Of a stretch of DNA of 37,261 nt, positions 1 through 37,261 are shown piece after piece. The DNA comes from Halanaerobiales bacterium (lineage in GTDB: Bacteria; Bacillota; Halanaerobiia; Halanaerobiales; DTU029), in assembly GCA_029981855.1 (NCBI GenBank), contig JARRCS010000021.1:1-37261 (forward strand), in the 5' to 3' direction. The notes beneath the pieces were generated by a model. It saw only the letters and a list, made by a program, of their open reading frames with translations, was not told the origin of the DNA and ran no database searches. Numbering within the stretch: position 1 is the first letter of the stretch; each line of letters opens with the position of its first letter. The position numbers and the translations under genes were made by a program.

Positions 1-106
1 CTGAATTTTTAATGGAGATGAACATAGGCGAATACAAAAATTTCTACTGAATCGAAAACATCTATTTGTAGTTTGCAAAAAAGAAATTTCCTATGGTATT
101 GCATTA

Positions 107-1207
107 TTATCTCAGACTAGCATAAGTAGTGTTTCTTATTGTATCGATCATTGCCCAGAAGTTTTCCATCGGGGTATCGAGCTGGACGTGGTGAGTGGGA
201 CCGATAATCAAACCACCGTCTCTACCGATCGTCTTTAACCTGTTAATTATTTCTTTTTTAACCTCTGCCGGAGTGCCAAAGGGCAGGGTATACTGTTCAT
301 CGATCGATCCCCAGAAGGATAATTTATCTCCGTATTTCCGTTTCAGCTCTTCAGGATCCATGGCAGCGGGTTGAACCGGATTTAAGACATCCAGACCAAT
401 CTCAATTAAATCGGGAATGATAGGGTAGATAACCCCATCAGAATGGTAGGCCACCTTAAGATCGGGATTAATCTCCTTTAGCTCTGCAATTAGATTGGCC
501 ATCCTCGGCTTGAAAAATTTACGCCAGGTTTCCGGTGAGATCATCATCGCCTTCTGTGTTCCTACATCATCACCGAGCCAGATCATGTCAACACCCATCT
601 CGGCCAGCTTTTTAGCAGCTATAAGATGATAATGATAGGGGATGTCCAAAATTCTCTCTGCCAGATCGGGATTCAAAACCATATCCATCAGTAACTGATC
701 TAATCCCCGCAGGGCCCAGGCAGTTTCAAAAATGGTTGTAACCGTTACCCCGACAATAAAGTATTCATCTTGATACTCCCTGATAACCCGGGCGGATTCC
801 TCATATAGTTCCGGTCTTTCAGGATCAGGCGGTTGATAGCTGTCGATAGCCTTGTCGTCAACTAGCGGGTGTTTAGCTATCTCGGTATATCTACCCTCAC
901 CGTATCTTGTACTGTATTTAACAGTTTTCCACTCAATGCCCCATTCATCTATATATGAATCTCTATCTGCATAACCCTCCTGGTAGTAGGAATTAGCCCA
1001 GCCAACAGAGGTTAAAAGCATATCCTGGTCCAGGGCCCGTTCCAGCTGATAGGTATTACCACCACCATGCGGATTATGTGAAACCCCACCGGTCTTTAGT
1101 TCTTTCCTAAGCCTGGCGGCAAACTCGGGTGTAAAACTGATCTGCATCGGACACCTATCAGGTTCTTCATGATTCAGTGCCATTAAAACACGCTCTCTAT
1201 GTCTCAT
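107..1207 (-). CDS. Uroporphyrinogen decarboxylase (UroD/MtaA)-family protein, not a haem enzyme
   Basis: A 366-residue protein of the UroD-like barrel family, which includes haem-pathway UroD and the corrinoid methyltransferases MtaA/MtbA. The opening (MRHRERVLMALNHEEPDR) and the LGDDVG segment at residues 211-216 are typical of the non-haem branch. The usual zinc-binding H-x-C of methyltransferases reads H-S-D-G at 255-258, and the late Cys region reads GPTHH at 336-340, so two expected Cys ligands are absent. There is no corrinoid protein nearby. It is the last gene of an ABC sugar-type transporter operon, so it probably acts on the imported compound or its product; the reaction is unknown. 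A GGAGG site sits 7 bases before the ATG, inside an upstream coding relic. Family assignment is firm, function is not. Confidence 0.85.
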   Translation of the reverse strand: MRHRERVLMALNHEEPDRCPMQISFTPEFAARLRKELKTGGVSHNPHGGGNTYQLERALDQDMLLTSVGWANSYYQEGYADRDSYIDEWGIEWKTVKYSTRYGEGRYTEIAKHPLVDDKAIDSYQPPDPERPELYEESARVIREYQDEYFIVGVTVTTIFETAWALRGLDQLLMDMVLNPDLAERILDIPYHYHLIAAKKLAEMGVDMIWLGDDVGTQKAMMISPETWRKFFKPRMANLIAELKEINPDLKVAYHSDGVIYPIIPDLIEIGLDVLNPVQPAAMDPEELKRKYGDKLSFWGSIDEQYTLPFGTPAEVKKEIINRLKTIGRDGGLIIGPTHHVQLDTPMENFWAMIDTIRNTTYASLR

Positions 1208-1209
1208 GC

Positions 1210-1315
1210 TTAGACCTCCACATCTCCTCTTTCCCTGTCATAGTGTACGAGCCATTTTTCGGGTATCTTTCCGTATTTAATAGCGGCCTGCCGGAAGGCC
1301 TCAAGATTAGAACTC
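1210..1315 (-). pseudogene. C-terminal coding relic between permease and UroD-like gene
   Basis: An open frame without a start codon reads about 32 natural-looking codons (NLEAFRQAAIKYGKIPEKW..., ending RGDVEV) and stops 2 bases before the UroD-like ATG. It begins right after the permease stop. It looks like the tail of a protein gene whose body was deleted. It still carries the ribosome binding site of the next gene. I do not recognise the family. Confidence 0.45.
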
Positions 1316-1324
1316 TTTGTTTCC

Positions 1325-2293
1325 TTACCGGTTCTTCTTCAGAACGGTATGGAGGGTTACTGCTACCAGGATCAAGAGACCGTATATTAGCCTGGTCCAG
1401 AATCCGGAGAGACCTGCCGCCACAATACCTGCCTCCAAAGAGCCAATTAAGAAGGCACCTACAAAGGTTCCGAAGATAGTTGCCTCTCCGCCGAACATAG
1501 AGGTTCCACCTACAAAAACCGCAGCCATTGTCATCATCAGGTAACCTTCACCCATGGTCGGCCACCAGGTTCTCATCTTAAAGAGGTCTAATATCCCGGC
1601 AAAGGAAGCCATAACCCCCATCAGCATAAAGACCATTATCTTGACCCTGTTCACATTGACCCCCATCATCCGGGTGGCATCCTCATTATCACCAACAAAT
1701 AAAACGTGCTCACCGAATTTATGTCTGAATAAAATAAACCATAAGAGAACTGCCAGACCGAGGAACCAGAGCGACTGGATGGGGATGGTCAGAAATGTAC
1801 CGGCAAAGAGATTATAAAAGATGGTCTCATCCAGGGTCATCGGTTTAGCTAATCCCTGGGAAAGCACATTACTTAATCCCCTGATTAGAAACTGCATACC
1901 CAGAGTGACAACTATTGAAGGAATACCGATCCTGGTGACCAGGGTACCGTTCATAAATCCGACAACCGCCCCAACGGCCATACTGCAGATTAACCCCAGG
2001 ATAATACTTCCTGTCGAACCAAATATAGAGGCAAAAACAAAGCCAGATAAAGCCATTACTGCCGGGAAGGAAAGATCAATCTCTCCCATAGCAAGTACCA
2101 GGGTTAGCCCCAGGGCCATAACCCCGACAAAGGGCACTGTAGAAAGAAAGGAACGGTAAATTCTCGGACTTAAGAAAACATCGGGACTGGTAATCATAAA
2201 GAGTATAAAGATCAAAAATGTTATTATTACTAAACCTATCTGTAATTTGTACCTACTATAATCCAAAGTTGTTTTAGACTCAGCTAATTTCAT
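1325..2293 (-). CDS. CUT2-type sugar ABC transporter permease
   Basis: A 322-residue, very hydrophobic inner-membrane permease of the RbsC/FrcC family (BPD_transp_2). The conserved loop GEIDLSFPAVMALSGFVFAS near residues 70-90 and the later segment with VFVGGTSMFGGEATIFGT are hallmarks of this family. It should form the membrane channel for the ATPase encoded 19 bases upstream and the binding protein further upstream. The substrate cannot be read from sequence; relatives carry pentoses, hexoses, inositols or autoinducer-2. Length and both termini look complete. Confidence 0.9.
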   Translation of the reverse strand: MKLAESKTTLDYSRYKLQIGLVIITFLIFILFMITSPDVFLSPRIYRSFLSTVPFVGVMALGLTLVLAMGEIDLSFPAVMALSGFVFASIFGSTGSIILGLICSMAVGAVVGFMNGTLVTRIGIPSIVVTLGMQFLIRGLSNVLSQGLAKPMTLDETIFYNLFAGTFLTIPIQSLWFLGLAVLLWFILFRHKFGEHVLFVGDNEDATRMMGVNVNRVKIMVFMLMGVMASFAGILDLFKMRTWWPTMGEGYLMMTMAAVFVGGTSMFGGEATIFGTFVGAFLIGSLEAGIVAAGLSGFWTRLIYGLLILVAVTLHTVLKKNR

Positions 2294-2312
2294 TTTACAA
2301 ATCCTCCAATCA

Positions 2313-3074
2313 TTAATTATTTCCTTCTTTTACTTTGGTAAGGCGGATCAGTTCATCATTAAGTTCTTCCAGTGTTATATCTTCCCTGCGATAATTACCC
2401 ACTACCTGTCCCCGGTCAATAGCAACAAACCTGTCCGATACCGGATATACATTGGCTATATTATGGGAAATATAGACACAGGATTTGCCGTTTTCCTTAA
2501 TCTTTCTGATGAAGTTGAGAACCTTTCTTACTTCCTGCAAAGATAATGCTATGGTTGGCTCATCCAGGATTACCAGATCAGCATCAAAATGCATCGCCCT
2601 GCCAATAGCTACACCCTGCTGTTCTCCTCCGGACAGGGTCTTAATGGTAGAATCGGGGTTAGCACCAATACCGGTGAACCCTATTATATCACGCATAATC
2701 CGATTGGTAATCTCTTTTTCCTCTTTAACCTTAATAAATCCAAAGCGATTGGTAATCTGCCTGCCCAAAAAAATGTTCCTCCAGAGAGCCTGTTTGGCGG
2801 CCAGGGCTTTTTCCTGGTAAACGGTTTCAATACCCATTTCATGCGCCATCTTAACCGAATAAGTTTTGGGATCTATCTTCTGGCCTTTAATATACATCTC
2901 ACCATCATCAAAGGGATGGAGTCCGGTTATAATCTTGATTAAGGTTGACTTGCCGGCACCGTTATCTCCAAGGATACCGACCACTTCATTCGAACCTATT
3001 TCAAAATTTATCCCCCTCAGGGCAACAACTCCCCCAAAAGACTTATAGATATTTTTCAACTCAACTAAACTCAT
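2313..3074 (-). CDS. Sugar ABC transporter ATPase, single-domain (FrcA-like)
   Basis: A 253-residue ABC ATPase. Walker A GDNGAGKST is at 36-44, the Q-loop Gln near 87, signature LSGGEQQ at 147-153, Walker B LVILDEPT at 167-174 and the H-loop in YISHN. CUT2 importers usually have a fused double ATPase of about 500 residues (RbsA); this one has a single domain, as in the FrcA type, so it should act as a homodimer. It is in an operon with the permease (19-base gap) and the binding protein, separated from the latter by 211 bases with a hairpin. Confidence 0.9.
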   Translation of the reverse strand: MSLVELKNIYKSFGGVVALRGINFEIGSNEVVGILGDNGAGKSTLIKIITGLHPFDDGEMYIKGQKIDPKTYSVKMAHEMGIETVYQEKALAAKQALWRNIFLGRQITNRFGFIKVKEEKEITNRIMRDIIGFTGIGANPDSTIKTLSGGEQQGVAIGRAMHFDADLVILDEPTIALSLQEVRKVLNFIRKIKENGKSCVYISHNIANVYPVSDRFVAIDRGQVVGNYRREDITLEELNDELIRLTKVKEGNN

Positions 3075-3241
3075 ATCTTAGTGCCTCCTCTTATTTTAAT
3101 AATGTCAAGGGAAACGATTGCTATTCAGTAAGTATAGTTCTAATCTTTCTCCTTTTTAACACATTGCAAAAAGGGGAAAACTCTAGGTTAAAGTTTACTT
3201 GACATTTAATTATTAGTCCTGCCTTAATAAGTTCAGGGAAC

Positions 3242-3265
3242 GAAGGGCCATAAAAATGGCCCTTC
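3242..3265 (-). other. Hairpin after the binding-protein gene
   Basis: A perfect 10-bp inverted repeat (GAAGGGCCAT / ATGGCCCTTC) with a 4-base loop lies 20 bases past the binding-protein stop. No U-tract follows on the minus strand, so it is more likely a 3'-end stabiliser or leaky terminator that keeps binding-protein mRNA above that of the ATPase and permease. Confidence 0.6.
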
Positions 3266-3285
3266 ATTCCCGCAGTGATATTGAT

Positions 3286-4275
3286 TTATCTGATCCCCTT
3301 CTCAGCTAGAGGTGCAATCATATCAATATTTCCTGCATGAATTAATCCACCACCAGTATCGATATGCAGTCCGGAGAATCCGTATTTCTTGGTCAGATAG
3401 ATCTGGAAGATCGGCAGGAAACCCTGTAAGAATGGCTGCTGGTCAAGTACCAGATCGGTATAACCACTCTTGATAGCCTTAACGGTGGCAGCGGAAAGGT
3501 CAAAACCTGCACCGAAGACATCATCGGGGCCCAGACCGGCAGATTCAAAATAGGCCTGCTGGGTAGCGGTAAGGGCACCGTGGTCGGTAATTACCGCTTT
3601 ACAATCAGGATTTGCCTGCAGGTAGCCGGCGATAACCGGGATACCGTTGGAAGCATCCTTATCTACCTCAGGAGAGATTTCCATGTAGTCTACCCTAACT
3701 CCGGCCTCTTCCAGGGCATCGATTGCTCCCCTGGTTCTCTGGCCGCGGGTAGGCTGGGATTTCAGGCCCCAGACGAGAGCTTTGTCTCCTTCTTTTAAAC
3801 CGGCCATCCGGACGGTAGCTTCACCGAGGGTATACCCTGACTCATATAAACCCTGACCAACATAACCGAAACCTTTACCGGCGTATTTCTTCTCCAGCTC
3901 GGGCAGGGTTGCATTCTGACTGGTAACAATGATCCCCTGTTCAATTGCTTGCTTAACAAAGGGCTCATAAGCTTTGTCACCGGGATGCCCCATGATAGCA
4001 ATTCCATCGGGATTTGCGGCTATAGCCTGCTGTAACTGATTAACCATCTTCTGGGGGCTCCAGTCTGACCACATGTAATTTACCTTAACCCGGTCTCCTA
4101 GAATCTCTGCAGCTTCTTTTGCACCATTATAAACAACGGTCGCAAAGGTACCACCGGGGCTACCACCGGGGAAGAAGTAAATCTCAATAGGTTCTTCCTC
4201 AGCCATTACCGGCAATACCATTAAACCAGCCAGGACAAAGACAACCAGCAACAACACACTAAACCTCTTTAACAT
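3286..4275 (-). CDS. Sugar ABC transporter substrate-binding protein
   Basis: A 329-residue periplasmic-binding-protein-like (RbsB-type, Peripla_BP_4) protein. It has a clear export signal: basic start MLKRFSV, hydrophobic core LLLVVFVLAGLMVLPV and a likely cleavage after VMA near residue 25. No lipobox cysteine is visible. The mature part shows the alternating two-lobe pattern with PGGTFATVV at the first lobe edge and GHPGDKAYEPFVKQAIEQG, typical of the family. It is the first gene of the ABC/UroD-like operon and has an AAAGGAG ribosome site. A 33-base palindrome lies about 30 bases before the start. Confidence 0.9.
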   Translation of the reverse strand: MLKRFSVLLLVVFVLAGLMVLPVMAEEEPIEIYFFPGGSPGGTFATVVYNGAKEAAEILGDRVKVNYMWSDWSPQKMVNQLQQAIAANPDGIAIMGHPGDKAYEPFVKQAIEQGIIVTSQNATLPELEKKYAGKGFGYVGQGLYESGYTLGEATVRMAGLKEGDKALVWGLKSQPTRGQRTRGAIDALEEAGVRVDYMEISPEVDKDASNGIPVIAGYLQANPDCKAVITDHGALTATQQAYFESAGLGPDDVFGAGFDLSAATVKAIKSGYTDLVLDQQPFLQGFLPIFQIYLTKKYGFSGLHIDTGGGLIHAGNIDMIAPLAEKGIR

Positions 4276-4303
4276 TTCTCTCGCTCCTTTTTTTGATTTT
4301 ATT

Positions 4304-4336
4304 GAAAATTATGTTATTGAGAATAACATAATTTTC
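4304..4336. promoter_or_regulatory. Palindrome 1 upstream of the ABC operon (putative operator)
   Basis: A perfect 15-bp inverted repeat (GAAAATTATGTTATT / AATAACATAATTTTC) with a GAG spacer lies just before the binding-protein gene. It shares the core ATGTTAT-N-ATAACAT with a second palindrome about 300 bases upstream. A paired regulator-binding site is the simplest reading; an mRNA hairpin is the alternative. Confidence 0.55.
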
Positions 4337-4604
4337 AGCCCCTGGAAAAAAATAATTTGCAGCTTCAGACTACTGGTTTCCAGATTATCTGCAAGAACGG
4401 GTACTTATGTATGGTTGTCCATACAACTTAACTAAAAAATATAAACTTTTTTTAAATAATAATATTCTATATAAACTCAAAAATTCCTGCAAATTTAATA
4501 AGTTATTTTTATCACTTTTTTCGACTAATTGCTTAAAGCATGAAAAATTGAAAAAGAAACGAAACCTTCCTGGCGCAAAAATATAAAGAAAATTTCGATG
4601 AGCC

Positions 4605-4636
4605 GGAAAATATGTTATCAACATAACATATTTTCC
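4605..4636. promoter_or_regulatory. Palindrome 2 upstream of the ABC operon (putative operator)
   Basis: A perfect 14-bp inverted repeat (GGAAAATATGTTAT / ATAACATATTTTCC) with a CAAC spacer. Its core matches palindrome 1 at 4304-4336. The roughly 300-bp distance would allow DNA looping. The stretch between the two (4337-4604) holds no convincing gene. Confidence 0.5.
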
Positions 4637-4640
4637 TGTG

Positions 4641-4701
4641 CATCAAAAGAAAAATGCTTAATATCAGGAAGATAGATCGTCCCCCTGATATTAAGCATTT
4701 T
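4641..4701 (-). terminator. Rho-independent terminator of transketolase
   Basis: A perfect 18-bp inverted repeat (4651-4668 with 4684-4701, AAAATGCTTAATATCAGG) lies about 80 bases past the transketolase stop. On the minus strand the stem is followed by TCTTTTGATG, a short U-rich tail. Confidence 0.75.
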
Positions 4702-4779
4702 AAGTGACATCGATCAGATTAAGTTCTAACTAACCGGGTCGGGTTTGAATTCTTTCTCGGTTCCTAGATTTTCGGTGAT

Positions 4780-6756
4780 TTAAATTTTCTCCAGGATATC
4801 TTCGGCTATAGCCTCGGCCGTAAAACCAAATTCTGCAGCAACTTCCTTACCGGGTCCGCTTTCACCAAAGTTTTCTACACTGACCAGGAGATCCTTATTA
4901 CCCAGCAGGCGGTACCAGCCGTTACCGACACCGGCCTCAATAGCTACCTTAAAGAGGTTTTCTCCCCCGATGACTTCTTTAATATAATCGGGACCCTGTT
5001 TGACAAATTCTACCCTATCCGGGATGGATACAACCCTGGGATCCTTACCCTTTTCCCTTAATAAACCTGCAACCTCCACAGCAAGTGAAACCTCACTACC
5101 GGAGGCCATCAAGACCACATCTGCAGTTCCGGTCTCTTTTTCGATAATATATCCGCCTTTATAGGCTCCCTCCAGACCGTTGACTTTATCTAAATGGGGT
5201 AGACCCTGTCTGGTCAGGATGAGGGCAGTCGGACCATCTGTCCTCTCCATGGCCTGGATCCAGGCTACCTTGGTCTCTTCCTCATCCGCCGGCCTGATTA
5301 CCTTCAGATTCGGGATCAGGCGCAGGGCTTCTAGATGTTCAACCGGCTGATGGGTCGGTCCATCCTCACCCACATAGATAGAGTCATGGGTAAAGACATA
5401 AATCACCGGCTGTTTCATCAGGGCAGCCATCCTGATAGCTGGTCTCATGTAATCGGAGAAAACAAGGAAGGTAGCACAGTAGGGACGAAGACCCTTATGT
5501 AGAGCAATACCATTTACTATTGCCCCCATGGCGTGTTCCCTGACGCCAAAGCGGAAGTTCCTGCCGGCGAAATTATCACGCTGAATCTCACCATATTTAT
5601 CCAGATAGGTCTTATTAGACGGTGCCAGGTCGGCAGAACCTCCAACAAGATAATCCACTTCATCGGCAATCTTCTGTAAAACCACACCCGATGATTTTCT
5701 GCTGGCCACCGGGGCTTTGATCTCAAAGGCCTCGATAACCTCTCTAAAATCAGCGGGAAGTTTCAGTTCATAACCGTTATCCCATTTTTCCTTTAATTCG
5801 GGATTGGCTTTGGCCCATTTAGCAAACTTTTCTTCCCAGCCCTTTTTCTCCTGCTGAAGCTCTTCTACCCTTTTAGCAAAGAAGTCCCTGACCTCATCGG
5901 AGACATAGAATTTTTTATCGACAGGCAGACCGAGCTTCTCCTTCATACCCCTAATCTCATCCTCACCCAGGGGCTCACCGTGAGCGGCAGGTGTGCCCAC
6001 CTTTGTAGGTGCACCATAGGCGATCTTAGTTTTAGCAATGAGCAGACTCGGCTTGTCCTTTACCTCTTTAGCCTCTTTGATAGCAGCTCGCAGAGAATCA
6101 AAATCATGGCCGTCAACATCTTCAACTACATGCCATCCATAAGCCTTGAAACGGGCTCCGACATCTTCGGTAAAGGTAATATCTGTACTCCCACCGATAG
6201 AAATATCATTATCATCATAGATAGCAATCAGTTTACCGAGACCCAGGTGGCCGGCCAGAGAGGCCGCCTCTGCTACAACCCCTTCCATCATGCCACCATC
6301 ACCAATCAGGGTATATGTATAGTGATCAATGATTGTATCCTCTTCTGTGTTGAACCTTTCGGCCAGCATCCTTTCAGCAATGGCCATCCCAACAGCATTG
6401 GCAAAGCCCTGTCCCAGCGGGCCGGTGGTTGTCTCAACCCCGGGTGTATATCCATATTCGGGATGACCGGGGGTTTTGGAATGCAGCTGTCTGAAATTCT
6501 TCAGGTCCTCGAGACTCAGGTCATAACCGGCCAGATGGAGTAAGGAATATATTAACGCTGAACCGTGGCCGGCAGAAAGGATAAACCGGTCTCTGTCTGG
6601 CCAGTCCGGATCTTTAGGGTCATACTTCATAACCTCACCGTAGAGCAGGGCCCCGATCTCGGCTGAACCAAGCGGTAGACCCGGATGCCCTGATTGAGCT
6701 TCTTCTACAGCATCTGCAGAAAGTCCTCTTATAGTATTGGCAACTTCTTTTAACAT
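4780..6756 (-). CDS. tkt: Transketolase
   Basis: A full-length 658-residue transketolase, the thiamine-diphosphate enzyme that moves two-carbon units between sugar phosphates in the non-oxidative pentose phosphate pathway. Visible motifs: SGHPGLPLG at 22-30, TGPLGQG at 111-117, and the thiamine-diphosphate/Mg site GDGGMMEG from 152 with its partner Asn at about 183 (DDNDIS). The pyrimidine-domain segment FRFGVREHAMG supplies the catalytic Glu. The length matches bacterial enzymes of about 660 residues. It is a single-gene unit with a terminator at 4641-4701 and AGGAGG just upstream of the ATG. Nothing looks unusual. Confidence 0.97.
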   Translation of the reverse strand: MLKEVANTIRGLSADAVEEAQSGHPGLPLGSAEIGALLYGEVMKYDPKDPDWPDRDRFILSAGHGSALIYSLLHLAGYDLSLEDLKNFRQLHSKTPGHPEYGYTPGVETTTGPLGQGFANAVGMAIAERMLAERFNTEEDTIIDHYTYTLIGDGGMMEGVVAEAASLAGHLGLGKLIAIYDDNDISIGGSTDITFTEDVGARFKAYGWHVVEDVDGHDFDSLRAAIKEAKEVKDKPSLLIAKTKIAYGAPTKVGTPAAHGEPLGEDEIRGMKEKLGLPVDKKFYVSDEVRDFFAKRVEELQQEKKGWEEKFAKWAKANPELKEKWDNGYELKLPADFREVIEAFEIKAPVASRKSSGVVLQKIADEVDYLVGGSADLAPSNKTYLDKYGEIQRDNFAGRNFRFGVREHAMGAIVNGIALHKGLRPYCATFLVFSDYMRPAIRMAALMKQPVIYVFTHDSIYVGEDGPTHQPVEHLEALRLIPNLKVIRPADEEETKVAWIQAMERTDGPTALILTRQGLPHLDKVNGLEGAYKGGYIIEKETGTADVVLMASGSEVSLAVEVAGLLREKGKDPRVVSIPDRVEFVKQGPDYIKEVIGGENLFKVAIEAGVGNGWYRLLGNKDLLVSVENFGESGPGKEVAAEFGFTAEAIAEDILEKI

Positions 6757-6839
6757 CCTATTACCTCCTAAATTATCATTTTCACTAACTATTTTATATC
6801 TTTTTGGGGAGATTGTCTAGGGAAGGCGGCTATTTTTTC

Positions 6840-7616
6840 TTAATCTAATTCCGGTATAACCAACTTAACTCCTCCGGAAATATTCCGGCTAATGACATTG
6901 ATGTCATAAATCTTCCGCAAATTCTCCGCTGTCATAGTGGTTTCGGGTCTTCCCTCGGTTAATATTCTGCCATTTTTAAGCATTATAACCCTATCGGCAA
7001 ACTTCAGAGCCAGATTAGGGTCATGGAGGGCTGTAATAACGGTTTTATCTTTCTCAGTCAGTTGCTTTATGATACGCAGCAGATGATAAGTGTTTTTAAA
7101 ATCCAGATGGGCAGTCGGTTCATCCAAAATTAATAATTTGGAATTTTGCATTAAAGCCCTGGCTATCAGTACCAGCTGCCTCTCCCCACCGCTTATTTCA
7201 TTGTAGTTACTGGTAGCAAGATGGGATATATTTAATTCCTCTAATATGTCCTCGGCTTTGTGATATACCTCCTCTCCGGGCATAGAACCTAAAAAGAGAT
7301 AGGGGGTAACCCCCATGGCAACCACTTCAATTACCTTATAAGCAAAGACAACCGTATGCTCCTGAGGAACCATACTTATATGCCGGGCAATCTCCCTCCG
7401 GTTCATCTTTCTCAGATTTTGCCCGTCTATCAGGATATCACCTTTCTGGGGGCTTAAAATTCCATTTATACATTTCAGGGTGGTAGTCTTTCCCGAGCCA
7501 TTAGGGCCAAGCAGACAAGCAAACTCCCCCTCTTTTACCCGAAAGCTAATCTTATCAATTGTTTTCTCCCTTAGATAATTGAAAGACAAATCTTTAACCT
7601 GTAGCATTAATTCCAC
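6840..7616 (-). CDS. FecE/BtuD-type ABC transporter ATPase
   Basis: A 258-residue ATPase of the iron-siderophore/cobalamin/molybdate (FecE, BtuD, MolC) importer class. Walker A GPNGSGKTT is at 37-45, signature ISGGERQ at 141-147, Walker B LLILDEPT at 161-168 and the H-loop in ALHDPNLA. The start overlaps the end of the permease gene by 10 bases, so the two are translationally coupled. The neighbouring MoaD-like and ThiF-like genes hint at molybdate or tungstate as the substrate, as in MolBC, but iron or corrinoid cannot be excluded. No binding-protein gene is present in the window. Confidence 0.9.
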   Translation of the reverse strand: MELMLQVKDLSFNYLREKTIDKISFRVKEGEFACLLGPNGSGKTTTLKCINGILSPQKGDILIDGQNLRKMNRREIARHISMVPQEHTVVFAYKVIEVVAMGVTPYLFLGSMPGEEVYHKAEDILEELNISHLATSNYNEISGGERQLVLIARALMQNSKLLILDEPTAHLDFKNTYHLLRIIKQLTEKDKTVITALHDPNLALKFADRVIMLKNGRILTEGRPETTMTAENLRKIYDINVISRNISGGVKLVIPELD

Positions 7617-8713
7617 CCACTTCCCCTTCCACTAATCAGTAGATAAGCAAAAAATGGAGCCCCTAAAAGGGAGGTAACAATACTGATAGGTATCTCCGCC
7701 CCGGTTAAACTACGGGCCAGATCATCCATAAGCAGCAGAAAGATCGATCCTGATAGGGCGGTTGCCGGCAGCATATAGCGGTGATTCGCTCCCACCAGAA
7801 AACGTGCTATATGGGGTATAACCAGCCCGACCCAGCTAACCTGTCCCACCGTTGCCACCGAAGCAGCAACCATCAGGGTATTAATTAAAATAACAGTAGA
7901 TCTAACTATTCTCACATTAACCCCCATCGAGATAGCCTCTTCATCTCCCAGAGGCATCACATTCAAATGCCAGCGAATAACCATTAATACAACAACCCCA
8001 AAGATTACAAAAGGCAAAGTAATACCGACCTCCCGCCAGCCTGTCCTGCTGAAACCTCCCATTAACCAGAAAACAATCCCGGGTAATTTCTCAAAAGGAT
8101 CAGCAAGATATTTCAAGATGGAGATAAAGGCATTAAAGAGGGAACTGACCACAATTCCCGCCAGTACCAGCATCATGATTATCTTAACCTTACCAAAACT
8201 GGAGATACCGTAAGCCAGAAACACCGCAACAATACCGAAGAGAAAAGCCAGCACATAAATGGTAAACAGGGATCCCCCCGGAATTAACATCCCCAGGGCT
8301 GCCCCGAAACCGGCCCCTGCTGAAACCCCCAGGATATCCGGTGAAACCAGCGGATTGCGAAAAATACTCTGGTAACTGGCCCCTGCCAGAGAAAGGGCTG
8401 CACCTACCCCCGTAACCAGAATTACCCTGGGCAAACGGATGTAATAAAAGACCGACCGCTCAATTGCAGTAAGTTCAAACCCCGGGAAAAATCCCAGGAG
8501 CGGAATCCTCACTCTACCGATAAATAAAGATAAAATAAATGTAATCATTAAAAGGAGTAGCATCAACCATAATTTTCTGCTAGTATATCGCCTGCTATTA
8601 CCGTAAGTTTCATTCATCTTCCTTTTACTTTTCATCTGTCTTTTACTCCTTAAAGATATTATCTTTAGAACCTTATATTTAAAATTTGTATTATTAAATG
8701 AAATATCATTCAA
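7607..8713 (-). CDS. FecCD-family ABC transporter permease
   Basis: A FecCD/BtuC-type permease with about ten membrane segments. Family marks include RLPRVILVTGVGAALSLAG near 90-110, the following QSIFRNPLVSPDILGVSAGA, and the C-terminal GLVIPHIARFLVGANHR with its cytoplasmic coupling helix. The 368-residue reading has a basic, non-conserved first 40 residues; translation may instead begin at the Met of MKSKRKMNETYG or MNETYG, about 26-33 codons in, giving a family-typical length of about 335. It pairs with the overlapping ATPase gene. Confidence 0.88.
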   Translation of the reverse strand: MNDISFNNTNFKYKVLKIISLRSKRQMKSKRKMNETYGNSRRYTSRKLWLMLLLLMITFILSLFIGRVRIPLLGFFPGFELTAIERSVFYYIRLPRVILVTGVGAALSLAGASYQSIFRNPLVSPDILGVSAGAGFGAALGMLIPGGSLFTIYVLAFLFGIVAVFLAYGISSFGKVKIIMMLVLAGIVVSSLFNAFISILKYLADPFEKLPGIVFWLMGGFSRTGWREVGITLPFVIFGVVVLMVIRWHLNVMPLGDEEAISMGVNVRIVRSTVILINTLMVAASVATVGQVSWVGLVIPHIARFLVGANHRYMLPATALSGSIFLLLMDDLARSLTGAEIPISIVTSLLGAPFFAYLLISGRGSGWN

Positions 8714-8976
8714 CTCATGAAATACATTTAAATAATATATTATTGTCTTAATTCTAGATAACCCAGGCGAAAACCTCTTTTCCTTCAGAGATATAAAGCA
8801 ATTACCGGGAACAACAGAAAAACCAGTACCCCTAAAATAAGGACACTGGCTAAATTAATTAAATTAATGTCTCTCTATCATTAGGTAATAACTGAAATTG
8901 ATGTTGGAGAGATGTTCCCACTGCGACGGCCTCGATGGCCTGGGCAGCAACCTTAATGTAATTTAATGGGAATCTT
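8714..8976 (-). other. Gap with two short coding-like relics
   Basis: Between the ThiF-like gene and the permease there is no complete gene. On the minus strand one startless frame ends with VAAQAIEAVAVGTSLQHQ... and stops near 8878. A second startless frame then encodes one hydrophobic helix (NLASVLILGVLVFLLFPVIA) and stops near 8790. They may be leftovers of a deleted transporter component, such as the missing binding protein, but I cannot name the families. Confidence 0.3.
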
Positions 8977-9657
8977 TTAGAGTTCGACCAGGTCGATAGA
9001 ATAATCATTTAAATCGATCAGTAATAGCTTATTTATTAGAGTATCCTCCCTCTGTAGAATAACCTTTATCCCCTCGATAACCTGCAGGGAAGCTATAATA
9101 GAAACCACCGGTGAGAAAGCTGGAATCTCCTTTTGCGGACCATTCTTTCCGTCTATCTTACCGAAAATCTCCTTCAGGCTCTTACTCTTGCCGGGAATAA
9201 TGGTGGTTAACTGTCCATACCAGGAGTTAATACCGCCATGGATCAGGGGTATTCCTCTCCTGGCGGCTAATCTTTCCAGCTGGTATCTGGTAGTAAAATT
9301 ATCCAGGGCATCAAGTATTATATCCACATCAGCCGGCAACTTCATCTTTTCAGTGATTTTCTCATTGATAGTCACAATCTCCGTGCCTAGATTAAAGCCG
9401 TCCAGTAGCTGCTTGGCTCTATCAACCTTACAGCAGCCTATATCATCCTTTCCGTAAAGAACCTGACGGTTTAAATTAGATGGCTCTACCCTGTCGTAGT
9501 CAACCAGATATATCTTCCCGATCCCTATTCTCTGTAGTTCTACCGCCTGATGGGTCCCTAAACCCCCGGCACCCGCTATTAATGCTACCGTATCATGAAT
9601 TTTATCCGATTCCTCTTTATTGAACATTAATCTCTGTCTCTGCCAGAAGTCCATCAT
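8977..9657 (-). CDS. ThiF/MoeB/HesA-family adenylyltransferase
   Basis: A 226-residue E1-like enzyme that should adenylate the C-terminal glycine of a MoaD/ThiS sulphur carrier. The nucleotide site GAGGLG is at 29-34, with the Asp of LVDYDRVEPSNLNRQ at 51-65 and DALDNFTTRY further on; these are the core family motifs. The two CxxC zinc pairs found in E. coli MoeB are absent, as in many short HesA-type members. The gene begins 2 bases after the MoaD-like gene, whose last codons hold its GGAGG ribosome site, so the pair is co-translated. The likely role is molybdopterin or tungstopterin synthesis; thiamin or another thio-product is possible. Confidence 0.88.
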   Translation of the reverse strand: MMDFWQRQRLMFNKEESDKIHDTVALIAGAGGLGTHQAVELQRIGIGKIYLVDYDRVEPSNLNRQVLYGKDDIGCCKVDRAKQLLDGFNLGTEIVTINEKITEKMKLPADVDIILDALDNFTTRYQLERLAARRGIPLIHGGINSWYGQLTTIIPGKSKSLKEIFGKIDGKNGPQKEIPAFSPVVSIIASLQVIEGIKVILQREDTLINKLLLIDLNDYSIDLVEL

Positions 9658-9659
9658 AA

Positions 9660-9896
9660 TTAACCTCCACCAATCGGGGGAAAAAGTCCAACCGTATCAT
9701 TATTCTTCAGTTCATAATCCAGGTCCTGATGCCTGCCGTTAACCATGATTAGCTTTACTTCCTCTACGGGAACACCTATTTTATGCAAAAGCTCATTAAT
9801 AGTAGCAGAATCTTCAATTTCTACTATATTACCCTTCCTCTGGCCGGTTGGACTGTACCTCTCCAGTCCGGCATAGAGATTAACCGCTACCTTCAT
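9660..9896 (-). CDS. MoaD/ThiS-family sulphur carrier protein
   Basis: A small ubiquitin-like protein of about 78 residues ending in PPIGGG. The terminal Gly-Gly is the site that is adenylated and turned into a thiocarboxylate. I chose the second Met (MKVAVNLYAG) because AAGGG lies 8 bases before it; the upstream ATG at 9905 abuts that same AAGGG with no spacing. It sits directly before its presumed activating enzyme (ThiF-like). Pairs like this often accompany tungsten-dependent aldehyde:ferredoxin oxidoreductases, but no such gene is in the window. Confidence 0.85.
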   Translation of the reverse strand: MKVAVNLYAGLERYSPTGQRKGNIVEIEDSATINELLHKIGVPVEEVKLIMVNGRHQDLDYELKNNDTVGLFPPIGGG

Positions 9897-9981
9897 AAAG
9901 ATCATCCCTTAAAAAATCTCTCTACTACATGAAAAACTAAAAACCTCTTTGCGCATAATATGAACAAATTAGTCTTTGACC

Positions 9982-10009
9982 ATAATATTTAATAAGGTAA
10001 ATTTGTTAA
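9982..10009 (-). promoter_or_regulatory. Candidate promoter for the MoaD/ThiF/ABC genes
   Basis: TTAACA (10009-10004) and TATTAT (9987-9982) are separated by 16 bases, about 90 bases before the MoaD-like start. The upstream stretch 10017-10041 holds a 9-bp inverted repeat (GAAACTATG / CATAGTTTC) that could be an operator or hairpin. Confidence 0.35.
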
Positions 10010-10179
10010 TACCTCAGAAACTATGTTATTCACATAGTTTCTTAGCCATCTCCTCAATCGCAGCCCTCTAAATGCCAGCAAATTACTTTTTCTATAAATA
10101 TATAATTCTAGAATTAAGTTAAAATTCCTTTATTATTATTAAATTTTAATCTGCCTTAAATCTTAATTTAGCCTGAAAA

Positions 10180-10317
10180 TTAACCCCGTAAATAAGCCTC
10201 CATTCTATACTCTTCATTCCTGATCTCATTATAATATTCTTCCCTTAGTTGCCTTTTATAATCATTATCCTCCAGAAACATAAACTTTTTAAATGAATTT
10301 TTGAAACTAATATTCAT
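10180..10317 (-). CDS. Small hypothetical protein, 45 residues
   Basis: An ATG-started frame of 45 codons ending in TAA, preceded by AAGGAGA at a normal distance (about 8 bases), so it is probably translated. The product is highly charged and aromatic: it begins MNISFKNSFKKFMFLEDND and continues with Lys/Arg/Glu/Tyr-rich residues ending YLRG. No signal peptide or membrane helix is evident. I do not recognise it. It lies alone between the MoaD-like gene and the IS200 relic, in AT-rich DNA. Confidence 0.55.
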   Translation of the reverse strand: MNISFKNSFKKFMFLEDNDYKRQLREEYYNEIRNEEYRMEAYLRG

Positions 10318-10480
10318 TAACAATCTCTCCTTTTTTAATATTATCATTTATCTTATGTTTATATTATAATCAAATGCTTTAATTTTGTCAAGGGAAATAT
10401 TAAATTTTTTTATATTTTTATTAAAAAAATTAATTATAGACTCAAAGTGCGTTATTAATATAGGCTTTTTTATAGCTAAT

Positions 10481-10510
10481 AATAAAAAATACCCACATTT
10501 TTCAGTGGGT
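10481..10510 (-). terminator. Rho-independent terminator
   Basis: On the minus strand, ACCCAC-TGAAAAAT-GTGGGT is followed by ATTTTTTATT. It would stop transcripts coming from the cas gene side before they reach the small ORF at 10180-10317. Confidence 0.65.
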
Positions 10511-10775
10511 TAATTAAAAAAATTAATTGTTATATTTATTTTTTACTAATAATAAGAATAAATTTAAAAGCAAACTTGTTTCAACCTTCATCCAATCGGA
10601 AGGTTGGATGCTATTTATTCTGTAAATTCATAAGTGGTTACGCTACAATAAAAGTATACCACTTTAAAACCCTTTATTTTCAAGGCGCCAGGTCTAAAAC
10701 CTTCGTCTTTCAAACGAACAGCTTTTAGCATTGACATATTTTAAATGACACCTTATCATAAATGTTGGGAGTGGC

Positions 10776-11145
10776 AAATATATGCCTGATTACAGAAAAG
10801 GAGAAGTTGCAGTACGGACCCGTGATCTACTTAGGCAAATATGTATAAGTCGAGATATAATAATCATCAAAGGAAGTGTAGTGCGGGATCACGTACATAT
10901 GCTAATTTCGTGTTCTACACGATTGTCTCCTGCTAAAATATAGTACAATATCTAAAAGGACGTTCATCGAGGTTCCTACAACAAGAGTTTCCGCATCTTA
11001 GAAAAAGATATTGGGACAACACTTATGGGTACGTGGATATTTTTGTACTACAGTCGGTACAGTAACGTAAGAGATGGTAAAAAAACATATAGAGAACCAG
11101 AAATTTGACATTGAACCCAATGAGTTTAAGATAGAAGACGAATGA
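10776..11145 (+). pseudogene. Broken IS200-type Y1 transposase (tnpA)
   Basis: Plus-strand frames spell GEVAVRTRDLLRQICISRD, then RDHVHMLISC with the HUH histidines (DHVH), then RLSPAKI followed by in-frame stops. After a frame change, EFPHLRKRYW is readable; after another, GYFCTTVGTV and EMVKKHIENQKFDIEP up to a stop at 11145. The N-terminus, normally a Y-H-x-x-W segment, is scrambled as well. With at least two stops and two frameshifts, it is inactive. It is the only plus-strand gene remnant in the window. Confidence 0.75.
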
Positions 11146-11164
11146 GTTTCAGTCATAAAACTTC

Positions 11165-11255
11165 GAGGTGGCTTTAGCCTCGGATCTTTCAGCAGGCTTC
11201 AGCCTGAACAAGCGACTTTCAGTCGCAACAACAACCTACCGGCTTTAGCCGGTAG
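11165..11255 (+). repeat. Cluster of four short hairpins at the IS200 right side
   Basis: Four hairpins stand in a row: 11165-11181 (GAGG..GGCTTTAGCCTC), 11193-11206 (CAGGCTTCAGCCTG), 11212-11226 (GCGACTTTCAGTCGC) and 11236-11255 (CTACCGGCTTTAGCCGGTAG). All share TTTA, TTCA or TTTCA loops. They are probably end structures of the element. Confidence 0.6.
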
Positions 11256-11308
11256 TGGTTGAGTATTACGGGTTTATTTTGATTATTTTTCAAATTACAA
11301 GGTCAATT

Positions 11309-11860
11309 TCATTCCAATGTATTTTGTTGTGAATGTCTGTTTGCCAGGTTGTGGCAGTCATATTGAATGGTATTTTCAATCTTTATCTCCCGGCCTTTGT
11401 AGCGGATTTTTCTCTGAAAATATTCATTTAAATCAGTAAGCAGTAATTTCTTACCCTCATCATTTAATGTTAAACCACCTCTAACTTTATCAAACTGAGA
11501 TTTATTCACCTTTTTCCTGCTAAAAAGCTTCATGACTACCCAACAGGAAAAATATTTGCGGGATATATTTCCTTCATATCCCATGAGACTGTTTCTAACC
11601 TCGGCCACAGGACCCGAAACCCTGGCCAGTTTCTTTTTTAAGAACTCTATTTCTTTTAATTTTTCATTTAGATATTCCTGTTTTTCCTGGGAACGCTTAA
11701 TACCCAACTCATATAAATGATCAATCATATTTTTGGTTTTGGCAAGCATCAGCTCTTTTACAATTTTTGTCCCTTCCTCGGTTTCCGTTAGTTCCAGCTG
11801 CCGTCTTCTGATATAGGTTGTACTCCCAAGTTTGGGATGCCAGATCTTGCCCAGTGACCT
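11309..11860 (-). pseudogene. cas1: cas1 remnant with internal deletion
   Basis: The frame from about 11860 reads Cas1 sequence: LGSTTYIRRRQLELTETEEG, then KTKNMIDHLYELGIKR and RNSLMGYEGNISRKYFSCW. The Glu of YEGN matches the first catalytic metal ligand. The text then jumps to LFSRKKVNKSQFDKVRGGLT and ends near NTIQYDCHNLANR, which is the C-terminal part of the family. About 100 residues carrying the catalytic His and Asp are missing, as is the N-terminal domain. The longer open frame to 11932 is a shadow of cas3. The Cas1 family normally has about 330 residues, so this cannot integrate spacers. Confidence 0.75.
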
Positions 11861-12548
11861 ACCAAACGTTACAGCGTCCGCAGCTTTGATTAATGGAATC
11901 CAGTGGAGCAAAATCTCGATATACCCGATCAAAATCTATATCCACTCCTGCCTCAACCAGCTGGGTAGATACTACTATTAGAGGTTCATCGGCATTTTTG
12001 ATCTTCTCTATTCTCTTCGTTAACTCTTTAGTTACGAGGTTTTTTGACAGGTAAATAACATTCTTGTATTCCAGATCATGTTTTATAAAATTATAAATTT
12101 CAATTGATGATTTTATTGTATTGAGAATGAAAAGAAAGCTCTTTTCCGGATATTCAGTCTTCAAATCTGCTTCAATTATTTTTTTAAATATATCAAGATC
12201 GATCTCTTCTCGATAATTACTTAAATCAAGTTCTATCCGGTCACAGATCATAAAGTATTCTACTTTATCAGTGGCTAGTTCTTTTATTTCCCCTTTTTCT
12301 TCATTAAAGATTAAAGGCATAGTGGCTGTGACAAAAATAAAATAGCAGTTAAATTGATCAGCTATCTCACGAAAAACTCTTTTTATCAGTAACCAGTATT
12401 TATGAGGTATTGCCTGAACCTCATCCAGCACAATGATTGAATTACAAATATTGTTAAATTTCTTAATACTTCGGTTATTATTGGTCAAAATTGATTCCAG
12501 AAGCTGGACAAAGGTTATGGATTTATAACCTTTATACCGATAGAGCAT
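11859..12548 (-). pseudogene. cas3: cas3 helicase remnant
   Basis: A fragment of about 220 residues of the Cas3 DNA helicase. From residue 11 it reads SITFVQLLESILTNNNRS, then motif II LDEVQAIPHKYW, motif III TATMP, and motifs V/VI VVSTQLVEAGVDIDFDRVYR followed by SINQSCGRC. The N-terminal HD nuclease, the Walker A motif and everything after QSCGRC are missing; full-length proteins have about 750-800 residues. Its first codons lie in cas5 sequence, and its last run out of frame into the cas1 remnant, so both ends are deletion joints. It cannot hydrolyse ATP. Confidence 0.82.
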
Positions 12549-12745
12549 TTTTTATCCTGGAAAAAATTCAAATAATACTCCTTATTATCCCGTTCCTTAC
12601 TAAAACCCAGGATTGCCCCTACAATACCGTAAATTACTGTCTTTGGAGGTAGACTAAAGGTCAGAGGAGATGTTGTAGTATAATATTTCTTGAAATGTGC
12701 ATAATCACCCTTCAGGTCAAAAGCAAGGACCTTAGCAATTGACAT
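12515..12745 (-). pseudogene. cas5b: cas5 (type I-B) N-terminal remnant
   Basis: It encodes 76 residues beginning MSIAKVLAFDLKGDYAHFKK and continuing SPLTFSLPPKTVIYGIVGAI, the classic start of type I-B Cas5, which folds as a RAMP protein and caps the 5' end of the crRNA in Cascade. It breaks off at IGIKVINP where a complete protein of about 240 residues would continue. The start has a GAAGGTG ribosome site and follows the cas7 remnant after 24 bases, so this junction appears natural. The break joins directly to cas3 sequence. Confidence 0.82.
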
Positions 12746-12769
12746 CCTGTTTCACCTTCTTTAAAGGCA

Positions 12770-13300
12770 TTATAAATTAAATGCTTTAAATTTATTAATC
12801 TCGTTAAGATTAACCATTTCACCATTTGCAGTAAGCTCGACCCTATCATCAATAATATAGTCTATCGATTCAATCTTATCGTCATTATCTCTTAAAATGT
12901 CCAGCAACGCTGAGATGTCCAGAGTAAAATCGGATATATCCCTAATCTTCTCATCCATCAGATCGGATTTAAGTTTGATATATTCCTTTAACTCACCTAT
13001 ATAAAAATTTCTTTCGCTGTAATTAACCTTAATTAAAAGGCGGGGAACCTGTCCAAATTTAGAACGGCTGATCAAGTTTTTGGTACCTTCCCACATACCC
13101 TCTATAAGCAATTTTACATCTTCTTCCGTCAATCCGGTATATTTGGCTGCATTTTCGTTAATAATGCCATAAAATCCGATCAGTGAGTAAGGAAGGATAT
13201 ATTCTTCACGGAAGGTTTTATTTTTACTGCCTTTTTGTGCTGCGAAAGCTCCGGTTCCCTTAATATGCTTCACTTCGACAGCATGTAATGAACGCCCCAT
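12770..13300 (-). pseudogene. cas7: cas7 (Csh2-type) C-terminal remnant
   Basis: From its first residues it reads GRSLHAVEVKHIKGTGAFAA, an internal piece of the type I-B Cas7/Csh2 backbone protein, and continues to a natural-looking end (INKFKAFNL). A whole protein has about 300 residues; the first 120 or so are absent. The apparent ATG start is accidental, since the upstream bases belong to the cas8b remnant, which overlaps by 31 bases in another frame. The joint lies near 13290-13300. Confidence 0.8.
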
Positions 13301-13845
13301 CTGAAACTGTACAGGTCCGGTACATCAAAGTCCTGCATGATTTCAAAGAAGTCATCTTCAGCGAGTGTCAATTTGTCCCGATTCTCTTTTTTTAAAGAAA
13401 ACTTTCTTTTTTCCTCCAGGCTTTCCAGGGTTTCAAACATATATTCTTTACTTTCTTCGTCTGTTCCAAACTGCTGGTATATTCCCATAACTTCCCTTGC
13501 CTCAGATGATTCGTTATTCAAAACTTCATAGGTATTCTTTAAAGGATATTGTATTCTATTAAATGTATTTTCTAATTTCGTAATTTTTGAGGTTGGAGTC
13601 AAGTCTCCACCCCTCGAAGTTCCTGCTCCGTACGCGTATTTTTTTAATTTTTCCCTGCTGAACTCCTCCACTTTTATTTCTTTAAAAACGATCCCATCTT
13701 CTTTTTCTTCAAATAAAATAACTAACACCGTATTATATCTACCATTGTTATTAGGGTTTTCAATTATTTGTTCTATGTAGCCTTTTTTTGATTTTTCCAG
13801 GGCATAGTCACCAATCTGTTTTAATGCAGGTAACACGATTTTCAC
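13270..13845 (-). pseudogene. cas8b: cas8b (Csh1-type) N-terminal remnant
   Basis: It encodes 191 residues that look like the start of the type I-B large subunit Cas8b/Csh1: MKIVLPALKQIGDYALEKSK, then YAYGAGTSRGGDLTPTSKIT and an FNRIQYPLKNTYE stretch. The family has about 500-600 residues, so two thirds are missing. The gene has AAGGAGG upstream, and DVPDLYSF ends the recognisable part just before cas7 sequence begins. It is the first gene of the remaining operon; cas6 is not visible upstream. Confidence 0.72.
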
Positions 13846-13967
13846 CTCCTTTTTAATGATATTTAAGATATAAGCTAAATATAGAATACCATAAAATCAT
13901 TGATTGTCACTCCTGTTTATCCAGCCTTCTGCAAATTATATTTTCTCTATAATTTAAAATTTACCTC

Positions 13968-14011
13968 TAAAAAAAGATATCCCCGGCCCGGACTGTTAAA
14001 CCTGCGGGGAT
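13968..14011 (-). terminator. Terminator after the alpha/beta hydrolase
   Basis: On the minus strand ATCCCCG (14011-14005) pairs with CGGGGAT (13985-13979) around a GC-rich loop, followed by ATCTTTTTTTA. It separates the hydrolase gene from the cas remnants. Confidence 0.75.
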
Positions 14012-14124
14012 CCAAATTACATTAATGATGAAATTCCTTAATATATTCTCAACTATTTCAAATATTGATCCAAAAAGACTGCAACCTTCCGCTATGCCTT
14101 CATTCTATTGGGATGTTTGTTACT

Positions 14125-15492
14125 CTAATGCTGCTTAATAAACAGGTATATTGCTTCCAGTAATTCACCATATATTCTCTTACCGGATTCTACCATGCCC
14201 CGGGGGGCTTTCTTCAGGAAGTGATTGACTCCCTCAAAAATGTGCAGTTCCCTCTTTTCAGGCGCAGCTGCAGCTGCAAGGGCCCGGGCATCTTCTTCCG
14301 AAACCCGGCTGTCGGTGGTACCCTGGATGACGCAAACGGGGATATTTACCTTTTTCAGATATTCTGCCGGGTCAACTTCCAGCCAGTCCCTTGCGAACTC
14401 CTTCTGATTATACAGGCTTAAATAAATTGCTGCATATTTTTGAAGTATACCGTAACCGGAAAAATCAAAAGTGGTATCATTTCTAATGGCATCATACAGG
14501 TCGTCGAGGGCCTTCAGCATCTGCTTTTGAAATCCATCCGGCGCGCCGGCTGCTTCCTCGGCAGCTCCGATCTCTGCCACCTGCTTCCTCAGCACTTCTG
14601 AATGCTTGAAGCCCGGCCCGGCAATGAGCACAATCCCGGCAAGGTCATTACTTTCTGCTGCAGCCATAGCTGCCAGGGTAGCCCCTTCACTATGGCCGAC
14701 TATATAAACCCGGTCAGGATTTACCACAGCAAGTGATTGGACATATTCTACACTCTTCAGGACATCTTCCATGAACAATCTGAAGGGCGGGGTACTTCCC
14801 TTAAACAACTCTTTGCTTCCCGCAATCCCCCGCTTATCATACCGCAAAGTCAATATCCCTCTGGAAGAAAGGTAGTAGGCTATTTCTTTTAGAGTATCAA
14901 CCTTTTGCGGAATTAAGGGGTTATTGCCATTTCTATCTGTGGGGCCCGAACCCGCTACCAGAACGGCAGCCTGCAAAGGCCCTTCAACCTCTTCGGGGAT
15001 AGTCAGGGTGCCTGCTAATGTACCCCCTTCAACAGGTATTTCTACTTCCTTCTCGGTAATATCATATTCTCCCGTAGCATAATCATCAGGCTCTTTGACT
15101 TCAGGAGTCTCCTCTGCCCTCTCAACTTTGAAGGGGAAAGTCTGGCCCGACTGAAAAAAAGAACCCTCAATACTGTTGCCCTTTAGTTTGCCATTAAAGG
15201 TGGGATCTCCCGGCACATTAGCAATTTTGAAATTGATAGCAGACCCATCAAGTCTAAAATCCACCAGAGGCAGATCTACCGCCCCCTGGGCAGGTATATC
15301 AATATTTCCCGTTAAGGCACCATCCTCACTCACTTTTAACTCCAGATGAATTTCCAGTTTATTTGCCCCTATTATTATCGCGCCCTTCCAGGTTCCTGCG
15401 AAATCCGCTGCCCCTGTATAGGCCCTGCCAGACAAAACCAGACCTGTCAAAAGTATCAACAGTACTGTAAGATAAAGATATTTTTGTCGCAA
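14125..15492 (-). CDS. Secreted alpha/beta hydrolase
   Basis: A 455-residue exported protein. Residues 1-30 form a signal peptide (MRQKYLYLTVLLILLTGLVL, with a Gly/Ala-rich cleavage region). Residues 31-125 form a beta-rich domain (FAGTWKGAIIIG...) seen before esterases of this type, and residues 150-455 form the hydrolase. The catalytic triad is visible: Ser268 in GHSEG (266-270), Asp394 in GTTDSRV and His424 in GVNHFLK; AGSGPTDRNGN near 180-190 should form the oxyanion hole. It is probably an esterase or peptidase acting outside the membrane; the substrate is unknown. It is a single-gene unit with a terminator at 13968-14011. Confidence 0.88.
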   Translation of the reverse strand: MRQKYLYLTVLLILLTGLVLSGRAYTGAADFAGTWKGAIIIGANKLEIHLELKVSEDGALTGNIDIPAQGAVDLPLVDFRLDGSAINFKIANVPGDPTFNGKLKGNSIEGSFFQSGQTFPFKVERAEETPEVKEPDDYATGEYDITEKEVEIPVEGGTLAGTLTIPEEVEGPLQAAVLVAGSGPTDRNGNNPLIPQKVDTLKEIAYYLSSRGILTLRYDKRGIAGSKELFKGSTPPFRLFMEDVLKSVEYVQSLAVVNPDRVYIVGHSEGATLAAMAAAESNDLAGIVLIAGPGFKHSEVLRKQVAEIGAAEEAAGAPDGFQKQMLKALDDLYDAIRNDTTFDFSGYGILQKYAAIYLSLYNQKEFARDWLEVDPAEYLKKVNIPVCVIQGTTDSRVSEEDARALAAAAAPEKRELHIFEGVNHFLKKAPRGMVESGKRIYGELLEAIYLFIKQH

Positions 15493-15601
15493 CTCAAAGC
15501 CTCCTCAATACAATTCTCTTCCCTCATCAATGCGAACACAAGCTGTCACCGGCACCGTGTTCCTCCCCCATCTCCCAAAATCTTCACTGCCAGATCCATA
15601 C

Positions 15602-15750
15602 TTAAAACTTCACTGCCGTACCGCAAGCTACTATTTCTGCTGCTCCGGAAGTAATCATTGAAGTAGCAAAACGCACACCGATAACTGCGTCTGCTCCCAG
15701 TTTTTCTGCTTCAGTAATCATCTGCTCTAGAGCACTTTCCCGGGCATCTT
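15602..15750 (-). pseudogene. ybjQ (UPF0145) C-terminal remnant
   Basis: The last ~49 codons of a YbjQ-type protein: RESALEQMITEAEKLGADAV, IGVRFATSMI, then EIVACGTAVKF before the stop at 15602. Whole proteins have about 105 residues. The N-terminal half is gone, and the reading frame runs straight from an IS110 transposase fragment (TKTDKKDA) into ybjQ (RESALEQ). The DNA between here and the hydrolase (15493-15601) shows no gene. Confidence 0.75.
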
Positions 15751-16115
15751 TCTTATCGGTTTTAGTTGGAGAATTATCATCAAGTGTTTTACTCTTTTTT
15801 ACATGGGCAGGATTAACTGTTACTACCTTTATACCTTCCTGCCATTTGAGATACTGTTCTAAAGGTAACCAGATGGTCAGCAGGTTCCATACCTACTAAT
15901 GCCTCAGTCTTGCCATACTTTTCTTCCATTAACTTGGTCCAATTGAGAAACTGGTTAAAACCAAGTATGTTATTAGGAAAAATAATTGGTTATCCATATT
16001 GTATGCCTCGATAGTCCTGTGCTCTTGCAACATGATTGTTCCTGGCAATATCAACTCCCACTACTAATGTTGTTTCTTTTACTTGCATTATCTTATGATT
16101 TTGTGTATAATTCAT
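15745..16115 (-). pseudogene. IS110-family transposase N-terminal remnant
   Basis: Starts at ATG 16115 with AGGAGG 8 bases upstream: MNYTQNHKIMQVKETTLVVG, then VDIARNNHVARAQDYRGIQY before a stop/frameshift. It resumes as NNILGFNQFLNWTKLMEEK, YGKTEALVGMEP, and, after further damage at the TGHYW-like site, KKSKTLDDNSPTKTDKKDA. This is the DEDD (RuvC-like) domain of IS110 transposases, of which the first Asp is in GVDIA. The C-terminal half is replaced by ybjQ sequence. Inactive. Confidence 0.75.
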
Positions 16116-16167
16116 TTCAGATACCTCCTTGGTTTTTTTAGAGATCAGATGACCTCTGATACTCCGT

Positions 16168-16197
16168 ATTATACCAAGAGGGTATTTTTTTGTCTAA
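16168..16197 (-). promoter_or_regulatory. Promoter of the IS110 transposase relic
   Basis: TTAGAC (16197-16192) and TATAAT (16173-16168) are separated by 18 bases, about 50 bases before the ATG. A small hairpin (ATCAG-AGGTCAT-CTGAT) lies between promoter and gene. The promoter may still be active and drive the IS110/ybjQ chimera. Confidence 0.5.
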
Positions 16198-16261
16198 CTC
16201 CAAATTTATTTATTACAGGAATGCTCCTTTTTTGCAAAAAAACACCCCTGGTCTATCTAAA

Positions 16262-17098
16262 TTATTCTTCCCGGCTTAAACTCTCAGCTAAATTAACTAC
16301 TTCATTACCCAGGTCTGTCAATTGTTTTACCTTTTCATTTAATTCAATTAATTTCTCAGCCTGGGAAGTAGTAACCTGACTTATCTGAACAGCAGCTTCA
16401 TATAATTGCCCAGTTACATCCTTGATATCATTAAAGATCTTCTCCACATTTTTTATTGACTCAGCAGCATTATTAGCCAGTCTCTGAACCTCATTTGCTA
16501 CAACCGTAAAGCCTCTTCCCTTTTCACCAACCCGGGCAGCCTCAATCATAGCATTAAGCCCTATAATATTAATATCTTCAGATATTTGCTGAACCATACT
16601 CACTATCTCTTCACTCTTTTTTACCTTGTCATTGGTCTCATCAGAGATGCTGTTGAGTTCTTCCCCCGTGGCTGCAATCTCTTCAGCCTCAGCGGATATC
16701 TCTTCAAGACTGGACATAAGAAATTCTATATAATCATTTAATTCCTGAGCTACCTTCAGTAACTTCTCCTTCCGGTCAGTCGCCTGAGAGATTGCTATCG
16801 CCCCAATCACCTCCTTACCATCATCATCAAAGATAGGGTAACCTATCCCGATATAAGGTATACCAATTATACTAGCATCAAATTCATCAATAATCTTCTT
16901 CTTACTCTCCATGGCCCTCTCTACTGCCCATTCGGGATTAATGGGATCACCCGGTTTAATATCTGCCGCAACCCTTTCACCCGGATGATAGGCTAGAACC
17001 TTTTCCCTATCAACAACTAAAACCCCGAAATCATCTACAAAGAAATTGCGGAGATAAGGGGCAACCTTCACCAGACAATTTAGTATATCCCTTCCCAT
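16262..17098 (-). CDS. Soluble methyl-accepting chemotaxis-type receptor
   Basis: A 278-residue signalling protein with no membrane segment. Residues 1-115 form a PAS/Cache-like sensor (VDDFGVLVVDREKVLAYHPG... and IGIGYPIFDDDGKEVIGAIA). Residues 130-278 form a short MCP coiled-coil domain with the conserved hairpin tip IIGLNAMIEAARVGEKGRGF and TVVANEVQRLANN, which contacts CheA/CheW. The sensor GYP-F-DD-G-VIGA pattern is shared with cytosolic receptors that sense small metabolites. It stands alone; no che genes are nearby. Its partner could be a distant CheA or another output. Confidence 0.85.
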   Translation of the reverse strand: MGRDILNCLVKVAPYLRNFFVDDFGVLVVDREKVLAYHPGERVAADIKPGDPINPEWAVERAMESKKKIIDEFDASIIGIPYIGIGYPIFDDDGKEVIGAIAISQATDRKEKLLKVAQELNDYIEFLMSSLEEISAEAEEIAATGEELNSISDETNDKVKKSEEIVSMVQQISEDINIIGLNAMIEAARVGEKGRGFTVVANEVQRLANNAAESIKNVEKIFNDIKDVTGQLYEAAVQISQVTTSQAEKLIELNEKVKQLTDLGNEVVNLAESLSREE

Positions 17099-17284
17099 TT
17101 CTCCACCCCTTTATATTTTATATTCATTCTATCATAATATTCTCGGTTAATAAAATAAATCCTCTAAAAACAGGTTATATCTAGAGATATTTCCAGCATA
17201 AACTTTATATGAATTCTGTATCTCTCTAGACTTAAAATATACATATAATAGGCCAGGTATAAAACCTAACCATGTAAAAAACAA

Positions 17285-17523
17285 CTAACTTAATTTATCC
17301 TTTACTATCTGGTTAACTAATCTCCCATCGGCCCTACCCTTAATCCTGAGCATTATCTCTCCTATTACCTTCCCAATATCAGCCATACTGGATGCCCCTA
17401 CTAACTGAATAACCTCTTCCACCAGGTCTTCAATCTCTTCCCTGATCATCTGTTTTGGCAAATAAATCTGTAAAATCTCAATAGGTCATGGACTTAAGCT
17501 TTTCCGTAATCCTCTGCTTTATA
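17285..17523 (-). pseudogene. yqeY (GatB/YqeY-domain) gene with middle deleted
   Basis: The start region (IKQRITEKLKSM, about 12 codons at 17523-17488) matches the beginning of YqeY-type proteins. It is followed directly, out of frame, by PIEILQIYLPKQMIREEIED and then DIGKVIGEIMLRIKGRADGR, ending LVNQIVKDKLS at 17285. These are the family's C-terminal motifs. About 70 residues from the middle, and the start codon, are missing. Whole proteins have about 148 residues. Confidence 0.72.
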
Positions 17524-17610
17524 TCACAGGTTTAGAAAGAAACCTTTCCTATAGACTTCCCGTTATGCCCGCACAGTCGCTAACTCAGAAAAATATCCTG
17601 CAAAAAATGT

Positions 17611-17654
17611 TAAAAGAATAACCTCATAACAATGGTTATTATTGTCATGAGGTT
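17611..17654 (-). terminator. Terminator of the hydantoinase operon
   Basis: An inverted repeat of 14 bases with one mismatch (17620-17633 with 17641-17654, AACCTCAT.ACAAT) lies 28 bases past the FAD oxidoreductase stop. On the minus strand it is followed by ATTCTTTTAACATTTTTTG. Confidence 0.7.
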
Positions 17655-17681
17655 TCTATTTATGGTCAATTAAAACAAAGA

Positions 17682-19043
17682 CTATATAATCGCACCATCT
17701 TTTACAAGCTGATCCTGAAGAGCTTTAATCTTTACTTCAGCCGGGTATTGTTTGTTTTTTATAGCCAGGGCAGCATTGGTACCGACTCCCTGTCCGATAG
17801 CCATAGCTGAAGGTTGGATCCTGGTAGAAGCATGGGCTTCATGAGTAGTTGAGATATTCCGGCCGGCTGCCAGTAAGTTAGGAACCTGGGAAGTAAAGGT
17901 GGTCTCTCGCGGTATATGATACCAGGTTCCTTCCTCCATACTGATAATATCCATCTCGGAGCCGTCAGGCGAGTGTATATCAATAGGGTAAGAACCTCTG
18001 GATATGGCAGTATCAAACCTCCTGCCTCTGACAAGATCTTCACCGGTCAGAGTATATTCCCCTATCAGCCGTTTTGACTCCCTGACACCGATGGTCGAAC
18101 CGATACTCAACAAATAACTATTTTCAAAACCAGGCAAATATTTCTGCATGAAATTTAATATTTTAACTACCTGCCTTCTGGCTTCCAGTTCTGCCCTACT
18201 CAAATCCTCTCCATCCAAAGGACTCTTTTCAATTACCCTTGTCATATTAACCGTTGCCACCCCTGGAGTCGGTTGCTGGAAGAAAAGGACCCGGTCCCTG
18301 GGAATATTAAAATCACCATTAGCTTTAGCCTTTTCAATAACACTGAAAAAACCATTTACGGAACAATAGGGAAATTCCCAGGGATCCATTCCCTGCCTCG
18401 GCCTGGAAAGGAGAAAATCATCGGGATTTTTCTTAATAGCCTCCCTGATAGTGGCGAAATCTATTCCCCCTACCTTAAACATCGTACTCATGGGCTGTGT
18501 TTTTTGATCAGAGGCCCTCCCCACTTGATAGGGAGCTCCGGCCAGGGTTATCAGTTCCGAATCACCGGTACTATCGATAAAAACCTTCCCCTTTATTCTA
18601 TACTCCTTCAGTTTGCTTCTAACAATGGTGGACGAAATCAGATCATTATCTTTTTCAACATCTATTAAAGTCGAATGATACATCAGTTTTACACCAGCAG
18701 CAAGTAAAATTTCTTCTAATACAATTTTAAACATTTCCGAATCAACAGGGGTAATGGTGGAAACAAAACCTATCATATCATAAACATGTCCCGGACTGGC
18801 CCCTAATTTAACCAATTTGTCAATAATCTTCTGGGGCAAACCACTGATGATCTGTTCTTCACCGGCATGAAAAGTCTGGGGAGGACCAACTAAAGCTGCT
18901 GTAGCTGTGCCACCTAAAAAACCATTCTTTTCAACCAGGATAACATCAACTCCTAAATTAGCCGCGGCTAAAGCAGCTACCGAACCAGCTACACCACCTC
19001 CCACAACGACTAAATCTGTCTTTATTTCTTGCAAGGCTGACAA
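17682..19043 (-). CDS. FAD-dependent oxidoreductase (FAD_oxidored family)
   Basis: A 453-residue flavoprotein of the FAD_oxidored (PF12831-like) group. The dinucleotide site VVVGGGVAGSVAALAAANLG is at residues 12-31, followed by the ribose-binding Glu (VEKNGFLGGTAT). VFIDSTGDSELITLAGAPY near 155-175 is the second family motif, and NLLAAGRNISTTHEAHASTR near 395-415 holds the isoalloxazine contact. Family members oxidise or dehydrate small organic substrates, or are of unknown activity. It is the last gene of the operon, 6 bases after the HExxH gene. No electron-transfer partner is encoded beside it. Confidence 0.88.
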   Translation of the reverse strand: MSALQEIKTDLVVVGGGVAGSVAALAAANLGVDVILVEKNGFLGGTATAALVGPPQTFHAGEEQIISGLPQKIIDKLVKLGASPGHVYDMIGFVSTITPVDSEMFKIVLEEILLAAGVKLMYHSTLIDVEKDNDLISSTIVRSKLKEYRIKGKVFIDSTGDSELITLAGAPYQVGRASDQKTQPMSTMFKVGGIDFATIREAIKKNPDDFLLSRPRQGMDPWEFPYCSVNGFFSVIEKAKANGDFNIPRDRVLFFQQPTPGVATVNMTRVIEKSPLDGEDLSRAELEARRQVVKILNFMQKYLPGFENSYLLSIGSTIGVRESKRLIGEYTLTGEDLVRGRRFDTAISRGSYPIDIHSPDGSEMDIISMEEGTWYHIPRETTFTSQVPNLLAAGRNISTTHEAHASTRIQPSAMAIGQGVGTNAALAIKNKQYPAEVKIKALQDQLVKDGAII

Positions 19044-19049
19044 CTCCCT

Positions 19050-19598
19050 TCATTTTGCATTTGCATTTATATAAACCACTGGATCTCCACTAAACTCTCT
19101 AACAAAGGCATGAGCAGCAATTTCACTTAAAGAAAATAGACCTCGTTTTATTTCCAGAAATAAAAACTTGAAAACAGTTATTTTTCTCATCCTACTAACA
19201 GGCCCTATAGAGTTATATTCAAGGAAATGAAAGAATTCATGCAACAGGAAAAGATTAATCAGACGTTTTTTATCTACCGTTATTTCAAGTCCCTGTACAA
19301 TTTCTTCTATCTCACTGAGATATAGAATAATCTTATTATTTTTAACTTCAAACTCACTATAAATAGGTATTTGAGGCGGGTGCTTTTTAAATTCTAGCTG
19401 ACAGTATTTTTTTAGATATAATTCCGGTTGCTCGGGATTTAGACCACTGGCCAGGCATTTTCTAGCCTGTTTCCGACCAATACTAATAGCAAAATCAATC
19501 AATTCAGCCTGTTTAGTGTGGGTTAACCTGGAATATAAAATATCTCTTTTAAGGAGATTTGTAGCTAGTTCTTTTAAAGAAAGCTCTAATTCATTCAT
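19050..19598 (-). CDS. Small HExxH-motif protein of unknown function
   Basis: A 182-residue soluble protein that I cannot assign to a family. The notable feature is LLHEFFHFLE, an HExxH zinc site at residues 120-124, followed 35 residues later by Glu159 within SLSEIAAHAFVREF (His163 nearby). This is the layout of a gluzincin-like site. The N-terminal 110 residues are charged and partly helical. It has no signal peptide. The gene sits 2 bases after the HyuA-like gene and 6 bases before the FAD oxidoreductase gene, so it is surely co-expressed with them. It may be a metallohydrolase that replaces the missing HyuB-type subunit, or a protease-like accessory factor. Confidence 0.7.
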   Translation of the reverse strand: MNELELSLKELATNLLKRDILYSRLTHTKQAELIDFAISIGRKQARKCLASGLNPEQPELYLKKYCQLEFKKHPPQIPIYSEFEVKNNKIILYLSEIEEIVQGLEITVDKKRLINLFLLHEFFHFLEYNSIGPVSRMRKITVFKFLFLEIKRGLFSLSEIAAHAFVREFSGDPVVYINANAK

Positions 19599-19600
19599 TT

Positions 19601-21742
19601 TTAGCTGACCCTTTCAGAAAAGATAATAAAGGCCTTTTCATCCTCCTTATACCCCTGAAGTTCAACTTTGGCCATGGAAATTACCTGTTCTTCATCAATT
19701 AAACCGGAAAGATTCAAGATACGGCTCCCACAGACTATATAAACATAAGGGATCTCTGCTCCACCATCCATATATTTAGTTCTTTGCTTTAACTCCCTTT
19801 TTAAATCAGCAATTAAATTAGCATAATCGCTTCTAACAACTTCTCCATCATTAATTTTTAATTTAATAACCCCCTGTGAGGTAATAACCCTTAAAGGAGT
19901 TTTCTTCTTTTTGATTAAGCCCCAGAACTTTTTTTCAACCTCCTGACTACCCATGGCCAGAAGACTATCAGTAGAAGCAAATTCCTTGACTTTATTAACC
20001 TCCGTATCTATTGATTCGGCCACGGTCTTTTTTAGATCTTCCCTGGAGATATCTCCATTTTGTAAGTCTTTTTTAACAAACTCGGTTGAACCACTGGCAA
20101 TGGCCCGAACTATATTTTTTTCCTTATCGATCTCTACTTCAATTTCAATGGTTTCCTCTTTTGCTCCTGATCTTAAGATAGCCTCTTCAGCCTCTTTCCT
20201 TATTTTAACTATATCTTCTTCACTAGGATTAACTATATTCCTTTCTACAACCTCTTTTACCATGGCCAGAGCAACCCCGATGGTAGAGATAACCTCACTA
20301 TTTTTAGCCAGGCGGTATTTTAAATTCATAAATTCACCAAGATAGGGAGTAACTACACCGGCACTACCCCCTCCCCCTACAAGCTCTATTATATTGGTAT
20401 CAAGCTCATACTCCTCAATCAATCTCTTAACAACGGTTTCGATTTTCCGGGCCGCTTTTTTTATGATAGTTTCAGCTACTTCTTCAACACTCTGATTAAG
20501 TTTATCAGCCAGGACTTTAAAAGCCTTATAAGCTGCCTGGTAATTGCCATATGAATAGCTGTTTTCAGGTACTTTCCGTAAAATATTAGCAGCTCCAGCC
20601 AGGGTCAGAGCAAATTTTTTCTTGTTAGCACATTTAATAGCCAGGTAAGTAGGATCATTTGCTGTCGGTTTAATAGTAATTAGCTCAGGTTCAACTATTT
20701 CATCTTCATCAGCAAAGACCGCATAGGGAAGGCCGGCTATATGGGCGCTTCTAGGGCCTACATCTTCAATCTTATTTTGACCCATTTGAATCATACTTCC
20801 CCCGGCTATGCCCACCGTATGAACATCAAGGGAATTGACATAGGTCTTATGATTACCGATTTCAGCAAATTTGATCATCACCTGTCCATTTTTAATTACT
20901 GAGATATCTGTTGAAGTTCCCCCGGATTCTAAAAAGATGCCATCCGAAATTTTCTCATACATTAGAGCCCCGGCAACACCGGCAGCAGGTCCGGAAAGCA
21001 TAGTTAAAATAGGCCGCTTTTTAACTTCATCAATCCCCATAACTCCGCCATCACATCTCATGATCATCAAATTAGCATCAATATTGGCTTTAGCTACACT
21101 ATCAGCAGTCATGTTGGCGGTTTCAATCATCTTCGGTAAAATACTGGCATTGATGACCGCGGTTCTGGTCCTGGTCTTCAAACCATAGAGGCTGGAGATC
21201 TGGTGGGTAGCTGTAGCAGGTAGATTGATATTATTGGCTTCTGCCATAATTTTTTCTTCATTACGGGAATCATCCACACTATATGGTTCAGCAGCTACTA
21301 TCACTTTAGAACCGGAGTTCTTTAATTCTTTCAAACCGCTTTTAACCTTTTGGTCCAGGTCCTTATGGTCCAGATAAATATGTTTTATTCTAATATACTT
21401 ACCGGGAGATAGCTCTATATCATCAATTTGAATATCCTTACTTGCTTTCATTCCTTCTAAACCTGAACCTGTACCTAAGATGCCAACAGGTTCAACATCA
21501 CCTTCCAAGAGGGCATTGGTGGCCTGTGTTGTACCATGGGCCAGAAAAATAATATCATCTGGATCAATGTTATATTTACTAATCAATTTATTTAACACAT
21601 CTATTATTCCTCTTGCTACACCTTCTTCAGCCGAGTGGGTAGTCGGCACCTTTACCTTGCCGATAATATTTAAACTACTGTTATCAATAGCAACTCCATC
21701 TGTAAATGTTCCTCCTACATCAATACCTATTCTAACTTTCAA
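19601..21742 (-). CDS. Hydantoinase/oxoprolinase family protein (HyuA-like)
   Basis: A 713-residue protein with the Hydant_A_N plus Hydantoinase_A architecture. GIDVGGTFTDGVAID at residues 5-19 is the first phosphate-binding motif of the ASKHA fold, FLAHGTTQATNALLEGD is near 65-81, and LESGGTSTDISVIKNGQ near 277-293 is the second. Relatives are ATP-dependent amide or lactam hydrolases (hydantoinase, 5-oxoprolinase) or acetone/acetophenone carboxylase subunits. Most work with a HyuB partner; none is encoded here. The C-terminal 200 residues (from about NIVNPSEEDIVKIRK) are family-variable. It follows the transporter gene after 66 bases that contain a hairpin. Confidence 0.88.
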   Translation of the reverse strand: MKVRIGIDVGGTFTDGVAIDNSSLNIIGKVKVPTTHSAEEGVARGIIDVLNKLISKYNIDPDDIIFLAHGTTQATNALLEGDVEPVGILGTGSGLEGMKASKDIQIDDIELSPGKYIRIKHIYLDHKDLDQKVKSGLKELKNSGSKVIVAAEPYSVDDSRNEEKIMAEANNINLPATATHQISSLYGLKTRTRTAVINASILPKMIETANMTADSVAKANIDANLMIMRCDGGVMGIDEVKKRPILTMLSGPAAGVAGALMYEKISDGIFLESGGTSTDISVIKNGQVMIKFAEIGNHKTYVNSLDVHTVGIAGGSMIQMGQNKIEDVGPRSAHIAGLPYAVFADEDEIVEPELITIKPTANDPTYLAIKCANKKKFALTLAGAANILRKVPENSYSYGNYQAAYKAFKVLADKLNQSVEEVAETIIKKAARKIETVVKRLIEEYELDTNIIELVGGGGSAGVVTPYLGEFMNLKYRLAKNSEVISTIGVALAMVKEVVERNIVNPSEEDIVKIRKEAEEAILRSGAKEETIEIEVEIDKEKNIVRAIASGSTEFVKKDLQNGDISREDLKKTVAESIDTEVNKVKEFASTDSLLAMGSQEVEKKFWGLIKKKKTPLRVITSQGVIKLKINDGEVVRSDYANLIADLKRELKQRTKYMDGGAEIPYVYIVCGSRILNLSGLIDEEQVISMAKVELQGYKEDEKAFIIFSERVS

Positions 21743-21774
21743 TCTCTAAACCCCCTCAGTAAACTCTTATCTAG

Positions 21775-21800
21775 AGGCCCCTTCCAGGCAGAAGGGGCCT
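21775..21800 (-). other. Intercistronic hairpin between transporter and HyuA-like genes
   Basis: A perfect 10-bp stem (AGGCCCCTTC / GAAGGGGCCT) with a 6-base loop lies just after the transporter stop. No U-tract follows on the minus strand. It is probably a processing or stability element that sets different mRNA levels on each side. Confidence 0.55.
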
Positions 21801-21808
21801 TAATCTTG

Positions 21809-23089
21809 TTACATATATAATACGGCAGCAATAATAACCCCAATGGCTGCCAAGACCCAGATATAGCCCAGTAATTTTTTCAGAATATCATTAACACTTA
21901 CCCCTACATAATTAGCCAGCCAAACATTATGAGTATTGGTTGGATCCCCTATAGCCTGCACCCTTTCTGTAGCTAAGAGAGCACTCATGGCCGCCGGAGC
22001 AGGTAGAAGACCCAGACTGATGATTAAACCAACAATACCACTCCCTAAGCCCCACATGTTAAGTGGTCCTCTATAAAGAGCCAGAGGAGCCAGCAGACTA
22101 AAGAAGAGGATATAGCCGATGGTACTGGATGGAATAACTGCATTTAAGAATGGTTCCATAATTGCTGATACCTGGGGATGGAAAACTGTTTTTAACAACA
22201 TACCGATACCCATCATCAAAACAATAACCGGAGCAACATCACTGATTCCATCATAAGCACTTTTAGTAATAATATTTACCGTCTCAGCAAAGGATTTATG
22301 CAGTGTAATCATGGCAAAGATTAATCCTGCGATAAAGGAAGGGACAATAGGCCAATTAAATACAAGTACAAAGAGTAAAGGTACAATGGGTGTAAAGAGA
22401 GCCAGTTTTGGAACTTTTTCATCCCTGACCTCTGCCTGATTATTTAATTCAGGTTTAACCCAGTGTTTTCTAATGCCCGCTTTTTTAAATTCGATCAGAA
22501 TAAAGACAAAGGTTAAGACAGCTGTTACGCCGGCCAGACTTAATGCAAAGGTCTTAACTACTTCCAGAGGAACACCGGTGGCATCTACATAAAAAGCCCA
22601 GTTTCCTAAATTAATGGTAATACCGACACCAAAGGCAAATAAGAAAATACTGGCTGCCGAAACCGGTGGTAAGCCCAGAGAAAGCATAATAGGTAAGGCA
22701 ATTGAACCTACCATAATGAATGCTCCCAATCCACCGATAGTGGTAAATAAAATGGCAATTGCTATAGCCAGTAATAGAGTAATTAAAAGTGGCCTATCTC
22801 CACCCAGTTCAGCCGCAAATTTAATAATTGACTTGGAAATGCCGGTCTGAGTCATAATCTGGCTAAGCCAGGCCCCGAAGATTACGGCTACATAAGCAGT
22901 AGCCAGCCGGGTTACACCACCCTGAATAATATTACTTAAAATACCCTGCTCACCGCCTAAAGGTATACCGGCAATAATAGCTATCCCGATAGCCATTAAA
23001 GGAATTGCCAGCAGTGTGGGCAGTTTCCTGGTTAACATCAATAAGGCCAAAATTACGAAGAGAACAATGATCAAAATTGCAGACGTCAT
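21809..23089 (-). CDS. Integral membrane transporter, GntP/citrate-type ion-transporter superfamily
   Basis: A 426-residue protein with roughly 11-12 hydrophobic segments in two halves. Each half has a re-entrant-like Gly-rich region: TTIGGLGAFIMVGSIALPIM near 115-135, and RGPLNMWGLGSGIVGLIISL near 340-360. GDPTNTHNVWLANYVGV near the C-terminus is a further distinctive motif. This layout suggests a secondary transporter of the GntP or CitMHS (IT superfamily) type, driven by H+ or Na+, for a carboxylate-like substrate. Its place between the TIM-barrel and HyuA genes makes it the probable importer for the compound this operon degrades. Confidence 0.8.
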   Translation of the reverse strand: MTSAILIIVLFVILALLMLTRKLPTLLAIPLMAIGIAIIAGIPLGGEQGILSNIIQGGVTRLATAYVAVIFGAWLSQIMTQTGISKSIIKFAAELGGDRPLLITLLLAIAIAILFTTIGGLGAFIMVGSIALPIMLSLGLPPVSAASIFLFAFGVGITINLGNWAFYVDATGVPLEVVKTFALSLAGVTAVLTFVFILIEFKKAGIRKHWVKPELNNQAEVRDEKVPKLALFTPIVPLLFVLVFNWPIVPSFIAGLIFAMITLHKSFAETVNIITKSAYDGISDVAPVIVLMMGIGMLLKTVFHPQVSAIMEPFLNAVIPSSTIGYILFFSLLAPLALYRGPLNMWGLGSGIVGLIISLGLLPAPAAMSALLATERVQAIGDPTNTHNVWLANYVGVSVNDILKKLLGYIWVLAAIGVIIAAVLYM

Positions 23090-23091
23090 AA

Positions 23092-23784
23092 TTAATACCC
23101 TCCTTTATTAATCTCATCTTTAAATAATCTCGTAACCCGTTTTACACCTTCAATACTATTACCTGTTACAACAGCCCCGATCATGATAGCATCAACCCCC
23201 GTTTTACTTAAAAGATTGAGCTCTTCCGGTTGGATAGCTTTTTGCGTAGGGATGATAACCGGCTTTTGGACAATATTTTTTAAAGCACTATAATTAATAA
23301 TATCTTTATAAGTTAGTCTCTGACCATATTCATCTTTAGGTACTATGGAAGCTTCGATAATATCTATCCCCAGTTGATCATAGTTAACGGCATCCTTAAT
23401 CTGATAAGATTGATCATAAGCTACTGCCTTAACAAAAGGGCTGTCCTGAAGCTCTTTGACGGGAATATGATGGGCATAGATGGAAAGGAAATCAAAACCT
23501 AATTGCTGAACCAGAGTCAATTCTTCAGCTGTTATCTTTTCCGGAGCATCTCCAGGGACAAGACCGACCGGTATCTCTCCGGCCAAATCAATTATTTCGG
23601 CAAAGATATCCTTTTGTTCTTTAACAGAAGGAAACTTATTACCACTTGCCTTATGACTGACATTAGCATGTACCTTTAAAGCATCTGCCCCTCCATCAAG
23701 AGCAGCTTTAGCCATCTCCGGACTATTTTCCGGCAAACTGACAATTAGAGTCAAACCCTTTTCGGCCAACATTTTTTCTAACAT
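23092..23784 (-). CDS. TIM-barrel protein (NanE-like/phosphate-binding barrel)
   Basis: A 230-residue protein whose repeated beta-alpha units (LTLIVSLPE, GGADALKVHAN, IPVGLVPGDAPEKIT, FDFLSIYAHHIP, VKAVAYDQSYQIKD, KPVIIPTQKAIQPEE, VDAIMIGAVVTGNS) form a TIM barrel. The late GAVVTGNSIEG segment resembles the phosphate-binding end of NanE/ribulose-phosphate-binding barrels. This suggests an isomerase, epimerase or aldolase-like step, but the catalytic residues cannot be assigned. The gene ends 2 bases before the transporter gene and follows GntR by 43 bases. Confidence 0.65.
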   Translation of the reverse strand: MLEKMLAEKGLTLIVSLPENSPEMAKAALDGGADALKVHANVSHKASGNKFPSVKEQKDIFAEIIDLAGEIPVGLVPGDAPEKITAEELTLVQQLGFDFLSIYAHHIPVKELQDSPFVKAVAYDQSYQIKDAVNYDQLGIDIIEASIVPKDEYGQRLTYKDIINYSALKNIVQKPVIIPTQKAIQPEELNLLSKTGVDAIMIGAVVTGNSIEGVKRVTRLFKDEINKGGY

Positions 23785-23827
23785 TTTTCATCTCCCCTTT
23801 TTAAAATTCCTTAATAATTTAAAACGG

Positions 23828-24535
23828 TTATCTTATTTGACTAACACCCCCTTTATTTAAAGCTGTCTTTTTAGTTAACTTTATTTTTTTAGAATCAAAA
23901 AGGTTTAAAACATAGATGATAGGTTTATCTTTATAAATCAACTGAGTAACTTTTAACAATGGTGTTTTACGTTTAACTTCAAGTATACTGGACTCGTCGT
24001 TTTCTGGATAAGAAATAGATATCTCTTCGTAAAACTCTTTACCAATAGTTTCCAACTGATCGACTGCTTTAGAACCTATTTCATTAACATACTCAGGGCA
24101 ACTCCAGATCTTCTGGATACCAACTTTTTTTTCATCTACCAGGATAATCCTCTTTAAGTAATATAATTTATTTTGGAAATTTTCTTTGATATGCTGAGGT
24201 AAGTCCGTTTCTGCCACATCTATAATCCCCTCTTTTAGTTTTTCATAACCGGTTTCAGTTTCTTTAGTCTTGTTGCTTTTTAAAGCTGTTATATTATACA
24301 GATCTTTCTCAAGATCATGTTTGGCTACAAAGGTCCCTTTCCCCTGAACCTTGACTAGACATCCCTCGTAAACCAGTTCATTAATTGCCTTACGAACAGT
24401 TGACCTACTCATCTTAAATCTCTCTGTTAATTCCCGTTCTGAAGGGATAAGATCACCCGGTTTCAGTTCATTCATAAGTATCTTTTGTTTTAAAAAATTT
24501 TTAATCTGTAAATAAAAAGGAATATTATTATCCAT
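23828..24535 (-). CDS. GntR/HutC-family transcriptional regulator with UTRA domain
   Basis: A 235-residue regulator. Residues 1-70 form the winged helix (PFYLQIKNFLKQKI, then PSERELTERFKMSRSTVRKA). Residues 90-225 form the UTRA effector domain (YYLKRIILVDEKKVGIQKIW, LEVKRKTPLLKVTQLIYKDK). The effector is probably the transported compound or an intermediate. It is the first gene of the operon and has an 18-base palindrome 29 bases before its start, so autoregulation of the whole unit is likely. Confidence 0.92.
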   Translation of the reverse strand: MDNNIPFYLQIKNFLKQKILMNELKPGDLIPSERELTERFKMSRSTVRKAINELVYEGCLVKVQGKGTFVAKHDLEKDLYNITALKSNKTKETETGYEKLKEGIIDVAETDLPQHIKENFQNKLYYLKRIILVDEKKVGIQKIWSCPEYVNEIGSKAVDQLETIGKEFYEEISISYPENDESSILEVKRKTPLLKVTQLIYKDKPIIYVLNLFDSKKIKLTKKTALNKGGVSQIR

Positions 24536-24563
24536 ACTTGCCCTTGCACCTCCAAGATGTATC

Positions 24564-24581
24564 TACTGGTATGTACCAGTA
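24564..24581. promoter_or_regulatory. GntR operator
   Basis: An 18-base perfect palindrome (TACTGGTA-TG-TACCAGTA) lies immediately upstream of the GntR gene. The GGTA..TACC core is typical of HutC-subfamily sites. It should control the GntR-to-FAD operon. Confidence 0.75.
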
Positions 24582-24627
24582 TGTATATATTATTCGTTAT
24601 CAATTATCAAAATCCTTCTTTATTTTT

Positions 24628-24672
24628 AAAAAAAAATTAAAAATCCCATGGAAGGTGTAAACCTCACCATGG
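24628..24672 (-). terminator. Strong terminator before the GntR operon
   Basis: On the minus strand CCATGG (24672-24667) pairs with CCATGG (24651-24646), with an inner AGGT/ACCT stem, followed by GATTTTTAATTTTTTTTT. It ends transcripts coming from the EamA side. The stop codon of the small HTH frame lies inside the stem. Confidence 0.8.
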
Positions 24673-24792
24673 AAAGGTACGAATATTTATACCAAAAAAG
24701 TCAGCAAAATCCTGTGCAGACCATTTTTTATGACCACTCTTTAATAAAGTTAAGATTTTTAGAATCCTGAATATTTTATTCCTTTCAATCAT
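24664..24792 (-). pseudogene. Truncated helix-turn-helix regulator, 42 residues
   Basis: ATG at 24792 with AAAGGGG 8 bases upstream opens 42 codons: MIERNKIFRILKILTLLKSG, then SAQDFADFFGINIRTF. This is the first helix-turn-helix of a WYL/DeoR-like regulator, up to the R-T residues of the recognition helix, and then it ends in the stem of the terminator. The body of the protein is missing. It is likely a deletion relic; a genuine micro-protein is less likely. Confidence 0.6.
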
Positions 24793-24850
24793 AAAATACC
24801 CCTTTCAATCCTTCTATTATTATAGATTTAGGAACTCAGTAAGAGTGGCT

Positions 24851-25738
24851 TTACTCTACCATCTCCTCCCTTCCTGTTCTGTTCATCACCGACGCCTGGT
24901 ATATTCCGGCAATAATAAAGACGCCACCGATAAAAGTAACAAGAGTGATCCTTTCCCCCAGTAAGACCCAGGCATAAAAAGTCGTCAAAATTGGTTCACC
25001 CAAAATAGCCAGCGAAACAATTGTAGTCGGAATATATCTTACCGAATAGTTTAAAACCGAATGGCCTATCAATGTTGGACCAACAGCCAGTCCCAGAAAA
25101 TAAAGGTAATTAATCTTCTCATATCCCCCGAAAGGCAGCCCCTTGAGCAAGGTAAATATCCCCAGAAAGATGGCGGCATAGGTATAGATAATATAGAGAT
25201 AGGGAATATAAGCAACCTCTTTTCTTAAACTCCTGCCGATAAAGAGATAGCTGGCAGCAAAAAAGGCAGCGGCCAGGGCCAGCAGATCCCCCCATATTTT
25301 TTCGTATAAGATATTAATATCACCGATACTAATAATCACACTACCCAGTAAAGCCAGGATGATCCCGTAGATTACCCCCTCCCGCAGGTCTTCCCTGGCA
25401 AAGATTAGTTCCAAAATCAGGGTAAAGAGGGGCTGAAGGGCAACAAAGATTACAGCATTAGCTACATTGGTATACTCGAAAGCTGTAATCCACAAAAAGA
25501 AGTGAACAGCCAGAAAGAACCCGACTACTGCCGGGCGGTAATCGAAAAAATACCTGACCTTATCCCTGTATCTGGAAAGAAAAAAGGGAGTAAAAATTAT
25601 TGTACTAAATAACATTCGGTAAAAGGCAATAATCAGCGGCGGAGCTTTCGATATTTTGATTAAGATTCCGGAGAAGGAGATTACTGTAACTGCTATTCCT
25701 AAAAGCCCGTATATTTTTTTAGTATTTATTTCTTCCAT
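24851..25738 (-). CDS. EamA-family (DMT superfamily) transporter
   Basis: A 295-residue inner-membrane protein with ten predicted hydrophobic segments in two EamA repeats of five. Marks include KAPPLIIAFYRMLFSTIIF in the first repeat and SVLNYSVRYIPTTIVSLAIL with GEPILTTFYAWVLLGERIT in the second. Such proteins export or import small metabolites such as amino acids, sugars or nucleosides; the substrate is not evident. Length is normal (about 290-300). It follows no other gene closely. Confidence 0.9.
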   Translation of the reverse strand: MEEINTKKIYGLLGIAVTVISFSGILIKISKAPPLIIAFYRMLFSTIIFTPFFLSRYRDKVRYFFDYRPAVVGFFLAVHFFLWITAFEYTNVANAVIFVALQPLFTLILELIFAREDLREGVIYGIILALLGSVIISIGDINILYEKIWGDLLALAAAFFAASYLFIGRSLRKEVAYIPYLYIIYTYAAIFLGIFTLLKGLPFGGYEKINYLYFLGLAVGPTLIGHSVLNYSVRYIPTTIVSLAILGEPILTTFYAWVLLGERITLVTFIGGVFIIAGIYQASVMNRTGREEMVE

Positions 25739-25894
25739 ATCTTCTGCTTCCTCTCTAAAAGATTCTAATAAGATTTTTAGTTACTATTCCTATTATCTGC
25801 GGTACCCGATTATAAAATGGCCAGTCTTAATGTTGAATTCGGAGCTTCCCTGGTTGTTGCTTTAATAATCAGCAGGTTATTCTAAAATAATGAG

Positions 25895-25931
25895 GACTCC
25901 TCTCAAATTAATATATTAACTGAAAGGAGTC
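25895..25931 (-). terminator. Terminator after the AEC transporter
   Basis: GACTCCTTTC and GAGAGGAGTC pair with one wobble around an AT-rich loop that itself holds TAATATATTA. The 21 bases between the stop at 25952 and the stem are unstructured. The U-tail is weak. The rest of the gap (25739-25894) holds nothing I recognise. Confidence 0.5.
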
Positions 25932-25951
25932 TTTTGATCAAAAAGCTTAAA

Positions 25952-26920
25952 CTAAAGACTTACTCCATAAATTAAAGTCATGATGATAAAGATTGCTATC
26001 GAGACAACCGTACTTAAAGAAAGGGTATTATAGACATAGGTTTTCTCCCCTGATTCCTCATCCTCTTCACTGAAAAAGAGGGGAATGATAAAGGGAGGCG
26101 GCAGTATCAGAACGGATGTCAGGGCAACACTGTACATGACGCTGAGGTTTAATAGATCTGTAAAGATATATTTGCCGGCCAGTAAGGCCAGAGGCAATAA
26201 AATAATCAAACGAATCATAATTATTCTCAGAGGTAGAGACAGACTCCCGCCCTTAAAGTTAATTTCATAACCGATAACTATAAGAATTAAAGGAATAGTA
26301 ATACTGGCTACCAGCTCAATACTATTAATGACTGCTGCAAAGAGAAAATTATTACTAAGGGCAGATTTAATACCTACGGAATTAAGCAAAATCCCCAGCA
26401 AAATTGCAATAATTATCGGTGAAGTTATAAAGGATTTAAGAAGTTCCTTGAAACTCCTATTTTCTTGCCTTTTCTGCAGGCTTAATAGCAGACCAAGCAA
26501 AACAAACCAGACATAAAGCTCCTGCCCGATATCGATAACCCCGATATATTTAATATTTTGAAGGCCATAGATCGTTCCGAAGAGTGATATACCCAGCATA
26601 CCAACCTCAAAGCCGGTAAAGAGCAGGGGAAAGTAAGGATCCTTAACACCACTCCTAACAGCAACCTCTTTCCCCACCAACAGCATCAGCATATTGCTCA
26701 AAAAGACCACCAGAATTACCAGCAGAAATTCAACCCGGAAATTAACATTTAAAAAGGCCATAAAAAGTACTGCAGGTAGAGATATATTGACAATCAGCTT
26801 CTTGATCTCCCCGGTAGTCTCACCGGAAATAAAGCCCTTTATCTTCAAGAAGTACCCTAAGCCCAACAAGGCAAAGATCGGTATCACCTTGGGAATTAAA
26901 TTAACATAATCATAGCCCAT
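25952..26920 (-). CDS. AEC-family (auxin efflux carrier-like) transporter
   Basis: An inner-membrane protein of the AEC family with about ten membrane segments in two bundles. The first bundle has VIPIFALLGLGYFLKIKGF and LIVNISLPAVLFMAFLN, the second ELVASITIPLILIVIGYEI and SVALTSVLILPPPFIIPLF. Bacterial relatives carry malate, lactate or similar organic anions. I chose the Met of MGYDYVNLIPK (26920) because a GGGGGG run lies 12 bases before it; the upstream ATG at 26941 has no ribosome site. Sequence length is 322 residues with this start. Confidence 0.88.
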   Translation of the reverse strand: MGYDYVNLIPKVIPIFALLGLGYFLKIKGFISGETTGEIKKLIVNISLPAVLFMAFLNVNFRVEFLLVILVVFLSNMLMLLVGKEVAVRSGVKDPYFPLLFTGFEVGMLGISLFGTIYGLQNIKYIGVIDIGQELYVWFVLLGLLLSLQKRQENRSFKELLKSFITSPIIIAILLGILLNSVGIKSALSNNFLFAAVINSIELVASITIPLILIVIGYEINFKGGSLSLPLRIIMIRLIILLPLALLAGKYIFTDLLNLSVMYSVALTSVLILPPPFIIPLFFSEEDEESGEKTYVYNTLSLSTVVSIAIFIIMTLIYGVSL

Positions 26921-27044
26921 ATATAAAAATATACCCCCCATTATGTACTCTCACTTAATTATATCTACCACAATGATTTTTTGCAACTTTATAGATTTCC
27001 TCTAGAAGAGAAATTTTATTTTCCTCCAGTTATCCATGGCAGGC

Positions 27045-27097
27045 GCATAATAAAGAAAGGTGTCTGAATGAGCCCAACTTAAGGGTCTTCAGACACC
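27045..27097 (-). terminator. Terminator of the RbsABC-type operon
   Basis: A perfect 10-bp stem (GGTGTCTGAA / TTCAGACACC, 27097-27088 with 27068-27059) lies 54 bases past the binding-protein stop; TTTCTTTATTAT follows on the minus strand. Confidence 0.75.
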
Positions 27098-27150
27098 CCT
27101 GAATTAAATTAAGTTTACTTCTTAGATAATATTATTCATATTAAATAATA

Positions 27151-28098
27151 TTATTCGTACAACAGAGGCTTGATTACGCTAGAGTCGATGCTGTTTATAT
27201 CATACCAGTAGAAACCGGTATCGATGACCTCAGGCAGCTCTTCTCCATTTATAGCCTTGACGGCAGCCTCAACAGCCTTATAACCGATACCAACAGGATT
27301 CTGGGTTATAGCACCGGCCATTAATCCTGAACGGATAGCATTCAATTGCAGCTTACCGGAGTCATAGCCTATAACAACAATCTTGCCTATCATATTCAGT
27401 TCAGTCACAGCGTTTATCACGCCGACAGCAGAGCCTTCGTTGGCGCCGAAGAAACCCTTTAGATTCGGATGGGCCTGGATAATTGTCTTGGCAAGGTCGG
27501 TTGATTTGAGGTGGTCACCACCACCATACTGAATATCAACGATCTTGATCTTTGGATATTTTTCTTTAATACGGTTTACGAAACCATCGCGACGGTCAAT
27601 ACCGGTGCGGCTGGTCTGATCATGCACGATAACTGCAACCTCACCCTCGTAACCGATAAGCTCAGCCATTTTATCAGCAGCATAAGCGGCAGCGGCAACA
27701 TTATCGGTAGCAGCGGTTGTAACTGGAATATCACTGTCTACACCGGAGTCAAAGCCAACAACGGGGATGTTTTTAGCCTTAGCCTCCTCGAGAAGGGGAA
27801 TAGCTGCTTTACTGTCCAGGGCAGCAAAACATAAAGCATCGGGATTTTTGCTGAGAGCGGTCTGAAGCATATTGATCTGTTTGTCAACCTGAGACTCACT
27901 CTCCGGACCTTCAAAGGTAATCTCTACGTTATAATCTTTGGCGGCTTGTTCTGCACCTAATTTAACTGCCTGCCAGAACTGATGCTGGAACCCTTTGGAA
28001 ATAACGGGTATATAGAGCTTTTCCTTCGCCAGACCAAGACCACTGAAAAGTGTCACAATAAGAACTAGACTTACCAGAGCAACAAAAACTTTTTTCAT
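27151..28098 (-). CDS. Sugar ABC transporter substrate-binding protein (RbsB/YtfQ-like)
   Basis: A 315-residue binding protein of the Peripla_BP_4 family. Residues 1-24 form a signal peptide (MKKVFVALVSLVLIVTLFSG). There is no lipobox Cys. The mature part has the two-lobe pattern: KGFQHQFWQAVKLGAEQAAK, then VVGFDSGVDSDIPVTTAATD, NPNLKGFFGANEGSAVGVIN and VVIGYDSG. It has a strong AAGGAGG site. It is the last gene of an operon in the order ATPase, permease, binding protein, which is the reverse of the usual CUT2 layout. A pentose, hexose or deoxyhexose is the likely ligand; the fucose isomerase next door makes fucose-like sugars plausible. Confidence 0.92.
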   Translation of the reverse strand: MKKVFVALVSLVLIVTLFSGLGLAKEKLYIPVISKGFQHQFWQAVKLGAEQAAKDYNVEITFEGPESESQVDKQINMLQTALSKNPDALCFAALDSKAAIPLLEEAKAKNIPVVGFDSGVDSDIPVTTAATDNVAAAAYAADKMAELIGYEGEVAVIVHDQTSRTGIDRRDGFVNRIKEKYPKIKIVDIQYGGGDHLKSTDLAKTIIQAHPNLKGFFGANEGSAVGVINAVTELNMIGKIVVIGYDSGKLQLNAIRSGLMAGAITQNPVGIGYKAVEAAVKAINGEELPEVIDTGFYWYDINSIDSSVIKPLLYE

Positions 28099-28178
28099 AC
28101 AAAATCCTCCTTAATTTTTATTTTTTTATTGTATTAAGCCCCCTCAGGGAGCAGAATACCTAAATAATAACCAGCTCA

Positions 28179-29168
28179 CTATCTCTGACGGCGGCGAATG
28201 ATATCTGCATACACAGCCATGATAACGATAGCACCGATAATCACCGTCTGCCACTCCTGCGGGATTGATAGAATCCGCAAACCGTTTATCAGCACACTCA
28301 TGATGAAGGCACCGATTACAGTTCCCAGTATAGTACCCTCACCACCGCTAAGGGATGTGCCGCCGATAACAGCTGCAGCAATGGCTTCCAACTCATAACC
28401 CTGGCCCAGGGCCGGTTGTGCAGAGTTAAGACGGGATGCCATCATGACTCCAGCCAGACCACTAAACAATCCGCCAAGGGTGTAGATGGCAATCTTCCAG
28501 GCATCAACATTAATACCGGAGAGGCGGGCAGCTTCCTCGTTACTACCGAGGGCATAGGTATACCTCCCTAATACCGTCTTTGTCAGGATAAAATTTGCGA
28601 TTATAGCTGCGGCAAAAAAGATCAAAACAGCATTAGGAATGCCAAAAACAGTACCCATGGAAATCTTACGGAATACAGGTGTCTCCAGGAAATAAATGGG
28701 CTTTGTACCGGAAATAACAAGGGAAAGACCCTTTGTCATCATCAGCATACCCAGTGTAGCAATAAAAGGCGGGAGTTTCATCTTGGCTATTAACGAACCA
28801 TTGATGAAACCACACAACGCGCCTGCAGCCAGTCCCCCCAGTATGCCGAAGATAATTGGCAGGTTCCAGAAAGCAATAAACACACCTGTCATTACCGAGG
28901 CAAAGGTCATAACAGTACCTACCGATAGATCGATGCCAGCGGTGATGATTACAAAGGTAACGCCAACAGCCAGTACGCCGTTAACAGCGGTGGAAAGCAA
29001 GATGCCAACTATATTGTTGAATGTTGCGAAATTCGGCGATGCCAGCGAGAACACAATAAACATAACTATCAAACTTGAAAAGGTCAGTAGTTTCTGCTTA
29101 GAATCAGAACGCAACAGGGATCTTTTTTGAATGACTTCATTTTTCGTTTTTACAACTTTATTATTCAT
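28179..29168 (-). CDS. Sugar ABC transporter permease (RbsC-like)
   Basis: A 329-residue CUT2 permease with about ten membrane segments. Family marks are ITAGIDLSVGTVMTFASVMT near 80-100 and GGTSLSGGEGTILGTVIGAF near 270-290. The basic N-terminus (KTKNEVIQKRSLLRSDSKQK) faces the cytoplasm. It lies 58 bases downstream of the double-domain ATPase gene and 80 bases upstream of the binding-protein gene. Confidence 0.93.
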   Translation of the reverse strand: MNNKVVKTKNEVIQKRSLLRSDSKQKLLTFSSLIVMFIVFSLASPNFATFNNIVGILLSTAVNGVLAVGVTFVIITAGIDLSVGTVMTFASVMTGVFIAFWNLPIIFGILGGLAAGALCGFINGSLIAKMKLPPFIATLGMLMMTKGLSLVISGTKPIYFLETPVFRKISMGTVFGIPNAVLIFFAAAIIANFILTKTVLGRYTYALGSNEEAARLSGINVDAWKIAIYTLGGLFSGLAGVMMASRLNSAQPALGQGYELEAIAAAVIGGTSLSGGEGTILGTVIGAFIMSVLINGLRILSIPQEWQTVIIGAIVIMAVYADIIRRRQR

Positions 29169-29226
29169 AATTCCAGACCTCCAAATTCAGTATTAGTTGG
29201 AACAATTAATATAGCACATCATTAAA

Positions 29227-30726
29227 TTACTCACGCATGGTGGCATATTGCATTATACGTTCCTGAGTGGCCTCTGCAGTGCTTAGTTCACCAGTTATGC
29301 GACCTTCGCACATTACGATAATACGGTGGCTCATGCGCAGAATCTCCGGCAATTCCGAAGAGATCATGATGATTGACTTACCGCTTTCTGCCAGATCATT
29401 AAGCAACTTGTAAATCTCGCTCTTGGCACCCACATCGATACCTCTTGTAGGCTCATCGAAGATTAAGATATCACAATCGCGGACAAGCCACTTGCCGATA
29501 ACCACCTTCTGCTGATTGCCTCCCGAAAGATACTTGACCTTCTGCTGTAAGCTCGGTGTCTTAATACTGAGCTCATCTACGTGCAATTGCGCCTCAGCCC
29601 GGGTCTTGGCCGTGTTTACCCGCCCCAGAAAACCAAGGAACTTCTCAAAGTTAGCGAGCACGATATTGCTTTCTACATCCATACCCAGCGCCAGGCCATA
29701 GCGCTTACGGTCCTCAGAAAGATATCCGATACCGCATTTTACTGCATCACCAGGGCTCTTGATATTAATTTTCTTACCCTTTACATAGATTTCTCCCGAA
29801 TCAATGGGGTCTGCACCGAAAATTGCCCGTGCCACCTCTGTGCGACCGGCACCCATCAGTCCCGCAAAGCCGAGGATTTCACCTTTTTTCAGGTTGAAAC
29901 TTACATCCTTGATCTCCCGGCCCCGGTTCAGGTTCTTGACCTCAAGCACAACATCCTGGCTGTTAGTTTCCGGATTTGCGCGGGAGGTCTCATAGATCTC
30001 CCGGCCCACCATCATGTTGATAATCCTGTCAATGGTTACCTCCTCTGTACGAACTGTATCGATATAACGACCATCACGCATGACAGTGACGCGGTCAGAA
30101 ATCTGCTTAAGCTCTTCCATGCGGTGGGAGATGTAAATGATTCCCACACCCTTATCCCGGAGCTGGCGGATAATACGAAAGAGTTCTTCTATTTCTGCAT
30201 CGGACAGCGCCGATGTTGGCTCATCCATAATCAGCACTTCTGAGTTGTAGGACAATGCCTTGGCGATTTCGACCATCTGCTGCTTGGCGACGGTGAGGTC
30301 TGAAACCCTGATGCGCGGATCTAGGTCAAGATGCATCATCTCAAACAGCTCTTTGGTCTTTTCATTGATCTCATTTTCATTCAGGATAAACTTGATACCT
30401 TTACGCGGTTCGCGACCGATAAAAATATTCTGGGCCACAGTTAGATGGGGCATCAAATTTAACTCCTGATGAATAATGCTGATCCCTAATTCCTGTGCTG
30501 CTCTTGGGTTTGGAATCTCTACTTCCTTCCCCTTATAAAAGATGCGACCTGCATCTTTCTTGTACACACCGGTGAGTACTTTCATTAGTGTAGATTTACC
30601 GGCACCATTTTCCCCAACCAGAGCATGTACTTCACCGGCACGTAGTTCAAACTGGCATTGGCTGAGTGCATGGACACCTGGAAATCTTTTTTCAATTCCT
30701 TCCATCAAAACCAGAACTTCATCCAT
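29227..30726 (-). CDS. Sugar ABC transporter ATPase, double-domain (RbsA-like)
   Basis: A 499-residue fused double ATPase of the RbsA/MglA/XylG type. The first domain is complete: Walker [10 protein letters not shown] near 36-44, signature [14 protein letters not shown], Walker [12 protein letters not shown]. The second has the usual degenerate Walker A (GLMGAGRTE) but a canonical signature ([14 protein letters not shown]) and Walker B ([14 protein letters not shown]). It energises the RbsC/RbsB-like proteins encoded downstream. A relic of a LacI gene and a LacI-type operator lie about 160-270 bases upstream, so the operon is presumably controlled by that site. Confidence 0.94.
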
Positions 30727-30883
30727 ATGTTACCACCCCAAATATGTTAGCACTTCCCTGGATTCTGGGTGTTTCTAATTTTATATTTTTCATATTCTAT
30801 TTTACCACCCTTCATTTCTTTGCTAATATGAGTATCTTACTTAAGTCATGCGTTAAGTTCACTCCCACTGAATGACGGATACA

Positions 30884-30976
30884 CTAATTAGATTCTAACA
30901 GAACTTTAGTAGCCCCCGCATAGCAGGGTGGAAAAAAGTTATCGGTCTTTTTAGCAATATCATAGATAGTGGCCAT
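30884..30976 (-). pseudogene. lacI-family gene relic with the middle deleted
   Basis: ATG at 30976 opens MATIYDIAKK, the invariant start of LacI-family regulators (both intact paralogs at 33464 and 34769 carry MxTIYDVAKK). The frame then changes at once to TDNFFPPCYAGATKVLLESN and stops at 30884. The second part resembles the end of a LacI protein (FF..xP.Y..G..A...LL). About 300 residues, including the rest of the DNA-binding domain, are gone, and so is the leader with its ribosome site, because the ATG abuts the operator. It is thus a third lacI copy that once sat directly before the ABC operon. Confidence 0.65.
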
Positions 30977-30999
30977 ATTATGAAACCCATTTCATAATA
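30976..30999. promoter_or_regulatory. LacI-type operator upstream of the ABC operon
   Basis: A 24-base inverted repeat with perfect 10-base arms (TATTATGAAA / TTTCATAATA) around a CCCA centre. It matches three other sites in this window (33311, 34586, 35844). Confidence 0.75.
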
Positions 31000-31202
31000 A
31001 TATATTCGACGGAAATTCATTTTTTCCTGCTTTCCTGCTAATAAATAATAAAAAATAAATTCATAATTTAACTTATGCATTAAATTAAAATGACCTTAAT
31101 TAATAAAAATTATTTATCAGTAAATATTATAACATATTTAGTGGTGGATAACTAACATCAATAATTGCTAAATCTTTAAACTGCGGTTATCGACATGTCA
31201 GG

Positions 31203-31234
31203 GAAGAGACACGGTCATAAAACCATGCCTCTTC
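31203..31234 (-). terminator. Hairpin after fucose isomerase
   Basis: GAAGAGGCATGGT and ACCGTGTCTCTTC pair with two mismatches around TTTATG, 17 bases past the fucI stop. There is no U-tract, so it may be a weak terminator or a 3' stabiliser. Confidence 0.5.
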
Positions 31235-31250
31235 TTAGTTCCGTTTTTTC

Positions 31251-33044
31251 TTATTTATATAGAGGTCCGAAGTTGGCACAGGCCCTGTAATCTGCCCCCT
31301 CTAAATCCTTAGTCCCAAAGGCATTCCAGGCGTCAGGCCTAAAGATCTTTTCTTCCGGTACATTATGCATATTAACGGGTATCCTCAACATCGAGGCCAG
31401 GGTTATCAGCTCTGCCCCGATATGACCGTAGCTGATAGAACCGTGATTTGCCCCCCAGTTGTTCATTACCGAATAGACATCCTTAAAACTATCCTTACCG
31501 GTCAATCTCGGCGCAAACCAGGTAGTCGGCCAGGTCGGATCAGTCCTCTGATCCAGAATATCATGCACATCCTCCGGCAGCTCTACCGTATATCCCTCGG
31601 CTATTTGCAGCACCGGTCCTAAACCCTTTACTATATTTAACCTGGACATAGTTACCGGTATTCCTCCCCTGGTTAAGAAATTGGAAGAGAAACCGCCGCC
31701 CCGGAAATATTCAAGGTTAGCAGGTCTCCAGCTGGTTGCTTCCAGACATTTCTTGACCTCTTCCTCGGTAATCTCCCAGAAGGGTTTGAGAACGTGTTTG
31801 CCATCTCTCATCTGTTCACCGGTCCCGTCCAGGGTTGCCGCACCAGAGTTAATCAAATGAATGATTCCATTCTCGGCCCGGCCGGTCAGCTTCTTACCGG
31901 TTACCCGCTTAACCGCTTCTGGACTCCAGTAGGTACGAACATCGGCAAAGATCTGAGCCGTGTTTGTTAAAAGATGGCCGAAGAGCATAGGAACAGCGTT
32001 CAAGCTGTCATTCTCGGTAGCCATGATAAAGGGCTCTCTAATCCCGTTCCAGTCAAAGGAGGAGTTCAAAATAGCCTCCATAAAGTCACCATTGGGGAAA
32101 TGGTCGGTCCACTGGCGCTGTCCCTGGAAACCGGCAGCAATGGCATTATGGCCCAGGGCTTCTTCTCCGTAACCGATTTCAGCAAGTCTAGGATTCCCAA
32201 TCATTAAATCCCGGGCGATCATCGTCATCTTGACGACAAATTCCCAGTTTCTATCTTTCTCTTCCCTGGTCAGCTGAATCTCTTCCGGGTTATTATCCTT
32301 ACCCTCTTTACAGTTCTCCTTGACCCACTTAAGGGCCCTTTCATATTCCTCTTTATCGTATATCCCTTCATCTATCCTGCGGATAATCTCCGTCATATCA
32401 ACATATTCATTCCTCATCCCGAGGTAGTCCTGGAAGAAGGACTCCTGGACAATCGAACCAGCAATCCCCATCGATACTGAACCGATGGAGAGGTAGGACT
32501 TGCCCTTCATAGTAGCTACAGCCAGCCCGGCTTTGGCAAACCTTAAGAGCTTCTCCTTGACATCTTCGGGAATGATGGTATCATCAGCATCCTGAACATC
32601 CTTACCGTAGATCCCGAAAGCCGGTAGCCCCTTCTGGTTGTATCCTGCCAGTACGGCGGCTAAATAGACGGCCCCGGGACGCTCCGTACCGTTAAAACCC
32701 CAAACCGCTTTGGGGATGGTCGGGTCCATATCCATAGTCTCCGTACCGTAACACCAGCAGGGGGTTACGGTGATAGATACACCAACACCCTCCTTCTGAA
32801 ATTTCTCTGCAGCCCTGGCAGCTTCTGCCACCCCGCCGATACAGGTATCGGCGATGACACACTCAACCGGCATTCCGTTAGGGTGTCTTAGGTTCTCTTC
32901 CAGAAATTTAGCAGCCGCTTTAGCCATATTCATCGTCTGCTCTTCCAGTGCTTCCCTAACACCCTTACGTCTGCCATCAATAACCGGTCTAATACCAATT
33001 TTTGGTATTGCACCAATTAATCTTTTAGCCTGTTTACCTTCCAT
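31251..33044 (-). CDS. fucI: L-fucose isomerase
   Basis: A full-length 597-residue L-fucose isomerase, which converts L-fucose to L-fuculose (and D-arabinose to D-ribulose) with Mn2+. The metal ligands of the E. coli enzyme (Glu337, Asp361, His528) map by spacing to Glu344 in MATENDS, Asp368 in FADVRTYW and His534 in [28 protein letters not shown] and [13 protein letters not shown] are further conserved stretches. fucK and fucA are not in the window. Its promoter region carries a LacI-type operator, and an RbsABC-type transporter follows downstream. A GGAGGAG ribosome site precedes the ATG, and an extra TATAAT lies at 33082-33077. Confidence 0.96.
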
Positions 33045-33310
33045 ATTTTTCTCCTCCTTGTTTAAATGTCTAGTATATTATACACAGATAAATTAATGTG
33101 GGTAATTTACGGCATCAAGAAATTTTCATAATAAAGTATTATAGCCGAAATAGCCGAAGGCCAATTTGTTTTAAATCTAAGACCCTATATATAACAGTAA
33201 ATTTTTAAAATATATATGATTAGTTATAAGTAAACCGATAGATTTAGTATAAAAATATTGAATATCATTTTCTAATCAATTTTTAATAAATAGTTATTAA
33301 AGGGTATATT
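33045..33310 (-). other. Leader between operator and fucI
   Basis: About 265 AT-rich bases with no coding frame of note. A TATAAT at 33082-33077 could be a second, operator-free start site close to the gene. A small GC-rich patch (CCTTCGGCTATTTCGGCTA on the minus strand, near 33140-33160) could fold into a short hairpin. I see no riboswitch. Confidence 0.35.
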
Positions 33311-33330
33311 TATAAAACCGATTTCATAAT
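33311..33330. promoter_or_regulatory. LacI-type operator for fucI
   Basis: Minus-strand ATTATGAAATCGGTTTTATA, one change from the palindromic consensus TATGAAATCGGTTTCATA. It lies just downstream of an AT-rich -10-like run (TATTATAAA), about 270 bases before the fucI start. The stretch 33331-33463 between it and the lacI stop has no gene. Confidence 0.7.
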
Positions 33331-33463
33331 TCCCTTTATAATATATTCTATTCTTAGTAAAAAAATCCTTCTTTTTCAAGCTATTTTTTCTTATTACTTG
33401 ATTTTATTAATTTAACATGTTCTTAGATTTTTAGCAGTCAAATTAATATGGACTGATTTCTTA

Positions 33464-34483
33464 TTAATTAGTTTTATAACCACATGACTTACGAATAATA
33501 AGCTGAGGTTGTAAGATTACCTTCTGCTTATTATCTTCATACCTTCCTTCAATCTTATTAAGAAGAATCTCCGCGGCCATCTTTCCCATGGTATAAGCAG
33601 GTTGTACCACAGTGGTAAAAAAAGGTTCAATCTGATAGATAAAATTCATATCATCAAAACATACGACAGCAATATCTTGAGGAACCTTCAGACCCTTCTC
33701 CCTTAAAGCCTTATAAACTCCTAAAGCCATAAAGTTATTACCTGCAAAAATAGCTGTAGGAACCTCTTGCTGCTCCAATAACTCTTTAACCATCTCATAA
33801 GCCCTTTCAGAAGAATAGCCTTCACTTTTTTTATCTATCTTAATAAGATTATTATCTATTGGAATATTGGCCCTGTTTAAAGCTGTTTTATACCCTTCTA
33901 ACCTCTCCCGACTTGTTGACAGATGAACAGGTGCGGTAATAATAGCAATTTTTTGATGACCTAAACCAATCAGATGGTTAACCAATTTAATTGCACCCTG
34001 AAAGCTATCACCACAAACAATATCTACATCTAAACCATTCAATTTTCGATCAATCAGAATCATAGGAATATTCCTGTTTAGTACCAAATTTAAGTGGTCA
34101 ATCGACCTACTGACAGAAGTAATAGCAACACCGTCAATCCTTTTAGCAAGAATTGTATTAATAAAGTCCTCTTCTTTTGTGGAATTTCCATCGGTATTAC
34201 AAACAATTGTATTATAACCTCTTTTTCCAGTTATACCTTCAAAACCTTTTAATACAGAAGTATAAAAGGGGTTTTCAATATCAGGTATAATTAAGGCTAA
34301 TGTCTTTGTATTCTTTTTTCTGAGACTACTGGCATTAGCATTAGGTACATAATTAAGCTTTTGGCAGGCCTGTTCAACCCTTTTCCGGGTTTCTTCTTTA
34401 ACATTACCACGTTTATTTAAAACTCTGGAAACAGTGGAAGGAGAAACACCTGCTTTTTTTGCTACATCGTAAATAGTAACCAT
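33464..34483 (-). CDS. LacI-family transcriptional regulator (copy 1)
   Basis: A 339-residue regulator. Residues 1-60 form the LacI DNA-binding domain (MVTIYDVAKKAGVSPSTVSR, hinge helix PNANASSLRKKNTKTLAL). Residues 60-339 form the ribose-binding-protein-like effector domain (IIPDIENPFYTSVLKGFEG, ... VVCFDDMNFIYQIEPFFTTV). It is a close paralog of the gene at 34769-35836; most residues are identical. It lies immediately upstream of fucI and is preceded by a good promoter that overlaps one of the shared operators. It most likely represses itself and the fucose/sugar genes. Confidence 0.94.
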   Translation of the reverse strand: MVTIYDVAKKAGVSPSTVSRVLNKRGNVKEETRKRVEQACQKLNYVPNANASSLRKKNTKTLALIIPDIENPFYTSVLKGFEGITGKRGYNTIVCNTDGNSTKEEDFINTILAKRIDGVAITSVSRSIDHLNLVLNRNIPMILIDRKLNGLDVDIVCGDSFQGAIKLVNHLIGLGHQKIAIITAPVHLSTSRERLEGYKTALNRANIPIDNNLIKIDKKSEGYSSERAYEMVKELLEQQEVPTAIFAGNNFMALGVYKALREKGLKVPQDIAVVCFDDMNFIYQIEPFFTTVVQPAYTMGKMAAEILLNKIEGRYEDNKQKVILQPQLIIRKSCGYKTN

Positions 34484-34585
34484 TATAACATTCCTCTTTT
34501 AGTTTGTTCTTACGTACTTGTCCCTATTTTTCTTATTCATTGGTCTTATTTATTGTAGAAGGCAATATAGATCTTTTATAAGTAT

Positions 34586-34605
34586 CATAAAACCGATTTC
34601 ATAAT
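34586..34605. promoter_or_regulatory. LacI-type operator of lacI copy 1
   Basis: Minus-strand ATTATGAAATCGGTTTTATG starts 4 bases downstream of the -10 box of the lacI promoter. This is a classical repressor position, consistent with autoregulation. Confidence 0.75.
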
Positions 34606-34608
34606 ATA

Positions 34609-34638
34609 ATTATAATATATTTGAATATATATTGTCAA
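34609..34638 (-). promoter_or_regulatory. Promoter of lacI copy 1
   Basis: Consensus TTGACA (34638-34633) and consensus TATAAT (34614-34609) are separated by 18 bases. The transcript leader is about 120 bases long. The rest of the gap, 34639-34768, holds no gene. Confidence 0.75.
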
Positions 34639-34768
34639 ATCCTTTTTATCCTTTTTAAATTTTATCAGGAATTCCGCAAATAAAATATTTTTAAATACTT
34701 CCGGATCCTTGAGAGCATCTTAAAATTAAGGCTAATTTGCTTCCTCTTTTTTAAAACTTCGGCAAAAT

Positions 34769-35836
34769 TTATTCTTCTCTACACCCTTTTCTACCCACAT
34801 TATTCTTATATGCCCCGCAGGATTTGCGGATAACCAGTTCAGGCTGTAATTTGACCTTCTGTTTATTATTCTCATATTTACCCTCTATCTTATTAACCAG
34901 TATCTCAGCAGCCATCTTTCCCATGGTAAAGGCCGGCTGCCTCATGGTGGTAAAAAAAGGTTCAATTTCATACATGAAATTCAAATCATCAAAGCAAACA
35001 ATGGCAATATCATCGGGAACCTTCAAATTCTCTTCTATTAAAGCCTGATAGACCTTTATTGCCATAAAATTATTGCCGACAAAGATTGCCGAGGGAAGCT
35101 CGGGCAATTCCAGTAACTCCTTGGCCATTTCATAGGCCCGTTTTGATGAAAAACCCTCACTCTTTTTATCGATTTTGATAAGATTATTATCAATGCTAAT
35201 ATTAGCATTATTTAAAGCCTGTTTATATCCCTCTACCCTCTCCCGGCTGGTAGATAGATGCACAGGCCCGGTAATAATAGCAATCCTTCTATGCCCTAGA
35301 CCTATCAAGTGATTAACCAGGTCTACGGCCCCCTGGTAACTATCACCACAGACAACATCAACATCCAGGTCATCTATATCCCGGTCTAAGAGAACAACTG
35401 GTATATCCCGGTTAATTACCGCCTGCAGGTGACTGCTTGATTTGCTTACCGTACTTATAGCAACTCCGTCAATTCTTTTAGCAATAATGGTTTTGATAAA
35501 ATCCTTTTCTTTCTTTGAATTTTCATTTGTATTACAGATAAGAGTAATATAACCACTTTTCCCGGTCCTGCCCTCAAATCCTTCCAGAATTGAAGTAAAA
35601 AAAGGATTTTTAATCTCGGGAACAATTAAGGCCAGGGTTTTGGTATTCTTCTTGCGCAAACTACTGGCATTTGCGTTCGGTACATAGTTAAGCTCCCTAC
35701 AAGCTTGCTCCACCCTTTTTTTGGTCTCCTCCCTAACATTATCATGTTTATTCAAAACCCTGGAAACTGTGGAAGGTGAAACACCAGCTTTTTTGGCAAC
35801 ATCATAAATGGTAATCATAACATCAGTCCTTTTCAA
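34769..35836 (-). CDS. LacI-family transcriptional regulator (copy 2)
   Basis: A 355-residue LacI-type regulator: HTH at residues 7-30 (ITIYDVAKKAGVSPSTVSRV), hinge near 52-62, effector domain after that (VPEIKNPFFTSILEGFEGRT, VVCGDSYQGAVDLVNHLIGL). It differs from copy 1 mainly in scattered conservative changes and in a longer C-terminal tail (GAYKNNVGRKGCREE). Start at MKRTDVMITIYDVA or at the internal Met of MITIYDVA; the latter matches copy 1. The effector-pocket residues are nearly the same, so the two may sense related sugars. A shared operator lies just upstream. Confidence 0.93.
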   Translation of the reverse strand: MKRTDVMITIYDVAKKAGVSPSTVSRVLNKHDNVREETKKRVEQACRELNYVPNANASSLRKKNTKTLALIVPEIKNPFFTSILEGFEGRTGKSGYITLICNTNENSKKEKDFIKTIIAKRIDGVAISTVSKSSSHLQAVINRDIPVVLLDRDIDDLDVDVVCGDSYQGAVDLVNHLIGLGHRRIAIITGPVHLSTSRERVEGYKQALNNANISIDNNLIKIDKKSEGFSSKRAYEMAKELLELPELPSAIFVGNNFMAIKVYQALIEENLKVPDDIAIVCFDDLNFMYEIEPFFTTMRQPAFTMGKMAAEILVNKIEGKYENNKQKVKLQPELVIRKSCGAYKNNVGRKGCREE

Positions 35837-35843
35837 CGAAAAA

Positions 35844-35861
35844 TATGAAACCGATTTTACA
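35844..35861. promoter_or_regulatory. LacI-type operator of lacI copy 2
   Basis: Minus-strand TGTAAAATCGGTTTCATA; its right arm is perfect and its left arm has changes. A TATAAT at 35882-35877 lies about 15 bases upstream, with only a weak -35. The site is the same distance from the gene family's consensus as the fucI site, but with the opposite arm conserved. Confidence 0.65.
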
Positions 35862-36013
35862 ATTATTTGCTCTGATATTATATATTCTATGCAATTTCAA
35901 GACATCCTTCTTGTTGTTTTACAATTATTTTTAAAAAATGCCTCTTCTCCAATTTTTTACAGTAAAATAAATGGTATGGTTTACCATTAATCTTTTTTTG
36001 TGTGGAATTATGG

Positions 36014-36903
36014 ATTTCAATTCCACTCTGGTGCGATTAAAACTAGAAGTTTAAATAGCGTTTTCCCCCAAAGCCTAAAATTTCAATTCCACTCTGGTGC
36101 GATTAAAACACGCAGAAACAATTAGCAAAAAAATTAGGAATATCCCATTTCAATTCCACTCTGGTGCGATTAAAACCGCTACATCAACAGCAGTTTTTAA
36201 TTCTCCTGCTGTATTTCAATTCCACTCTGGTGCGATTAAAACTGGAAAGTTGCAGTATCAAATTGGGATTGTCCTTATATTTCAATTCCACTCTGGTGCG
36301 ATTAAAACATCATTTTTCGACCACTGGCAAGTGGCAAATAAATTATTTCAATTCCACTCTGGTGCGATTAAAACCTCGTTCATGTATGACACTTCTACTA
36401 CACCTTTGCCATTTCAATTCCACTCTGGTGCGATTAAAACCTCAACTATTTTCCCCATTTTTCACCTCTCCTTTTTATTTCAATTCCACTCTGGTGCGAT
36501 TAAAACTGGTTTAGGTTATGTAATAGCGTTTGTAATTATTGTTATTTCAATTCCACTCTGGTGCGATTAAAACCATTGTGTAACCAACTTCACTGCTCCC
36601 ATCAATGTAATTTCAATTCCACTCTGGTGCGATTAAAACCCTGTTAAGAGCGGTGTTGGTGATTGAGTTTTTAAAATTTCAATTCCACTCTGGTGCGATT
36701 AAAACTCGTGGAAAATAAAAAAACAACATTATATATCCCGGATTTCAATTCCACTCTGGTGCGATTAAAACATAATATCGCTTTTGGTTATTTCCGGTAA
36801 AATACTAATTTCAATTCCACTCTGGTGCGATTAAAACCTTTCACCCATGTCTCTCCCTTTTTCAAAATCAGGAATTTCAATTCCACTCTGGTGCGATTAA
36901 AAC
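36014..36903 (-). CRISPR. CRISPR array, 14 repeats and 13 spacers (type I-B repeat)
   Basis: Fourteen identical 30-base repeats (begin ATTTCAATTCC, end GATTAAAAC) start at 36014, 36080, 36147, 36213, 36279, 36345, 36411, 36477, 36544, 36610, 36676, 36742, 36808 and 36874. Spacers are 36 bases, two of them 37. In the other orientation the repeat begins GTTTTAATCGC and ends GGAATTGAAAT, giving the ATTGAAA(T/C) tag of type I-B crRNAs, so transcription should run on the minus strand with the leader beyond 36903. All repeats are intact and no two spacers match, so the array was active until recently. The nearest cas genes (11309-13845) are broken. Confidence 0.97.
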
Positions 36904-36932
36904 AGGGCGAACTAATCGAAACTGAAGAAGGA

Positions 36933-37261
36933 TGTGGAGTGTTCCCATTAAACTAGACACATAAAAGTGTGCTTATTCTCCCATTTTCATAGATTTACTC
37001 ATTATTTCAGAATACTTACTTTTTAAGCAACTTCTTTCTGACAATTAAACTGACGTTCATATTCTATTGGTGACATATTTCCGAGTGCAGAGTGAAGCCT
37101 ACGACAGTTATAAAATGTTTCAATATATTCAATAATAACTAACTTAGCTTCCTCTCGTGTTTTGAATTTTCTACCATATATTATATCTTTTTTTAAAGTA
37201 GAAAAAAATGATTCCATACAAGCATTATCATAGCAATTTCCCTTGCGGCTCATACTTTGCC
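36933..37261 (-). mobile_element. IS3-family element, one end, interrupting the CRISPR array
   Basis: The DNA from about 36933 (TGTGGAGTGTTCCCATTAAA) is the end of an IS3-family (IS150-like) element, with the transposase stop 90 bases inside. Only 29 bases separate the last repeat from this point, less than one spacer. The other end lies beyond the window. Confidence 0.75.
37023..37261 (-). CDS. IS3-family transposase OrfB, C-terminal part
   Basis: The visible part, about 79 residues, is the end of an OrfB-type DDE transposase: SMSRKGNCYDNACMESFFST, with Glu of MESFF as the third acidic catalytic residue, followed by the characteristic EEAKLVIIEYIETFYNCRRL, HSALGNMSPIEYE. The frame continues past the window edge; the ATG at 37253 is internal, not a start. 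The C-terminus (CQKEVA) appears complete. No damage is visible, so the element may be active. Confidence 0.9.
   Translation of the reverse strand, partial: QSMSRKGNCYDNACMESFFSTLKKDIIYGRKFKTREEAKLVIIEYIETFYNCRRLHSALGNMSPIEYERQFNCQKEVA

What the first reader, a model, noticed from the sequence alone, without database searches (positions are those of the whole stretch)
11309..13845. Type I-B cas operon decayed by repeated internal deletions
The operon keeps gene order (cas8b, cas7, cas5, cas3, cas1), but each joint removes the end of one gene and the beginning of the next: cas8b to cas7, cas5 to cas3, cas3 to cas1, plus a gap inside cas1. The pieces that remain are free of stops. cas6, cas4 and cas2 are absent. 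Decay by deletion without point mutations is unusual and suggests it is recent.
Basis: partly seen in the sequence, partly recalled or inferred. Interest (0 to 1): 0.65.

Follow-up and report, generated by a model that had tools for sequence, protein, structure and literature searches.

The report
CRISPR operon shredded by serial deletions
This bacterium carries the dead remains of a CRISPR immune-system operon in which at least five deletions removed two thirds of the sequence but left the remaining pieces in order and free of stop codons; it is a clear example of how bacteria erase unused genes, not a new kind of system.

Summary
Window 11309-13845 (minus strand) holds fragments of type I-B cas8b, cas7, cas5, cas3 and cas1, in order. 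Against intact relatives the 7.8 kb from cas8b to cas1 has shrunk to 2.5 kb through five joints. The cas3-cas1 joint also removed all of cas6, which lies between them in two relatives. The missing pieces occur nowhere else in the 2.59 Mb genome, with positive controls. No other Cas1, no Cas2, no CRISPR_Cas6-family or RAMP protein was found. No product can work. Assembly error is unlikely. A relative from another family (G055) shows the same mode of decay in the same operon, and another deletion fusion (IS110-YbjQ) lies on the same contig. 'Recent' is only bounded: zero stops in 2,472 nt allows up to 2.7% neutral divergence. Best explanation: ordinary deletional decay of an abandoned CRISPR-Cas locus. 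A 14-repeat orphan array lies 22 kb away. Interesting mainly as a well-resolved example.

The parts
13324..13845 (-). cas8b (TM1802/Csh1 type) remnant: residues ~1-121 fused in frame (J1 at ~13471) to residues ~282-330 of a 612-aa protein; start codon and RBS kept
   Evidence: PF09484 1.5e-20; BLAST to L018 residues 4-163 and 282-330; alignment
13470..13471 (-). joint J1: in-frame deletion of ~160 codons inside cas8b
13320..13324 (-). joint J2: cas8b '...QDFD' to cas7 'TGPVQFQMGRS...', out of frame; C-terminal ~280 aa of Cas8b and N-terminal ~120 aa of Cas7 lost
12773..13320 (-). cas7 (Csh2) C-terminal part, open, 77-80% identical to G004
   Evidence: TIGR02590 6e-50, positions 130-285
12521..12745 (-). 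cas5b N-terminal ~75 residues
   Evidence: PADLOC Cas5b 5.6e-29, positions 2-65 of 223
12515..12521 (-). joint J3: cas5 '...GIKVIN' to cas3 'TFVQLL...'; C-terminal two thirds of Cas5 and N-terminal ~395 aa of Cas3 (HD nuclease, Walker A) lost
11868..12515 (-). cas3 middle piece: helicase motifs DEVQ, TATMP, STQLVEAGVD up to CGRCN
   Evidence: PADLOC Cas3b 3.8e-86; 60-61% identity to residues 397-615 of intact Cas3
11866..11868 (-). joint J4: cas3 '...CGRCN' to cas1 'FGRSLGK...'; C-terminal Cas3, cas6 and N-terminal ~75 aa of Cas1 lost
   Evidence: gene order in L020/L021
11336..11866 (-). cas1 remnant: residues ~75-181 and ~261-329, joined in frame at J5 (~11540-11548, with about 9 nt of unclear origin)
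   Evidence: PF01867 7.7e-21
10760..11270 (+). frameshifted IS200-type tnpA remnant with terminal hairpin-like sequence, where cas2/cas4 would be expected
   Evidence: PF01797 5.9e-8 and 1.7e-5 in two frames; translations
36014..36903 (-). orphan CRISPR array: 14 perfect repeats (GTTTTAATCGCACCAGAGTGGAATTGAAAT), 13 spacers of 36-38 nt

Best explanation
A chromosomal type I-B CRISPR-Cas operon (probably cas8b-cas7-cas5-cas3-cas6-cas1-cas2-cas4) lost its function and is being erased by successive spontaneous deletions of about 0.2-1.7 kb, probably of the short-repeat or end-joining kind, which leave the remaining blocks in order. At least five such deletions removed about 5.2 of 7.8 kb between cas8b and cas1; further loss took cas2, cas4 and any adjacent array. 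No product can work as a Cas protein. Shown: the joints, the lost parts, and their absence elsewhere in the genome. Inferred: that the deletions were separate events, and their molecular mechanism.
For: Profile hits confined to the retained blocks. Collinear alignment with intact operons of relatives, with clean joints. The removed parts give no hit in the own genome, while the same query hits G004, G020 and G023 strongly. No second cas1 or cas3, no Cas2, CRISPR_Cas6-family or RAMP protein. Catalytic parts are lost: HD and Walker A of Cas3, and the stretch of Cas1 that holds its conserved His and Asp (residue roles from general knowledge of these families). A relative operon in another family (G055) is decayed in the same way: cas3 cut to two pieces, one internal joint at a sequence sharing ACTAA, cas1 and cas2 removed, cas4 cut. 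The same contig carries an IS110-YbjQ deletion fusion. Deletion as the primary force eroding bacterial pseudogenes is established (PMC2916853).
Against: No close relative (same species or genus) with the intact operon is held, so the order, number and mechanism of the deletions cannot be fixed, and short repeats at the window's joints could not be resolved. Two joints are in frame (chance 1 in 9), which could hint at selection. [quoted passage not shown]
Confidence: 0.9

Rival explanations
1. Assembly or amplification artefact: the genome has an intact operon and the joints are misjoins.
For: The assembly is a draft of 39 contigs and this contig ends in a repeat (IS3-like sequence).
Against: None of the removed 5.2 kb is anywhere in an assembly estimated 100% complete, although the query finds it in three relatives. 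Five same-strand misjoins in unique sequence are implausible. G055, an independent assembly, shows the same pattern.
Confidence: 0.04
2. One complex event (for example a polymerase skipping forward several times along one strand) made all joints at once, which would explain why the pieces carry no small lesions.
For: All joints are in one transcription unit, same orientation and order, with no stops in 2,472 nt.
Against: Zero stops does not need one event (up to 68 neutral substitutions are compatible). G055 shows partial loss with one small frameshift.
Confidence: 0.06
3. The shortened ORFs (191-aa Cas8b derivative, 207-aa Cas1 derivative) are retained because they have a new function.
For: Both internal joints (J1, J5) are in frame; the cas8b start codon and RBS are kept.
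Against: The ends at J2, J3 and J4 are out of frame and cut through domains; catalytic regions are lost. There is no sign of unusual constraint: relative-rate counts against G004 are even or slightly higher in the window (chi2 0.01-3.6).
Confidence: 0.03

Closest known systems
Type I-B CRISPR-Cas (cas8b/Csh1, cas7/Csh2, cas5b, cas3)
   Same: Families and gene order match intact operons of the same class
   Different: Every gene is truncated; cas6, cas2 and cas4 are gone; no neighbouring array; not functional
Loss of Cas/CRISPR and repeat-mediated deletions in Haloquadratum walsbyi HBSQ001 (PMC3119063)
   Same: A whole CRISPR-Cas system lost by deletion with a residual array left; many deletions at short direct repeats
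   Different: There nearly the whole locus is thought to have gone in one event; here a row of fragments remains
Deletional decay of bacterial pseudogenes (PMC2916853)
   Same: Accumulated deletions erode an unused gene
   Different: [quoted passage not shown] here large deletions dominate
Decayed I-B operon of genome G055 (L019/L045)
   Same: Same operon family, fragments in order, cas3 internal joints, cas1/cas2 removed
   Different: cas8b, cas7, cas5 and cas6 are intact there; different joints; one small frameshift

Membership tests
Type I-B CRISPR-Cas system | Subtype-specific Cas8b (TM1802/Csh1) with Cas7/Csh2 and Cas5b | tested here: met
   PADLOC and NCBIfam hits to Cas8b, Cas7b, Cas5b, as fragments
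Type I-B CRISPR-Cas system | Complete effector with Cas3 nuclease-helicase and Cas6 | tested here: not met
   Cas3 lacks HD, Walker A and C-terminus; no CRISPR_Cas6-family hit in the genome and a relative's Cas6 gives no hit
Type I-B CRISPR-Cas system | Adaptation module Cas1-Cas2(-Cas4) | tested here: not met
   Cas1 only as two joined pieces without the His/Asp region; no Cas2; no other Cas1
Type I-B CRISPR-Cas system | Array next to the operon | tested here: not met
   Only arrays found: 22 kb away with a 30-nt repeat unlike the longer repeats beside the relatives' operons, and a 2-repeat remnant on contig C10
Pseudogenised operon by deletion | Collinear blocks of an ancestral operon with missing internal segments and no intact copy | tested here: met
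Pseudogenised operon by deletion | Short direct repeats at the joints | tested here: inconclusive
   Relatives are too distant at the window's joints; one G055 joint shares ACTAA with both sides in L020

The most novel reading that the evidence does not exclude
In this bacterial class I-B operons are repeatedly dismantled by a distinct deletion mode (serial in-operon deletions hitting cas3 and cas1, with few small lesions), possibly in one complex event or under selection to disarm the nuclease and adaptation genes first.
Probability: 0.1. Interest if true: 0.5.

Novelty: new member of a known kind. Interest (0 to 1): 0.3.

Why it matters
It is a well-resolved snapshot of how a CRISPR-Cas locus disappears, with every lost segment mapped and a second, independent case in a related lineage (G055). 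Together they would let one test whether cas loss proceeds by large deletions rather than by point mutation, and which genes go first.

Tried and rejected
Scrambled or split copies elsewhere in the genome: none. Self-targeting of the cas remnants by the orphan array's spacers: no convincing match. Array matches in phage records: none; the two plasmid matches cover 10-38% of the query at about 70-74% identity, in regions without annotation, and were not taken as spacer targets. A close homologue with usable DNA identity: the genome-contig scan gave only a 30%-identical Cas3, and the class-wide search nothing nearer than G004. Microhomology at the window's joints: unresolved. The first array search with a wrong gap length missed the array and was corrected. 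A fragment first suspected to be cas6 at 24667-24804 is the N-terminus of an HTH regulator.

Full report
What is there. On the minus strand of 13845-11309 five open stretches follow each other. Profile searches name them Cas8b, Cas7/Csh2, Cas5b, Cas3 and Cas1, each matching only part of its profile. Whole-genome searches of relatives gave intact operons of the same family. G004 (same family; cas8b, cas7, cas5 and the first 401 residues of Cas3, where its contig ends) is the closest: Cas7 is 77-80% identical. L020, L021 and L022 have full operons. The full order in L020 and L021 is cas8b-cas7-cas5-cas3-cas6-cas1-cas2-cas4; in L022 and L043 cas6 comes last.

Joints. Alignment and DNA at the joints give five deletions. 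J2: cas8b '...QDFD' to cas7 '...TGPVQFQMGRS'. J3: cas5 '...GIKVIN' to cas3 'TFVQLL'. J4: cas3 '...CGRCN' to cas1 'FGRS', taking cas6 as well if the order was that of L020. J5: cas1 '...KYF' to 'VVMKLF', in frame, with about 9 nt of unclear origin between. The 7.8 kb from cas8b to cas1 in L020 is 2.5 kb here. Beyond cas1 come unrelated sequence and a frameshifted IS200 tnpA; cas2 and cas4 are missing.

Artefact or real. A 1,560-residue query made of most of the missing parts finds nothing in the own genome, but gives strong hits in G004, G020 and G023, so the pieces are truly absent from an assembly rated 100% complete. There is no other Cas1 or Cas3, no Cas2, no CRISPR_Cas6-family protein (only 2 of 14 control genomes ring for this model, so it alone is weak) and no RAMP protein.

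How old. The retained 2,472 nt have no stop in the coding frame. About 4.4% of random substitutions would make one, so up to 68 neutral substitutions (2.7%) are compatible at 95% (the mutation weights are assumed). Relative-rate counts against G004 (33 v 34, 45 v 30, 38 v 31, 39 v 24 with four outgroups; chi2 at most 3.6) show no significant excess of change. The decay is therefore not old, but 'recent' is only an upper bound, and absence of point mutations is not shown.

Is it special. G055, from another family of the class, has the same operon with intact cas8b, cas7, cas5 and cas6. Its cas3 is reduced to two pieces, one with a 37-residue in-frame deletion that removes the HD motif, at a joint sharing ACTAA with both sides in L020. 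cas1 and cas2 are deleted down to about 14 codons of cas1, and cas4 is cut; there is also a small frameshift. G046 has cas6-cas8b-cas7-cas5 with no cas3 or cas1 beside them. On the window's own contig an IS110 fragment is fused in frame to the C-terminus of a YbjQ protein (the IS110 match is weak, below the Pfam cut-off), and a 42-residue stub of an HTH regulator remains at 24667-24804. Deletion-driven erosion thus looks general in this lineage. [quoted passage not shown] a halophilic archaeon lost its Cas system by deletion and has many deletions at short direct repeats (PMC3119063).

The array. A 14-repeat array with perfect 30-nt repeats lies at 36014-36903, next to an IS3-like sequence (recognised by eye, not by search) in which the contig ends. 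Relatives of the I-B operon have other, longer repeats, so this array may have belonged to another lost system. A two-repeat remnant lies on contig C10. None of the 13 spacers convincingly matches the cas remnants.

Taxonomy is not given by the tools. Contig lengths of relatives (2,613,117 and 2,578,146 bases) recall Halanaerobium hydrogeniformans and Halothermothrix orenii, which would make this Halanaerobiales; this is from memory and untested.

Verdict. The finding is correct and is refined here. It is a dead type I-B locus, decayed by at least five deletions; a known process, and a good example of it.

Noticed in passing
window 36014-36903: Orphan CRISPR array, 14 perfect 30-nt repeats, in a genome without a detectable intact Cas1, Cas2 or RAMP gene; followed by IS3-like sequence at the contig end.
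   Followed up: partly
window 15600-15870 (minus strand): IS110-like transposase fragment fused in frame to the C-terminus of a YbjQ-family protein: another deletion fusion.
   Followed up: partly
window 24667-24804 (minus strand): 42-46 residue N-terminal stub similar to the HTH part of a WYL-type regulator that sits next to the I-B operon in L022.
   Followed up: partly
L019 7740-9420 (G055): Independently decayed I-B operon: intact Cascade genes, shredded cas3, cas1/cas2 deleted, cas4 cut; a Cascade without nuclease.
   Followed up: partly
L041 3572-7787 (G046): cas6-cas8b-cas7-cas5 without cas3, cas1, cas2 or cas4 beside them.
   Followed up: partly
L036 1501-1574 (G000:C10:100343-100416): Two-repeat remnant of another CRISPR array (TAGTCTACCTATGAGGAATTGAAAC).
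   Followed up: no
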